The notes under the pieces are model-generated. The model searched no databases and was not told the origin of the DNA. It was given only the letters and a program-made list of their open reading frames with translations. Of a DNA stretch of 64,000 nucleotides, positions 1-64,000 are shown one piece after another. A program made the translations under genes and the position numbers. The DNA is taken from positions 1 to 64,000 of the forward strand of contig NZ_BCNS01000139.1 of assembly GCF_001528745.1 (NCBI RefSeq), read 5' to 3'. The DNA comes from Marinobacterium profundum. GTDB lineage: Bacteria > Pseudomonadota > Gammaproteobacteria > Pseudomonadales > Balneatricaceae. Numbering within the stretch: position 1 is the first letter of the stretch; each line of letters opens with the position of its first letter.

Positions 1-644
1 CCATATGTTCCAGGGCCTTGATCATGGCTGCCGTGGGATAACCCCAGTTTGCTCTTATTCAGAGACGCTTCAGTCCCGGATCGAATGATTAGCCATATGT
101 TCCAGGGCCTTGATCATGGCTGCCGTGGGATAGCCCCAGTTTGCTCTTATTCAGAGACGCTTCAGTCCCGGATCGAATGATTAGCCATATCCTCCAGGGC
201 CTTGATCATGGCTGCCGTGGGATAACCCCAGTTTGCTCCTATTCAGAGACGTTTCAGTCCCGAATCGAATGATTGGCCATAGGCTCCAGGGCTTTGATTA
301 TCGCCGCACTGGGTCGCCCCAGTTTTGCTCTTATTCAGAGACGCTTCAGTCCCGGATCGAATGATTAGCCATATGTTCCAGGGCCTTGATCATGGCTGCC
401 GTGGGATAGCCCCAGTTTGCTCTTATTCAGAGACGCTTCAGTCCCGGATCGAATGATTAGCCATATGCTCCAGGGCCTTGATCATGGCTGCAGTGGGATA
501 ACCCCAGTTTGCTCCTATTCAGAGACGTTTCAGTCCCGAATCGAATGATTGGCCATAGGCTCCAGGGCTTTGATCATCGCCGCACTGGGTCGCCCCAGTT
601 TTGCTCTTATTCAGAGACGCTTCAGTCCCGGATCGAATGATTAG
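1..644. repeat. 92-bp tandem array derived from the 3' end of glxR
   Basis: Seven complete units start at 1, 93, 185, 277, 369, 461 and 553, each exactly 92 bp. An eighth begins at 645 and runs into the intact glxR gene. The window starts inside the array, so its left end is unknown. On the minus strand each unit carries about 20 codons matching the GlxR C-terminus (IKALEHMANHSIRD or a close variant), the TGA stop and about 20 bp of linker. Units 2 and 5 are identical, and units 3-4 closely resemble 6-7, so a 276-bp three-unit block was itself duplicated. Most differences inside the coding-like part are synonymous. A unit of 92 bp is not a multiple of three, so copies cannot fuse in frame. 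Confidence 0.95.
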
Positions 645-1509
645 CCATGTGTTCCAGGGCCTTGATCATCGCCGAGTGATCCCAGTTTTCGCCACCCAGG
701 GCTGCGCAGGTGCTGAAATTCTGCTGCGCACTGGCGGTGTTTGGCAGGTTCAGCTTAAGCGTCCGGGCGCCTTCCAGGGCCAGGTTAAGGTCCTTCTGGT
801 GCAGGCAGATCTTGAAGCCAGGATCGAAGGTGCCCTTGACCATGCGCTCGCCGTGCACTTCTAGAATCTTGGACGACGCAAAGCCACCCATCAGAGCCTC
901 ACGCACCTTGGCGGGGTCAGCGCCGGCCTTGGAGGCGAACAGTAGGGCCTCGGATACGGCCTGGATGTTCAGCGCAACTATGATCTGGTTGGCCACCTTG
1001 GTGGTCTGGCCGTCGCCGTTACCGCCCACCAGGGTGATGTTTTTACCCATGGCATCGAACAGTGGTTTGGCGCGCTCAAACGCCGCTTCGCTGCCGCCCA
1101 CCATAATGGTCAGAGTCGCCGCCTTGGCACCTACTTCACCGCCGGACACAGGTGCATCTATATAGTCAGCCCCGGTCTGGTTGATACGAGTTGCGAATTC
1201 TTTGGTAGCGATGGGGGAGATCGAACTCATGTCGATTATGATCTTGCCTGCCGCAGCCCCTTCGGCCACGCCATTAGCGCCAAACAGCACCTCTTCAACC
1301 TGGGGGGTGTCGGGCAGCATCAGGATGATGAACTCGGACTCCTCCGTTACCGCTTTGGGGCTGGGTAGTGCAGTGCCGTTGCTGCCCAGCAGGTCCGCCG
1401 GGGCCTTGGAGTGGTGCTCGGAAAAATAGAGACTGTGGCCTGCTTTCTGCAGGTTTTCTGCCATGGGCTTGCCCATGATGCCGGTGCCGATAAATCCTAT
1501 ACGTGCCAT
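622..1509 (-). CDS. glxR: 2-hydroxy-3-oxopropionate (tartronate semialdehyde) reductase
   Basis: Reduces tartronate semialdehyde to D-glycerate with NAD(P)H, the last step of the glyoxylate carboligase route. The 295-residue protein has the usual length of the beta-hydroxyacid dehydrogenase family. It opens with the dinucleotide-binding motif GFIGTGIMGKP (residues 5-15). The substrate signature DAPVSGG is at 118-124 and the catalytic lysine is probably K171 in TTKVANQ. A GGAGA ribosome site lies 6 nt before the ATG. It is the last gene of the gcl-hyi-glxR operon, 24 bp after hyi. Its final codons lie in the first unit of the 92-bp tandem array, so the 3' end has been amplified downstream. The paralogue GarR catalyses the same reaction; the operon context favours GlxR. 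Confidence 0.93.
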   Translation of the reverse strand: MARIGFIGTGIMGKPMAENLQKAGHSLYFSEHHSKAPADLLGSNGTALPSPKAVTEESEFIILMLPDTPQVEEVLFGANGVAEGAAAGKIIIDMSSISPIATKEFATRINQTGADYIDAPVSGGEVGAKAATLTIMVGGSEAAFERAKPLFDAMGKNITLVGGNGDGQTTKVANQIIVALNIQAVSEALLFASKAGADPAKVREALMGGFASSKILEVHGERMVKGTFDPGFKICLHQKDLNLALEGARTLKLNLPNTASAQQNFSTCAALGGENWDHSAMIKALEHMANHSIRD

Positions 1510-1533
1510 CTGTGTTCTCCGTTCGTTGCAGGG

Positions 1534-2316
1534 TCAGATCTGGTTGTAGGCTTTGAGCCAGCCAAGACCGGCTTCGGTGCTGGTGGCGGGCTTGTACTCA
1601 CAGCCGATCCAGCCGTCGTACCCCAGGGTGTCGATGAAGCTGAACAGGAAGTCGTAGTTGATCTCGCCGGTGCCCGGTTCATGTCGGCCCGGATTGTCGG
1701 CCAGCTGTATATGGTTGATGGCGCCGAGGTTGGCCTCGATGGTGCGCGCCAGGTCACCTTCCATGATCTGCATGTGATAGATATCGTACTGCAGGCTGAG
1801 GTTGCTGCTGCCGACGGCATCGCGGATGTCCAGAGCCTGAGCGGTGTTGTTGAGAAAGAAGCCCGGAATATCGCGGGTGTTGATCGCTTCCATCACCAGC
1901 CGGATACCGGCTTTTTCAAGTTCTGCCGCGGCATATTTCAGGTTGTCGATAAAGGTGCTGCGAGCCTGCTCAGTGCTTACGCCCTCTGGCTGAATGCCGG
2001 CGAGGCAGTTGACCTGGGTATTGCCCAGCACCTTGGCGTAGCTGATGGCACGCTCGACGCTTTGGCGGAACTCTTCGGTCCGGTCCGGGTGGCAGGCGAT
2101 ACCGCGCTCGCCGGCATTCCAGTCACCGGCGGGCAGGTTGAAAAGCACCTGGGTCAGGCCGTTGGCGTCGAGCTTCGCCTTGATGTCCGTTGCGGCGAAG
2201 TCGTAGGGGAACAGATACTCGACACCGCTAAAGCCCGCTCTGGCGGCGGCATCAAAGCGTTCGAGAAAGTCGTGTTCAGTGAACAGCATGGACAGGTTGG
2301 CACACAGACGTGGCAT
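1534..2316 (-). CDS. hyi: hydroxypyruvate isomerase
   Basis: Interconverts hydroxypyruvate and tartronate semialdehyde in the cytoplasm, beside glyoxylate carboligase. The 260-residue length is that of the Hyi family, which has a xylose-isomerase-like TIM-barrel fold. The start PRLCANLSMLFTE, the stretch VMEAINTRDIPGFF (about residues 139-153) and GCEYKP near the C-terminus carry the usual acidic metal and catalytic residues. An AGGAG site precedes the ATG. It sits between gcl (72 bp upstream) and glxR (24 bp downstream) on the same strand, so one transcript is likely. Confidence 0.93.
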   Translation of the reverse strand: MPRLCANLSMLFTEHDFLERFDAAARAGFSGVEYLFPYDFAATDIKAKLDANGLTQVLFNLPAGDWNAGERGIACHPDRTEEFRQSVERAISYAKVLGNTQVNCLAGIQPEGVSTEQARSTFIDNLKYAAAELEKAGIRLVMEAINTRDIPGFFLNNTAQALDIRDAVGSSNLSLQYDIYHMQIMEGDLARTIEANLGAINHIQLADNPGRHEPGTGEINYDFLFSFIDTLGYDGWIGCEYKPATSTEAGLGWLKAYNQI

Positions 2317-2388
2317 GAAAATCTCCTGTTTTCGGGTCAGTCGCAGCGCCGGGGTCGCTACCGGGGCTACAGCTATTTAGGTTCTTAA

Positions 2389-4125
<1,737 letters not shown>

Positions 4126-4244
4126 GGTGATGGCCTCCCAGGTTAGCTGTTAAATCAAAATCCGCTAGCGCAACGTCGGTGAGGGGGTGCCACAGAGGCG
4201 TCTGTCATCGTCTGTGCCGCGCTGATGAAGCCAGTAAAGCAGCT

Positions 4245-4389
4245 ATGGAAATGAATTACAATATTAATGGAAGTGAATTTCGTATTATGGAATTAGCAGT
4301 AATTGGCCATAAATTCAGTTTTAAAATAATAAAATCAATATGTTATACGGTTTATATGCGCCATTTTGTTTTGAATATAAAAATTCCAT
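4245..4389. promoter_or_regulatory. AT-rich region upstream of gcl with repeated ATGGAA boxes
   Basis: The gap 4126-4719 has no credible gene. Its gcl-proximal part is clearly AT-richer than the surroundings. ATGGAA occurs at 4245, 4267 and 4287, about two helical turns apart. The inverse (AATTCCAT) lies at 4382-4389 and pairs with ATGGAATT at 4287-4294. TGGAA/TTCCA half-sites are typical of IclR-family operators, and an IclR gene lies at 16.5 kb, so a link is possible but only inferred. No clear minus-strand -35/-10 pair was found. The rest of the gap (4430-4719) shows nothing recognisable. Confidence 0.35.
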
Positions 4390-4719
4390 AGTATAGAAAC
4401 GGATTTCAAATACGTTTTTCTTATGGCTGTGGTAACAAGACACCAGGAGTGGTGGTTCAACTCATGAGGTCTGAACTGGCACGGCAAAGTGACTTAAGGG
4501 TGAAAGGGCGTAGCGGTGAAACAGCGAATGCCTGGCGCCGTTGAGAAGGCGGGATTAGAGCTTGGGTATAGATGGGGGATATAGCGCAGCGCTAAAGAAA
4601 GCGGCTGTCAACGGAACGACATCAAAGGATTGGCACTGCGAAGGGCACGCAATGGAAGCAGCCGGCGCCCGCCTGGTCAAATTCCTGATCACGCAGGCTC
4701 ATGGTACCTGCGCAGGCGC

Positions 4720-5463
4720 TTAAGCGTCGCTGTCGACCAGGGCTGAGCGAATGATGTTCTTTTCCTGCTGCTCAATCTGACGCAGCGAATCACTGACATG
4801 GCGTACATGGGCCATGGCGGCCTTTTGTGCCCACTGGGACTGGCGGCTGATGATGGCGTGGTAGATCTGGCGGTGGTGTTTGTCTATTTGCTGCTTGAAG
4901 GTGGTGCGGTGGCTGAGATTGAGTACCGAGGCCTGCACCGTATAGAGCATCAGGTTCTTCAGGCTGTTGAGAATATGCACCAGTACCGGGTTGTGGGCGG
5001 CACCGACGATGGCGCGGTGAAAGGCATGATCCAGGTTTGCGTTGGTGAGCGGGTCGGCCGACTCCATGGCTTCGAATGCCTGGGTGATGCGGTACTGGTC
5101 TTTCTCGGTGGCGCGTTCCGCAGCCAGAAAGGCGGCCTGGCCTTCGAGTTGCTCGCGCACTTCAAACAGGTCATAGAGGGTGCGGGCGTGGCCAAAGTAC
5201 AGGTTCATCAGCGGGCCCGTGTCCTCGGGCTGCGAGACGATGCCGGATACGAAGGAGCCTTTGCCGTGGCGGGTTTCGATAATGCCGCGGCCATGCAGCT
5301 CATGCAGGGCTTCACGCACTATGGCACGGGAAACCCCAAGCTTGGAGGCCAGGGCACGCTCCGATGGCATCTTCTGTTCAGGCGCCAGGGTGCCATCAAG
5401 AATCAGTTCTTCGAGGTGGCGTGCAATCGACTGGGCAATGGGTGGGGCTCTGTTTTCCATCAT
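4720..5463 (-). CDS. GntR-family (FadR subfamily) transcriptional regulator
   Basis: Likely controls the flanking glyoxylate and TRAP operons. The N-terminal winged helix-turn-helix covers about residues 8-75 (PSERALASKLGVSRAIVREALHELHGRGIIETRHGKGSF). An all-helical FCD-type ligand domain follows, with D, H and H metal or ligand positions as in other members. The open frame extends upstream to 5577, but the domain begins right after the Met-Met pair at 5458-5463, which gives 247 residues and the usual family length. The ribosome site is weak. An operator-like palindrome ends 6 bp before this start, suggesting autoregulation. Ligand unknown; glycolate or glyoxylate is plausible from context (GlcC of E. 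coli belongs to this subfamily). Confidence 0.85.
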   Translation of the reverse strand: MMENRAPPIAQSIARHLEELILDGTLAPEQKMPSERALASKLGVSRAIVREALHELHGRGIIETRHGKGSFVSGIVSQPEDTGPLMNLYFGHARTLYDLFEVREQLEGQAAFLAAERATEKDQYRITQAFEAMESADPLTNANLDHAFHRAIVGAAHNPVLVHILNSLKNLMLYTVQASVLNLSHRTTFKQQIDKHHRQIYHAIISRQSQWAQKAAMAHVRHVSDSLRQIEQQEKNIIRSALVDSDA

Positions 5464-5468
5464 TCCGT

Positions 5469-5483
5469 ACTGGTTGGACCAGT
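5469..5483. promoter_or_regulatory. GntR-type operator 1 (ACTGGT-N3-ACCAGT)
   Basis: ACTGGTTGGACCAGT is a perfect 6-bp inverted repeat around a 3-bp spacer. It matches the TGGT-N3-ACCA core known for FadR-subfamily regulators and lies directly before the chosen start of the regulator gene. Confidence 0.7.
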
Positions 5484-5576
5484 TCTCAGGTGCGTGTCGG
5501 CGAAGGCCGGCTGCATGGGTGCAAGCCTGCATACTATCGGCTATCGGCCCTTTAGCGTCCATATAGGCGTTGAACA

Positions 5577-5593
5577 AACTGGTCTGACCAGTT
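5577..5593. promoter_or_regulatory. GntR-type operator 2 (AACTGGTCTGACCAGTT)
   Basis: A perfect 17-bp palindrome centred on 5585, with the core TGGTCTGACCA typical of FadR-like proteins. It is 109 bp (centre to centre) from operator 1 and 164 bp before the dctP start, so it is placed to control the divergent regulator and TRAP promoters together. Confidence 0.75.
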
Positions 5594-5756
5594 GTGGAAT
5601 CGATAGACGCAGCCTGTACATGCGGTGAATCTCGGTGTCAGCAGGAGTACGCCGAGGTGTTTGGATAAAGTGGGGATGCAAGATCCCGGAGCCAAACCCA
5701 CGGCACAGCGCCTGCAGAGTCACTCATACAATAACAAGGCATCTGGAGATCATCCG

Positions 5757-6878
5757 ATGATCAACGAGTACAGCAAGACCGAGTCCACTGCACCGCGCCG
5801 GCGTGGATTTATCAAATCTGTCGCCCTGGCATCCGCCGCGCTTGTAGGCGCCACTATGCTGGCACCGGCTCAGGCGTCCGCCGCTCAGACCTGGAAAGTA
5901 CAGTCCGTGTGGGACGCAGGCACCGTAGGCTACGACCTGTTTGAACAGTGGGCAGGTGAGATGGAAGAAAAGACCGGAGGCGAGCTGAAGATCAAGCCGT
6001 TCCCGGCCAAGTCCGTTGCCGCTGACAACAATGCCCTGTTCGATGCCGTGCGTAACAACGTACTGCAGGGCATGAACCCCTTTACCATTTACTGGTCGGG
6101 CAAAATTCCCGCCTCAGTGTTTCTGACCTCTTATCCGGCCGGTCCCGATCAGCCTGCTCAGTGGGACACCATGTTCTACAGCATGGGCATGCTGGAAAAA
6201 ACCCGTGAAATCTACAAGAAATTTGGCCTCTTCTATGTAGGCCCAATACAGCATGACGCCAACATCATTCACTCCAAGAAACCGGTCAAATCCCTTGATG
6301 ATCTCAAGGGCATGAAGATTCGTTTGCCGGGTGGCATGGTGGCGGAAGTCTTTGGCAAGTTTGGCGTCTCCAGCGTCAGCCTGCCGGGTTCGGATATCTT
6401 CCCGGCACTTGAGAAAGGCACTATAGATGCGGCGGACTATGTTGGCCCTGCGGTGAACTACGAACTGGGCTTTTCCCAGGTGACGGATACCATCCTTATG
6501 GGTCCTCCGGGCGTGATGTCGATCTACCAGCCGGTGGATTTGATGGATCTGACCGTCAATCTGCGTTCATGGAACAAACTGTCGCCAAAGGTGCAGGGTA
6601 TCGTTGAAAGCGAAGTACGCAACTACTCACAGCGTCATTACCTGACCATTCAGAAGCGCAACATCGAAGCCATGGAAAAATTCAAGGCCGATGGTACTAC
6701 GGTATCGCGTCTGTCCCAGGCCGATGTACAGGCGTTTCGCAGTGCCGCTATCCCTATCTGGTTCAACTGGGCCAACAAGGATGCAGATGCGCGCGCCATT
6801 TTTGACATACAGCTCGAGTACATGTTGAACGAGACAGTCGGTTACATCACCCCTGACGATATCAAGGGTATGGAATAA
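5757..6878 (+). CDS. dctP: TRAP transporter solute-binding protein (DctP family)
   Basis: Periplasmic receptor that delivers an organic acid to the DctQM permease. The start at 5757 is preceded by GGAG with 8 nt spacing. The frame is open further upstream, but that part lacks a signal. The 373-residue product has an RRGFIKS twin-arginine-like motif, then a hydrophobic stretch and ASA cleavage site near residue 40, so Tat export is likely. The TRAP receptor fold is visible from WKVQSVWD to the C-terminus. GTIDAADYVGPAVNYELGF (about 220-240) is the ligand-contact region seen in receptors for 2-oxo and 2-hydroxy acids. Substrate not determined; location between glyoxylate and glycolate genes suggests a small carboxylate. 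Confidence 0.9.
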   Translation: MINEYSKTESTAPRRRGFIKSVALASAALVGATMLAPAQASAAQTWKVQSVWDAGTVGYDLFEQWAGEMEEKTGGELKIKPFPAKSVAADNNALFDAVRNNVLQGMNPFTIYWSGKIPASVFLTSYPAGPDQPAQWDTMFYSMGMLEKTREIYKKFGLFYVGPIQHDANIIHSKKPVKSLDDLKGMKIRLPGGMVAEVFGKFGVSSVSLPGSDIFPALEKGTIDAADYVGPAVNYELGFSQVTDTILMGPPGVMSIYQPVDLMDLTVNLRSWNKLSPKVQGIVESEVRNYSQRHYLTIQKRNIEAMEKFKADGTTVSRLSQADVQAFRSAAIPIWFNWANKDADARAIFDIQLEYMLNETVGYITPDDIKGME

Positions 6879-6943
6879 GCAGGCAGGCTGATTTCGAGGG
6901 AGGGCTGCTGGCCCTCCCGTTTCACTATTCGAGGTAGTACGTC

Positions 6944-7642
6944 ATGTCTGATTTGGAAGGCTTCGGCTTTGTCTTGCCGCACTGGTTCTACTGGGGCTGG
7001 CTGGCGGTTATGCCGCTGATCATGATTGCGCTGGATAAGCGGGAAGTGAAAAAAAGGGGTGGGGCCAAGATTGCCCAGCCTGCGAGTGAGTTAACGGCCG
7101 ATGAAGATCCGTTAAAGAAATACCAGTTCGACGGTAATCGCCTGACGCGGATTATCGACTGGACGAGCGAAAAATCCGGTGTTTTTGTGTCCTTCTGGAC
7201 CGTCAACGCGGTTTGTTTCTACTTTTTCGAAGTCATCATGCGCTATATCTTCAACATGCCGACGGTCTGGGTGCATGAAGCCAGCTTCCTGCTGCTGGGC
7301 ATGCAGTACCTGCTGGCGGGTGGTTTTGCGCTGCTGCACGGCTCCCATGTGCGGGTGGATGTCATGTACAACTTCCTGCCCGAACGCGGTCGTGTCGGTA
7401 TGGATATCTTTACCTCCATGTTCTTTTTCATTTTCGCGCTGGCGCTGGTTTGGACCTCCTGGACCTTTTTTGCCGATGCCTACTCCATGGGTGAAACCAC
7501 AGTGGAAACCTGGGGTATTCAGTACTGGCCGGTCAAGGCCGTCATGCTGCTTGGTGCTGTGCTGATTCTGCTGGCCGGGATCTCGAAACTGATCAAGGAC
7601 ATTGCGCTGTTCGTCCTTATGGGGCGGGGGACAAACACGTGA
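6944..7642 (+). CDS. dctQ: TRAP transporter small membrane subunit (DctQ family)
   Basis: The small four-helix subunit stabilises DctM and takes part in substrate passage in the inner membrane. A GAGGT site precedes the ATG. At 232 residues it is longer than the common 160-190. Before the four-helix core (about residues 75-225, with FNMPTVWVHEASFLLLG) there is an extra hydrophobic segment (about 12-30) and a charged linker (30-70), so five membrane segments are predicted. It overlaps dctM by 4 bp (GTGA), indicating translational coupling. Confidence 0.87.
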   Translation: MSDLEGFGFVLPHWFYWGWLAVMPLIMIALDKREVKKRGGAKIAQPASELTADEDPLKKYQFDGNRLTRIIDWTSEKSGVFVSFWTVNAVCFYFFEVIMRYIFNMPTVWVHEASFLLLGMQYLLAGGFALLHGSHVRVDVMYNFLPERGRVGMDIFTSMFFFIFALALVWTSWTFFADAYSMGETTVETWGIQYWPVKAVMLLGAVLILLAGISKLIKDIALFVLMGRGTNT

Positions 7643-9192
7643 ATACCAAAGTAATGCAAGCAAACGCACCCGTGGCACGAGGGCGTGGCTCCGTCATTGG
7701 TACCCTGGGTACCTGGCTGATGGTGGTCGCTACCCTGAGCATGGCCCTGATCATCAGTGTCGAGATGATCAATACGCTGTTCTACGACCCTTATGAAGAT
7801 GAATACTTCCTGTTTCGTCTGGCCGGCATTCTGGAAGATGTGTCCATCGGACCGCTCACCTACCTGATGTTCGGCTCACTGCTGGTGGCCCTGATGATGG
7901 GGCTGCCGCTGACCTTTGTGACCGGTGGTCTGGGTGTGATGTTCATCTATCTGGTGGGCGACTCCACCATGCTGAACCTTATACCGGGGCGCATCTTCCC
8001 GATGATGACCAACTCGGATCTGGCCGCCATACCGCTGTTTATCTTTATGGCGTCCATGTTGGAGCGAGCCGGTCTTATCGAGGAAATGTTCAACGTCGTC
8101 TACAAATGGATGGGCGGCCTGAACGGCGGTTTGGCGACCGCCACTATACTGGCATCGACCATCCTGGCCGCCATGGTGGGCGTGATAGGCGCTGCTGTGG
8201 TGACCATGGGTATTATCGCGCTGCCAGCCATGCTCAAGCGTGGCTATGATCACCAGATTGCCCTGGGCTCCATCATGGCCGGTGGCACCCTGGGGATTCT
8301 GATACCGCCGTCCATACTGGCAATTCTTTATGCGGTGGTGGCACAGCAGTCGGTGGGCGAACTCTATCTGGGGTCTGTTATTCCGGGCCTTATGCTGTCG
8401 GGCATGTATATCGCTTATGTACTGATCCGTACCAAGCTCAACCCCAAACTGGGTCCGCCCGTTCCTGAGGAAGAGCGCATCAGCTTCGGCCAGAAAATGC
8501 TGTTGCTCAAGGATCTGGTAGCGCCCCTGGTGCTGGTAATGCTGGTGCTGGGGCTGCTGTTTGGCGGTATCGCCACGCCGGTTGAAGCGGCGGGTATTGG
8601 CTCTTTCGGTGCCATGCTGGTGGCCATGAAGCACGGTGCCTTCTCGGTGACCGCGCTCAAGGATGCCTCTGTCACTACCGCCAAGGCGTCCGCCATGGTG
8701 CTCTGGATCATGTTTGGCGCCTCGGTATTCGTGGGCTTTTACATACTGCAGGGCGGTCAGGAATTTATTACCCAGTCGATTCTGTCCACGGGTATGTCGG
8801 CCTACGGCATTCTGTTTCTGCTGATGATACTGCTGGTGGTCCTGGGCATGTTCCTCGACTGGGTGGGTATTCTGCTGCTGGCAGTGCCGATCTTCATCCC
8901 TATCGTGCAGGCGCTGGAGTTTGACGGTCTGTTCGGGCTGCCGGGTGTCGCCGGGGACGATGTGGTGCTCTGGTTTGGCGTGCTTTATCTGGTGAACATG
9001 CAGATGTCCTTCCTCAGTCCGCCCTTTGGCTATGCGCTGTTTTATATCCGCGGTGTCTGCCCGCCGGAAATTACCATGGGGACCATCTTCAAGTCCGCAC
9101 TGGTGTTCCTTGCGCTGCAGGCGTTCGGTTTGATGGTCTGCGTGCTGGTTCCTGGCGTGGTGACCTGGCTGCCGAGCATGGTGTACGGCTAA
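7639..9192 (+). CDS. dctM: TRAP transporter large membrane subunit (DctM family)
   Basis: The transport channel subunit, using an ion gradient to import the DctP-bound acid. It starts with GTG, overlapping the dctQ stop, after a G-rich ribosome site. The 517-residue sequence is longer than the usual 425-435 because of an N-terminal hydrophobic segment and a loop (FYDPYEDEYFLFR) before the core. The core shows the family landmarks FIFMASMLERAG, GGTLGILIPPSI and VNMQMSFLSPPFGYALFY. It ends the three-gene operon. Confidence 0.92.
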   Translation: MNTKVMQANAPVARGRGSVIGTLGTWLMVVATLSMALIISVEMINTLFYDPYEDEYFLFRLAGILEDVSIGPLTYLMFGSLLVALMMGLPLTFVTGGLGVMFIYLVGDSTMLNLIPGRIFPMMTNSDLAAIPLFIFMASMLERAGLIEEMFNVVYKWMGGLNGGLATATILASTILAAMVGVIGAAVVTMGIIALPAMLKRGYDHQIALGSIMAGGTLGILIPPSILAILYAVVAQQSVGELYLGSVIPGLMLSGMYIAYVLIRTKLNPKLGPPVPEEERISFGQKMLLLKDLVAPLVLVMLVLGLLFGGIATPVEAAGIGSFGAMLVAMKHGAFSVTALKDASVTTAKASAMVLWIMFGASVFVGFYILQGGQEFITQSILSTGMSAYGILFLLMILLVVLGMFLDWVGILLLAVPIFIPIVQALEFDGLFGLPGVAGDDVVLWFGVLYLVNMQMSFLSPPFGYALFYIRGVCPPEITMGTIFKSALVFLALQAFGLMVCVLVPGVVTWLPSMVYG

Positions 9193-9216
9193 TAGCGTAA
9201 GGCTAGATCTTACCCT

Positions 9217-9239
9217 CGGGCCGTCATGGCGGCGGCCCG
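9217..9239 (+). terminator. stem-loop after dctM
   Basis: CGGGCCG and CGGCCCG pair around a 9-nt loop, 25 bp after the dctM stop. No T-run follows, so it may be a weak or Rho-assisted terminator, or an mRNA 3' stabiliser, before glcB. Confidence 0.45.
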
Positions 9240-9343
9240 TGCAACACAGAACCCGCTCAGGGATCGAGACCCACCTTCACGGGACTGGTAGGCCGGCGGC
9301 AGGTTAATCCTGTCGCCGGTCATCACCAAAGCGAGTAGAGACC

Positions 9344-11551
9344 ATGACCAACAGAATCAAAACCGGTGGGCTGAAAGTATCGGCCGACCTTTATGCGCTG
9401 GTCGCCAGCGATATTACACCTGGCACGGGCATAGACCCCGAGCGCTTCTGGGCCGGCTTCGAAACCCTGCTGGACGATCTGGGGCCGCAAAACCGCCGTT
9501 TGCTGGACAAACGCGATCAGCTGCAACAGCAAATTGACGACTGGCACCGCAGCTATCGCAGCCGCAATGGCGCCAAGCCCATCGACATGGCGCAGTATCA
9601 GGCATTTCTGAAAGAGATCGGTTACCTGGTGCCAGAAGGCGAACCCTTCGAGATTGCTACCCGCAATGTCGATGATGAAATCGCCCATATCGCCGGCCCC
9701 CAGCTGGTCGTACCGGTAAACAATGCCCGTTTTGCGCTTAATGCGGCCAATGCGCGCTGGGGCAGCCTGTACGATGCCCTCTATGGTACCGATGCCATCG
9801 ATGAATCCGAGGGGGGCGAGAAAGGCGGGCGCTTTAATCCCAAACGTGCTGCCCGGGTTATCGCCTGGGCGGCAGATTTTCTGGATCAGGCGGTGCCGCT
9901 CGCCAGTGGCAGTCATGCGCTGGTGACGGATTATGCGCTGGTAGCCGATGCAGGCTGCACGCGTCTGGCGATCACCCTTGGGAGTGGCGAAGTTACCGCG
10001 TTGGCGGATCCGCAGCAGTTCGCGGGCTTCGGCACCGCCGCGGATGGTACCAAGACGATATTGCTGCGTAACAACGGTCTGCATATTGAGTTGCAGCTGG
10101 ATCCCGAACATGCGATCGGTGCCCTGTCGGCCTCAAGCTTGAAGGATGTGGTGCTGGAATCAGCGCTTAGCACCATCATGGATTGTGAAGATTCGGTGGC
10201 TGCGGTGGATGGGGCTGACAAGGTGCAGGTCTATCGCAACTGGCTTGGGCTGATGAAAGGCACGCTGGAAGAAAGCTTCAGCAAGGGTGGCGAGACCATC
10301 ACCCGGCGCCTGAACGATGATCGTTATTACAGTACGCCCGAGGGGGAGGAGCTGCGACTGCATGGTCGCAGCCTGCTGCTGGTGCGTAATGTCGGCCATC
10401 TGATGACCACCGATGCGGTGCTGGATAGAGACAATCAACCGGTGCCGGAAGGCTTTCTTGATGCGGCGATCACCAGTCTTAGCGCGCTGCATGATTTGCG
10501 TGGCGCCGCACCTGGCCGTAACAGTCGCAGGTGCAGTCTTTATATCGTCAAGCCCAAGATGCACGGTCCAGAGGAAGCTGCGTTGACCAATACGCTGTTC
10601 GAGCGCGTTGAGCAGTTGCTGGATCTGGCCCCCAATACGCTTAAAGTTGGTGTCATGGATGAGGAGCGCCGCACCTCGGCCAATCTGGCCGAGTGCATCA
10701 GGGCGGTCCGTGAGCGGCTTTTCTTTATCAATACCGGCTTTCTGGATCGCACCGGTGACGAAATTCACACCGGCATGCAGGCGGGCCCGGTGTTGCCCAA
10801 GGATGCCATCAAGGCGCAGCCCTGGATTGGCGCCTATGAAGATCGCAATGTTGATATAGGTCTTGCCTGCGGCCTGCGGGGCCGGGCACAAATCGGCAAG
10901 GGCATGTGGGCCATGCCGGATGAAATGAAACAGATGCTGCAGGCCAAGATTGCCCATCCCCAGGTCGGGGCAAGTTGTGCCTGGGTGCCATCGCCCACGG
11001 CGGCGACCCTGCATGTGACACACTACCACCAGGTGAATGTGGCGCAGCGCCAGTTGGCGTTGCAGCAACGCTCGCTCGCTCCGCTACAGACCCTGCTGAC
11101 GCAGCCACTGCTGGGGGATACACGGCTTGCGCCTGAGCAGGTGCAGGCGGAGGTGGACAATAACGTGCAGGGGATTCTCGGCTATGTGGTGCGCTGGATC
11201 GATCAGGGCATTGGTTGCTCCAAGGTGCCGGATATTCACAATATCGGCCTGATGGAAGATAGAGCCACCTTGCGCATATCGAGCCAGCACCTGGCCAACT
11301 GGCTGTTGCATGGCATCTGCACCGACGACCAGGTACTGGATACGCTTAAACGCATGGCGGTAGTGGTGGATGCACAGAATGCGGCGGACCCGGCTTACCA
11401 GCGCATGGTGCCGGAGCTGGAGCACAGTGTGGCGTTTCAGGCCGCCTGTGATCTGATTTTCAAGGGTTGCGAACAGCCCAGCGGCTATACAGAACCGCTG
11501 TTGCACCAGCGCAGGCGTGAACAGAAGGCGCTAGCCGTAGCTCGTTATTAA
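9344..11551 (+). CDS. glcB: malate synthase G
   Basis: Condenses glyoxylate with acetyl-CoA to give malate, feeding glycolate carbon into the TCA cycle. The 735-residue length is that of the G isoform (about 720-730), not the shorter A isoform. Landmarks include [18 protein letters not shown] (about 269-286), the repeated acidic segment [16 protein letters not shown], and [12 protein letters not shown] near 470. [13 protein letters not shown] at the C-terminus is typical. It starts 152 bp after dctM and is followed by glcG and glcDEF; a multi-hairpin element begins within its stop codon region. The ribosome site is weak. Confidence 0.95.
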
Positions 11552-11703
11552 CCCGGCGGGTTAATACATGAAGCAGGGATGCTTCATCATTGGCCGCAGG
11601 CCAATGCGAACGCCAGAAAAACCAGCAAGTCCATGCACTTGCGCTAGTTTTTCTGGCGTGACGGACAAATAGGGAGGGGACCTATTTGTCCACCGGGTTA
11701 ATA
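11546..11703. repeat. nested multi-hairpin element between glcB and glcG
   Basis: An 11-bp outer repeat (TATTAACCCGG, 11546-11556; CCGGGTTAATA, 11693-11703) brackets several hairpins. The 5' arm can also pair locally with 11558-11566. The internal stems are perfect: ATGAAGCA/TGCTTCAT (11568-11587, GGGA loop), CATTGGCC/GGCCAATG (11588-11606), a 13-bp stem 11610-11622/11647-11659 enclosing GCAAGT/ACTTGC, and GGACAAATAGG/CCTATTTGTCC (11663-11691). The element overlaps the glcB stop codon. Nothing else is recognised up to 11818. Confidence 0.9.
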
Positions 11704-11818
11704 GCCTGTCGCAGACGACTGCTTTACCTGCTTTTATTCAAACAAGAGGACTGCCAGCCGGTGGTCCGGGGTGAGGGCGCCACTGCCCTTGCCAAGCTAA
11801 TTTTCAGGGAGTTACCGC

Positions 11819-12247
11819 ATGTTAACCATTAATCGACTCGATCAGGCCGATGCCCGCGTGCTTATTCAAGGCGCCGTGGCCCGGGCGATCGAAATAGGTG
11901 TACCCATGTGCATCGCCATCACCGATGAGTCCGGCAATCTGCTGGCATTCGAACGCATGGACGGTGGCAAGGTTACCAGCATCACCGTGGCCCAGGACAA
12001 GTCTTTTACCGCCAGTGCGGCGCGCAAGGCCACCCATGAATACAACGCCGCCTGTGTCCCGGGTAATCTGGTGTTTGGCATCCATACCGCCCTGGGCGGA
12101 CGTCTGTGTGTCGTCGGTGGTGGCCTGCCGGTGATGGTTGATGGTGAAGTTGTGGGCGGTATTGGCCTGAGTTCAGGCACACCGGCACAGGATATGGACT
12201 GTGCCCAGGCCGGTATTGATCACTTTTTGCAAAGCCGGGGCGCTTGA
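11819..12247 (+). CDS. glcG: GlcG/HbpS-family protein of the glycolate operon
   Basis: A 142-residue GlcG-like (DUF336/HbpS) protein. The family has a small heme- or cobalamin-associated fold, and its precise role in glycolate operons is not settled. Visible features are the core AIEIGVPMCIAITDESGNLLAFERMDGG (14-41 region) and the glycine-rich end GGGLPVMVDGEVVGGIGLSSGTPAQDMDCAQAG. An AGGGAG site precedes the ATG by 8 nt. It is 32 bp before glcD and probably co-transcribed. No signal peptide is seen, so it is likely cytoplasmic. Confidence 0.85.
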   Translation: MLTINRLDQADARVLIQGAVARAIEIGVPMCIAITDESGNLLAFERMDGGKVTSITVAQDKSFTASAARKATHEYNAACVPGNLVFGIHTALGGRLCVVGGGLPVMVDGEVVGGIGLSSGTPAQDMDCAQAGIDHFLQSRGA

Positions 12248-12279
12248 GCAAAGCGCCGGGATAGAGCGGGAGCCCCGTT

Positions 12280-13752
12280 ATGACTGAAAAATCCAAACCC
12301 GATAAAGCCCGGCTGGTGGAGCTGTTTCGCAGCTTCATTGACCCCGAGTACGTGATCGAGGATGCCGAAACCCAGCGTCCCTACGAATGCGACGGCCTGT
12401 CGATGTACTGTGAAATGCCGCTTGTGGTGGTGCTGCCAGAATCCGTTGAGCAGGTTCAGCGGGTGTTGCAGATCTGCCATCAGCATGGCATCCCTGTGGT
12501 TGCGCGCGGTGCTGGTACCGGACTGTGCGCTGGCGCCATGCCCCACGCCGAAGGGGTGCTGCTGTCCCTGGCCAAGTTTAATCAGATCGTATCCATAGAC
12601 CCGCTGGCGCGCACCGCCCGGGTGCAGCCAGGCGTGCGCAATCTGGCTATAACGGAGGCGGCCGCCGAGCACGGGCTTTACTACGGGCCAGATCCCTCGT
12701 CCCAGATCGCCTGCACCATTGGCGGTAATGTGGCGGAAAACTCAGGCGGTGTGCATTGCCTGAAGTATGGCCTCACGGTGCACAATATCCTCAGCGTTGA
12801 GATGCTTAGCGTCGAGGGTGAGAAGCTCAGTATCGGCAGCCAGGGGCTCGACAGTTGCGGCATGGATCTGATGGCGCTGATCACCGGCTCCGAAGGCCTG
12901 CTGGGCATAGTGACAGAAGTCACCGTCAAGTTGCTGCCGCAGCCCGAAAAGGCCCAGGTGGTAATGGCCGCGTTCGACAGCGTGCAAAAGGCGGGTGATG
13001 CGGTGGGGGGCATTATTTCGCGCGGCATTATTCCGGGTGGTTTGGAAATGATGGACACCCACGCCATCAGTGCGGCGGAAGACTTCGCCAAGGCAGGCTA
13101 CCCCAAGGGCGCTGAGGCGCTGTTGCTGTGCGAAGTGGATGGCACCGCCGAGGAAGTGCAGGAGCATATTGCCCAGGTCGAGAGCCTGTTTGCCGCTTAT
13201 GGTGCCACCTCTATACGCACCTCCCAAAGCGAAGCTGAGCGAGCACTGCTGTGGAAGGGGCGCAAGTCGGCTTTCCCGGCGGTGGGGCGTATTTCGCCGG
13301 ATTACTATTGCATGGACGGCACTATTCCCCGGGGGCAGCTGGCCCATGTACTGACCGAAATGCAGCGCATGTCCGATGAGTATCAGCTGCGTGTGGCCAA
13401 TGTTTTTCACGCCGGCGACGGCAATCTGCACCCGCTGATCCTGTTCGATGCCAATGTGCCGGGCGAGTTTGAACGCACGGAGGAGTTCGGTGGCCGCATT
13501 CTGGAGCTCTGTGTCGAAGTCGGCGGTTGCATTACGGGTGAACACGGTGTGGGTATCGAAAAAATCCGCCAGATGCCGATCCAGTTCAGCGAGCAGGAGC
13601 TGGTGCAGTTCAACGCCATCAAGGATGCCTTTGATCCGGCCGGTACCCTGAATCCCGGCAAGGGCGTGCCCACGCTGCGCCACTGTCAGGAGCACCGGGC
13701 GCTGGAGACGAGGCCCATGCCCGCAACCCCTACTGACACGGGAGCAGCCTGA
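12280..13752 (+). CDS. glcD: glycolate oxidase, FAD subunit GlcD
   Basis: Catalytic flavin subunit of the GlcDEF glycolate dehydrogenase, which oxidises glycolate to glyoxylate and passes electrons to the membrane quinone pool. The 490-residue protein has an FAD-binding type 4 domain (about 50-230, with VVARGAGTGLCAGAMP and GGNVAENSGGVHCLKYGLT). A C-terminal oxidase domain follows, with the cofactor-contacting motif VFHAGDGNLHPLI and CITGEHGVGIEK. A GGAG site precedes the ATG. One base separates its stop from glcE. D-lactate dehydrogenases are close relatives, but the DEF order identifies GlcD. Confidence 0.95.
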   Translation: MTEKSKPDKARLVELFRSFIDPEYVIEDAETQRPYECDGLSMYCEMPLVVVLPESVEQVQRVLQICHQHGIPVVARGAGTGLCAGAMPHAEGVLLSLAKFNQIVSIDPLARTARVQPGVRNLAITEAAAEHGLYYGPDPSSQIACTIGGNVAENSGGVHCLKYGLTVHNILSVEMLSVEGEKLSIGSQGLDSCGMDLMALITGSEGLLGIVTEVTVKLLPQPEKAQVVMAAFDSVQKAGDAVGGIISRGIIPGGLEMMDTHAISAAEDFAKAGYPKGAEALLLCEVDGTAEEVQEHIAQVESLFAAYGATSIRTSQSEAERALLWKGRKSAFPAVGRISPDYYCMDGTIPRGQLAHVLTEMQRMSDEYQLRVANVFHAGDGNLHPLILFDANVPGEFERTEEFGGRILELCVEVGGCITGEHGVGIEKIRQMPIQFSEQELVQFNAIKDAFDPAGTLNPGKGVPTLRHCQEHRALETRPMPATPTDTGAA

Positions 13753-13753
13753 T

Positions 13754-14833
13754 ATGGCGGACATAACTGCACTTCTGCAACAGCAGGTTCTGTCGGCACG
13801 GGCTGACGGGAGCAAACTGAATATTATTGGCGGTAACAGCAAGGCCTTCATGGGACGGGTTGCCAGCGGTGAGCCTTTGATGGTGGCGGGGCACAGCGGC
13901 ATTGTCAGCTACCAGCCGGTGGAGCTGGTGCTCACAGCTCGTGCCGGCACGCCCTTAACCGAGCTGGTGGCGGCGCTGGATGAGCATAATCAAATGCTGT
14001 CCTTTGAACCGCCACGCTTTGGTGGCGCCGCCACTATTGGCGGTACCCTGGCGTGCAATCAGTCCGGCCCCGGCCGGCCCTGGTGGAGCTCTGTGCGCGA
14101 TCAGGTGCTGGGTGTGCGCCTGCTGACGGGCCGTGGCGAGCATCTGCGTTTTGGTGGCCAGGTGATGAAAAACGTTGCCGGTTACGATGTCTCGCGGCTG
14201 CAGGCCGGCGCCATGGGCAGCCTGGGCCTGATAACCGAGGTCAGCCTCAAGGTGCTGCCCAAGCCCGCCGTCACCCGTACCCTGGTGTTTGATGTGGCGC
14301 TGGAAGATGCGGTGGCACTGATGAATAGGCGTGCCGCCGAACCCAAGCCGTTGTCGGCGGCCTGCTGGCTCGACAATCGCCTCTATCTGCGCCTCAGCGG
14401 TGCAAGGGCCGCGGTCGATGCCACGCTGGCACAATGGCAGGGCCAGGGTGCAGAGAGCCAAGGCACGCAGCTGGAGGCTGACGATACCTTCTGGGCGGCA
14501 TTGCGGGATCAAACCCTGGTGTTCTTTGAGGGCGATGCGCCGCTCTGGCGCTTTTCGATCAAGTCCACGGCGGTCAACCCGGATCTGCCGGGCAACTGGC
14601 TGATCGACTGGGGCGGCGCCCAGCGCTGGTATCGCGGTGATGCCAGCATGGCGCAGATGCAGCAGCTGGCCGAAACAGCGGGCGGGCAGGTGAGCCTGTA
14701 CCGCGGCGGTGACCGCCAGGCGGATGTAATGCATCCGCAGGCCAGGGCACTGCAGCTTCTTCAACAGCGACTCAAGCAGTCTTTCGATCCGGATGGCGTG
14801 TTGAATCCCGGTCGTCTGTATAGCTGGATGTAA
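13754..14833 (+). CDS. glcE: glycolate oxidase, FAD-binding subunit GlcE
   Basis: Second flavin-domain subunit of glycolate oxidase. At 359 residues it is a typical GlcE: an FAD-binding domain related to GlcD (GGNSKAFMGR, then FGGAATIGGTLACNQSGPGRP around residue 90-110, and GQVMKNVAGYDVSRLQAGAMGSLG near 135-160), but without the full oxidase domain. It ends with the family's FDPDGVLNPGRLY. It begins 1 bp after glcD with GGAG inside the glcD end, indicating coupled translation. Confidence 0.94.
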   Translation: MADITALLQQQVLSARADGSKLNIIGGNSKAFMGRVASGEPLMVAGHSGIVSYQPVELVLTARAGTPLTELVAALDEHNQMLSFEPPRFGGAATIGGTLACNQSGPGRPWWSSVRDQVLGVRLLTGRGEHLRFGGQVMKNVAGYDVSRLQAGAMGSLGLITEVSLKVLPKPAVTRTLVFDVALEDAVALMNRRAAEPKPLSAACWLDNRLYLRLSGARAAVDATLAQWQGQGAESQGTQLEADDTFWAALRDQTLVFFEGDAPLWRFSIKSTAVNPDLPGNWLIDWGGAQRWYRGDASMAQMQQLAETAGGQVSLYRGGDRQADVMHPQARALQLLQQRLKQSFDPDGVLNPGRLYSWM

Positions 14834-14847
14834 CAGGCAGGTTTGCG

Positions 14848-16059
14848 ATGAAAACGAACATACTTCCCGAGTTCAAACAGAGTGCAAGGGGGCAGGAGGC
14901 GGAGTCCATTCTGCGCAGCTGCGTCCACTGTGGCTTTTGCACGGCGACCTGCCCGACCTACCAGGAACTGAATGATGAACGGGATGGCCCGCGCGGGCGC
15001 ATTTACCTGATCAAGCAGCTGCTGGAAGAGGGCACTGTCACGGAAAAAACCCGTACCCATCTGGATCGCTGCCTGACGTGTCGCAGCTGTGAAACTACCT
15101 GCCCGTCGGGGGTGCAGTACGGCCGGCTGGTGGATATAGGCCGCGCCATTGTCGACGAAAAGCTGGAGCGTCCGCCGGCGCAGCGTCTGTTACGCTGGAG
15201 TCTGCGCCAGGTTTTACCCTATCCCGCCCGTTTCGGGCCTCTGCTGCGCCTGGGTCAAAGCGTCAAGCCGCTGCTACCGGCGGTGCTCAAGGCCAAGCTG
15301 CCGCCCAGGCGCAGCTCCAGCCCCTGGCCCGTGAGTAGCCATCCCCGGGTGATGTTGGCACTGGCCGGCTGCGCCCAGCCCGCAGCGGCGCCCAACACCA
15401 ATGCGGCCAGCGCGCGGGTGCTGGATCGCCTGGGCATCAGCCTGGTGGAAGCGCCCAAAGCCGGGTGTTGCGGTGCGGTCAGCTATCATCTGTCGGCCCA
15501 CGATGAGGGCCTGGATTTCATGCGCCGTAATATCGATGCCTGGTGGCCGGCGATTGAAGCCGGTGCCGAAGCCATTGTTATGACGGCGTCTGGCTGTGGT
15601 GCCATGGTGCAGGAATACGGCCATTTACTGCGCGCTGACCCGGCTTATGCCGACAAGGCACGGCGGGTGAGCGAACTGACCCGTGATCTGGGTGAGGTTT
15701 TGCTGCAAGAAGACCTGTCGGTGCTGGCACCCAATCCTGCTGCCACCGGCAAGGTCGCCTTTCACTGCCCCTGTACGCTGCAGCATGCCATGAAGCAAAG
15801 CGGTGTGGTGGAGCAGGTGCTGGAAAAGGCCGGCGTAGAGCTGGCCAAAACCAAGGACAAGCACCTGTGTTGCGGCTCCGCCGGTACTTACTCCATCCTG
15901 CAGCCCGAAATGAGCCAGAAGCTGCTGCGCAATAAACTGGACGCGCTGACCCTAGACAACCCCGAACGCATTGTTACGGCCAATATCGGCTGTCAGCTGC
16001 ATCTGGAGTCAAAGTCGGATCGCCCGGTGCAGCACTGGATCGAACTGCTGGATCGCTGA
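14848..16059 (+). CDS. glcF: glycolate oxidase, iron-sulfur subunit GlcF
   Basis: Electron-transfer subunit that links the flavin subunits to the membrane. It has 403 residues, with two 4Fe-4S ferredoxin motifs, CVHCGFCTATCP (about 31-42) and CLTCRSCETTCP (about 75-86). Two CCG-type cysteine-rich domains follow (CCGAVSYHL near 205, CCGSAGTYS near 345). It starts 14 bp after glcE and closes the glc operon. A heptanucleotide repeat array starts 5 bp after its stop codon. Confidence 0.95.
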   Translation: MKTNILPEFKQSARGQEAESILRSCVHCGFCTATCPTYQELNDERDGPRGRIYLIKQLLEEGTVTEKTRTHLDRCLTCRSCETTCPSGVQYGRLVDIGRAIVDEKLERPPAQRLLRWSLRQVLPYPARFGPLLRLGQSVKPLLPAVLKAKLPPRRSSSPWPVSSHPRVMLALAGCAQPAAAPNTNAASARVLDRLGISLVEAPKAGCCGAVSYHLSAHDEGLDFMRRNIDAWWPAIEAGAEAIVMTASGCGAMVQEYGHLLRADPAYADKARRVSELTRDLGEVLLQEDLSVLAPNPAATGKVAFHCPCTLQHAMKQSGVVEQVLEKAGVELAKTKDKHLCCGSAGTYSILQPEMSQKLLRNKLDALTLDNPERIVTANIGCQLHLESKSDRPVQHWIELLDR

Positions 16060-16064
16060 AGCTT

Positions 16065-16253
16065 GATAAGGGGCTAGGGGCTAGAAGAAAGGTGCGAGGA
16101 GCGAGGTGCGAGGTGCGAGGGGCTAGAAGAAAGGTGCGAGGTGCGAGGTGCGAGGTGCGAGGAGAAAGGGGCTAGAAGAAAGGAGCGAGGGGCGAGGTGT
16201 GAGGTGCGAGGAGACAGGGGCTAGAAGAAAGGTGCGAGGTGCGAGGTGCGAGG
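16065..16253 (+). repeat. degenerate heptanucleotide array, 27 units
   Basis: 189 bp divide into 27 consecutive heptamers with no slip in register. All fit N-N-N-N-A-G-R, and 26 of 27 have G at position 2. Main words are TGCGAGG, GGCTAGA, AGAAAGG and AGCGAGG; the pair GGCTAGA-AGAAAGG recurs five times... counting starts at 16079, 16121, 16170 and 16219 gives four direct pairs. It starts 5 bp after the glcF stop and is purine-rich on the glcF sense strand. Open frames here on either strand are artefacts of the repeat. Confidence 0.95.
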
Positions 16254-16281
16254 GTGAGGAGAATACGGGTTGAAGTTGTAG

Positions 16282-16355
16282 CCTGGAATGAGCTTGCGAA
16301 TTCCGGGAAGTGAGCCTCATGCGAGTTTCGAGGGTATGGCTGTGAATTCCGGGAA
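16282..16355. repeat. REP-like hairpin and GAATTCCGGGAA direct repeat
   Basis: CCTGGAAT (16282-16289) pairs with ATTCCGGG (16300-16307), with one G-T pair, to form a hairpin. GAATTCCGGGAA occurs at 16298-16309 and again at 16344-16355. These resemble extragenic palindromic repeats common in gammaproteobacteria. The rest of the gap to 16527 holds no gene; the iclR promoter should lie there but no clear hexamers were found. Confidence 0.55.
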
Positions 16356-16527
16356 ACGGGGGGCAGCGATACAGGCATTTGGGTGATAAACTGGCGGCCA
16401 TTGAGTCTGCCGGCCCCCGGTGACTGTATCCCTTGGCACACTTTGATTTTCAAGGCTTTGTGTCTGTACAGGTTTTGTGGGGCGGCAGTTGGTGTGGCGC
16501 AGGCCTTCTGCAAGGATTACAGAACCG

Positions 16528-17361
16528 ATGAACGACAGCCTGAACGATGGGCCCAAAGCCGGCAAGAAAACCTCCTCTGGTGCGGTGCAGGTACAGTCCC
16601 TGACCCGTGCACTGTTACTGCTCAAACGCATTTCCGCCTCCAGCAACGGCCTGAATCTGACTGAGTTGGCTGGTGAACTGGCGCTGGCGCCGTCCACGGC
16701 ACACCGTCTGCTAAACAGCATGCGGCAGCTTGATTTTGTTGATTTTGACGAGCAAAGCGGTCTCTGGACCGTGGGTGTGACCGCATTCTCGGTGGGCAGC
16801 GCCTATCTGAAAAAGCGTGACTTCGTGGCCGAAGCCCGCAGCCATATGAAACGGCTGGTGGCCGAGACTGGCGAAACCTCGAATCTGGCCATTCTGGATG
16901 GCCACAACCATGTGTTTGTTGGCCAGGTGGAATGCACCGAAGTCATGCGCATGGTGGTGCAGATCGGCAGCCGTGGCACCCTGCACGCGGCGGGGGTTGG
17001 CAAGGCGCTGCTGTCGGGTCTGGATGATGCCGAAGTAACCCACATCATCAACCATACCGGGCTTGCGTCCCTGACGCAGAACACCATCACCACACCTGCG
17101 GTCTTTATGGACGAGCTGCGCAAAATCCGTCTGCAGGGCTTTGCCGTGGATGATGAAGAACAGGTCTCGGGCCTGCGCTGCATCGCCGCCAATATTTACG
17201 ATGAAAATTCGGAAGTCATCGCTGCAGTGTCCATTTCAGGGCCTTCGGTACGGGTTAGTAGCGACCGGCTGGATCACTACAGTGCAGCTGTAATGCGTGC
17301 AGCTAGTGCGATCACCCTGGCGATTGGCGGATCTCGCCCGGTACGGCGTGCGTCGGCCTGA
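16528..17361 (+). CDS. IclR-family transcriptional regulator
   Basis: A 277-residue regulator with an N-terminal winged helix-turn-helix (about 20-80: VQSLTRALLLLKRISASSNGLNLTELAGELALAPSTAHRLLNSM) and a C-terminal effector domain with the pattern RGTLHAAGVGKALLSG and GFAVDDEEQVSGLRCIAANIYD. The frame continues upstream to a GTG at 16477, but the ATG at 16528 follows AAGGA and starts the conserved part. It lies between glcF and lrgAB. IclR-family members of this type often sense glyoxylate or related acids (IclR and AllR of E. coli), so control of the glc or gcl genes is a reasonable inference. Confidence 0.88.
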   Translation: MNDSLNDGPKAGKKTSSGAVQVQSLTRALLLLKRISASSNGLNLTELAGELALAPSTAHRLLNSMRQLDFVDFDEQSGLWTVGVTAFSVGSAYLKKRDFVAEARSHMKRLVAETGETSNLAILDGHNHVFVGQVECTEVMRMVVQIGSRGTLHAAGVGKALLSGLDDAEVTHIINHTGLASLTQNTITTPAVFMDELRKIRLQGFAVDDEEQVSGLRCIAANIYDENSEVIAAVSISGPSVRVSSDRLDHYSAAVMRAASAITLAIGGSRPVRRASA

Positions 17362-17424
17362 GGTCTGCGGCCAGGTCCGCCAGGCTGCTGAAAGGCTACA
17401 CTGGGCTCAGCTAAGGGTGGTGTT

Positions 17425-17793
17425 ATGCTGGGTGCGCTGACACTGATCATCGGCCTGCAGGTATTCGGCACCGTTCTGGCCGAGCTACTGGCGCTGCCGT
17501 TACCGGGGCCTGTGCTCGGTATGGTGCTGTTTCTGCTGGTGCTGGCTGTTATTCGGCGGCCCTGGGCGGAGCTCGAGCAGGTTAACAACTTCTTTCTGGC
17601 CAACCTGTCGCTGCTATTTGTGCCGGCGGCCGTGGGTATTGTCAGCCATCTTGAGTTGGTAAGTCCGATTCTGGGTCGACTGTTGCTGGTACTGGTCTTG
17701 AGCCTGCTTGCAGGGCTGGCCGTCTCGGCGCTGATATTTGCCCGCCTGGCGCGGCGTTTTACGCCAGCCTGTGACGAAGAGATGCTGCCATGA
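17425..17793 (+). CDS. lrgA: LrgA/CidA-family membrane protein
   Basis: A 122-residue inner-membrane protein with four predicted helices and the family sequence IIGLQVFGTVLAELLALPLPGPVLGMVLF near the start, then FLANLSLLFVPAAVGI. LrgA/CidA proteins were described as holin-like, but with LrgB they have been linked to pyruvate uptake in Firmicutes. The plastid PLGG1 protein, an LrgA-LrgB fusion, carries glycolate and glycerate. Placed right after glycolate genes and overlapping lrgB by 4 bp (ATGA), it may form part of a glycolate or glycerate carrier here. Confidence 0.88.
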   Translation: MLGALTLIIGLQVFGTVLAELLALPLPGPVLGMVLFLLVLAVIRRPWAELEQVNNFFLANLSLLFVPAAVGIVSHLELVSPILGRLLLVLVLSLLAGLAVSALIFARLARRFTPACDEEMLP

Positions 17794-18509
17794 ACGCCGA
17801 CCTCACCCCGCTGTGGGTCTATCTTGGGCGTGACCCGCTGGCCTGGTTGCTGCTGACTCTTGGAGCCTTTGTACTGTCGCGCTGGCTATACGAGCGGGCA
17901 GGGCAGTCGGCACTGCTGAACCCCATGGCCCTGACGGTGTGTCAGCTGGTACTGCTGCTCAGCATCACCGGCGTCAGCTACGATGCCTATTTCACCGGTG
18001 CCCAGTTTATCCATGTGTTGCTGGGCCCTGCGGTAGTCTGCCTGGCGCTGCCCATCTGGCAGAACAGACGCAGTATCAGGCGCAGTCTGCCGGCACTGAT
18101 TCCTGCGCTGCTGGCGGGCTCTCTGGTGTCGGTGCTCAGTGCCGTGGGGCTTGCCTGGGCGCTGGGGCTCGACAGCACCATTCTGCTGACTCTGGTGCCC
18201 AAATCCGTCACCGCCCCTGTGGCCATGGGCATCGCCCAGGATCTGGGCGGTATCCCCGAACTTGCAGCAGTACTCTGCGCCGTGACCGGCATTTTTGGTG
18301 CCATTATTGGCGTGCCGCTGATGACACGCCTGGGGATAAGGGATGCCCGGGCCCAGGGGTTGGCCATGGGTGTCACCAGCCATGGAATAGGCACAGCTGC
18401 AGCCTTTCAGGTCAGCAGTGTGATGGGCGTTTACAGTTCCATTGGCATGGCGATGAATGCGTTGCTTACCGCAATCCTTGCTGGCCTTGCGCTGCTGTTC
18501 TGGCTTTAG
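17790..18509 (+). CDS. lrgB: LrgB/CidB-family membrane protein
   Basis: A 239-residue polytopic inner-membrane protein, the usual LrgB length. Diagnostic segments are [17 protein letters not shown] (about 135-151), [22 protein letters not shown] and [13 protein letters not shown]. It is translated together with lrgA through a 4-bp overlap. The family's transported solute varies, and the homologous half of plastid PLGG1 exchanges glycolate and glycerate; that function fits the neighbouring genes but is not proven by the sequence. Confidence 0.9.
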
Positions 18510-18553
18510 CAGTCAGTCAGACGTTATATCAGCAATTTTCTCAGGAGCCGCGA

Positions 18554-19078
18554 ATGGCAATCTATCAGTACGACGGCCATGTGCCGGACATTCACGACGA
18601 CAGTTATGTGGCCGATCAGGCGACGGTGAGCGGCAAGGTTATTCTGCGCCAGGGCGCCAGTGTCTGGCCCCAGGCGGTGCTGCGCGGTGACAACGAGACC
18701 ATCGAGATTGGGGTGGGCAGCAATGTGCAGGAAGGCGCGGTGCTGCATACGGATATGGGTTTCCCGCTGACCCTGGCGCAGGACGTCACTATTGGTCATC
18801 AGGCCATGCTGCATGGCTGCAGCGTGGGTGAGGGCTCGTTGATCGGTATTCAGGCGGTGGTGCTAAACGGTGCCGTGATCGGCAAAAACTGCCTGGTGGG
18901 GGCCGGTGCGCTGGTGACCGAAGGCAAGGTGTTTCCCGATAACTCTCTCATTATTGGTAGCCCCGCAAAAGTGGTGCGCCAGCTCGACGACAAGACTGTC
19001 GCCGGCCTCAAGGCCAGCGCCGAGCACTACGTCGAACGCGCTCGGCTGCACAAACGCAGCCTCAAACGGATTGACTAG
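18554..19078 (+). CDS. gamma-class carbonic anhydrase-like protein
   Basis: A 174-residue left-handed beta-helix protein of the gamma-carbonic anhydrase (YrdA/PaaY) family. The hexapeptide pattern runs from about residue 10 to 145. The three zinc histidines are probably H65 (VLHTD), H82 (TIGHQ) and H87 (MLHGC). The frame is open upstream into lrgB, but CAGGAG 6 nt before the ATG at 18554 and the conserved MAIYQYDG start fix the beginning. It lies 44 bp after lrgB and may share its transcript. Activity as a true carbonic anhydrase cannot be told from sequence. Confidence 0.88.
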
Positions 19079-19147
19079 ATACGCTGAAGGCTGCGGTCAT
19101 AGACGAGAGCTCAGCGTGCAGGTTCACGATTGCGAGCAGGGTGCCTG

Positions 19148-20326
19148 TTAGAGCACATAGCGCTTGATGGCCAGTTCCGCACCGCGCAATTCGGCCAGAC
19201 CTTTCATGCGCCCCAGCGCCGAGTATCCCGGCTTCACGTTCTTTCGCAGATCATCCATGATCTGGTGTCCGTGATCGGGCCGCATTGGAATGGCGGGCAG
19301 GTCACCGGCCTGTTCGCGGCGCTGTTCTTCCTGCAGCAGAATGCGGATCACATCCAGCAGATTGGCATCGCCATCCAGGTGCGAGGCTTCGTGAAAACTG
19401 CCAGGCGTCTGTTCCCGTTCGGTGGATCTCAGGTGGGTGAAGTAGATACGATCGGCAAAGGTCCGGGCCATTGAGCTGAGATCGTTATCTGCCCGCACGC
19501 CGTAGGAGCCGGTGCAGAAAGTAATGCCGTTGGCTCTGGAGGGGACGGTTTCGATCAGCCATTCCACATCCTGTGCCGTGGAGACAATGCGCGGCAGGCC
19601 GAGAATCGGGCGCGGTGGATCATCCGGGTGTATGGCCATGCGGATACCGCATGCTTCGGCCACCGGGATTATGGCTTCAAGGAACAGCTGCAGATGGGTG
19701 CGCAGCTGATCCTTGTCGATATCCTGGTAAGCCGTCAGGGCGAGCTGGAAGTCATCCAGGGTATAGCTTTCTTCTGCACCTGGCAGGCCTGCAATAATGG
19801 TGGCCACCAGACTATCGCGACCCTCCTGTCTCAGGTTTTCCAGGTAGGCGCGGGCCTCGGCCTGTTCGGCCTCAGTGTAACTGGCCTCGCTGCCCGGGCG
19901 TTTGAGGATATAGAGCTCAAAGGCGGCAAAGGCGGTCTGGTCAAAACGCAGCGCACGGGAGCCGTCGGGCAGTTCGTAGGCCAGATCCGTGCGTGTCCAG
20001 TCCAGCATGGGCATGAAGTTGTAACAGACAGTGTCGATGCCGCAGGCTGCCAGATTGCGCAGGCTTTGCTGATAGGCGGCGATGTACCGGGCGTAATTGC
20101 CACAGCGCCGCTTGATGTCTTCGTGTACCGGAATGCTCTCGACCACCGACCATTGCAGCCCTGCGGCCTCTATTATGGCCTTGCGCGCCTGGATGTCCTC
20201 CAGCGGCCACACCTCGCCGTTGGGGATATCGTGCAGGGCGGTGACTATGCCGCTGGCGCCAGCCTGGCGGATGTCGCTAAGAGTGATGTCGTCACTGGGT
20301 CCGAACCAGCGCCAGGTATGTTGCAT
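19148..20326 (-). CDS. uxuA: mannonate dehydratase
   Basis: Dehydrates D-mannonate to 2-keto-3-deoxygluconate in hexuronate catabolism. The 392-residue length matches UxuA (394 in E. coli). Characteristic parts are [23 protein letters not shown] at the start, [16 protein letters not shown] (about 105-120), [17 protein letters not shown] and [12 protein letters not shown] with metal ligands. The longer frame to 20539 is rejected because AAGGA precedes the ATG at 20326 and homology starts there. No other hexuronate genes are near. It is divergent from a UxuR-like regulator with an operator between them. Confidence 0.93.
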
Positions 20327-20479
20327 GGTGAAATCCTTATAGTCTGCGTGGACAATCATGCGCTCGAACGGCTTTGCACTGGGTTGTTGCACGAGCGGTA
20401 GTCGGTTTACTTGGTGTGAGTAGCGTTTAACGTCTGGTGATATTGAACCAATTGTCGCTAATAGGCAATCTAATAGCTC

Positions 20480-20497
20480 AAATTGGTGTGCCAATTT
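20480..20497. promoter_or_regulatory. UxuR/ExuR-type operator
   Basis: AAATTGGTGTGCCAATTT has perfect 7-bp arms around TGTG and differs from the known UxuR/ExuR consensus AAATTGGTATACCAATTT only in the centre. It lies in the uxuA-uxuR divergent gap. Further half-sites are ACCAATT at 20449-20455 and near 20568, the latter close to the uxuR start. Confidence 0.75.
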
Positions 20498-20595
20498 GAT
20501 CGTGATTGCTAAATCTCTGCGCCCTTGGTGGAGCGCCATAGAGTATCCCTGTGCTAGGATGTCATACCAATTCGCCCTTATTGAAGTTAGATACC

Positions 20596-21333
20596 ATGGC
20601 TGAGCGACTCTACCGGGACATCGGTGAGCACATTAAAGAAGAGATCCGGGTGCAGGGCTTGAAAGTCGGGGGCAAGTTGCCGACTGAGCGCGTCTATGCG
20701 GAGCAGTTTGGCGTCAGCCGTACAGTGGTGCGCGAAGCCTTTATCATGCTGGAAATCGAAGAGCTGATAGAGGTGCGCAAGGGGTCCGGCAGTTACCTGA
20801 TCAAGCTGCCAGCCGATGGCCGCCTGGTCAGGAGTCATGCCGAGGATATTGGGCCTTTTGAGCTGCTGCAGGCGCGTCAGGTGCTTGAAAGTGCGATTGC
20901 CGCCTGCGCCGCCCAGGTAGTAACCAAGCACGATATCCAGCTGATGCAGGAGACCCTGGATCTGGAAGGCGCAGAACTGGAGTCGATTGAAAAAAGTGAT
21001 GCTGCAGATCGGGAGTTTCATCTGTTGATAGCCCGGGCCACGCAGAACAGCCTGTTGCTGGAGACCTGTACCCAGCTGTGGGATATGCGTGAGCGCAGCC
21101 CTATGTGGAAGACGCTGCATGCCAGAATTCAGGATAGGTCCTACCGCGGTGACTGGCTTGCTGATCATCGGGAAGTACTGGCGCAGCTGCGCAGGCGTAA
21201 TGCCGAGGGTGCACGTCAGGCCATGTGGCAGCATCTGGAAAATGTCAAGGTAACGCTGTTTGCGTTGTCCAATACTGAGGATCCGGACTTCGACGGTTTC
21301 CTGTTCACCAGCCTCGGTGCCGGGCCACTATAA
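20596..21333 (+). CDS. uxuR: GntR-family (UxuR/ExuR-like) regulator
   Basis: A 245-residue FadR-subfamily regulator. The winged helix domain is at about 5-75 ([49 protein letters not shown]) and an FCD domain follows ([29 protein letters not shown]). The ATG at 20596 begins the conserved part; an in-frame ATG at 20551 adds 15 unrelated residues. It is transcribed away from uxuA, and the shared gap carries a near-consensus UxuR operator, so it probably represses uxuA and itself, with a hexuronate-derived inducer. Confidence 0.87.
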
Positions 21334-21444
21334 CGAGCCCTGCAGGGCAGTGCGGCTGATGATGGCCGCTCATGCCGACAGGTACTGCATTAAGTTAATG
21401 ATCTAAAAGCTTGAAATTTTCTCCTGATAGCTGACACTCAGCTA

Positions 21445-22182
21445 ATGACTTTCAATCGCCGCATCACCAGAACCCTAGTGACCCTGCTGCTGGCTGCCTC
21501 GCCACTGCTGTGGGTCGGTTCTGCCCAGGCTGATAGCCTGCGCAAGATCGTGCATCCGGATGGACGTATCGAGTACACCAATGTGGGCGGACCTGGGAAA
21601 GGGGACAAGGTGCTGGGGGGTAGCCGCGGGCAGAAAATCTACAAGTACCGCGCACCCTCAGGCGTCTTGAGCTTTACCGATCAGAAACCGAAAAATCAGG
21701 CTTACGAAATCGTCAAAATCCAGTGCTATGCCTGCAATCCGGTGTCGTCGGTGAACTGGCGCAATACGCCGCTGAACCTTACGGCCTATGCCCAGCTGGT
21801 GCGCAAGGCCGCCGCCGAACATCAGGTGGACCCTGCGCTGGTGCGGGCCTTGATACATGCCGAGTCAGCCTTTAATCCCGCAGCGATCTCCCATATGGGG
21901 GCCCAGGGCTTGATGCAGTTGATGCCGGCGACCGCGGCCTCCCTTGGGGTTGAAAATGCCTTTGATGCCGAGCAAAACATTGATGGCGGTGTAAAGCATC
22001 TGGCCGGTTTGCTGAATACATTTAAGGGTAATGCCCGCCTTGCCGTGGCGGCCTATAACGCCGGTGCAGGTGCCGTGCGCAAATATGGCGGAGTGCCACC
22101 CTACGCCGAAACCCAGGTTTATGTGGAGCGAGTAGCGATTCTGCGTCAGCGCTACAAGGAAAGGGTGAATCTTTCGCCCTGA
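21445..22182 (+). CDS. periplasmic lytic transglycosylase, SLT domain
   Basis: A 245-residue exported muramidase that cleaves peptidoglycan with 1,6-anhydro product formation. A signal peptide occupies about residues 1-29 (cleavage after SAQA). Two short DUF4124-like strands follow (RKIVHPDGRIEYTN and IYKYRAPSGVLSFTD), then a catalytic SLT domain from about 115. E140 in HAESAFNP is the likely acid, and GAQGLMQLMPATA and VAAYNAGAGAV are the family motifs. Its size is that of small soluble transglycosylases, not Slt70. The direct neighbours are unrelated. Confidence 0.9.
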   Translation: MTFNRRITRTLVTLLLAASPLLWVGSAQADSLRKIVHPDGRIEYTNVGGPGKGDKVLGGSRGQKIYKYRAPSGVLSFTDQKPKNQAYEIVKIQCYACNPVSSVNWRNTPLNLTAYAQLVRKAAAEHQVDPALVRALIHAESAFNPAAISHMGAQGLMQLMPATAASLGVENAFDAEQNIDGGVKHLAGLLNTFKGNARLAVAAYNAGAGAVRKYGGVPPYAETQVYVERVAILRQRYKERVNLSP

Positions 22183-22320
22183 ATGCATATGCCAACTCCC
22201 GGCCCTGTGCAGAGTTAAGCGTTTTTGACTGGCCGTGGCCCCTCCTTGGTTGTACCCTTAGCGCCGGTTACGCGGGGACGCTGTTGATCCTCGCAGAATT
22301 TTTCAGGGGAGTTTGTGACG

Positions 22321-23367
22321 ATGTCAAACCAACTGCGTATCCGTTATCCGGATGACTGGCACCTGCATGTGCGTGATGGTGAAGTACTGCAAAAAGTATT
22401 GCCTGAAACCACGCGCTGGTTTCGCCGTGCCATCATCATGCCCAATCTGAAGCATCCGGTCATCACCACCGCCCAGGCGATCGATTATCGTGCGCAGATT
22501 GAAGCGTCCTGCCCGGCAACGGATCCCTTTACGCCGCTGATGACGCTTTATCTGACTGAAAAGACAGATCCTGCGGATGTGCGCCAGGGCTTTGCCGCAG
22601 GTCACATAGTTGCCGCCAAGCTCTATCCTGCCGGTGCCACCACCAATTCGGCAGCGGGTGTCAAAAATGTCGAAGCGGTGTACGACGTGCTGGCAGTGAT
22701 GGAAGAAATTGGCATGCCACTGCTGGTGCACGGCGAAGTGGTTGATGCCGATATCGACATCTTTGACCGTGAGGCGGTCTTTATCGAGCGCACACTGGGC
22801 CCGGTGCGCAGCCGCTTTCCAGCGCTCAAAATTGTGCTGGAGCATGTCACTACCAGTCACGGCATTGATTTCGTGAAGTCCTGCGCGGACAACACCGCCG
22901 CGACTATTACCCCGCACCATCTGGTGATTAACCGTAACGCCATGCTGGTAGGGGGCATCAAGCCGCACTACTATTGCCTGCCGGTTGCCAAACGCGAAAG
23001 CCATCGCCTGGCGCTGCGCGCTGCGGCCACGTCCGGTGATCATCGTTTCTTCCTCGGGACAGACTCTGCGCCGCACCTGCGTTCGGCCAAGGAAAGCGCC
23101 TGCGGTTGCGCCGGTATTTTCAACGTTTCGGTGTGTCTGGAAACACTCGCTACGGTGTTTGAGCAGGAAAGCGCGCTCGACAAGCTCGAGGCCTTCACCT
23201 CGCTCAACGGCCCGGCATTCTATGGGCTGGAGCCAAACAGTGATTATCTGTTGCTGGAGAAAACCACAGAGGCACAGCCACTGCCGGCCAATGTTGAGGC
23301 CCAGGGCGAGTCAATCCTGGTGTTTGATCCGGGCTTTGCGCTGCACTGGCGGGTGCGGGCGGAGTAA
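22321..23367 (+). CDS. pyrC: dihydroorotase
   Basis: Cyclises carbamoyl-aspartate to dihydroorotate in pyrimidine synthesis. The 348 residues equal the E. coli PyrC length. The zinc-binding HLHVRDG is at about 14-20, [16 protein letters not shown] holds the bridging carboxylated lysine, and [18 protein letters not shown] and LGTDSAPH carry the other ligands and the catalytic aspartate. AGGGGAG lies 9 nt before the ATG at 22321; a GTG six bases earlier is too close to that site. A hairpin terminator follows. Confidence 0.95.
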
Positions 23368-23390
23368 TCCCCCCGTTATCTGAACACACT

Positions 23391-23415
23391 AATGCCGGCT
23401 TAAACGCCGGCATTT
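23391..23415 (+). terminator. intrinsic terminator after pyrC
   Basis: AATGCCGGC and GCCGGCATT form a perfect 9-bp stem with a 6-nt loop, followed by a short T stretch. It lies 24 bp after the pyrC stop and before the convergent pbpG end, so it may work both ways. Confidence 0.75.
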
Positions 23416-23467
23416 CTGAATCTGTAGATCGGCAGGGGCCCGTTGCTCGCAGGCCGCACCGTTTGCC

Positions 23468-24382
23468 TTAGCGTTTTTGCAGCGCGGCGTTACGGGTGCG
23501 CTCATAGTCGCGGGCGGCGCCTGCGATAGTGCCACTGTCACCGGTCTGAATCCATTTGCGGATACGGTTGGCGTCGCCTGTGGGGGTACGCTTGCCGAAA
23601 GAGTCCAGCATGACCATCACCACTTCGCGGTTGTCAATTTTGGCCAGCATGACCAGGCAGCGGCCGGCATCGTCAAGGTAGCCGGTCTTGCTCAGGCGAA
23701 TATCCCAGCTGCCGCCACGTACAAGGGCGTTGGTGTTGGTGTAGGCCAGACGATAACGCGGGCTTTCAAAGTTGGCGGTAAACACCTTGGTGGTGGAGTA
23801 GTCTCGAATCTCTGAGTACTTGGCGGCCGCAGCCACCATGCGGGTCAGGTCAGCAGCGGTGGATACGTTGCTGGACGACAGACCGCTGGAATCAACGAAG
23901 CGGGTATGCTTCATGCCCAGCAGTTTGGCCTTGATATTCATTGCTTTGACGAAGGCCTTGAAACCACCGGGATAATTGGTGGCCAGCGCGGTTGCCGCCA
24001 GATTTTCCGAGGACATCAGCATAATGCGGATGGCATCGGCGCGGCTGAGTTCCGACTGGGTGCGAATGCGTGAATAGTAGTTGTGGGCCAGGGTACGGTC
24101 GTTACGGGTGAAGGTAATGTTTTCCTTCATCGACTGCTTAGAGTCGAGGATGACCATGGCCGTCATGAGTTTGGTGATGGAGGCAATGGGCACAGGTACA
24201 TCGGCGTTTTTGTCGTACAGGCGTTTACCGCTTTTTAGATCGACAATGGACGCGCTGGCTGAAGCCAGGTGGATTTTCGCGTTTTGCTCGGCCGCGCCCG
24301 GTGTTTTGGCGGCGGGTTCGCTATGGGCAAAAGACAAAGATGAAGCTAGTACCAATAACAGCGATGCAGATAGTTTTTTCAT
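23468..24382 (-). CDS. pbpG: D-alanyl-D-alanine endopeptidase (PBP7-like)
   Basis: A 304-residue periplasmic serine peptidase that cuts D-Ala-meso-DAP cross-links in peptidoglycan. The signal peptide MKKLSASLLLVLASSLSFAHS begins at 24382, which is preferred to an upstream in-frame ATG at 24436. The penicillin-binding motifs are SITK (SxxK), SEN (SxN) and KTG in RLSKTGYLDD. The low-molecular-weight class C size and the absence of a C-terminal amphipathic anchor fit PBP7. It is convergent with pyrC. Confidence 0.9.
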   Translation of the reverse strand: MKKLSASLLLVLASSLSFAHSEPAAKTPGAAEQNAKIHLASASASIVDLKSGKRLYDKNADVPVPIASITKLMTAMVILDSKQSMKENITFTRNDRTLAHNYYSRIRTQSELSRADAIRIMLMSSENLAATALATNYPGGFKAFVKAMNIKAKLLGMKHTRFVDSSGLSSSNVSTAADLTRMVAAAAKYSEIRDYSTTKVFTANFESPRYRLAYTNTNALVRGGSWDIRLSKTGYLDDAGRCLVMLAKIDNREVVMVMLDSFGKRTPTGDANRIRKWIQTGDSGTIAGAARDYERTRNAALQKR

Positions 24383-24543
24383 TATATTCACGGCGATGAC
24401 GATGGAATTAATAACAAATACAGATACATAAGGCACAGCATCATACAGTAGCCATTTTGATTCCGCATCGCGTGTGCTGGCTTCTTCAGATGAAAATTTT
24501 CATTGTCATGCGCCTTTCAAGGCCCACAGCAGTGCAGGACCCC

Positions 24544-24566
24544 AGACGCCTGAACGTCAGGCGTCT
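24544..24566 (-). terminator. hairpin at the end of the AbrB-like gene
   Basis: AGACGCCTGA and TCAGGCGTCT form a perfect 10-bp stem around ACG. The stop codon of the small gene lies within the stem. No U-run follows on the minus strand, so efficiency is uncertain. Confidence 0.5.
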
Positions 24567-24763
24567 TCTTCGTGCATCATGCCCTCGACCAGTTCCATCT
24601 CTTCGACAAAGTTCTCGTCGTGCCGTGCCAGTCGATAGCTGCCGTTAAGCATGTTTACCAGATAAACCGTATCGCCTTCGCGGGCGTCCAGTGCCTGTAT
24701 TACAGTGCTGGGCAATTCCACGCCAAGTCCTTCACCTATTTTGCGCACTTTGAGCTCAATCAT
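24557..24763 (-). CDS. AbrB/MazE-type DNA-binding protein, orphan
   Basis: A 68-residue protein with a swapped-hairpin AbrB domain (about 1-48: IELKVRKIGEGLGVELPSTVIQAL followed by GDTVYLV) and an acidic C-terminal tail, as in antitoxins of the MazE/VapB kind. No toxin gene lies next to it: the 174 bp downstream and 217 bp upstream carry no credible frame. It may be a solitary regulator or a leftover antitoxin. Confidence 0.75.
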   Translation of the reverse strand: MIELKVRKIGEGLGVELPSTVIQALDAREGDTVYLVNMLNGSYRLARHDENFVEEMELVEGMMHEEDA

Positions 24764-24980
24764 GCTGATTCTCCGGTAGCAGTTTCAATAGCGGTGACCG
24801 CAAGGGTACCGCCATGGCCCGTATCGGTAGGACACGGGGGCTGTTGAAACAAGATTATTGGTTAAGTGTAATGGCAATGACGCGAGGTGGCGTTATGCCT
24901 GAAAAATATTCGTGCGCAAGAGCCAATGCAGCTGCGCAGTTGAGGATGCCAAACGCTTTGGACCTCATTCGGCGTCAGAC

Positions 24981-26675
24981 TTAGTACAGGCGCAGCTGGT
25001 TACGACCGGCTTCTTTGGCGTCATAGAGCGCGCAGTCGGCGCGTCGCAGCAGGGTTTCGAGTGTATCGCCGGGCAGGCAGAGGCAGGCGCCGGCACTGAT
25101 GCCAAGCGCAATGGCGTCAGTTGAATCGCCCGCTGGCAGCGGATTCTGTGCCACGCTGCTGCATAGGCGCTGGCCTAGGGACTCGAGGAGCTGCACGTTG
25201 CAATCCTGCAGCAGGATCAGGAATTCATCACCGCCCCAGCGTGCCGCGCCGTCGTGGCTGCGGATCTGGGCGCGAATTAACTGGGCAATATGCTTGAGGG
25301 CGGCATCCCCCTGGGTATGGCCGTGCTGATCGTTGATATCCTTGAAGTGATCCAGATCGAGCCAGATAATGCCAAGGGACAGGTGGTTGCGTTGGCAGTG
25401 TGCCATCTCTTCCTGTATTTGTTCGGTCATGCCACGGCGATTGAGCAGTTCTGTCAGTGGGTCGGTGCGGGTGAGCGTTTCGAGGGCTTCGGTACGCTGT
25501 TGCACCTTGTGTTCCAGGCCCTGTCGGGACTCCAGCACGGATTCAGCCATGCGCTGGAACTGGATCACCAGGCGACCGATTTCATTGCGTTGCGCCTTTG
25601 GCAGTGACTGCGCATTGAAGTCACCACGCTGGACACCATCGATGGCCTGCTCAAGTTGACGCAGTGGGCGCAGAACAAGGTGCCCAAGTACCAGATTAAA
25701 GCTGAGCATGACGAGCAGTAACGTAATGCTGCAAATCAGCAGTATGCCGCTAAAACTGCTCAGCGGCAGCAGGGATTCGAAATCCAGCAGGGTAATTTCG
25801 TACCAGTCAATTTCCGGTATATAGGCAACGCCGGCCAGGTAGCGTTTACCGTTAAGATGGACAAAACGTGTGGTGACATCTGCGTCGGACCTGGCCAGCT
25901 CCGCCATGGCCGCCTTGATGTTGAGCACATCAGCGGGGTCGTCCAGCAGGCGTTCGAGGGTGTTGGCTGGGGTACCCGGATTGGAAATGGAGCCGTAGTC
26001 GATCAGGCTGGGGTCACTGTAGAGCTGGATGGCGCCGCGATGATCGACAAACAGGCTGGTAACATCCTGACCGCTGTCCTGCAGCACCTGGTCGATAAAA
26101 CCGTCGAGTTCCATGCCGGTGCCGATCACGCCCAGAATCTTGTCGCCGTCGCGCAGTAGTACATCTATCCAGAGTTTGGTGACGCCAAGATCGACATCGG
26201 GGTTGACGTTCAGGTGCACGGTGCGCTGCTGATCAATGACATCATAGAACCAGCGATCCTTCGCTTTTTCCGGGTCCAGGGTGTAGCGCAGTTGCTGCCC
26301 GGCGTATTCGTTGGTCGCATTGTTGTGGTAGTAGTGGCCAGATTGCTGCAGGGCGACGAAGTAGCTGTTGTCAGTAAAGTTGAGGCGGTAGCTTTCCATC
26401 TCTTCGATAGCCCGGTTGAGCAACTGCGGGTCATCCGGGTTATTGGCCCAGTCGATGATATGGGAAGAGCTTGCGAACTGGCGCGAGAGCGCCATTTCTC
26501 GCAGGATGGGCTGCAGGGCCCTGGCCTTGTCGTAGAGGACCTGCTTTTCCGCGTAGCGCACGGCCCACTGGTCGATAATTTCTTCAGCCTGCTGTCGGGC
26601 CGAATACCAGATGGCAACGCTGGAAATAACGATCAGGGTAGCGCTAAACAACAGAAACCGTGGTTTTAAATTCAT
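24981..26675 (-). CDS. membrane diguanylate cyclase with periplasmic sensor domain
   Basis: Predicted to make cyclic di-GMP. The order is an N-terminal membrane helix (about 5-25), a periplasmic double-Cache-like sensor region (about 30-320), a second membrane helix, a HAMP domain (PLRQLEQAIDGVQRGDFNAQ), a short coiled coil and a GGDEF domain. The catalytic motif is intact (RWGGDEFLILL), and RSHD five residues before it is the inhibitory I-site, so product inhibition is likely. About 564 residues from this start; the frame extends to 26867, and ATGs at 26690 and 26711 are alternatives because no clear ribosome site decides. Ligand unknown. Confidence 0.88.
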   Translation of the reverse strand: MNLKPRFLLFSATLIVISSVAIWYSARQQAEEIIDQWAVRYAEKQVLYDKARALQPILREMALSRQFASSSHIIDWANNPDDPQLLNRAIEEMESYRLNFTDNSYFVALQQSGHYYHNNATNEYAGQQLRYTLDPEKAKDRWFYDVIDQQRTVHLNVNPDVDLGVTKLWIDVLLRDGDKILGVIGTGMELDGFIDQVLQDSGQDVTSLFVDHRGAIQLYSDPSLIDYGSISNPGTPANTLERLLDDPADVLNIKAAMAELARSDADVTTRFVHLNGKRYLAGVAYIPEIDWYEITLLDFESLLPLSSFSGILLICSITLLLVMLSFNLVLGHLVLRPLRQLEQAIDGVQRGDFNAQSLPKAQRNEIGRLVIQFQRMAESVLESRQGLEHKVQQRTEALETLTRTDPLTELLNRRGMTEQIQEEMAHCQRNHLSLGIIWLDLDHFKDINDQHGHTQGDAALKHIAQLIRAQIRSHDGAARWGGDEFLILLQDCNVQLLESLGQRLCSSVAQNPLPAGDSTDAIALGISAGACLCLPGDTLETLLRRADCALYDAKEAGRNQLRLY

Positions 26676-26826
26676 GGTTCGACTAGGCATTCCATTCGGG
26701 CGTGCAACCATCGAGAGTAACATGATTGAGACTGGGTACAATGCTGCCAAAGTCTGCGTGGCGCAATGAACCGGGTAATTGGCGTAGCGAGCGCTGCAAT
26801 CCGGGTTTGATCGACGGCAGCTGGCA

Positions 26827-28602
26827 TCAAGCCTGGGTATCGAATTGCAGCTTGGCAAGCTGTGCATAGAGACTGCAGGTCTGTATCAGTTCCTGATGGG
26901 TGCCCTGGGCAACCAGGCGGCCATGGTCCAGCACTGCGATGCGATCGGCCGACTGCACCGTCGCCAGACGGTGCGCGATCACCAGGGTGGTGCGTCCGCG
27001 CATCAGGCTTTCGAGTGCCAGCTGCACGGCGCGTTCGCTCCTGGCATCCAGTGCGCTGGTGGCTTCGTCCAGCAACAGGATAGGTGCATCGGTCAGGATG
27101 GCGCGGGCAATGGTCAAGCGCTGCTTTTGCCCGCCGGACAGGCCGCTGCCGGCATCCCCCAGGCGGGTCTGATAGCCCTGGGGCAGGGCGCAGATGAAGT
27201 CGTGGGCATGGGCGGCACGGGCTGCAGTTTCCACTTCCTGCTGGCTCGCATCAGGCTTGCCGTAACGTAAATTGTCATCGATGGTGCCGAAAAACAGCGC
27301 CGGTGTCTGGGACACCAGGGCGAAGCAGCGTCGCAGGTCGACCGGATCAAGCCTGCGGATATCAATGCCATCAACGCTAATATGGCCTTCACTGCAGTCG
27401 AAAAAACGCAGCAGCAGGTCGATGATGGTCGATTTTCCAGCCCCTGAGGGCCCCACCAGTGCCAGGGTTGTACCGGGTTCAATACGCAGGTTGATGGCGT
27501 CCAGGGCCGGGGTATCGGGGCGCCCGGGATAGATAAAGCCCGTGTTGTGCAGCTCTATGGTGCCGCTGATGTGCGCGGGGAGTCGCTGCAGACCCTGCGG
27601 CGGCGCTGTAATTTCATTATTGCTGGCCAGCAGTTCGACGATGCGCTCGGCGGCGCCTGCGGCCCGCTGCAGATCGCCGATGACTTCACTCACTGAGCCC
27701 ACTGCCGCACCCACAATAACGCTGTAGAATACGAAAGCCGCGAGCTCTCCTGCGCTGATGCGCCCAGCTATTACATCCAGCCCGCCGACCCAAAGCATCA
27801 GCCCGACGGCGCCGAGCACCAGTACTATAACGATGCTGATCAGCAGGCCACGCTGTACGGCCCTTTGGCGTGCGACAGCAAAAGCCTGCTCCACTACGGT
27901 GGCGAAGCGTGCCTTGTCCAGCGACTGGTGATTGTAGGCCTGCACGGTCTTGATCTGCCCCAGCACTTCGCCAACATAGACGCCTACATCGGCAATGCTG
28001 TCCTGGCTGCGCCGGGACAGGCCGCGCACGCGTCGGCCAAACAGAATAATAGGCGCCACCACCAGCGGTACGCACAGCAGTACCAACGCGCTGAGCTTGG
28101 GGTTGGTGACAAAGAGCCAGACGGTGCCGCCGAGCATCATGATCAGGTTGCGCAGCGCCACCGACACCGATGAGCCGATCACTGCCTGCAGCAAGGTGGT
28201 ATCGGCGGTGAGGCGTGATTGTATTTCGAGCCCGCGATTGCTATCGAAAAAACCGGGGTGCAGATCGATCAGGTGATTAAAGACCTGGCTGCGAATATCC
28301 GCCACCACGCGCTCGCCAAGCCAGGTGACCCAGAAGTAGCGCGCAAAGGTACCCAGCGCCAGGGCGACGACCAGCAGCAGAAATAGCTGCACATAGTGGC
28401 GCAGCTGAGCGGTGGAACCGGTACTAAAACCCTGGTCAATGATCAGTCGTACGCCCTGGCCGATCGATAGAGTAATGGTGGCGGTAAACAGCAGGGCGCC
28501 CAGGGCATAGGCAATCTGGCGTTTATAGGGGCGCAGATATTTCAAAATGCCCATGAGTGACGCGCGCGGGATGGGGGTCTTGCGGTGGCTGTCACCGGTC
28601 AT
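26827..28602 (-). CDS. ABC exporter, fused permease and ATPase
   Basis: A 591-residue half-transporter of the MsbA/multidrug type, acting as a dimer in the inner membrane. Six membrane helices cover about residues 25-320. The nucleotide-binding domain has Walker A GPSGAGKST, a Q-loop, signature LSGGQKQR, Walker B ILLLDEATSALD and the switch histidine in VIAHRL. AGGA precedes the ATG at 28602; the frame extends further to 28689 without homology. Substrate cannot be told; lipid or drug export is typical for the class. Confidence 0.9.
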   Translation of the reverse strand: MTGDSHRKTPIPRASLMGILKYLRPYKRQIAYALGALLFTATITLSIGQGVRLIIDQGFSTGSTAQLRHYVQLFLLLVVALALGTFARYFWVTWLGERVVADIRSQVFNHLIDLHPGFFDSNRGLEIQSRLTADTTLLQAVIGSSVSVALRNLIMMLGGTVWLFVTNPKLSALVLLCVPLVVAPIILFGRRVRGLSRRSQDSIADVGVYVGEVLGQIKTVQAYNHQSLDKARFATVVEQAFAVARQRAVQRGLLISIVIVLVLGAVGLMLWVGGLDVIAGRISAGELAAFVFYSVIVGAAVGSVSEVIGDLQRAAGAAERIVELLASNNEITAPPQGLQRLPAHISGTIELHNTGFIYPGRPDTPALDAINLRIEPGTTLALVGPSGAGKSTIIDLLLRFFDCSEGHISVDGIDIRRLDPVDLRRCFALVSQTPALFFGTIDDNLRYGKPDASQQEVETAARAAHAHDFICALPQGYQTRLGDAGSGLSGGQKQRLTIARAILTDAPILLLDEATSALDARSERAVQLALESLMRGRTTLVIAHRLATVQSADRIAVLDHGRLVAQGTHQELIQTCSLYAQLAKLQFDTQA

Positions 28603-28782
28603 GGGCGTATCTTCCTGATAGGAACGTAGTCTGCTGCTGAGCATTAAGCCGCCCGTCAATCCTGCGATACAACACCCCATGATGTCCATGAGTGCTTGCA
28701 GGCGCTTGAGTGCAGCGCGCCCCTGGCGTGCCTCGAAACATCGCTATAAAGTGTCTCTGTGCCCCGTCTGTCGCCAAGGCTC

Positions 28783-28827
28783 AGCGGCCTGCCGGCTGAC
28801 TACTGATCTATTGCGCAAAAGCCGATT
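28783..28827. mobile_element. decayed end of the MITE family seen near 54 kb
   Basis: The 45 bp starting AGCGGCCTGCCGG and including ACTGATCTATTGCG then AAAAGCCG match the left end of the elements at 54195 and 55756 with scattered mismatches. No right end was found. It sits just before the ribosome site of the next gene. Confidence 0.6.
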
Positions 28828-28845
28828 CTGCCTCAGGAGACTATC

Positions 28846-29817
28846 GTGAAAGTTGTGATACCGGATGATTATCAGCATGTGGTGCAGGGTTTGGAGTGCT
28901 TTTCCCGCCTGCGGGATTTCGAGGTTGAGGTTTACCACGACTCGGCTGCCAGCCTGGATACACTGGTGGAACGCTTTGCGTCTGCCGATGCGCTGGTGCT
29001 GACCCGTGAGCGCAGCTGTATTGATGACGCGCTACTGGCCAGGCTGCCGCACCTTAAACTGATTAGCCAGACCGGCAAGGTTGCTGCGCATATTGATGTT
29101 GCGGCCTGCCATCGCCGGGGGGTGGCCATTGCCGAAGGTACGGGGTCGCCGGTGGCGCCAGCAGAGCTCAGCTGGACGCTGATCATGGCGGCGATGCGCG
29201 GCCTGGTGCCGGCTATTAATGGGATGCAGCAGGGGCGCTGGCAGGTGAATATTGGCGACTGTCTGGCCGGCAAGACGCTGGGCATCTGGGGTTTTGGCAA
29301 GATTGGCCGTCGTCTGGCGCGCTATGCCGAGGCTTTTGATATGAAAGTGCTGGTGTGGGGGCGTGAGAATTCGCGTCGGGCCGCTGCTGAAATGGGTCTG
29401 GGTGTGGCTGCAAGCAAGGATGAGTTTTTTGTTCGCAGCGATGTGTTGAGCCTGCATTTGCGCCTGAATGCCGAGACTCGCGGCCTTGTGCACTATGAGG
29501 ATCTGATTTGCATGAAGGCCGATGCGCTCTTTGTGAATACCAGCAGGGCGGAACTGGTGCAGGACGGCGCCCTGCAACGGGCGCTGCAGTTCGGTCGCCC
29601 AGGCCGGGCGGCGCTGGATGTGTATGACCAGGAGCCGGTTGTCGATGCGGATTACTGGGCGCTAAAAATGGACAACGTACTCTGCAGTCCCCACCTGGGA
29701 TATGTGGAACGCGCAGGTTATGAAATGTATTTCGGTCAGGCGTTTGATAATCTGGTAGCCTTTTTTGGCGGTCGACCGGTGAACATTCTTGCGCCGCCGG
29801 CCGGTGAGAGCGGTTAG
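28846..29817 (+). CDS. D-2-hydroxyacid dehydrogenase family protein
   Basis: A 323-residue NAD(P)-dependent oxidoreductase related to D-3-phosphoglycerate dehydrogenase. The nucleotide fold begins at GKTLGIWGFGKIGRRLA (about 144-160). The catalytic set is R in NTSRAELV, E in DVYDQEP and H in SPHLGYV. It starts with GTG after AGGAG (6 nt spacing). It lacks the regulatory domain of SerA. Substrate unknown; glyoxylate or hydroxypyruvate reduction would fit the wider gene content but it is 10 kb from the glc genes. Confidence 0.85.
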   Translation: MKVVIPDDYQHVVQGLECFSRLRDFEVEVYHDSAASLDTLVERFASADALVLTRERSCIDDALLARLPHLKLISQTGKVAAHIDVAACHRRGVAIAEGTGSPVAPAELSWTLIMAAMRGLVPAINGMQQGRWQVNIGDCLAGKTLGIWGFGKIGRRLARYAEAFDMKVLVWGRENSRRAAAEMGLGVAASKDEFFVRSDVLSLHLRLNAETRGLVHYEDLICMKADALFVNTSRAELVQDGALQRALQFGRPGRAALDVYDQEPVVDADYWALKMDNVLCSPHLGYVERAGYEMYFGQAFDNLVAFFGGRPVNILAPPAGESG

Positions 29818-30026
29818 ATCCCGCACCCTTTGCAACTTCGCGGGTATCCCGGTTCTGAGCTGTGCAGGTGGCATGCTGTAACTCTGTATTTATACCGTTA
29901 TCTTTCGATCCCTGTACTTGGGATTCTCTACGCCCATCGGGTATCAGTCAGCGTTGGGCTGAACGGGATTCCCGTGGCGCAGTCTCATTGCTAAGCTTCA
30001 GTCTGAGATTAACCGAGGTAGAACCC

Positions 30027-30608
30027 ATGAAAACTCACGCAATCGCAACTTTGGCGCTGCTGGGGGCACTGCAGCCTGCAGTGGTGCTGGCCGACAAGGC
30101 CATTTTCGCCGGGGGCTGCTTCTGGTGCATGGAGCAGGCGTTTCAGCCCCAGGAAGGGGTAACGGATGTGGTCTCCGGCTTTACCGGCGGTACTTTGGAA
30201 AATCCGGTGTATGACGGTAATCACGAAGGCCACTACGAGGCGATTGAAATTACCTACGACTCCAAGGTGATCAGCTACCAGCAGTTGCTGGATCTTTACT
30301 GGGTGAACGTCGATCCCTTCGATAGCCGGGGGCAGTTCTGTGACAAGGGGCCCAGTTACCTGAGCGCCATCTTTGTGCTGGATGACAGTCAGCGCGCCCT
30401 GGCAGAGGCATCACGCCAGCAGGTTGTGAAGGAGTTTGCCGACAGCACTGTGGTCACACCGGTGCTGGATGCCACGCGTTTCTATCCAGTGGTGGAAGGC
30501 CACCAGGATTACTACATCAAGAATCCTATCCGCTACCGCTACTACAAAACCGCCTGCAGGCGCGTTTCGCGACTGGAGGAAATCTGGGGTGAAAGGGCGG
30601 CACACTGA
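30027..30608 (+). CDS. msrA: peptide methionine sulfoxide reductase A, exported
   Basis: Reduces the S-epimer of methionine sulfoxide in proteins. The 193-residue product starts with a signal peptide (about 1-22, ending VVLA), so it acts in the periplasm, unlike the cytoplasmic E. coli enzyme. The catalytic cysteine is in AGGCFWCMEQAF. GHYEAIEI, DPFDSRGQFCDKGPSYLSAIF and EGHQDYY are the family motifs. GAGG lies before the ATG; the open frame upstream to 29862 is not conserved. No MsrB is adjacent. Confidence 0.92.
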   Translation: MKTHAIATLALLGALQPAVVLADKAIFAGGCFWCMEQAFQPQEGVTDVVSGFTGGTLENPVYDGNHEGHYEAIEITYDSKVISYQQLLDLYWVNVDPFDSRGQFCDKGPSYLSAIFVLDDSQRALAEASRQQVVKEFADSTVVTPVLDATRFYPVVEGHQDYYIKNPIRYRYYKTACRRVSRLEEIWGERAAH

Positions 30609-30866
30609 GTCATTGGGCGGCCGTGGAGCTCAGCGCCAAGGGGGTTTAGGAAGCCGATAAGAACCTTGAGCGGGTGCGGCCTTTCGGGGCTGTTGCCGGC
30701 GTGCGAGGCAAGCGTTACTCATTGCAGGTGCCGAAAAGCTGCATGATCTGTTCAGCAAGATTGAAGAGAGCTGAGAGACCGCTTTGATGCAGGGATGCCT
30801 TGTTCATCCCCCGGCTGCCAGAGTATTCTGCCAGCTTAGAATCTATGGATGGTTACGGGACTCACT

Positions 30867-31493
30867 ATGCAACTTTACTATTCGGCGGCATCTCCCTTTG
30901 TGCGCAAGGTGCTGGTAACGGCCCATGAGCTGGGTTCGGCTGATCAGCTCGAACTATTGAATGCGGCGGCCAATCCGGTAGACCCCAATCTGACGATCGC
31001 GGCCTTCAATCCACTGGGGCAGGTCCCTACGTTGATAACCGATACAGGCGAAGTGCTCTGTGACAGTCGGGTCATATGTGAATACCTTGACAGCCAGGCC
31101 GGTGGCACGCTGTTTCCCCAGGGCGAGGCGCGCTGGGCGGCGCTGGTACTGCAGTCCCATGCTGATGGCTTGCTGGATGCGGCCCTGTTGGCGCGTTACG
31201 AGCGCATTACCCGGCCAGAAGTTCTGCAATGGGATGAGTGGGAAGCGGGTCAGATGGGAAAGATTAGTCGCACGCTGGATCTGCTGGAGCGCGATATCGC
31301 GCTAATCGAAGGTGCGAGTGGGCCCGCTGAACAGCGGCTCGATATGGGTACCATCGCGCTTGGATGTGCACTGGGATACCTGAGCTTTCGTTTTCCTGAT
31401 TTCAACTGGCGCGAAGACCGTATAGGCCTTACTGCCTGGTTCGAGCGCTTCAGTCAGCGTCCGTCCATGCTGCAAACGGCGCCCAAGGGCTGA
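30867..31493 (+). CDS. glutathione S-transferase family protein
   Basis: A 208-residue cytosolic protein with an N-terminal thioredoxin-like domain (MQLYYSAASPFVRKVLVTAHELG, with the glutathione-contact NPLGQVPTLI and CDSRVICEYLD) and a helical C-terminal domain. The ATG at 30867 is preferred to an in-frame start at 30849. Substrate unknown. The preceding gap (30609-30866) shows no gene. It is followed by a strong hairpin terminator. Confidence 0.88.
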   Translation: MQLYYSAASPFVRKVLVTAHELGSADQLELLNAAANPVDPNLTIAAFNPLGQVPTLITDTGEVLCDSRVICEYLDSQAGGTLFPQGEARWAALVLQSHADGLLDAALLARYERITRPEVLQWDEWEAGQMGKISRTLDLLERDIALIEGASGPAEQRLDMGTIALGCALGYLSFRFPDFNWREDRIGLTAWFERFSQRPSMLQTAPKG

Positions 31494-31512
31494 ACAGCTG
31501 CTGCACGCTAAA

Positions 31513-31544
31513 ACAACAAAGGCTGCCGAGGCAGCCTTTGTTGT
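31513..31544 (+). terminator. terminator hairpin after the GST gene
   Basis: Arms ACAACAAAGGCTGCC and GGCAGCCTTTGTTGT are perfectly complementary (15 bp, GA centre). The right arm ends in a T-rich stretch. It starts 20 bp after the stop codon. Confidence 0.8.
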
Positions 31545-31602
31545 GGAGTGGAGTTGTCAAGGGCAGCCGCTTTGAATATGAGGCGCCGGGCTCTAAACTC
31601 TT

Positions 31603-31658
31603 CCTAGCCCCTAGCCCCTAGCCCCTAGCCCCTAGCCCCTTACTTCTAGCTTCTAACC
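31603..31658 (-). repeat. heptanucleotide array after roxA, 8 units
   Basis: Read on the minus strand, eight heptamers follow the roxA stop by 7 bp: GGTTAGA, AGCTAGA, AGTAAGG and five GGCTAGG. All fit N-G-N-N-A-G-R, the pattern of the arrays at 16065 and 38457. Confidence 0.93.
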
Positions 31659-31665
31659 CCTGCTA

Positions 31666-32820
31666 TCAGCCCTGATCGTCAGCGTAGAAGATGCCCTGGT
31701 TGATCAGCTGGGTCAGTAGTTCCAGCGCAGCGTCTATGTCCTCGCCCAGTTCCAGGCCGCCGCTGTTGCAAATGCCGCTGAAGAGCGGTTCCTGTGCTTC
31801 GGTGCCGGCATAACGGATTCCATCGGCAAAGAGTTCACAGCCGTTGCTGCTGCGCCGCCAGGCCAGGCGGGCGCCTTCGGTGCGGCTCAGGGTGCCGCCG
31901 GATTCCAGATAGGTACGCAGGTTTGCAGCGCTGACGGGCTCTTCGGGTTGCTGATCCAGATCCGGATACTTGGGCTCTGTCATGCAGCGGCCAAACCATT
32001 CGCCCAGCAGGGCATCGTCATTAATGTACTGGTTAAGGATGCCGCGCACCCGTGCCAGGGCATCGTCTCCAATCTGAGTGCTGTTGGCTTGTGGCTTCAG
32101 GTCGGGATCGCTGTAACGCAGTTCGTTGCTCAGGCGCTCACCGACAAAGTCAGTGAAGTTGCGCATGATTTCGCCATGGGAGGGCGCACGAAAGCCCACC
32201 GAGTAGGTCATGCAGCCATCACCCACGGCGATGCCGCTGTGCCCAAGGCGCGGCGGTACATAAAGCATGTCACCGGGCTCCAGAACCCAGCTTTGCTCGG
32301 CCTCCCATTCCGGCAGGATCATCACCGGGGCATCGCTGCGTTTGGGCGAGTCTGAGTTAAATTCACCGCCGACTTCCCAGCGCCGCTGGCCTGCGGCCTG
32401 TATCAGGAATACATCGTAGTTGTCATAGTGCGGCCCGACACCGCCGCCATCCACGGCGTAGCTGACCATCAGGTCATCCAGGCGCCAGCGCGGGATAAAG
32501 TCGAACTGTGCCATCAGTTCAGCCGCTTCAGGTACCCAGTGATCCACGGCCTGAACCAGCAGGGTCCAGTGGGACGGGGGCAGCTGGCCGAAATATTCTT
32601 CCTCGAACGGCCCTTGCTGCAGTTCCCAGTGATCACTGGCGGGATCCTGCAGCACTATGCGCGCTTCCACGTCCTCTTCGCAGGCCAGGCCTGCCAGGTC
32701 GTCGGCTTCGATGACCGGTTCCAGATCGGGAAAGGCCTGGCGGATCAGCAGCGGCTTTTTCTGCCAGTATTCTGCCAGAAAGCGTTCGGGGGTCAGGTCG
32801 CCCAGGTTAAGTATGTTCAT
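31666..32820 (-). CDS. roxA: ribosomal protein uL16 arginine hydroxylase (RoxA/YcfD)
   Basis: A 2-oxoglutarate/Fe(II) oxygenase with a JmjC cupin fold that hydroxylates an arginine of ribosomal protein uL16. The 384 residues match the family length. The start MNILNLGDLTPERFLAEYWQKKPLLIRQAF is typical. Iron ligands are H and D in GPHYDNYDVF and H in RLGHSGIA. The C-terminal winged-helix part follows. Its ATG overlaps the stop of the small gene upstream by 1 bp (TGATG), so translation is coupled. A heptanucleotide array begins 7 bp after its stop. Confidence 0.92.
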   Translation of the reverse strand: MNILNLGDLTPERFLAEYWQKKPLLIRQAFPDLEPVIEADDLAGLACEEDVEARIVLQDPASDHWELQQGPFEEEYFGQLPPSHWTLLVQAVDHWVPEAAELMAQFDFIPRWRLDDLMVSYAVDGGGVGPHYDNYDVFLIQAAGQRRWEVGGEFNSDSPKRSDAPVMILPEWEAEQSWVLEPGDMLYVPPRLGHSGIAVGDGCMTYSVGFRAPSHGEIMRNFTDFVGERLSNELRYSDPDLKPQANSTQIGDDALARVRGILNQYINDDALLGEWFGRCMTEPKYPDLDQQPEEPVSAANLRTYLESGGTLSRTEGARLAWRRSSNGCELFADGIRYAGTEAQEPLFSGICNSGGLELGEDIDAALELLTQLINQGIFYADDQG

Positions 32821-33071
32821 CAGCGCTGTAGCAGCTCCTTTAATTCATCGACGGCGCCTTCAAGTTCAGCCATGATCTTGCGCTGATCCTTGGCTGCGAT
32901 GGCCGCGACGCGGTTGTTGCCCACCAGGGTAACGCAGTGGCTGATGGTGCCCACGCAGCGTTCGATACCGGCGAGATTGAGTTGATAGTTCTGGGTACGT
33001 TCGGCCAGGTCGTGGATGCCGTTGCGTAACTCATCGGCCTGGCTCATCAGTGTCTTGATTTGGTTGTTCAT
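32820..33071 (-). CDS. small coiled-coil protein coupled to roxA
   Basis: Not recognised. It has 83 residues, mostly helical and charged, with heptad-like leucines at both ends (MNNQIKTLMSQADELRNGIHDL and ELEGAVDELKELL), a central IERCVGTISHCVTLVGNNRV with two cysteines, and no signal or membrane segment. ATG at 33071 starts the charged region; an in-frame ATG 30 bp upstream is less likely. The stop overlaps the roxA start. It could be an assembly partner or an independent small protein; no function is claimed. Confidence 0.7.
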   Translation of the reverse strand: MNNQIKTLMSQADELRNGIHDLAERTQNYQLNLAGIERCVGTISHCVTLVGNNRVAAIAAKDQRKIMAELEGAVDELKELLQR

Positions 33072-33181
33072 GGTTCGTATCCCGGCAATGTTATCGGACA
33101 AATGTATACAGCTTGCATGCGTAGCAGCGAAGGCTGAGTAAAGCCCGCGCCACGGTTATCAAGACTAGCCCGCGGTGCCTT

Positions 33182-33200
33182 GTCGGGACAACAGCCCGAC
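33182..33200. other. small hairpin in the trmJ-downstream gap
   Basis: GTCGGG and CCCGAC pair around a 7-nt loop, about 135 bp past the trmJ stop and without a T-run. The rest of the gap 33072-33334 shows no gene. Confidence 0.35.
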
Positions 33201-33334
33201 GGGTTGCGATGGCTGTTTTTCTGTCAGCTGTTTACTTTTTATGCTTGCCGAGCACTTCTGCCACCGATGTTGCAGAGGATGGCGCGCAGCCTGCCGGGGT
33301 TTGTGTCTTTCAGAGAGAATGACATCGATGTGAT

Positions 33335-34057
33335 TTACTTCCTCTGCTTATCAAGGACTTCTTCCACTGAAGCCAGAATCCCCCGCAGCATGCCCAACTC
33401 ACTCCGTTCCGGGCGACTGCGGTTGAAAAAACGGTGCAGTTTGTCGAGCACGCGGCCTTCGTGCTGCGGGATGATGAAATGAGTCATGCGCAGCACGCGC
33501 TCCAGGTGCTCGTAGAACAGCGCCATCTCACTCTGGCGCGGATAGGGGGCGCTTTCCTGCTTCGCGGCGGGCTGCTCGTGGGCCATCCAGACTTCATAGC
33601 TCAGTAGCTGGATCGCCTGGGCTACGTTGAGGACCGGGTATTCCGGGTTGGCCGGAATATAGACATGGAAGTTGCAGCGCTTGAGCTCATCGTTATGCAG
33701 CCCCATGGTTTCACGGCCGAAGACGATGGCGATTTCGCCGTCACCGGATTCCGCTGCGCATTTGATACCGCATTCACGGGCATCAAGCTGGGGCAGGTCA
33801 AAGGTGCGATTGCGCGCGCTGGTGCCTATCACCAGCTGACAGTCGGCGATGGCTTCATCGAGGCTGCCAACCACCCGGGCGCCATCCAGTACATCCTTGG
33901 CGCCGGCGGCACGGGAATCGGCATCGGGGTGAGGATACTCACGGGGTTCCACCAGCCACAGTTGCGTTAGCCCCATGTTTTTCATGGCGCGTGCAGCAGC
34001 GCCTATGTTGCCAGGGTGATAGGTGTTGATCAGTACAATGCGGATATTCTTCAGCAT
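33335..34057 (-). CDS. trmJ: tRNA (cytidine/uridine-32-2'-O)-methyltransferase
   Basis: Methylates the ribose at position 32 of the tRNA anticodon loop. It is a SPOUT-fold enzyme of 240 residues with knotted C-terminal motifs. NTYHPGNIGAAARAMKNMGL near the start, IVFGRETMGLHNDEL (about 115-130) and YPVLNVAQAIQLLSYEVW are diagnostic. GGA precedes the ATG at 34057; an in-frame start 78 bp upstream lacks conservation. It is followed by a 30-residue linker and a C-terminal extension as in E. coli TrmJ. Confidence 0.93.
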   Translation of the reverse strand: MLKNIRIVLINTYHPGNIGAAARAMKNMGLTQLWLVEPREYPHPDADSRAAGAKDVLDGARVVGSLDEAIADCQLVIGTSARNRTFDLPQLDARECGIKCAAESGDGEIAIVFGRETMGLHNDELKRCNFHVYIPANPEYPVLNVAQAIQLLSYEVWMAHEQPAAKQESAPYPRQSEMALFYEHLERVLRMTHFIIPQHEGRVLDKLHRFFNRSRPERSELGMLRGILASVEEVLDKQRK

Positions 34058-34122
34058 GGGAGTTCCGAAGGCAGTTCGGGTTATGCGTCTCTTGGCCTGG
34101 CTCAGACTGCGGCCACCATTAA

Positions 34123-34146
34123 AAACGGGGCCCAAGGGCCCCGTTT
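34123..34146 (-). terminator. intrinsic terminator of purB
   Basis: AAACGGGGCCC and GGGCCCCGTTT form an 11-bp stem with an AA centre. On the minus strand it is followed by TTTTTAAT, the usual U-tract. A second perfect palindrome (CCGAATCAATC/GATTGATTCGG, 34154-34176) overlaps the purB stop codon. Confidence 0.88.
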
Positions 34147-34162
34147 AACCAGCCCGAATCAA

Positions 34163-35569
<1,407 letters not shown>

Positions 35570-35659
35570 TTATACCGGAAATGCAGCGCCCGCGTATGAC
35601 TTATGCGCAGATCTGCAGACGAGTCACCCCGGTGAGGTGTATCAGCCTGCAGGTTCGCC

Positions 35660-36331
35660 TTACTGCGGCGCCTGCAGGCGCTGCAGTGAGGGCCGTACCC
35701 GGTGCTTGAAAAACAGCAGCTGCCAGCGGCGCCCGCCGACCTGTTGCCAGAGCATGGCGGCGCGAATTCCGGCCAGCAGCAGGGCGCGGATCTTGGCGGC
35801 GTTGTCGGCATTTTGCAGATGGCGCGGATCGCCACCCACGTTTATGCGAAAGCTGAAGGTGCTGATCGTTTCCTGATACAGGCTGGCGATATTGGCCACC
35901 ACGTTGGTGTGGGTGAACACCGCCGGGTTGTCCATTAGATCGCCATCCTGGCCATTGAAATACTGCGCCTGCTGGCGAATCTGATCGATACGCTTGCCGA
36001 GGGTTGCGAGCATTTCCTTGTTGGATACGAGCTTTGCCTGCAGCGTGATCATGCTGAGCACATAGTTGATCAGGTTGCGATTCTGATCGCCCCGGCGCTT
36101 GTCGATAAAATCGCCCAGGGTTTTCAGGCCCAGGTGCAGGTTGTGGGGCAGGTCGTGGGCACCGCCGTAAATGTCTTCGGTGCAGCCGGGCTCGGTAACG
36201 AAAATGCTGTAAAGGCAGGCTTCAAAGCTGTTTTGCGGAATCATGCCGCGGGTTGCGATCTGATCCACCAGGGTGGCGGCCTGGCACATGGCGGCCAGGG
36301 CAATGGCCTGTTGATCCTGTTGGCGTGACAT
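35660..36331 (-). CDS. hflD: high-frequency lysogenisation protein HflD homologue
   Basis: A 223-residue all-helical membrane-associated protein of the HflD (YcfC) family. In E. coli it modulates phage lambda CII; its normal cellular role is poorly defined. The conservation is visible in AAMCQAATLVDQIATRG, LYSIFVTEPGCTEDIYGG and IRALLLAGIRAAMLWQQVGG. It lies 9 bp after mnmA and before purB in the standard gammaproteobacterial order, which supports the assignment. Confidence 0.9.
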   Translation of the reverse strand: MSRQQDQQAIALAAMCQAATLVDQIATRGMIPQNSFEACLYSIFVTEPGCTEDIYGGAHDLPHNLHLGLKTLGDFIDKRRGDQNRNLINYVLSMITLQAKLVSNKEMLATLGKRIDQIRQQAQYFNGQDGDLMDNPAVFTHTNVVANIASLYQETISTFSFRINVGGDPRHLQNADNAAKIRALLLAGIRAAMLWQQVGGRRWQLLFFKHRVRPSLQRLQAPQ

Positions 36332-36340
36332 CTTAAGCGC

Positions 36341-37450
36341 TTACTCCGAACCGGTTTTACCCGTGGTTTCAATTACCCCGCCACCCAGGCAGGTCTCTGC
36401 GTCGTAGAACACTACGGACTGGCCGGGTGTGACGGCGCGCTGGGGCTGATCAAAACGCACCCTGTAGCCGCCATCCGTGTCTGCGTCGATCAAACAGTCC
36501 TGGTCGGCCTGGCGATAGCGCACCTTGGCCTTGCAACGATGGGGCAGGGGCGGGCACTGGCCGTTGATCCAGAAAATGTCGCTGGCCGTGAGCCAGTCGC
36601 TGAACAGCAGATCGTTCTGTTTGCCCTGGACGGCGACAAGCACGTTGCGATCCAGGTCCTTAAAGGCGGCAAACCAGGGTTCTTCCGGATGGTTTTTCAA
36701 ACCGCCGATACGCAGGCCCTGACGCTGGCCCAGGGTGTAGTACATCAGGCCGCTGTGCTGGCCTATGACCTCGCCGTCCGGGGTTTCGATATCGCCGGGC
36801 TGGGCGGGCAGGTACTGCTTGAGAAAATCCGCAAAGCGCCGTTCGCCGATAAAGCAGATACCCGTGCTGTCTTTCTTGGCATGGGTCGCCAGATCGTGTT
36901 CTTCGGCGATGCGGCGTACTTCGGGCTTTTCGAGCTCGCCCACCGGGAACAGGGTCTTGGCCAGTTCAGCTTCGCCGACCTGGTGCAGGAAATAGCTCTG
37001 ATCCTTGTTGTTGTCCAGTCCCTTCTGCAGGCGGGTGTGGCCGTCCTGATCCTGGCGGCGCACATAGTGGCCGGTGGCAATAAGGTCGGCCCCCAGCTCA
37101 CGGGCGTAATCGAGAAAGGCGCGGAACTTGATTTCCCGATTGCACAGAATGTCGGGATTGGGCGTGCGACCCGCGCGGTATTCATCCAGGAAGTGCTCGA
37201 ATACGTTATCCCAGTACTCGGCGGCAAAGTTGGCCTGATGCAGCTTTATCCCCAAGCGGTCGCAGACGGCTTGGGCGTCGGCGAGGTCCGCCAGCGCAGT
37301 ACAGTATTCGGTGCCGTCGTCTTCGTCCCAGTTCTTCATGAACAGGCCCTCGACCTGATACCCCTGTTGCATGAGCAAAAGGGCTGAAACTGAGGAATCG
37401 ACGCCGCCGGACATGCCGACGATTACTTTAGTGTGGGTGTGTTCGCTCAT
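36341..37450 (-). CDS. mnmA: tRNA-uridine 2-sulfurtransferase MnmA
   Basis: Thiolates U34 of Lys, Glu and Gln tRNAs using sulfur from the Tus relay. The 369-residue protein has the PP-loop [14 protein letters not shown] (about 13-26), the nucleophilic cysteine in [12 protein letters not shown] (about 100) and the persulfide cysteine in [12 protein letters not shown] (about 198). Its ATG overlaps the nudJ stop by 4 bp. hflD follows within 9 bp. Confidence 0.96.
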
Positions 37451-37920
37451 GGTGATGTCGGATCGGATCTCAGGGCAGAATGTTCTGTCACAAATTCAAG
37501 CGGATAACGCCGTCCCGCCAGATAGTCGTCAATGCATTGCAATACCAGCGGGCTGCGCAGCTGATCGCGGCGTTCATGCAGCTGGTCGCGGCTGAACCAG
37601 TGGGCGGCAATGATATCATCGTCCAGCTTGTAGTCTTGCTCGCACACAAGCGTTGTGGCGACAAAACAGAAGCGGTAATAGGTTACTCCGTTGGACGGCG
37701 CCTTGTAGGTATAGAGCCCAACCAGAGAATCGGGGCGTACCTGCCAACCGGTTTCTTCCAGGGTTTCACGCACGGCGGCCTCCACCAGGGTTTCGTCTTC
37801 CTCGACGTGGCCTGCGGGCTGATTAAACACTCGCCGGCCGTCGGAGTCTTCCTCAACCATAAGGAAACGACCATCCCGTTCGATGATGGTGGCGACGGTT
37901 GCGTGGGGCGTCCAGCACAT
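37447..37920 (-). CDS. nudJ: NUDIX phosphatase NudJ
   Basis: A 157-residue NUDIX hydrolase; NudJ of E. coli removes phosphate from HMP-pyrophosphate and nucleoside tri- and diphosphates. The NUDIX box is [23 protein letters not shown] (about 36-58) with the REtleEt core intact. The chosen ATG at 37920 starts [13 protein letters not shown] as in NudJ; the frame extends to 37989 without support. Its end overlaps mnmA by 4 bp. It is divergent from moaE. Confidence 0.9.
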
Positions 37921-38001
37921 CGGTTTTATATCCGCCAATTCAAGGGGTGCACAAGATAGCATTAATGCTATGATTTTTCCCGCCCGCAACAGGAGTCATG
38001 C

Positions 38002-38454
38002 ATGAGTGATTTTATCAGTATTCAAACCGAGGACTTTGATATTGCCGGTCTGCACGCGCAGCTGCGTTCCGAGGATGCCAGTTGTGGCGCTATAGTCACC
38101 TTCACCGGCATTGTGCGCGAGCTTGAAGGCGCCGAACGGCTGCGGGGCATTTTCCTGGAGCATTACCCCGGTATGACGGAAAAGGCGCTGGCTAAAATTG
38201 TCGCCCAGGCTAGAGCGCGCTGGCCGCTGGGGCAGGTCTGCGTGATTCACCGCGTTGGTGAGCTGCTGGGTAACGATAATATCGTCTATGTTGGTGTTGC
38301 CTCACGCCATCGGGTGGCGGCGTTCGAGGCGGCACAGTTCATCATGGATTACCTTAAGCGCGATGCGCCTTTCTGGAAAAAGGAACTGTTGGGCGATGAT
38401 GCGCGCTGGGTTGAGCAAAAGGGCACTGACCTGGATGCGGCGGAGAAATGGTGA
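38002..38454 (+). CDS. moaE: molybdopterin synthase large subunit
   Basis: With MoaD it inserts sulfur into precursor Z to make molybdopterin. The 150-residue protein shows GAIVTFTGIVRE (28-39), the dimer region FLEHYPGMTEKAL, the segment IHRVGELLGNDNIVYVGVASRHR and the catalytic lysines in APFWKKE (about 121-127). AGGAG lies 6 nt before the ATG. No moaA, moaC or moaD is present in the window, so it is separated from the rest of the pathway. A heptanucleotide array starts 2 bp after the stop. Confidence 0.94.
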   Translation: MSDFISIQTEDFDIAGLHAQLRSEDASCGAIVTFTGIVRELEGAERLRGIFLEHYPGMTEKALAKIVAQARARWPLGQVCVIHRVGELLGNDNIVYVGVASRHRVAAFEAAQFIMDYLKRDAPFWKKELLGDDARWVEQKGTDLDAAEKW

Positions 38455-38456
38455 GA

Positions 38457-38505
38457 GGCTAGAAGCTAGAAGCTAGAGGAAAGGGGCTAGAAGCTAGAGG
38501 AAAGG
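38457..38505 (+). repeat. heptanucleotide array after moaE, 7 units
   Basis: Seven heptamers in unbroken register: GGCTAGA, AGCTAGA, AGCTAGA, GGAAAGG, GGCTAGA, AGCTAGA, GGAAAGG. All fit N-G-N-N-A-G-R. It begins 2 bp after the moaE stop and runs into a long palindrome. Confidence 0.93.
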
Positions 38506-38545
38506 GGCTCTTGCATCTAGATCTAGATCTAGATGCAAGAGCCCC
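38504..38545. repeat. 42-bp perfect palindrome between moaE and rluE
   Basis: GGGGCTCTTGCATCTAGATC and its complement meet without a spacer; two extra bases per arm make 21-bp arms. The centre is a run of TCTAGA/CTAGAT. It lies between convergent genes and could end transcription from both, though no T-run follows. Confidence 0.92.
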
Positions 38546-38593
38546 ATGCGGTCGCCGGGGCTCTAAGGGCTCCATTGAGCGTCTGGTGCTGGT

Positions 38594-39268
38594 CTAGCGC
38601 CGCTTGGGTGTTTTTCGGCTGGTGGTTGTTTTTCCTCTGCTTTTTCCATTCGCGGGTTTCTTGCCGGGGCGTTTTTGTTCGCCGCCAGGCGCGCGAACTG
38701 TGGCATTGCTGTTGCTCTTTACGGCTGGCAGGGCTGCAATGCTGCGGTACTCTCCAGGCTTAAGGCCCTCCACTGACCAGCGGCCTATGGCGGTGCGTAT
38801 CAGGCGCAGGGTCGGAAAGCCGACGGCCGCGGTCATGCGTCTGACCTGGCGATTTTTCCCTTCGGTAATGCGCAGTTCTATCCAGCTGGTGGCGATCTCT
38901 GCCCGTTGGCGGATCGGCGGATGGCGTTGCCACAATTTGGGGTCTTCAACGCGCTCGGCCTTGGCTGGAGCTGTGAAACCGTCCTTGAGCTCTACGCCCT
39001 TGCGCAGGGCCGCCAGCGCCGCTTCAGTGACCTCACCCTCGACCTGGGCCAGATAGGTCTTCTCCATTTTATGGCGCGGGTGACTCAGCTGATGCTGCAG
39101 GGCGCCGTCGTCCGTCAGCAGCAACAGGCCTTCGGAGTCATAGTCGAGCCGTCCGGCGGCATAGACGTCTTTCTGGCGAATAAAGTTGGCCAGCGTCTTG
39201 CGACCCTGATCATCGGTGAACTGGGTTAGTACCTGGAAAGGCTTGTTGAACAGGATCAGCTGGGACAT
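38594..39268 (-). CDS. rluE: 23S rRNA pseudouridine synthase E
   Basis: Isomerises U2457 of 23S rRNA. It belongs to the RsuA/RluB/E/F group but lacks the N-terminal S4 domain, as RluE does. 224 residues; LILFNKPFQVLTQFTD near the start and GRLDYDSEGLLLLTDDG (about 39-55) with the catalytic aspartate are diagnostic. ITEGKNRQVRRM is the third motif. The last 40 residues form a basic, Lys/Arg/Pro-rich tail that probably binds RNA. It is divergent from icd and convergent with moaE. Confidence 0.92.
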   Translation of the reverse strand: MSQLILFNKPFQVLTQFTDDQGRKTLANFIRQKDVYAAGRLDYDSEGLLLLTDDGALQHQLSHPRHKMEKTYLAQVEGEVTEAALAALRKGVELKDGFTAPAKAERVEDPKLWQRHPPIRQRAEIATSWIELRITEGKNRQVRRMTAAVGFPTLRLIRTAIGRWSVEGLKPGEYRSIAALPAVKSNSNATVRAPGGEQKRPGKKPANGKSRGKTTTSRKTPKRR

Positions 39269-39363
39269 GGGACCTGAAGGGCTATAGTGCGATAGCGGCA
39301 GAATTGCCTTTGTGTATACTCAGTCGGGCGATACTACTACGAATGTATTCACTGGAGTAGAGA

Positions 39364-40623
39364 ATGGGATATCAGAAAATTCAGGTGCCAACCATAGGCG
39401 AAAAGATCACGCTCAATGCCGACTTTTCCCTGAATGTCCCCAACAACCCCATCATCCCCTATATCGAAGGCGACGGTATCGGTGTTGACGTTACCCCGCC
39501 GATGATAAAGGTGGTGGATGCTGCCGTCGACAAGGCGTACGGCGGTCAGCGCAAAATTTCATGGATGGAGGTCTATGCCGGCGAGAAAGCGACGCAAATC
39601 TACGATCAGGATACCTGGCTGCCGGAAGAAACCCTGGCCGCGTTCAAGGAATTTGTGGTGGGCATCAAGGGCCCGCTGACCACGCCTGTGGGTGGCGGCA
39701 TTCGCTCGCTGAATGTGGCGCTGCGCCAGGAGCTGGATCTGTATGTCTGTCAGCGCCCGGTACGCTGGTTTGAAGGGGTGCCCAGTCCTTTGAAAAATCC
39801 GCAGGATGTGGACATGGTGATCTACCGTGAAAACTCCGAAGACATCTACGCCGGCGTGGAATGGAAGGCGGGTTCGCCGGAAGCCGACAAGGTCATTCGC
39901 TTTCTCAAAGAGGAAATGGGCGTTACCAAGATCCGTTTTGACGAGAATTGCGGTATCGGCATCAAGCCGGTGTCCCGCCAGGGCACACGGCGGCTGATAC
40001 GTCAGGCGCTGCAGTACGCGGTAGATAACGATCGTGCCTCTGTGACTCTGGTCCACAAGGGCAATATCATGAAGTTCACCGAGGGCGCCTTCAAGGATTG
40101 GGGTTACGAGCTGGCTCAGGAGGAGTTCGGTGCTACTTTGCTCGACGGCGGCCCCTGGATGAGTTTCAAGAGTCCAAAATCTGGTAAGCAAATCGTAGTG
40201 AAGGATGTTATTGCCGACGCCATGCTGCAGCAGATATTGCTGCGTCCGGCCGAATACGATGTGGTGGCCACGCTGAATCTCAACGGTGACTATATTTCCG
40301 ATGCGCTGGCCGCGGAGGTGGGGGGGATCGGTATCGCGCCTGGGGCCAACCTGTCCGACGAAGTGGCGATTTTTGAAGCCACCCACGGCACGGCGCCCAA
40401 GTATGCCGGCAAGGATCAGGTTAATCCGGGCTCCCTGATACTGTCGGCTGAAATGATGTTGCGCCACATGGGCTGGCTTGAGGCCGCGGATCTTATCCTC
40501 AAGGGTGTCGATGGCGCCATTGCTGCCAAGACGGTTACCTATGACTTTGAACGTCAAATGGAGGGTGCCACCTTGCTGAAAAGCTCCGAATTTGGCGATG
40601 CCATCATTGCTAGAATGCAGTGA
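39364..40623 (+). CDS. icd: NADP-dependent isocitrate dehydrogenase
   Basis: Oxidises isocitrate to 2-oxoglutarate in the TCA cycle. The 419 residues match the dimeric prokaryotic enzyme (416 in E. coli). [14 protein letters not shown] near 34-47, the phospho-regulated serine in [16 protein letters not shown] (about S115), [14 protein letters not shown] and the NADP specificity region [21 protein letters not shown] are visible. GGAG precedes the ATG. Phosphorylation at this serine would route carbon to the glyoxylate shunt if AceK is present elsewhere. Confidence 0.96.
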
Positions 40624-40674
40624 GGCGGTGATGCAGGCTGTTAGGTCAGCATTAGGTAAGTGGTAAAAACACCT

Positions 40675-40706
40675 GCTAAAAACCAGTCGCCGGACTGGTT
40701 TTTAGC
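40675..40706 (+). terminator. intrinsic terminator of icd
   Basis: GCTAAAAACCAGTC and GACTGGTTTTTAGC form a perfect 14-bp stem with a GCCG loop, and the right arm carries TTTTT. It lies 51 bp after the icd stop. Confidence 0.88.
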
Positions 40707-40806
40707 TGTCTGTAGCTGAATTTGAGGCTGAAACACCAAAACCCGCGGGCAGGTCTGGCTGCGTCGCGGGTTCAGTTCAATCAGTCAGTGGCAGTATGGG
40801 TGTGGG

Positions 40807-41019
40807 TCAGTTCGTGCCTATGGGCTTGATATTGACAGCATGGGTGCCCTTGGGGCCTGGCTGGGTTTCGAACTCGACCAGTTGTCCTGCCTTGAGGCTG
40901 CGATAGCCGTCTGACTGGATCGCCGAGTAATGGGCGAACAAGTCCTCGTTGTGGTCATCCGAAAGAATAAATCCATACCCTTTCGCGTTGTTAAACCACT
41001 TTACTTTCCCTGTCTGCAT
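40807..41019 (-). CDS. cspD: cold-shock-like protein CspD
   Basis: A 70-residue single-strand nucleic acid-binding protein. RNP1 is KGYGFIL (13-19) and RNP2 is DLFAHYSAI (27-35), where FAHY replaces the FVHF of CspA, as in CspD. CspD of E. coli inhibits replication in stationary phase. The position next to clpS/clpA is the conserved one. It is convergent with icd and divergent from clpS. Confidence 0.93.
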   Translation of the reverse strand: MQTGKVKWFNNAKGYGFILSDDHNEDLFAHYSAIQSDGYRSLKAGQLVEFETQPGPKGTHAVNIKPIGTN

Positions 41020-41257
41020 GCGCGAATTCCCCTAATTGACTGCCCTGAGCGCTTGTCTGCAGGAAACAAGCCTCAACTCCCAGACGCTGACTTGCTACAA
41101 TGGTGAAGCGACCCGTGGGTGACTTCTTTACATTGAGGCAGGTACTGCTGATACTGGATCCCTCCTGCGTCACGGCAGTATAGCACCGGCTATCCGGGAC
41201 GCTAATTGTCAGTCCCCAATTTCATCTACTGACCAAAGTAAAGGCTAACATTCAGGC

Positions 41258-41626
41258 ATGAGCAGTTTCGTATCCGTCAGGCTTTCGTCTGATAATGACA
41301 ATGATGGGCATGATGAGCAGCATGGCGATCATAATTCCGGGCTGGCCACTGAAGAGGCCAAGCCAAAGTTGAAGCGCCCGCCGATGTACCGGGTGGTTCT
41401 TATGAACGATGATTACACGCCCATGGATTTTGTGATCGAGGTGTTGATGATTTTTTTCGCGCTGGATCAGGAAAAGGCGACACAGATCATGTTGGCCGTC
41501 CATACTCAGGGTAAAGGCGTTTGTGGTATCTACACACGCGATGTGGCTGAAACTAAAGCCGCGCAAGTGAATCAATATTCAAGGGAAAATAAACATCCCT
41601 TGATGTGTGAAGTCGAAAGCGTCTGA
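41258..41626 (+). CDS. clpS: ClpA adaptor protein ClpS
   Basis: Recognises proteins with N-terminal Leu, Phe, Tyr or Trp and hands them to ClpAP. The 122-residue protein has a disordered N-terminal extension (about 1-35, used for delivery) and the core from [30 protein letters not shown] and the [21 protein letters not shown] region form the N-degron pocket. It lies 13 bp before clpA and is co-transcribed. Confidence 0.95.
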
Positions 41627-41639
41627 TCAGGAGTCCGCC

Positions 41640-43910
41640 ATGCTTAACAGAGAGTTGGAAGAGACCCTCAGCGCAGCCTTCCGGGTAGCCCGGGACAAGC
41701 GGCATGAGTTCATGACGGTCGAGCATTTGTTGCTCGCGTTGCTAGATAACCGCGAAGCCCAGGGGGTACTGAACGCCTGTGGCGCTGATATCGCAAAATT
41801 GCGGCAGTCGCTGACCATCTTTATAGACGAGACAACACCGCTGTTGCCGGAGAATATTCCCAACATGGAAACCCAGCCCACGCTTGGTTTTCAGCGTGTA
41901 CTGCAGCGTGCGGTGTTTCATGTGCAGTCGTCCGGGCGCCACGAAGTGACCGGTGCCAATGTGCTGGTGGCGATCTTCAGTGAGCAGGAGAGTCAGGCTG
42001 TTTTCGTTCTGCAGCAGCAGGGCGTAGAACGCATTGATGCGGTCAATTACATCTCCCACGGCATTTCCCGGGTTTCGGATCATGAAACCCCTGATCATGA
42101 GGTCTCGGTTGATTCCGAGGCGGGTGATGACAAGGACAAGAGTGCGTTGTCCAAGTATGCCGTCAATCTCAATGTTCTGGCGCAGCAGGGGCGTATAGAC
42201 CCGCTGGTGGGCCGGGATGCGGAAGTTGAACGCGTCATTCAGATTCTTTCGCGCAGGCGCAAGAATAATCCGCTGCTGGTCGGTGAGGCCGGGGTCGGCA
42301 AGACCGCCATTGCGGAAGGTCTGGCCAAGCTCATTGTCGAGGGGCAGGTGCCCTCGGTGATTGCCGAAAGCGTGGTGTACTCGCTGGATTTGGGTGCGCT
42401 GCTGGCAGGTACCAAGTATCGCGGTGACTTCGAGAAGCGTCTCAAAACGCTGCTGGGCGAGATTCGCAGCCAGGAACACTCGATACTCTTTATCGACGAA
42501 ATTCACACCATCATTGGTGCAGGCGCTGCCTCCGGGGGCTCCATGGATGCCTCCAATCTGCTCAAGCCCATGCTCAGCTCGGGCGAAATACGCTGTATTG
42601 GCTCGACGACCTATCAGGAATTCCGCGGCATTTTCGAGAAAGATCGTGCCCTGGCGCGTCGCTTCCAGAAGATCGACGTGCTTGAGCCCAGCGTACTTGA
42701 TACCTACCAGATTCTGAAAGGACTGAAGAATCGCTTCGAGCAGCACCATCAGCTCAAATACACCGATGCGGCCTTGCGTGCAGCCTCTGAGCTGGCGGAT
42801 CGCTACATCAACGATAAACATATGCCTGACAAGGCCATTGATGTTATCGACGAAGCCGGGGCCTATCAGCGCCTGATGCCGGAGGAAACCCGCAAGTTGC
42901 TGATAGACGTGCCTGAAGTGGAAATCGTGGTGGCCAAGATCGCGCGTATCCCGCCGAAAAGCGTGTCCGCATCTGACAAGGATCTGCTCAAAAAACTCGA
43001 CTCCAATCTGAAAATGGTGGTGCTGGGTCAGGAGCAGGCGATCGATACGCTGTCGTCTGCGATCAAGCTGTCGCGCGCTGGCCTAAAAGAGGCCAACAAG
43101 CCGGTGGGTTGTTTCCTGTTTGCGGGCCCCACGGGCGTCGGCAAGACCGAGGTAACCTCGCAGCTGGCGCGGATTCTCGGTATTGAGCTGGTGCGCTTTG
43201 ATATGTCCGAGTACATGGAGCGTCATACTGTATCGCGTCTGATCGGTGCACCTCCAGGTTACGTCGGCTACGATCAGGGCGGATTGTTGACAGAAGCTGT
43301 AACCAAGTCACCGCACTGCGTGCTCTTGCTCGATGAAATCGAGAAGGCGCACCCTGAGGTGTTCAACCTGCTGTTGCAGGTGATGGATAACGGTACTCTG
43401 ACCGACAATAACGGCCGCAAGGCGGACTTCCGCAACGTGATTATGGTGATGACCACCAATGCCGGTGCCGAGGCGATGAGTCGGCCGTCCATTGGCTTCA
43501 CACATCAGAATCATGCCAGCGATGGCATGGCGGCGATCATTCGCATGTTCTCGCCGGAATTCCGTAACCGCCTGGATGGCATCATCCAGTTCAAGTCACT
43601 GTCGCCGGATATTATCCGTGGCGTGGTCGACAAGTTCCTCACCGAGTTGCAGGCGCAGCTGGATGAGAAAAAGGTCGTGCTGCATGTGGATGATTCTGCC
43701 TGCACCTGGCTGGCGGAGAAGGGCTACGATGACACTATGGGTGCCCGGCCAATGAAGCGCCTGATTCAGGAACAGCTGAAAAAACCGCTGGCAGAGATGA
43801 TTCTGTTCGGCGAACTGGCTGAGGAGGGGGGTACCGTGGAGATCAGTGTCGGTGACGATGGTGGTCTGGCGTTGCATGTAGTATCAGAGCAGCCAGAAGG
43901 CTGTCACTGA
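41640..43910 (+). CDS. clpA: ATP-dependent Clp protease ATPase subunit ClpA
   Basis: Hexameric AAA+ unfoldase feeding ClpP. 756 residues, nearly the E. coli length. The Clp N domain (1-145) binds ClpS. The D1 domain has Walker A GEAGVGKTA and the D2 domain GPTGVGKTE. IGF at about 618-620 (SIGFTHQ) is the ClpP-binding loop. AGGAG lies 6 nt before the ATG at 41640; an in-frame upstream start inside clpS is rejected. A terminator follows. Confidence 0.96.
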   Translation: MLNRELEETLSAAFRVARDKRHEFMTVEHLLLALLDNREAQGVLNACGADIAKLRQSLTIFIDETTPLLPENIPNMETQPTLGFQRVLQRAVFHVQSSGRHEVTGANVLVAIFSEQESQAVFVLQQQGVERIDAVNYISHGISRVSDHETPDHEVSVDSEAGDDKDKSALSKYAVNLNVLAQQGRIDPLVGRDAEVERVIQILSRRRKNNPLLVGEAGVGKTAIAEGLAKLIVEGQVPSVIAESVVYSLDLGALLAGTKYRGDFEKRLKTLLGEIRSQEHSILFIDEIHTIIGAGAASGGSMDASNLLKPMLSSGEIRCIGSTTYQEFRGIFEKDRALARRFQKIDVLEPSVLDTYQILKGLKNRFEQHHQLKYTDAALRAASELADRYINDKHMPDKAIDVIDEAGAYQRLMPEETRKLLIDVPEVEIVVAKIARIPPKSVSASDKDLLKKLDSNLKMVVLGQEQAIDTLSSAIKLSRAGLKEANKPVGCFLFAGPTGVGKTEVTSQLARILGIELVRFDMSEYMERHTVSRLIGAPPGYVGYDQGGLLTEAVTKSPHCVLLLDEIEKAHPEVFNLLLQVMDNGTLTDNNGRKADFRNVIMVMTTNAGAEAMSRPSIGFTHQNHASDGMAAIIRMFSPEFRNRLDGIIQFKSLSPDIIRGVVDKFLTELQAQLDEKKVVLHVDDSACTWLAEKGYDDTMGARPMKRLIQEQLKKPLAEMILFGELAEEGGTVEISVGDDGGLALHVVSEQPEGCH

Positions 43911-43922
43911 TCTGATTTGACT

Positions 43923-43957
43923 GCAGCGGCTGGCTATTCTGGTCAGTCGCTGCTTTT
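43923..43957 (+). terminator. terminator of clpA
   Basis: GCAGCG-G-CTG and CAG-T-CGCTGC pair with one mismatch and an 11-nt loop, followed by TTTTGTGCTTTT. The rest of the gap to 44305 holds no gene, RNA gene or clear repeat. Confidence 0.75.
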
Positions 43958-44305
43958 GTGCTTTTCTTCCATCCGTATTCTGTCCCGACTGCTCTCTAAA
44001 GCGCTCCATTCAGAGTGCTCTTGCGCTTGACTGCGTTATTTTGCCTGTGGCGCCCCGTCGTACTGTATTGCGAAGCCTGAATGCGTCGCTTTTTACGCTT
44101 TGTTGCATGGGCGCATTAGTGCTTTCGAAAAACGACACAACCTATGGGGCACGGCTGAAGCGTGTGCATGGCAGTATCTGGTAGTCGTCAGGGGGCGAGG
44201 AATTTAACGCAGGAGTTCTTCGGAGAGGAGTCGCTCAGCACAGTGACAGCGAAGATGCTGCCACTGAAGCTGATAAAGCGGAAGAGAGCTGGGTAAGGCG
44301 TGCAA

Positions 44306-44524
<219 letters not shown>

Positions 44525-44665
44525 TCAGTACCTACCTTGTTAAGGCTGTTGCTAACCCAGTCTTCCACGCTGATTTAATACGAATATTATCAGCGCTTCC
44601 CAGTGAAGCGCAGTATTCTGCCTTAAAAGCGGTGTTATATCAAAGAGATTCGCGTGCTGAGTTGA

Positions 44666-45373
44666 TTAACGCAATGCACTCCAGTGTCCGTCGAGCAGTA
44701 ATTGCAGCGGGCGGAAGCTAATCTTGTAGCTCATTTTATGGCATTGCTTCACCCAGTAGCCCAGATACAGGTAGGGCAGGCCCAGTTGGCGCGTCTGTTC
44801 TATCTGCGTCAGGATGCAGTAGGTGCCCAGGCTGCGCTTGGGTAGATCGGGGTCGAAGAAGGTGTATATGGCTGAAAGTCCCAGAGTGAGCTGATCGGTC
44901 ACCGCAACGGCGAGCAGTTGATCATTCAGGCGTACTTCGAAGAAAAAGCTGCTGTCGTGGCCCTCCACCAGGAATGCCCGAAACTGTTCAATCGACGGCG
45001 GATACATGTCGCCGTCGGCGTGACGCGAATTGATATAGCGCGCGTAGAGGGCGTAATGCTCATCGGTCATGACCGGTGCCACGCGATTACAGGACAGGTC
45101 CCGGTTGCGATTCAGTACGCGCTTCTGGCTTTTGCTCGGGCGGCAGTTGACCACCGGGATGCGGACTGAGACACAGGCCTGGCAGCCTTCGCAGTGGGGG
45201 CGGTAAATATGCTTGCCGCTGCGGCGAAATCCGAGTTCAGACAGCTGGCTATAGGCGTCCGTACTGATGAGGGCCTGGGGGTCCACAAAAAGGGTGCGGG
45301 CCATGCGTCCGGGAATATAGCTGCACTCGTGTTCCGGCGTGGAGTAGAAGTGCAGCTGTCGCAGGGTAGTCAC
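44666..45373 (-). CDS. bpt: leucyl-transferase for Asp/Glu N-termini (Bpt/ATE family)
   Basis: Adds Leu from tRNA to proteins with N-terminal Asp or Glu, making them ClpS substrates. The 235-residue protein belongs to the arginyltransferase (ATE) family. The N-terminal domain has ECSYIPGRMARTLFVDP and the cysteine cluster YRPHCEGCQACVSVRIPV. The C-terminal domain has IYTFFDPDLPKRSLGTYCIL and YLYLGYWVKQCHKMSYK. It is 6 bp after aat and likely co-transcribed with it. Confidence 0.93.
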   Translation of the reverse strand: MTTLRQLHFYSTPEHECSYIPGRMARTLFVDPQALISTDAYSQLSELGFRRSGKHIYRPHCEGCQACVSVRIPVVNCRPSKSQKRVLNRNRDLSCNRVAPVMTDEHYALYARYINSRHADGDMYPPSIEQFRAFLVEGHDSSFFFEVRLNDQLLAVAVTDQLTLGLSAIYTFFDPDLPKRSLGTYCILTQIEQTRQLGLPYLYLGYWVKQCHKMSYKISFRPLQLLLDGHWSALR

Positions 45374-45379
45374 GGAGTC

Positions 45380-46087
45380 TTAGCCTCCAAATACGCTGGC
45401 ATCGATATCGAATTTCCAGCTCGGACTGCAGGGAGTGTCGACAATTCGATCCAGTTCACGAAGAAAGGTTTCCCGTGTGATCTCTTCGGCTCCCAGAGTG
45501 ACGAGATGCGGGTTGTGAACCTGACAATCAATTAAAGGATAGCCCCAGATTTTAAGTTGTTCGACCAGCCAGGCGAAAGCAATTTTAGAGGCATCAGTGC
45601 GGCGGCTGAACATGGATTCGCCAAAAAACATGCGCCCTGAAGCAATACCGTAAAGCCCTCCCGTCAATTCACCATCCTGCCAGACTTCCACTGAGTGTGC
45701 ATGCCCCTTGTGGTGCAATTGGCGGTAGGCCGCGTGCATTTCCGGGCTGATCCAGGTGCCACTACTGCCAGCTCTGGGGGCTGCGCAGCCATCCATGACG
45801 GCGCCGAAGGCCTGATCAAAGGTTACCTGATAGTCGGAGCGTCTGAGGCGTTTGCGCAGGCTGCGGGAGATATGCAAGCGGTCGCTGTAGATAACGCAGC
45901 GCGGATCCGGGCTCCACCACAGAATAGGCTCTCCGGGGTTGTACCAGGGGAAGATACCATTGCGGTAGGCGTTGAGTATGCGCTCAGGGCTAAGGTCACC
46001 ACCGGCTGCGAGCAGGCCGTTAGGGTCTTTGAGTGCCCGGGAGTTGGGGGGGAATTCGTGGGTGGTGCGAGAAAGCCAGGAAATCAT
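45380..46087 (-). CDS. aat: leucyl/phenylalanyl-tRNA-protein transferase
   Basis: Adds Leu or Phe to N-terminal Arg or Lys of proteins, creating ClpS-recognised degrons. The 235 residues match Aat. FPPNSRALKDPNGLLAAGGDLSPERILNAYRNGIFPWYNPGEPILWWSPDPR (12-64 region), the HSVEVWQDGELTGGLYGIASGRMFFGESMFS segment and LIDCQVHNPHLVTLGA are diagnostic. It is followed by bpt at 6 bp. A hairpin lies between it and trxB. Confidence 0.96.
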   Translation of the reverse strand: MISWLSRTTHEFPPNSRALKDPNGLLAAGGDLSPERILNAYRNGIFPWYNPGEPILWWSPDPRCVIYSDRLHISRSLRKRLRRSDYQVTFDQAFGAVMDGCAAPRAGSSGTWISPEMHAAYRQLHHKGHAHSVEVWQDGELTGGLYGIASGRMFFGESMFSRRTDASKIAFAWLVEQLKIWGYPLIDCQVHNPHLVTLGAEEITRETFLRELDRIVDTPCSPSWKFDIDASVFGG

Positions 46088-46113
46088 CGAGGGTTCCCCG
46101 AGTGTCAGTCAGT

Positions 46114-46135
46114 GGGCAGGCCGCAGGGCCTGCCC
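46114..46135 (-). terminator. stem-loop between trxB and aat
   Basis: GGGCAGGCC and GGCCTGCCC form a perfect 9-bp stem with a GCAG loop. No U-run follows; it may attenuate or process the trxB-aat transcript. Confidence 0.5.
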
Positions 46136-46170
46136 GGGTATTGCTATGGCCATTGTGTCAGGAGCGTGGC

Positions 46171-47641
<1,471 letters not shown>

Positions 47642-50452
47642 TTGAGTGAACAGAATTTGAAAGCATCGCTGTCGTTTACGGAACTGCTGGTGCGTATAGC
47701 CAAAGAATCGGCGCTGATGTTGGTGCTGGGTGTCTGCCTTTATCTGATGATCGCGGTGCTGGGATATGACGGCCGGGATCCGGGCTGGTCCCATCTGGGC
47801 TATCAGCCCGAGGTGAGGAACCTCGCCGGTACCGCCGGTGCCTGGGTCGCTGACTGGTTGTTTTCCTTCTTTGGAATTGGTGCCTGGTTGGTGCCTGTAT
47901 TGCTTGCCTATCCGTCCCTGCGCTTTTTGCTGCGTCGCAAGGTTAGCCTGCTTGATGGCATGCCGTACCTGATTCTGCGCGCCAGCGGTGGCCTGCTGTT
48001 CGTGGCCGGGCTCTGTGCGCTGGCATCTCTGCATCTTTCCAATACCGTACTTGAGTATCCTTTTACCGCCGGCGGCCTGATCGGTCAGGCGTTGTCTGAC
48101 TGGATCGTATCCTGGTTCAGTGTGCTGGGCGGGTCTGTCGTACTCTGGACCCTGATGCTGGTGGGGCTGACCTGCTATGTCGAAGTGTCGGTTGGCCAGG
48201 CACTGGACTGGATAGGGCGCGGATTGCTGAGCATACCCGCGAGGATAGCGTCCCTGGGGCGCTTGAGCGCGCGCCGTAGTCCTCGAGGCGGTGCTAATAC
48301 GGACACTACTGTCGCTGCTAAGCCCACCGTTGCACCTGGCTATAGCAGCAGCGTGTCCAGTGCGCGCGTGCGCACTGAGCCCTCTGGCGCTGAGCCTTCA
48401 CAGGGCGCAATCGCGCAGACTCCTGCGAATAAGAGCACAGCAGTACCGGGCTCTGCATTCAGCGGCCTGACTGAAGAGCAGGCGCCGCTGTTCCTGACAC
48501 CTGAATTTGCCGATGAAGATGCATCTTTATCGCCACCCCAGGCACAGGGGCGTAGCAGCGAGACTGCAACTGGCCGCCCCGCGCCTCGGCCTGAGCGTGT
48601 AGAGCCGAGCTTTTCGTTTGAAGAAAGCTCTGCTGCCAGAACAGCCCCGCAAGATCTGCACGACAACGCACGTCAGGATTACAGCGATTATGCTGATGCA
48701 CCTTTCGCTGTTGAGCCGGCTATGCCGAACTCTACCGCTGCCAGTGCTGTCGCACCGGGGCCTGTTGCCGTATCCCAAGTGCTGGATACCGCAGCAGGCC
48801 GTATGGCGCCGCCAGTTGATACGGCAGGGCAGGGGATGGATGAGGCGGTGCGCAAGGGGGTGCGCATAGTGCCGCTGGCTGAGGCTCACAAGCCGATGCA
48901 GGACAGCGACCTGGGGCTTGATCATGATCAGCGCTCCACGGGTTTGCGGCCCGCGCGACAGCAGGTGCCCTCGCTGGATCTGCTGGACCCGCCTGAATTG
49001 CATCAGGAACAGGGGTATAGCGACGATCAGCTCGAAATGATGTCACGCCTGCTGGAACACAAACTCAAGGATTTCGGTGTAGTTGCCGAAGTGGTGGAAG
49101 TGAATCCAGGCCCGGTTATCACGCGCTTCGAGCTGCAACCGGCTCCGGGCGTTAAGGCCAGCAAGATTACCAATCTGGCGAAGGATCTGGCCCGCTCCAT
49201 GGCGGTACTTAGCGTGCGCGTGGTTGAGGTCATCCCCGGCAAATCGGTGGTGGGTATCGAGATACCCAATGAATCCCGCCAGACGGTGCGCCTGAGTGAA
49301 GTACTGAACTCCAAACCCTATCGCGAGGCTTCGTCGAAGCTGACGCTGGGGTTGGGTAACGACATCGCCGGTAACCCGGTGGTAGTGAACTTGGCCAAGA
49401 TGCCCCACCTGCTGGTGGCCGGTACCACGGGGTCGGGCAAGTCAGTGGGCGTCAATGCCATGCTGCTCAGCCTGCTGTTCAAGGCCACGCCCGATGAAGT
49501 GCGCCTGATGATGGTCGACCCCAAGATGCTGGAGTTGTCGATCTATGAAGGTATTCCGCACCTGCTGACGCCGGTTATTACCGACATGAAGGAAGCCGCT
49601 GGCGGTCTGCGCTGGTGTGTGGCCGAAATGGAACGGCGCTACAAGCTGATGGCCAAGATGGGGGTGCGTAATCTGGCGGGCTTTAACGAGAAGTTGCTCA
49701 AGGCGCAGGACCAGGGGCAGCCGATCAAGGATCCGCTGTGGAACCCGGAACAGGAAGGTCTGCCGTTTGATACCCCGGCGCCGGCGCTCGAAACCCTGCC
49801 TTACATAGTGGTGGTGATCGACGAGTTTGCCGACATGATGATGATCGTCGGCAAGAAGGTCGAAGAGCTGATTGCCCGTATCGCCCAGAAGGCACGTGCG
49901 GCGGGTATTCACCTGATCCTGGCGACACAGCGCCCATCGGTGGATGTTATAACCGGCCTGATCAAGGCCAACGTGCCGACGCGTATCGCCTTTCAGGTGT
50001 CCTCCAAGATAGATTCGCGCACCATTCTGGATCAGTCGGGTGCGGAAAACCTGCTGGGCAACGGTGACATGCTGTACCTGCCGGCCGGTGTCAGCGTACC
50101 TAACCGCGTGCACGGTGCCTTTGTGAGTGATGATGAAGTACACCGTGTCGTGGAGGCCTGGAAACTCTACGGCGCGCCCGCCTATATCGACGACATTCTG
50201 AACGATCCGTCTGAAGGCGGCGCACCTTCTGCCGGCCTGTTTGATGATGAGCAGGATGCGCTTTATGACGAAGCCGTTGCCTTTGTGCTTGAAAGTCGCA
50301 AGGCATCGATTTCGAGCGTCCAGCGCAAGCTTAAGATTGGTTACAACCGCGCCGCCCGAATGATTGAAACCATGGAAGCTGCCGGCGTCGTAACGTCGGC
50401 AGGCAGCAATGGTCAGCGCGAAGTGCTCGCGCCACCACCACCGAGAGATTGA
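47642..50452 (+). CDS. ftsK: DNA translocase FtsK
   Basis: Septal motor that moves chromosome ends and activates XerCD at dif. Four to five membrane helices at about 15-180 are followed by a Pro/Ala/Ser-rich linker (about 200-420) and the alpha-beta motor with Walker [11 protein letters not shown] and Walker [11 protein letters not shown]. The C-terminal winged-helix gamma domain ([27 protein letters not shown]) reads KOPS sites. The start is uncertain: TTG at 47642 has AGGG upstream and gives 936 residues; the frame is open back to 47591. It overlaps the lolA region closely (2-bp gap). Confidence 0.94.
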
Positions 50453-50454
50453 TT

Positions 50455-51090
50455 ATGAAACAATTAGTTGCTGTTGGTTTTGCAGGTTTTTTGTCGTTAT
50501 TTTCGGCGCCGCTTTGGGCGCTTGAAGCGGATACCAAGTTGCAGCAGATGCTGCAGGGCTACGATACTTTCAGTTCCGAGTTCGAGCAGTTTTCGGTGAC
50601 GGATAATGGTCAGCGCACCGAAGCGACCAACGGCACTCTGGTGCTGCGCAAGCCCAATCTGTTCCGCTGGACCAGCGAAGAACCCTTCCCACAGGTGATC
50701 GTCAACGACGGCACCTACCTGTGGATCTACGACCCCGATTTGATGCAGGTTACGCGCAAGCCCTTTGATGCCAGTGGCAACAGTGCGCCGGCGCTAATTC
50801 TGAACGGCCAGATCGATCGCCTGGGGGAGGACTTCACCATCACGCTGGTAACTGAATCCGGCAGCGAGGCGCTGTTTGAACTGCTGCCGCGCAACGAGCA
50901 GAGCACCTTTACCCGTATCCGGCTGTTGTTTGTCGAAGAACAGATTGGTCAACTGATGCTGGAAGACTCCCTCGGTCAGCGCACCACCATCCAGTTTCAT
51001 AACCAGCAGCAGAACCCGACACTGGGTGCCGACCTGTTCAGCTTTGATGTGCCCGATGGCGCAGATCTGATACTCGATCCGGGTGCCTGA
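50455..51090 (+). CDS. lolA: outer-membrane lipoprotein carrier protein LolA
   Basis: Periplasmic chaperone that carries lipoproteins from LolCDE to LolB. The 211-residue protein has a signal peptide (about 1-22, ending LWA) and the half-barrel sequence [18 protein letters not shown] then [35 protein letters not shown]. It starts 2 bp after ftsK and its stop overlaps the rarA start (TGATG), so ftsK-lolA-rarA form a tightly coupled operon. Confidence 0.94.
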
Positions 51091-52436
51091 TGGACGATTT
51101 GTTTGCCGATAACACGCCGGGATACGAGCCACTGGCGGCCCGTATCCGTCCCCGCAATCTTGATGAATACGCCGGCCAGCAGCATCTGCTGGCCCCCGGC
51201 AAGCCGCTGCGTCTGGCGCTGGAGCAGGGCGTTGCCCATTCGATGATCCTCTGGGGGCCGCCCGGTGTCGGCAAAACAACCCTTGCGCGGCTTATGGCCA
51301 GGCAGATTGATGCCCATTTCCTGACGCTCTCGGCGGTGCTCTCCGGGGTCAAGGATATCCGGGCAGCGATCGAGGAAGCGCGTGCCTACAAGGCCCAGTC
51401 GGGACGCAAAAGCATCCTCTTTGTGGACGAGGTGCACCGCTTTAACAAGTCGCAGCAGGATGCCTTTCTGCCCTATATAGAAGACGGCACCTTTATTTTT
51501 GTTGGCGCGACCACCGAAAATCCGTCGTTCGAACTTAATAACGCACTGTTGTCCCGCGCCCGCGTCTATCTGTTGCGTAGCCTGGAGGCGGCGGATCTGA
51601 TGGGTCTGTTGCACCATGCGCTCAAGGATAGCGAGCGCGGTCTGGGGAAACGCCGCCTCGATGTCGCCGATGGCGTGCTGCAGCAGATTGCGGTGGCGGC
51701 CGATGGCGATGCACGGCGGGCGCTGAATTTGCTGGAGATTGCCACCGATCTGGCCCAGCCCGATGGCGACGTTGAACGCATTGATGAGTCGGTCATGACG
51801 GAGGTACTCGGTGCCAGCGGGCGTCGCTTCGACAAGCAGGGTGACCTCTTCTACGACATGATCTCGGCGTTTCACAAGTCGGTACGCGGCTCGTCGCCGG
51901 ACGGTGCGCTCTACTGGTATTGCCGCATGCTTGATGGCGGCTGTGATCCCCTCTATGTGGCGCGCCGTCTGGTGGCCATTGCCTCTGAAGACATCGGTAA
52001 TGCTGATCCCAGAGCCATGCAGGTCGCACTGTCCGCCTGGGATGCCTTTGAACGGGTGGGTCCTTCTGAAGGCGAGCGTGCCATTGCCCAGGCGGCGATT
52101 TACTGCGCCAGTGCGCCCAAGAGCAATGCGGTCTACCGGGCTTTCAATCAGTGTCGCGCCGACGTGGCCGCCGATGCCAGCCTTGAGGTGCCGGTACACC
52201 TGCGCAATGCGCCGACCAAACTGATGAAGGATCTGGGTTATGGCGATGAGTACCGCTACGCCCACGATGAAGAAGGGGCTTACGCAGCGGGTGAGGTCTA
52301 CTTGCCGGAGTCGATTGCCGATCGGCGCTACTACGAGCCGAGCCGGCGTGGTCTGGAGCAGAAAATTGCCGACAAGCTGGATCACCTGGCCAATCTCGAT
52401 GCCCAAAGCGCACGGCGTCGTTATGCGCCCAAGTGA
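51090..52436 (+). CDS. rarA: replication-associated recombination protein A (MgsA)
   Basis: A 448-residue clamp-loader-like AAA+ ATPase acting at stalled forks. [22 protein letters not shown] leads into Walker [10 protein letters not shown], Walker [21 protein letters not shown] and sensor [20 protein letters not shown]. The C-terminal tetramerisation domain ends with [13 protein letters not shown]. Translation is coupled to lolA through a 1-bp overlap, as in related genomes. Confidence 0.95.
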
Positions 52437-52520
52437 CCTCACTTTGAGCGTTTTATCTGCAGAGATAGCGTTTTTGCCGGTCTGAACTGAAATGAACGCC
52501 GCAATGGCAAAGGATGAGTC

Positions 52521-52892
52521 ATGCTGCACTTGATAGCGATTGCCACCGGGGGCGCCCTGGGTGCGCTGGGGCGTTACTGGATCAGCGGTCTGCTTAATAA
52601 TGCCCAGGGCCGTTTCCCCCTGGGCACACTGCTGTGCAATGTCGCGGGCTCGCTGTTGATGGGCGTGCTCTTCGTGCTGGTGCTCGAAAAGGCGCGCCTG
52701 AGTCCTGAATTACGTCCCCTGCTGATGGTCGGCTTCCTCGGCGCATTCACTACCTTCTCCACCTTCGCGCTGGAATCAGTGGTGATGCTGCAGGAGGGGC
52801 ATGTCATGTCCGCTTTAATCTATGTATCATTGAGCGTTATTCTGTGCCTTGCCGCCCTTTATGTCGGCATGACGCTAACCCGCCTGCTGTGA
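52521..52892 (+). CDS. crcB: fluoride exporter Fluc (CrcB)
   Basis: A 123-residue four-helix membrane protein forming a dual-topology fluoride channel. GGALGALGRYWISGLL (10-25), GTLLCNVAGSLLMGVL with the pore asparagine, and GFLGAFTTFSTFALE with the Phe-box region are typical. It lies between rarA and serS, its common location. No fluoride riboswitch was recognised upstream. Confidence 0.93.
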   Translation: MLHLIAIATGGALGALGRYWISGLLNNAQGRFPLGTLLCNVAGSLLMGVLFVLVLEKARLSPELRPLLMVGFLGAFTTFSTFALESVVMLQEGHVMSALIYVSLSVILCLAALYVGMTLTRLL

Positions 52893-52909
52893 TTTAAAAG
52901 GTGCTTTGA

Positions 52910-54190
<1,281 letters not shown>

Positions 54191-54194
54191 TGGC

Positions 54195-54424
54195 TAGCAG
54201 CCTGTCGGACTTGCCACTGATCTACTGCGGAAAAGCCGAATTTGGCCATTTTTCGTGCTCTTTTTTACTCGTCGCAGGCTCCTCGGTCTGCGACCCCGCT
54301 AAAGCGGTTCTTTCCACTTCGTTTCAAGTGTTAAATAGAACCACTATTTGCCTTAAAAGAGCTCAAAAACTGCCTCAAGTAGGACTTTCCCTCGCTACGA
54401 TCGGCCAAGTCCGACAGGCTGCTA
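54195..54424. mobile_element. MITE-like element, copy 1 (230 bp)
   Basis: Perfect 19-bp terminal inverted repeats (TAGCAGCCTGTCGGACTTG and its complement) end in TA at both sides, consistent with TA target duplication. The interior is also self-complementary (GCTCTTTT/AAAAGAGC). Compared with copy 2 it carries about 63 extra central bases with three perfect hairpins at 54271-54294, 54296-54307 and 54315-54330. No transposase. The rest of the gap to 54528 holds only the next gene's leader. Confidence 0.85.
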
Positions 54425-54528
54425 AGCGGCACGTCACGACGATCTGTCGTGGCGTGTCTGCGCTTTGTCCCGGTCTTTTTTCCCGCCTCGTTGTATCTCG
54501 CGTCTGAATTGAATTCGAAGAGCCCGTT

Positions 54529-55758
54529 ATGAAAGCACGCTATGACATTCTGATCGTCGGCGGCGGCATGGTCGGTGCGACCCTCGCCTGTGCGCTGGGA
54601 AACAGCCCCTTGTCGGTCGGCTTGATCGAGCATGATTTTGCAGTGCCCTTTGAGCCCGATCAGCCTTACGACCTGCGGGTGTCGGCCCTGAGCGCTGCAT
54701 CCCGCAACATATTGCAGACCCTGGGTGTCTGGGACGGTATCAGCAGTCGGCGTCTGTGTCCGTACCGCCGCATGAAGGTGTGGGAGGCGGATGAAGTGCG
54801 TGCTGCCACCGAATTTACTAGCGACGAAATTGGCTGCAGCGAGCTGGGGCATATCGTTGAAAATCGCGTGGTGCAGCTGGCTTTGCTGGAACGGGTGCGC
54901 AGCTTTGCCAATATTGACCTAATTTGTCCGGCCCGAACCGAACATATCGAGTACGCGCCCGGCAGCAGCCTGGTGCGACTCGCCGATGGACGCGAAGTGC
55001 TAGGGCGCCTACTGGTGGCAGCGGACGGCGGCCAGTCCCGCGTGCGCCAGGCCGCGGGTATCGGTGTAACGCAGTGGGACTACGACCAGCACGCGCTGGT
55101 TGCCAGTGTTCAAATCGGGTATGAGCAGCAGGACATTACCTGGCAGCAGTTTACGCCAACCGGGCCCCTGGCCTTTCTGCCACTGGGGGGTAATCATGCC
55201 TCACTGGTCTGGTATGGCAAACCTGATACTCTTAAAGCCCTTATGGCGCTGGATGATGCGGCGTTCTTGCAGCAGGTTGAGCTTAACTTTCCGGCAAGTC
55301 TCGGGCAGATCGATAAGGTGTTTGCGCGTGGATCTTTCCCGCTGCGGCGTCAACATGCCCAGCGTTATGTCGGCGAGGGTGTGGCCCTGGTGGGGGATGC
55401 GGCGCACATGATTCATCCGCTGGCCGGGCAGGGCGTGAATATCGGTCTGCTGGATGCAGCGGCTCTGGCCGAGGTGATCGTCCAGGCCCAGGCGAGTGGG
55501 GAACCCTTTGGTGCGGCCCAGGTGCTGGCGCGGTACGAGAAGGCACGCCGGCAGCACAATCTGATGATGATGCAGCTGATGGATTCGTTTTACCGTGTCT
55601 TCAGCAACAGTAATCTGCCTTTAAAACTGCTGCGCAATCTGGGTCTGGGGCTGGCGGAACGGCTGGCGCCTGCCAAGCGCAAGGTCATCCGCATGGCCAT
55701 GGGGCTGGAAGGTGACTTGCCGGCTCTGGCGCGGGGAGAGGCGATCATTCGAGAATAG
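54529..55758 (+). CDS. UbiF/UbiH-family FAD monooxygenase
   Basis: A 409-residue flavoprotein hydroxylase of the ubiquinone-biosynthesis group; sequence style (LPLKLLRNLGLGLAERLAPAKRKVIRMAMGL near the end) is closest to UbiF, which hydroxylates the C-6 position of the demethoxy-quinol intermediate. FAD site DILIVGGGMVGATLACAL (6-23), DG motif VAADGGQSRVR (about 163) and GD motif GVALVGDAAHMIHPLAGQGVNIGLLDA (about 284) are intact. Its TAG stop is formed by the first bases of MITE copy 2, so the native C-terminus may have been cut slightly. It stands alone between two elements. Confidence 0.87.
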   Translation: MKARYDILIVGGGMVGATLACALGNSPLSVGLIEHDFAVPFEPDQPYDLRVSALSAASRNILQTLGVWDGISSRRLCPYRRMKVWEADEVRAATEFTSDEIGCSELGHIVENRVVQLALLERVRSFANIDLICPARTEHIEYAPGSSLVRLADGREVLGRLLVAADGGQSRVRQAAGIGVTQWDYDQHALVASVQIGYEQQDITWQQFTPTGPLAFLPLGGNHASLVWYGKPDTLKALMALDDAAFLQQVELNFPASLGQIDKVFARGSFPLRRQHAQRYVGEGVALVGDAAHMIHPLAGQGVNIGLLDAAALAEVIVQAQASGEPFGAAQVLARYEKARRQHNLMMMQLMDSFYRVFSNSNLPLKLLRNLGLGLAERLAPAKRKVIRMAMGLEGDLPALARGEAIIRE

Positions 55759-55922
55759 CAGCCTGTCGGACTTACCACTGATCTATTGCGGAAAAGCCGA
55801 CTTTGGTCATTTTCTGCGCTCTTTTTCGTTAAATAGAACCACTATTCGTCTCAAAAGAGCTCAAAAACTGCCTCAAATCGGACTTTCCCTCGCTACGATC
55901 GGCCAAGTCCGGCAGGCTGCTA
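55756..55922. mobile_element. MITE-like element, copy 2 (167 bp)
   Basis: Same orientation and ends as copy 1, TA on both sides, with one mismatch in the right repeat (GGC for GAC). The whole element is an imperfect long hairpin centred near AATAG-AACCA-CTATT. Its first three bases are the stop codon of the preceding monooxygenase gene. Confidence 0.85.
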
Positions 55923-56004
55923 GGCGAGAGTCTTGAGTGCAGGCTGCTAGAGCGAAAAATAGCTACAGTGCTCGCAGGCTTCTTACGGGACCAAGGGTGG
56001 TGAT

Positions 56005-56330
56005 CGCCATGGATGGCGGAAGTCCTGAACATAAACCCAGCTCTGGTACGTCCTGTACCCGCAGGATAAATACGTCCATTTTACAGGCCGTTCCTCGGCT
56101 TAGGCATCCTGCGTCGCTCTAACTCCTACATCCCTGTAGTCGTGTGCATCCATGCGCCCACGGCATCACCGCCATGGATGGCGGAAGTCCTGAAAATGCA
56201 GGAGCAATTGTCAGGGACCGTTCATCCTGAACATAAACCCAACTCTGGTACATAAGCTACATGGATGTAGTGAATGCAGCTTCTGCAGGAGCAATAAGCT
56301 GCCCTGTACCCGCAGGATAAATACGTCCAT
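56005..56330. repeat. mosaic repeat with short GGA-loop hairpins
   Basis: CGCCA-TGGA-TGGCG occurs at 56005-56018 and 56170-56183. CTACA-GGGA-TGTAG (minus strand) is at 56126-56139 and CTACA-TGGA-TGTAG at 56257-56270. A 26-bp block recurs at 56024 and 56226 with one mismatch, and a 28-bp block recurs exactly at 56052-56079 and 56303-56330. The second set keeps the order of the first but with longer spacing. No gene is seen between 55923 and 56422. Confidence 0.88.
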
Positions 56331-56340
56331 GTATAAAAAA

Positions 56341-56362
56341 AGGGCTACCCGAGGGTAGCCCT
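56341..56362 (-). terminator. intrinsic terminator of the phasin gene
   Basis: AGGGCTACCC and GGGTAGCCCT form a perfect 10-bp stem with a 2-nt centre. On the minus strand a run of seven T follows. A second hairpin (AGGTCTGGC/GCCAGACCT, 56367-56387) lies between it and the gene. Confidence 0.9.
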
Positions 56363-56422
56363 AAAAAGGTCTGGCAGGGCCAGACCTGAGTGGTTGAGGA
56401 CGTGGATCCTCAGGGAACAACT

Positions 56423-56974
56423 TTACGCAGCGGTAGTCGCAGCAGGTGCAGCGGCTTTGCGCGGAGCGGCCTTGACAGGCGCCTTTTTCTCAACTTCTTC
56501 AGCGACTGGGGCAACTGGAGCAGCGATGAAAGCGCTCATGTCAGCGAACTTGCTCAGATCGGTGAATTTGCTGAAGTCAGCGAATTTGCTGAAATCGGTG
56601 AACTTGCTCATGTCAGTGAACTTGCTGAAGTCGCCGAACTGATTTGTTGGCAGTTCAGACATTTCAGTGATGCTTTTCTCAACGATTTCGCTCAGCTGAT
56701 CCTTGGCTTCAGTCAGAGTAGCGATTTCCTGCTCTGCAACGTTGGTCAGTTTTGATTCCAGGGTCTTGAAGAACTGAACCTGCAGTTCTACGGCAGACTT
56801 GGGTTCCTTGACAGCAGTCAGAGCTTTCATCTGAGCGATGCTGCTGTTGAACAGGTCAGTGACGCAGGCAGACTGCAGGGCGAACAGTTTTTCGGCCGCT
56901 TTTTTGTTGATCTCGGTGATATCAACAATAGGCTGCATTTTATCTTTCATGTCTTTCATAATATCGTTGTACAT
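56423..56974 (-). CDS. phasin family protein with hexapeptide repeat
   Basis: A 183-residue helical protein of the phasin (PHA granule-associated) family. The phasin domain is about 15-108 (KAAEKLFALQSACVTDLFNSSIAQMKAL). Residues 115-150 contain six tandem copies of D-[FML]-S-[KA]-F-x, encoded by an 18-bp tandem repeat (56525-56632). The C-terminal 35 residues form an Ala/Pro/Lys tail like those of histone-like or PHA granule-DNA linking proteins. GAGGT precedes the ATG, a strong promoter lies upstream and an intrinsic terminator follows, so it is a single-gene unit. No PHA synthase is in the window. Confidence 0.88.
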   Translation of the reverse strand: MYNDIMKDMKDKMQPIVDITEINKKAAEKLFALQSACVTDLFNSSIAQMKALTAVKEPKSAVELQVQFFKTLESKLTNVAEQEIATLTEAKDQLSEIVEKSITEMSELPTNQFGDFSKFTDMSKFTDFSKFADFSKFTDLSKFADMSAFIAAPVAPVAEEVEKKAPVKAAPRKAAAPAATTAA

Positions 56975-57021
56975 GGTCTTTACCTCAATTGAGTATTGGC
57001 GGCGTTAACTGGAATCAAATT

Positions 57022-57095
57022 TGTGCGTTGCAGCAATTGAGATCAAATATAGAGCGAGCCCATCGCTCTGTCAATCCAAAATGTTGCGCTGCACA
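57022..57095 (-). promoter_or_regulatory. sigma-70 promoter of the phasin gene with two TGC-rich boxes
   Basis: On the minus strand TTGACA (57069-57074) and TATATT (57046-57051) are separated by 17 bp; the spacer itself holds GAGCG/CGCTC. TGC-rich boxes lie at 57082-57095 (TGTTGCGCTGCACA) and 57022-57035 (TGTGCGTTGCAGCA), just outside the two hexamers. They resemble PhaR-type sites. No gene is seen in the rest of the gap up to 57364. Confidence 0.72.
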
Positions 57096-57364
57096 AAATA
57101 TTTTTTTAAGACCTAATGGCACTGATATCCCAGTGTTCAGCGGTATTTTCAGAGTTCAGGGGTTGCCTGGGCGCTGTTACAACGCAGATGCGTACAGCAG
57201 GTTGGCGGGTTCTGAACACCTTGCCTTGCACGGGTATCGGCGCCAATCTAGCACTTCAATGCAACAGTTTTTTGAAACCGGGCGCAGAGCCTATAGAATG
57301 GGTCTTTGCGTTTTTCATCAAGGTCGCAGTGACGACCACGGACAGGTTGAGGCACATCGCTTTC

Positions 57365-60289
57365 ATGCAGACACAGAACTGTCATTCCAGCTTTCGTTTT
57401 CTCCGCAGTGAAGTTATAGAGTCACTGAACATTGAAATGGCTGAGTATGAACATCAGCAAACAGGCGCGCGGCACTATCACATCGCCGCCGATAACGAAG
57501 AAAATGTGTTTCTGGTGGCGTTTCGCACCGTGCCGATGGATTCCACCGGCGTAGCCCACATGCTTGAACACACGGCACTGTGCGGTAGCAAGCGTTACCC
57601 CGTGCGTGATCCCTTCTTTATGATGACGCGCCGCTCGCTCAATACCTTTATGAATGCCTTCACCAGTTCAGACTGGACGGCCTATCCCTTTGCCAGCCAG
57701 AACCGCAAGGATTACTTCAACCTGCTGGATGTCTATCTGGATGCGACCTTCTTTTCGCGCCTTGATCCGCTGGACTTTGCCCAGGAAGGTCATCGCATGG
57801 AATTCAGCGAAGCCGGCAATCCGGATTCACCGCTGGTCTACAAGGGTGTAGTACTGAACGAGATGAAAGGGGCCATGAGCTCCGCCGTCTCGACCCTGTA
57901 CCAGACACTGGGAAAACATCTGTTTCCGACCACCACCTACCATTACAACAGCGGTGGTGATCCTGAATGCATTACGGATCTGAGCTACGACGAGCTGCTC
58001 GAGTTTTACCGCAGCCACTATCACCCCAGCAATGCCGTCTTCATGACCTTCGGCAATATTGCGGTGGAAGAGCTGCAGTCACGCTTTGATGGTCAGGCGC
58101 TGGCGCAGTTCGAACGTCTGGACAGCCATATACAGGTGAGCGACGAAAAGCGCCTGCATGCGCCTATTCGTGTAGAGGAAGCCTATGCACTGGACGAAGA
58201 AGACCTGTCCGGCAAGACCCACCATGTGATGGGCTGGCTGCTGGGGCAGTCGATCGATCTTGAAGCGCAACTGCGTGCTCACCTGCTGTCCCGCGTGCTG
58301 CTGGACAACAGCGCTTCGCCGCTGCGCCATGCGCTGGAATCCAGTGAGCTGGGCAGTGCGCCGTCACCGTTGTGCGGGCTGGAAGATTCCAACCGTGAAA
58401 TGAGCTTCATGTGTGGCCTGGAAGGCAGTGACCCGCAGCACGCCGATGCCTTTGAAAAGCTGGTGCTCGATACATTGAAAGAAGTGGTCGAGAAGGGCGT
58501 GCCCCAGGAAATGCTCGAAGCGCAGCTGCATCAGCTGGAACTGTCACAGCGTGAACTCAGTGGCGACGGTTATCCCTATGGCCTGAATCTGATCATGTCG
58601 TCCATCTCCGCAGGTATTCATAACGGCGACCCGATTGCCGTGCTGAACCTGGATCCGGTGCTGGAAAAACTGCGTGAAGACATCAAACAGCCTGATTACA
58701 TCCAGTCCATGGTGCAGGAGTTGCTGCTGGATAATGCCCATCTGGTACGCTTGTCCCTGCGCCCCGACAAACAGCTGGCAAGCCGTCGGGATGCGGCGGA
58801 AGCGGCGCAGCTGGAAGCTATTCGTGTTCAGCTGAGCGATGCTGAGAAGCAGCAGATCATTGCGCAGACCGAGGCGCTGGAAGCCCGCCAGATGCAGGTA
58901 GATGACGAGAGCATCCTGCCCAAGGTCGGTATCAGCGATGTGCCGGTAGAAATGAAAATACCGCAGCCCCAGGTGCAGCTGCAGCAGCCGCAGCCGCTGG
59001 CACTGGAGGCCTATGCCCAGGGCACCAATGGCCTGGTGTACCAGCAGCTTATTATCGATCTGCCGGCGCTGGATGAGCAGGAACGCCGTTTGTTGCCGCT
59101 CTTCACCCACTGCCTGACTGAGCTGGGCTGTGGCGAGCGTGACTACAAGCAGAACCAGCAGTATCAGTCTCAGGTGTGCGGCAGCATCGGTGCCTACACC
59201 GAAGTGCGTGGCGCGGTGGATAATGAGCAGCAGGTCAGCGGTTTCCTGGTGTTGTCCGGCAAGGCGCTGGCCAGCAAACAGCAGGAGCTGGTTGATCTGA
59301 TGCACGAAACGCTGCAGGTCGCCCGCTTTGATGAACTCAAGCGTTTGCGTGAAATCGTCGCCCAGACCCGTACCCGCAAGGAGCAGAGCATCACCGGTCA
59401 GGGGCATGCACTGGCCATGACCGCGGCGGTGGCCCGCATGAGTCCAGCGGCCCAGTTGGGTCATGAGACCCGTGGTCTGGAGAGCATTGGCTTTATCAAG
59501 GCCCTTGATGCGTCCCTCAAGGATGACAGCGCCCTGGCACAGCTGGCGGCGCAACTTGAGGGCATCAAGCATAAACTGCAGGGCGCACCGCGGCGTTTCC
59601 TGCTGGTAGGTGACGCCGATCAGCAGGACAGCATGCAGCAGCAGATGCAGGCCCGCTGGCAGGATGTGCCCGTGAGTGCGGATTTCAGCGCCTTTGCGCT
59701 GGAGCCTGTGCGCGAATCGGTGCGCCAGCTCTGGACTACCAGTACCCAGGTAAACTTCTGCGCCAAGGCCTATCCCACAGTGCCGGTCGAGCATGAAGAT
59801 TCGGCGGCGCTGACGGTGCTGGGTGACTACCTGCGCAATGGTTATCTGCACCGCGCCATTCGTGAGAAAGGCGGTGCTTACGGTTCCGGTGCCGGTCAGG
59901 ATTCATCAGATGCCGTGTTCCGTTTCTTCTCCTACCGCGACCCGCGTCTGGCTGAAACCCTGGAAGATTTCGATGGCTCCATCCGCTGGCTGCTCGAGAC
60001 ACCGCAGGATGCGCAAAAGCTTGAAGAGGCGATCCTCGGTGTGGTCAGCTCTATCGACAAACCGGGCTCTCCTGCCGGTGAAGCCAAGCAGGCGTACCAC
60101 AGTGCGCTCTTTGGCCGCAGTGCTGAGCAGCGCAGGGCCTATCGCCAGCGCATTCTGGCAGTGACGCTCGATGACCTGACCCGGGTAGCTCAGCGCTATC
60201 TGACCGGCGACAATGCCAGTATAGCGGTGGTGACCAACCCCGCAGGTGCTGCAAAAATGGGCGAGGGCTACGACGTCATCGCAATCTGA
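57365..60289 (+). CDS. PreP-like insulinase-family metallopeptidase (M16C)
   Basis: A 974-residue double-lobed zinc peptidase that would degrade short unstructured peptides. The inverted zinc motif is HMLEH in STGVAHMLEHTALCGS (about 64), with the distal glutamate in VVLNEMKGAMSS. FFMMTRRSLNTFMNAFTSSDWTAYPFASQNRKDY is near-invariant in the family. The C-terminal half contains the catalytically silent M16 repeat (REKGGAYGSGAG). The frame is open to 57116, but ATG at 57365 with GAGG upstream starts the conserved region. No signal peptide, so cytoplasmic. A terminator follows. Confidence 0.92.
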   Translation: MQTQNCHSSFRFLRSEVIESLNIEMAEYEHQQTGARHYHIAADNEENVFLVAFRTVPMDSTGVAHMLEHTALCGSKRYPVRDPFFMMTRRSLNTFMNAFTSSDWTAYPFASQNRKDYFNLLDVYLDATFFSRLDPLDFAQEGHRMEFSEAGNPDSPLVYKGVVLNEMKGAMSSAVSTLYQTLGKHLFPTTTYHYNSGGDPECITDLSYDELLEFYRSHYHPSNAVFMTFGNIAVEELQSRFDGQALAQFERLDSHIQVSDEKRLHAPIRVEEAYALDEEDLSGKTHHVMGWLLGQSIDLEAQLRAHLLSRVLLDNSASPLRHALESSELGSAPSPLCGLEDSNREMSFMCGLEGSDPQHADAFEKLVLDTLKEVVEKGVPQEMLEAQLHQLELSQRELSGDGYPYGLNLIMSSISAGIHNGDPIAVLNLDPVLEKLREDIKQPDYIQSMVQELLLDNAHLVRLSLRPDKQLASRRDAAEAAQLEAIRVQLSDAEKQQIIAQTEALEARQMQVDDESILPKVGISDVPVEMKIPQPQVQLQQPQPLALEAYAQGTNGLVYQQLIIDLPALDEQERRLLPLFTHCLTELGCGERDYKQNQQYQSQVCGSIGAYTEVRGAVDNEQQVSGFLVLSGKALASKQQELVDLMHETLQVARFDELKRLREIVAQTRTRKEQSITGQGHALAMTAAVARMSPAAQLGHETRGLESIGFIKALDASLKDDSALAQLAAQLEGIKHKLQGAPRRFLLVGDADQQDSMQQQMQARWQDVPVSADFSAFALEPVRESVRQLWTTSTQVNFCAKAYPTVPVEHEDSAALTVLGDYLRNGYLHRAIREKGGAYGSGAGQDSSDAVFRFFSYRDPRLAETLEDFDGSIRWLLETPQDAQKLEEAILGVVSSIDKPGSPAGEAKQAYHSALFGRSAEQRRAYRQRILAVTLDDLTRVAQRYLTGDNASIAVVTNPAGAAKMGEGYDVIAI

Positions 60290-60314
60290 TGCGCTGATTA
60301 GCCAAAGCCAGACA

Positions 60315-60342
60315 GGGCCCCGTACGCGGGGCCTTGTCTTTT
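60315..60342 (+). terminator. terminator of the M16 peptidase gene
   Basis: GGGCCCCG and CGGGGCCT (one G-T pair) form an 8-bp stem with a TACG loop, followed by TGTCTTTT. It lies only 15 bp before the kinase start, so the kinase must have its own promoter or rely on read-through. Confidence 0.82.
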
Positions 60343-60356
60343 ATACCTTAAGGATA

Positions 60357-62480
60357 ATGAAAGTGGTGGCCATGGCAGTATCAGGCAGAAACAAGCGTCG
60401 TCTGGTGTTTTGGCTCGCAGGTCTTGGGTTCACAGCCGCGCTGGTTACCCTGGCGGCGGATCGGGCGCGTGACTGGACATTGCAGACACTGCAGCGCGGT
60501 GGCAGTGAAGTACTGCTGAGCCGTATTGGCGAGATCCGCAGTTGGCTCGACAGTTACGATTACCTGCCGTTTCTGCTCACCCAAAATCGCGATGTGCGGG
60601 CACTTCTGTTGTACCCCAATCAAGAGATGGGGGTGCGGGTCAGCCGCTATCTGGAGCAGACCAGCCTGGTGGCCGGTTCCACCGCGCTCTTTATTCTGGA
60701 TGGCAGCGGCCGTGCAGTAGCGTACAGCCGCTGGCGTGATCAGCAGGATTTTTATCTGCGCTCCCACCGCTCAAGGGAATATTTCACCGATGCCCGCGAG
60801 GGGAATCAGGGGCGGCGCTTTCGGATTGATTCCGATCAGCAGCAGCCGGCGTTTTACCTTTCAGCACCCATCTATGATGAGCAGCGCTTTATAGGCGCCT
60901 CAGTGGTGCGCTTGAGTCTCGAGTTGCTGCAGGATCGGCTGGGGGCAACGGTGCCCTGGATGCTAAGTAGCAACGAAGGCAGGGTGTTTGCATCGTCTGA
61001 CCCGGCCTGGTTGCACGCCTCCTTTACCGAACTGTCTGGCGCTGCGCGATTGAGCCACCTGGACAACGGCACCGCAGTTCAGCTCTGGTCGTCGGGCCAA
61101 GGTGATGAATCCATGGCGCAGTCGGTGCGACTGGATGATCTGGGCTGGACCCTTACCGTGCTGCAGGATACCGCGGTGGCACAGCGCAATATGCGTTCGG
61201 CTATGCTGGTGACCCTTGGCGGCTGCATTGCCTTTGCGTTGCTGCTGCTGTTTTTGCGGGAGCGGCGGCTAAAGCAGCGCTCGCAGCAACAGGCGCAGCA
61301 AACGCTGGCCAGCAGCGAGCAACAGCAACGGGACATTATCGATACCGCCCAGGTGGGGCTTATCACCGTGGACGAGCAGGGCCGCATGCTGTTTCTTAAC
61401 GGCACGGCACTGAAACAGTTTGGCCTTTCGGCGTCCCTGGCACTGGAGCAGCCTCTGCGCCGATTACTGGCGCCCGCAGCTGAATTCGGAGTACTGGAGC
61501 GCGCTCTGGGGCGCCTGGGAAAACGGGGCTTTGCTGCGCTGATCGGCCTGGAGGCCGTCGGGGTACGTGGTGATGGCAGTGAATTCCCGCTGCTGTTCTC
61601 CATTCGCGCCATGCAGGGGGCAAACAAGGAGGAAGAGGGCGCGCACTATCTGGTCACGGTGATAGATATCTCCAGGCGCAAGCGGCTGGAGCAGGCGCTG
61701 CAGGAAGCCAATGAAACCCTGGAAGCCAAGGTCGTTGACCGCACCCGGGAGCTGCAAAGCATACAGCAGGAACTGCTGCAGGCTGAAAAACTGGCGGCGC
61801 TCGGGCGCATGGCCAGCGCCGTGGTGCATGAGTTGAATCAGCCGCTCACCGCCATGCGCACCTATGTGGCCATCTGTCGCAAAATGCTGCAGCAACCGCA
61901 GATGCTGGATGAAAGTCTGGTCGAGGTGGATGGCCTGGTGGATCGCATGGCGGTGATTACCAGCCAGCTGAAAACCTTCGCCTACCGCAAACCCGAACGC
62001 ATGGAGGCGGTGTCCCTGCTGAGCGCCATCGACCAGGCGCTGGCGCTGTTTCGTGGCCGCTTTGCTGAAGAGCAGGTGCAGATCAGCTTCAACCCCGATA
62101 TCCCGGACGATCGCGTTGCCGGCGACAGCGCCAGGCTTGAGCAGGTACTGGTGAATCTGATCAAGAATGGCTGTGATGCCATGCTGGACTCGCTTGAGCC
62201 GCGCCAACTGTCGCTGCGGTTGTCCGCCGAGGATGGCTGGCTGGAATTGCAGGTCGCGGACCGGGGCACGGGCATTGCCGAAGAGGCCCTTGGCAAGCTG
62301 TTTGAGCCCTTTTTTACGACCAAGCATATAGGTAGTGGCCTGGGGCTCGGCCTCTCCATAGTACGCAGCATAGTGCGGGATCTGGGGGGCGAGATTCACG
62401 CCGAGAATCCACCCCAGGGGGGAGCCTGCTTTACCCTGCGTCTGCCCCAGTACGGGCAGTTACATGAGGCTGGCAGCTGA
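60357..62480 (+). CDS. DctB-like sensor histidine kinase, orphan
   Basis: A 707-residue membrane kinase. An N-terminal helix (about 14-34), a periplasmic double-PAS/Cache sensor (about 45-285), a second helix (about 283-303), a cytoplasmic PAS domain (about 330-450) and a coiled coil lead to the kinase core. The phospho-histidine is in MASAVVHELNQPLTAMRTY. The ATPase motifs are NLIKNGCDAM (N box), DRGTGI (G1) and GSGLGLGLSIVRSIV (G2). AAGGA precedes the ATG at 60357. This architecture is that of DctB, which controls C4-dicarboxylate uptake. No response regulator gene follows. Confidence 0.9.
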   Translation: MKVVAMAVSGRNKRRLVFWLAGLGFTAALVTLAADRARDWTLQTLQRGGSEVLLSRIGEIRSWLDSYDYLPFLLTQNRDVRALLLYPNQEMGVRVSRYLEQTSLVAGSTALFILDGSGRAVAYSRWRDQQDFYLRSHRSREYFTDAREGNQGRRFRIDSDQQQPAFYLSAPIYDEQRFIGASVVRLSLELLQDRLGATVPWMLSSNEGRVFASSDPAWLHASFTELSGAARLSHLDNGTAVQLWSSGQGDESMAQSVRLDDLGWTLTVLQDTAVAQRNMRSAMLVTLGGCIAFALLLLFLRERRLKQRSQQQAQQTLASSEQQQRDIIDTAQVGLITVDEQGRMLFLNGTALKQFGLSASLALEQPLRRLLAPAAEFGVLERALGRLGKRGFAALIGLEAVGVRGDGSEFPLLFSIRAMQGANKEEEGAHYLVTVIDISRRKRLEQALQEANETLEAKVVDRTRELQSIQQELLQAEKLAALGRMASAVVHELNQPLTAMRTYVAICRKMLQQPQMLDESLVEVDGLVDRMAVITSQLKTFAYRKPERMEAVSLLSAIDQALALFRGRFAEEQVQISFNPDIPDDRVAGDSARLEQVLVNLIKNGCDAMLDSLEPRQLSLRLSAEDGWLELQVADRGTGIAEEALGKLFEPFFTTKHIGSGLGLGLSIVRSIVRDLGGEIHAENPPQGGACFTLRLPQYGQLHEAGS

Positions 62481-62792
62481 AAGCTCAGGGCTAAGCGCGG
62501 TCAGGGTGTCGTTCTGATCATCCCTGATACGACTTCTTGGTCGTGTCATTTTCTTTGTACGCGCGAATAAAGTAACCAATACGTCTTACCTACAAGAATG
62601 CGCACCCGCAGAAGCCTTAGATGATTAAGTGTTCTATATTTAATGGCGTTTAACTTGATTTGAATGGAAGAACTTCAGGAAGTGTTGATCTCAGGAAAAG
62701 CAGCCTCCGGGGCCAGGAAATGTTGCGTGTCAGGATGACGACTTCTAGCGGTGCTTGCTGCGGGACATTTTTCCAAACAGGAGAGCTGATCT
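62481..62792. other. 312-bp gap after the kinase
   Basis: No gene and no DctD-like regulator is seen. A weak stem (GATACGAC/GTCGTGTC-like, 62526-62548) may be a terminator with a following T-rich stretch. The rest is ordinary leader for the hydrolase gene. Confidence 0.4.
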
Positions 62793-63482
62793 ATGAACGA
62801 GAATCCTGCCATTATCCTGGTGCATGGCTTTTGGGGCGGTGCTGCGCACTGGAGCAAGGTCATCACCGCGCTTGCACACAAAGGCTTTACCAAGCTGCAT
62901 GCAGTGGAGTTACCGCTGACGTCGCTGGCCGACGATGCTGCACGAACCCGCAAAATGGTGGCGCAACAGCCAGGGCCTGTGCTCCTGGTCGGGCATTCAT
63001 ACGGCGGTGCCGTGATCACCGAAGCGGGCGATATGCCCAATGTCGTCGGCCTGGTGTATATAGCTGCGTTTGTGCCTGATGCCGGCGAAAGTCCTGGCGG
63101 TATTACCGAAAGCAACCCGCCTGTGGCGATCGCGAATATAGCCCCTGACAGCGACGGCTACCTCTGGATCAAGCAAGACACATATCATCAGAGTTTCTGC
63201 CAGGACCTCACTGCGGAAGAAGCGCTGGTGTTGGCGGTGACGCAGAAAGCGCCGTTGGGGTCGACGTTCGGTGATAAGGTCACGGCTCCAGCCTGGAAGA
63301 AAAAACCGAGCTGGTATCAGATTTCCAGTGAAGATCGCATGATTCACCCGGATAATCAGCAGACAATGTCCACGCGCATCAATCCACGCAAAGTCATCAC
63401 GCTCGCAGCGAGCCACGCGTCACTCATCTCTAAGGCTGACGAGGTGGCAGGGCTGATAGAAGAAGCGGCTCACGCAGGGTAA
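62793..63482 (+). CDS. alpha/beta hydrolase, esterase-like
   Basis: A 229-residue single-domain hydrolase of the salicylate-esterase/EstC-like group. VHGFWGGAAHW (10-20) forms the oxyanion-hole region. The nucleophile is S in VGHSYGGAV (about 68), the acid is D in SSEDRMIHPD (about 180), and the histidine is in AASHASLIS (about 212). CAGGAG precedes the ATG. Cytoplasmic; substrate unknown. Codon use is similar to neighbours, but it lies at the edge of an AT-richer stretch. Confidence 0.85.
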   Translation: MNENPAIILVHGFWGGAAHWSKVITALAHKGFTKLHAVELPLTSLADDAARTRKMVAQQPGPVLLVGHSYGGAVITEAGDMPNVVGLVYIAAFVPDAGESPGGITESNPPVAIANIAPDSDGYLWIKQDTYHQSFCQDLTAEEALVLAVTQKAPLGSTFGDKVTAPAWKKKPSWYQISSEDRMIHPDNQQTMSTRINPRKVITLAASHASLISKADEVAGLIEEAAHAG

Positions 63483-63515
63483 GCGGTCGCCCAACCCCTC
63501 TGAGCCGTCTCCACG

Positions 63516-63547
63516 TTAATAGCCTGGGAAAAATTCCAGGCTATTAA
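63516..63547 (+). terminator. stem-loop after the hydrolase gene
   Basis: TTAATAGCCTGG and CCAGGCTATTAA form a perfect 12-bp stem with an 8-nt loop, 33 bp after the stop. No T-run follows. Confidence 0.65.
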
Positions 63548-64000
63548 GTGCAGTCTTACGCCTTAGCAATTTAATCTGCATGCTTTGAATTCCTGGCCCA
63601 TTCTCGCTGCGTTTTGACGCCATTGTGCGACTTCTCGGCACTTCAAGGTGAACTTAACGAGTATCTATCTTCGTGCAATTTAGCGAAAAGACTGCCTATT
63701 CACGGCGATTATGGCTACGTTTTACGGTCTTCTAACCTGAACGTCATATGTGAGCACAGGCTCTATGTCTACGGTTTCTGCGGGCAGGATCGAGCGTCCG
63801 CATCATTGTGATAATTTTGCATACAATATAATAAATTATTGACACAATTGTGCACATGGCTTAGTTTTGAAAAACCTAATCAACTGGTCAAGTTGTGAGC
63901 CGAGGTTAATGCTGCAGTGTGCTGGCGATAGATCGATATTTAGATAGGGCACAATAAAACTGCTCATCTGGTGGGGTTATCTGTCTCTGTGCGAGTCTGA
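63548..64000. other. AT-richer window end without a recognised gene
   Basis: The base composition drops compared with the rest of the window. A 65-codon frame at 63614-63811 (+) has no recognised similarity and no good ribosome site. TTGACA at 63839-63844 with TAGTTT 17 bp later could be a weak promoter reading out of the window, preceded by an AT-rich stretch. Confidence 0.35.

Follow-up and report, generated by a model that had tools for sequence, protein, structure and literature searches.

Downstream of glcF in a genome of the genus Marinobacterium, a tandem run of heptamers keeps its 7-bp register while the units themselves change among several words. The question raised by this locus is whether the register is maintained by the cell, which would read the repeat as a spaced sequence, or reflects the way in which the repeat is copied. 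The window containing the array, i.e. the whole stretch of 64,000 nucleotides analysed here, lies on contig 139 of a genome of 5.64 Mb in 226 contigs (G000), one of seven Marinobacterium genomes (G000-G006) compared. Table 1 lists the features discussed.

Table 1. Positions of the heptamer arrays, the Ter-like site and the associated genes (window coordinates unless another stretch is named).
Feature	Position	Strand	Remark
glcF-like ORF, 403 aa	14848..16059	+	gene name from the first-pass annotation; the array starts 5 bp past its stop
Heptamer array, 27 units (26 strict NGNNAGR at 16072-16253)	16065..16253	+	purine/G-rich strand is the glcF sense strand
6-bp unit GTGAGG	16254..16259	+	interrupts the register 3' of the array; by eye
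Ter-like 14-mer AGATAACGGTATAA	29890..29903	-	the genome has 12 copies; this one adjoins no array
Second array, 8 strict units (GGCTAGG, AGCTAGA, others)	31603..31658	-	7 bp past the stop of minus-strand gene 31666-32820
Third array, 8 strict units	38450..38505	+	overlaps the stop codon of gene 38002-38454
Gene of the divergent Tus-like protein	G000:C138:3174-4028; L149:8313-9191	- (L149)	found by protein search

The first-pass annotation had counted 27 heptamers with no insertion or deletion, and this count holds: the 189 bp split cleanly, and a 6-bp unit follows directly after the last heptamer. The letters reported at the constant positions are confirmed as well, AGR occupying positions 5-7 in 27/27 units and G occupying position 2 in 26 of 27. 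The exception to this grammar (NGNNAGR) is the first unit, GATAAGG, which leaves a strict run of 26 units, compared with a maximum of 3 in 60 first-order Markov windows. Variation at positions 1, 3 and 4 is indeed confined to a few words (TGCGAGG 11 times, AGAAAGG 5, GGCTAGA 4, AGCGAGG 2 and five more once each), but position 7 varies too, with G in 23 units and A in 4. Above the level of the single unit, the array has a superstructure of 42-49 bp. In addition to period 7 (23.4 copies), TRF reports a 49-bp repeat of 3.6 copies with 88% matches, and AGAAAGG comes next after GGCTAGA in 4 of 4 cases, an arrangement reached in 3 of 20,000 unit shuffles. The identity of units at a lag of 7 (7/20, P 0.065) is by itself not significant. 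Two tandem repeats of other kinds are present in the window, a 92-bp repeat of about seven copies with a 276-bp superperiod at its start (1-669) and a 36/18-bp repeat at 56534-56640, within the predicted minus-strand gene 56423-56974.

Heptanucleotide tandem repeats form a dispersed family in Marinobacterium, to which the glcF array belongs. The genome-wide search for NGNNAGR units that the first-pass annotation had proposed yields about 60 arrays in the genome, two of them in the window besides the glcF array, each in the sense of the gene whose stop it adjoins. The main-word 17-mer AGGTGCGAGGTGCGAGG occurs 117 times in G000 (reversed control, 0) and is present in 5 of the 7 Marinobacterium genomes, and in 0 of 50 genomes searched elsewhere in the family and order. 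A pattern of four grammar units gives 279 overlapping matches in G000 (189+90; reversed control, 12+0), which correspond to an estimated 63 or so arrays on scaling up to the 279 matches from 418,665 bp, where 174 matches fall into 39 clusters. All seven genomes of the genus are positive, with 279, 46, 189, 29, 12, 18 and 7 matches in G000-G006 and 12, 7, 0, 5, 0, 0 and 0 in the reversed controls. The pattern matches in 27 of the 116 genomes of the family and in 39 of 194 sampled genomes of the order, mostly with few matches each and sometimes with no more than the reversed control; in genomes of other genera, the two counts can be equal (8/8 in G131, 12/12 in G101, 8/8 in G169). Immediately 3' of the third window array, a 42-nt inverted repeat with an ATCTAG-repeat centre (38504-38545) was seen by eye. 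A REP-like dispersed string, TGGAATGAGC, with GAATTCCGGGAA nearby, lies at window position 16284 and near several other arrays; TGGAATGAGC is found 7 times in 418,665 bp of G000, 4 times in 214,020 bp of G002 and 0 times in 297,628 bp of G001.

For closer description we used 82 arrays of at least four strict units, 38 from G000, 19 from G001 and 25 from the first 3.38 Mb of G002, drawn from the window together with 60 other stretches, of which 57 were picked for holding arrays. TRF on the window and these 60 stretches reports period 7 most often (144 rows). Since the four-unit pattern itself imposes the grammar, TRF was also run on a sample free of it, namely 215,761 bp not picked for arrays (18 stretches around Ter-like sites, described below, and three others; rows with fewer than 3 copies were dropped). 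Here, 8 of the 11 tandem repeats of at least 3 copies have a period of 7, and these eight carry eight different words, several outside NGNNAGR and three being the words of arrays flanking Ter-like sites. Within the 82 arrays, 567 of 595 anchor steps measure 7 bp, a proportion biased towards 7 because a 7-bp grammar served to find the arrays and the walk tests a step of 7 before other lengths; breaks of register do occur in arrays other than that of glcF. Heptamers outside NGNNAGR occupy similar places, and therefore the period, rather than the words, is the constant, NGNNAGR being the largest of several word families seen. Other heptamer families (GATTCGT, GATTGGT, GCTGAAA, GCTGAGA) lie beside NGNNAGR arrays or a Ter-like site in L132, L167, L181, L188, L203 and other stretches, and where both occur, they are often distal to the NGNNAGR array, as judged by eye.

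Comparison between sister species separates the site of an array from its content. Flank matching identifies at least 12 sites where tandem heptamers recur in two or three of the species, with a degenerate copy in G001 at one of them; these sites include the glcF site (window and L163) and the site of the second array (window and L162). At the glcF site, G002 carries an array of GGCAAGG words between flanks 85% identical to those of the window. The array is absent from this site in M. sedimentorum (L051; flanks 89% identical to the window), in L052 and in M. rhizophilum (L053; flanks 82%), so that comparison of the glc locus finds it missing from the closest relative examined; GlcF itself shows 95% identity over the best segment with M. 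sedimentorum GlcF and 92% with M. rhizophilum GlcF. At shared sites, sister species differ in the number of units and in the words, and the preferred words differ genome by genome in the four genomes whose vocabulary was compared.

Species predicts the words of an array better than site does. Word usage, scored from the letters at positions 3-4, has a mean cosine of 0.595 within species and 0.215 between species, a difference reached in 0 of 2000 permutations. For 13 same-site pairs at 11 sites, hand-picked from the flank-matched sites, the cosine is 0.29, against 0.62 with arrays of their own species. Contrary pairs with like words also exist (L140/L156, 0.98; L176/L151, 1.00), and at the L184/L166 site the proximal part is nearly common while the distal words differ. 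Moreover, GGCAAGG is used by G000 arrays beside Ter-like sites and is rare elsewhere in G000. Exchange between arrays is the obvious candidate for the likeness of words within a species, but composite strings are not common to loci beyond shuffles. Three-word composites shared between loci of G000 number 4 against a shuffle mean of 2.3, and four-word composites 3 against a mean of 0.5 and a maximum of 4; copying of composite word strings between loci was rejected on these counts, which show no clear excess. Arrays at fixed sites with species-specific words nevertheless provide a means to study exchange between dispersed short repeats.

These observations bear on the two readings offered in the first-pass annotation. 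Copying in whole units is well supported, both by the differing unit numbers and words at the same sites and by the 42-49 bp superstructure. Selection on spacing is not supported, given the absence of the glcF array in three relatives, the similar placement of heptamers outside NGNNAGR and the turnover of words, though it may still hold at some sites. The proposed strain comparison was approached here with sister species, between which unit number and words differ.

The position of the arrays relative to genes was taken from the calls of a home-made codon-score finder. In the stretches of the three genomes, 1 of the 82 arrays lies inside a predicted gene. The 76 arrays with both neighbours known occupy 30 convergent, 41 tandem (16 sense, 25 antisense) and 5 divergent gaps, compared with 61, 280 and 70 among 411 gaps of at least 40 bp in the same stretches. 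With a co-directional upstream gene, the array starts within 50 bp past the stop in 40 of 48 cases (median 12.5 bp); with an antisense upstream gene, 1 of 31 arrays lies within 50 bp. In convergent gaps, 26 of 30 arrays are closer to the co-directional stop. This sense-strand placement just past stops, together with the sites common to several species, is what a functional element of the 3' untranslated region would predict, acting either as a heptad-spaced track for an RNA-binding protein or on transcript ends. Such an element is hard to reconcile with the three relatives that lack the glcF array, with words that change between species at the same site, with the 25 of 76 arrays that lie antisense between tandem genes, and with unrelated heptamers (GCTGAAA, GATTCGT, GGTGAAT) in similar places, and we regard it as unlikely. 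The analysis gives no support to a code that the cell would read, and we do not favour a sequence-reading function of the array.

Three further explanations fare worse. A G-quadruplex element of the sort suggested for GGGNATC heptamers could draw on the GGGG tracts that GGCTAGG and GGCAAGG arrays present at 7-bp spacing; however, four G3+ tracts with loops of 1-7 occur in 24 of 93 arrays, so that the G-quadruplex was rejected as a common feature, and TGCGAGG, the main word of the glcF array, yields GG tracts only, which makes this explanation quite improbable. An origin as a mobile or inserted element that travels as a whole would account for the dispersal of the arrays and for the composite string TGCGAGA-ATAAAGG-GGCTAGG, which recurs at 3 loci. 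Against it, a 9-mer is common to both 30-nt flanks in 2 of 82 arrays, with no sign of target duplications of at least 9 nt, the flanks look unrelated by eye and composite strings do not rise above shuffles; we hold it to be very improbable. Shine-Dalgarno-like decoys that retain ribosomes past the stop codon are scarcely credible and were rejected, since the anti-SD pairing of the words, although high among letter rearrangements for TGAAAGG (rank 1/20) and AGAAAGG (1/5), is low for GGCTAGG (28/30), AGCTAGA (57/60) and GCTGAAA (37/60), with no common trend.

Whole-unit copying leads to the question of where the copying takes place, and here a minority of arrays is informative. Several arrays terminate in AAGATAACGGTATAA or a near variant of it. 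The Ter-like 14-mer, AGATAACGGTATAA, is present in 58 of the 116 genomes of the family in 1 to 12 copies each, with 12 sites each in G000, G001 and G002, whereas its reversed control occurs once in each of four genomes and 0 times in the remaining ones. Six genomes carry their sites on the same contig as dif, which is placed by the core known from E. coli. In these, 45 of 45 sites obey one rule of orientation: those ahead of dif are on the minus strand and those beyond it on the plus strand.

The sites are accompanied by a divergent Tus-like protein. The Pfam Tus model matches in 2 of the 116 family genomes, and its match in G005 is a locus other than the Tus-like gene of that genome; among the family genomes carrying the protein, the model detects it in G030 only (PF05472, 30 bits, cut-off 22). 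The model alone was therefore replaced as a finder by a protein search from this weak G030 match, which returns relatives in 58 of the 116 family genomes. Protein and site occur together in 56 genomes, the site only in 2 (one copy each), a weak protein match only in 2 and neither in 56 (Fisher 9e-28, uncorrected for kinship). Genus g11 splits exactly, with protein and site in three genomes and neither in four. Related proteins (E 0.001 or better) are found in 48 of 194 sampled genomes of the order. The assignment as Tus-like relies on the one member above the Pfam cut-off and on the 47% identity between the G001 and G030 proteins; a PDB profile search gave no Tus match, and hhalign to the Tus of G005 was weak. 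By eye, no gene of a terminator protein was recognised between the close site pair in L196, and a search for the 14-mer matched none of the papers covered. This system is an unexpected side finding, and its sequence features suggest a putative fork trap.

Arrays contact these Ter-like sites on one side only. Across the complete sets of G000 and G001, each of 12 sites, a perfect period-7 array abuts the 5' face in 6/24 and the 3' face in 0/24, compared with 9 of 1,075 overlapping intergenic 50-nt windows as background. The words of the six arrays are GGCAAGG (twice), TGAAAGG, GGCTAGA, GCTGAAA and GGTGAAT, and two further sites of these genomes have two to three units (L195, L208). Among 39 further Ter-like sites, a 5' array is present at one (in G005, which has 4 sites) and a 3' array at none; 0 of 9 sites in G006 and 0 of 26 in another genus have a 5' array. 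The sites of G002 were seen only within stretches chosen for arrays (3 of 12, all with a 5' array) and are excluded from both the 24- and the 39-site counts. The 5' face looks towards dif. With flanks matched by eye, the unit count at one and the same site is about one in G001 against nine in G000 (L199, L187), and for another pair it is nine against two and a half (L137, L208). Arrays also lie within 0.5 Mb of dif more often than expected (21 of 46 against 11.8, p 0.0035); this excess is hardly independent support, and was rejected as such, because, once Ter-abutting arrays are removed, 16 of 41 remain against 10.5 expected (p 0.07). A strand bias relative to replication was likewise rejected, as arrays pointing away from dif, counted by eye, number 16 of 19 in G001 and 15 of 28 in the first 3.38 Mb of G002, which is inconsistent.

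In E. coli, the face of Ter at which outgoing forks stop is the blocking face. If the Ter-like site works in the same way, its dif-facing face would be the blocking one, and the analysis of array positions suggests that arrays may grow where forks stop. A stalled replication fork would undergo slippage or template switching in 7-bp steps, from which arrays would arise and expand; units would then gain point changes and blocks of units would duplicate, giving rise to "words" that need no reader. The explanation we consider best, and to which we give an even chance, is a dispersed heptamer family that grows by whole-unit copying in 7-bp steps, putatively at stalled forks. Fork arrest as the driver is what we infer from the minority of arrays that abut only the dif-facing face of Ter-like sites, and it is an extrapolation for the others, as most arrays, that of glcF included, are not at a Ter-like site. 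In a fuller version, the arrays would be footprints of polar fork arrest, a putative divergent Tus-Ter trap of Marinobacterium and relatives and other barriers such as transcription ends would drive 7-bp growth on the blocked side, and an exchange process would keep the vocabulary of the species; this version is tentative and, in our judgement, doubtful as a whole. The one-face contact with apparent polar fork barriers opens a direct test of whether fork arrest and repeat growth are linked.

The comparison with known systems concerns both the sites and the arrays. The Ter-like site of Marinobacterium differs from the E. coli Ter sequence, in the form that we assume for the latter. Differences extend to the protein, since the G001 member alone matches no Pfam family and its gene, which follows another gene, is about 300 kb away from the closest exact copy of the 14-mer. 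The likeness to the E. coli Tus-Ter system as described in the consulted parts of PMC10331603 and PMC8707476 consists of several non-palindromic sites around dif, a flip of orientation at dif and a co-occurring Tus-like protein. The same part of PMC10331603 names Tus homologues for most Enterobacterales, Pseudoalteromonas and most Aeromonadales, and the Ter-like sites and Tus-like protein reported here suggest a putative fork trap outside the groups named there.

As for the arrays, that of glcF is of a known kind, the heptameric intergenic repeats; its words are new, and the family shows a vocabulary particular to each species and, in a minority of its arrays, a polar link to Ter-like sites. 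The first-pass annotation had likened it to the cyanobacterial STRR heptanucleotides, which are tandem heptamers, while noting that the words differ. A literature search with the array strings matched a virus-sequencing paper only. In the excerpts consulted, PMC4692102, citing earlier work, describes heptamer repeats as over-represented in many bacterial genomes and mentions the heptanucleotides of Calothrix. The TAACTGA repeats of Beggiatoaceae are, as described in PMC4679880, likewise intergenic direct repeats of heptamers (169 sets in one draft genome), but they use one fixed word and lie mostly just upstream of starts, whereas Marinobacterium uses many words, mostly after stops. The Marinobacterium arrays, being tandem, dispersed and intergenic, and lying either close past stops in sense or upstream in antisense, belong to the kind of G-rich heptameric simple sequence repeats. 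In the excerpts of PMC4692102, the GGGNATC and GGGGA(C/T)T heptamers of Xanthomonas and Nostoc are also dispersed, mostly intergenic and of varying unit number. Sister species often carry them at matching sites; they lie within 50 bp past stops on the sense strand or upstream in antisense, are rare between divergent genes and have no established function. Relative to that account, the Marinobacterium words differ, several of them are mixed in one array and the vocabulary varies by species; the four-unit G-quadruplex of GGGNATC has a counterpart in the minority of arrays with four G3+ tracts, and arrays antisense to the adjoining gene lie farther away from it (median 153 bp). The analogy with STRR sequences is thus a fair one as to kind, and the GGGNATC heptamers of Xanthomonas and Nostoc, as far as the excerpts of PMC4692102 describe them, are the nearer match.
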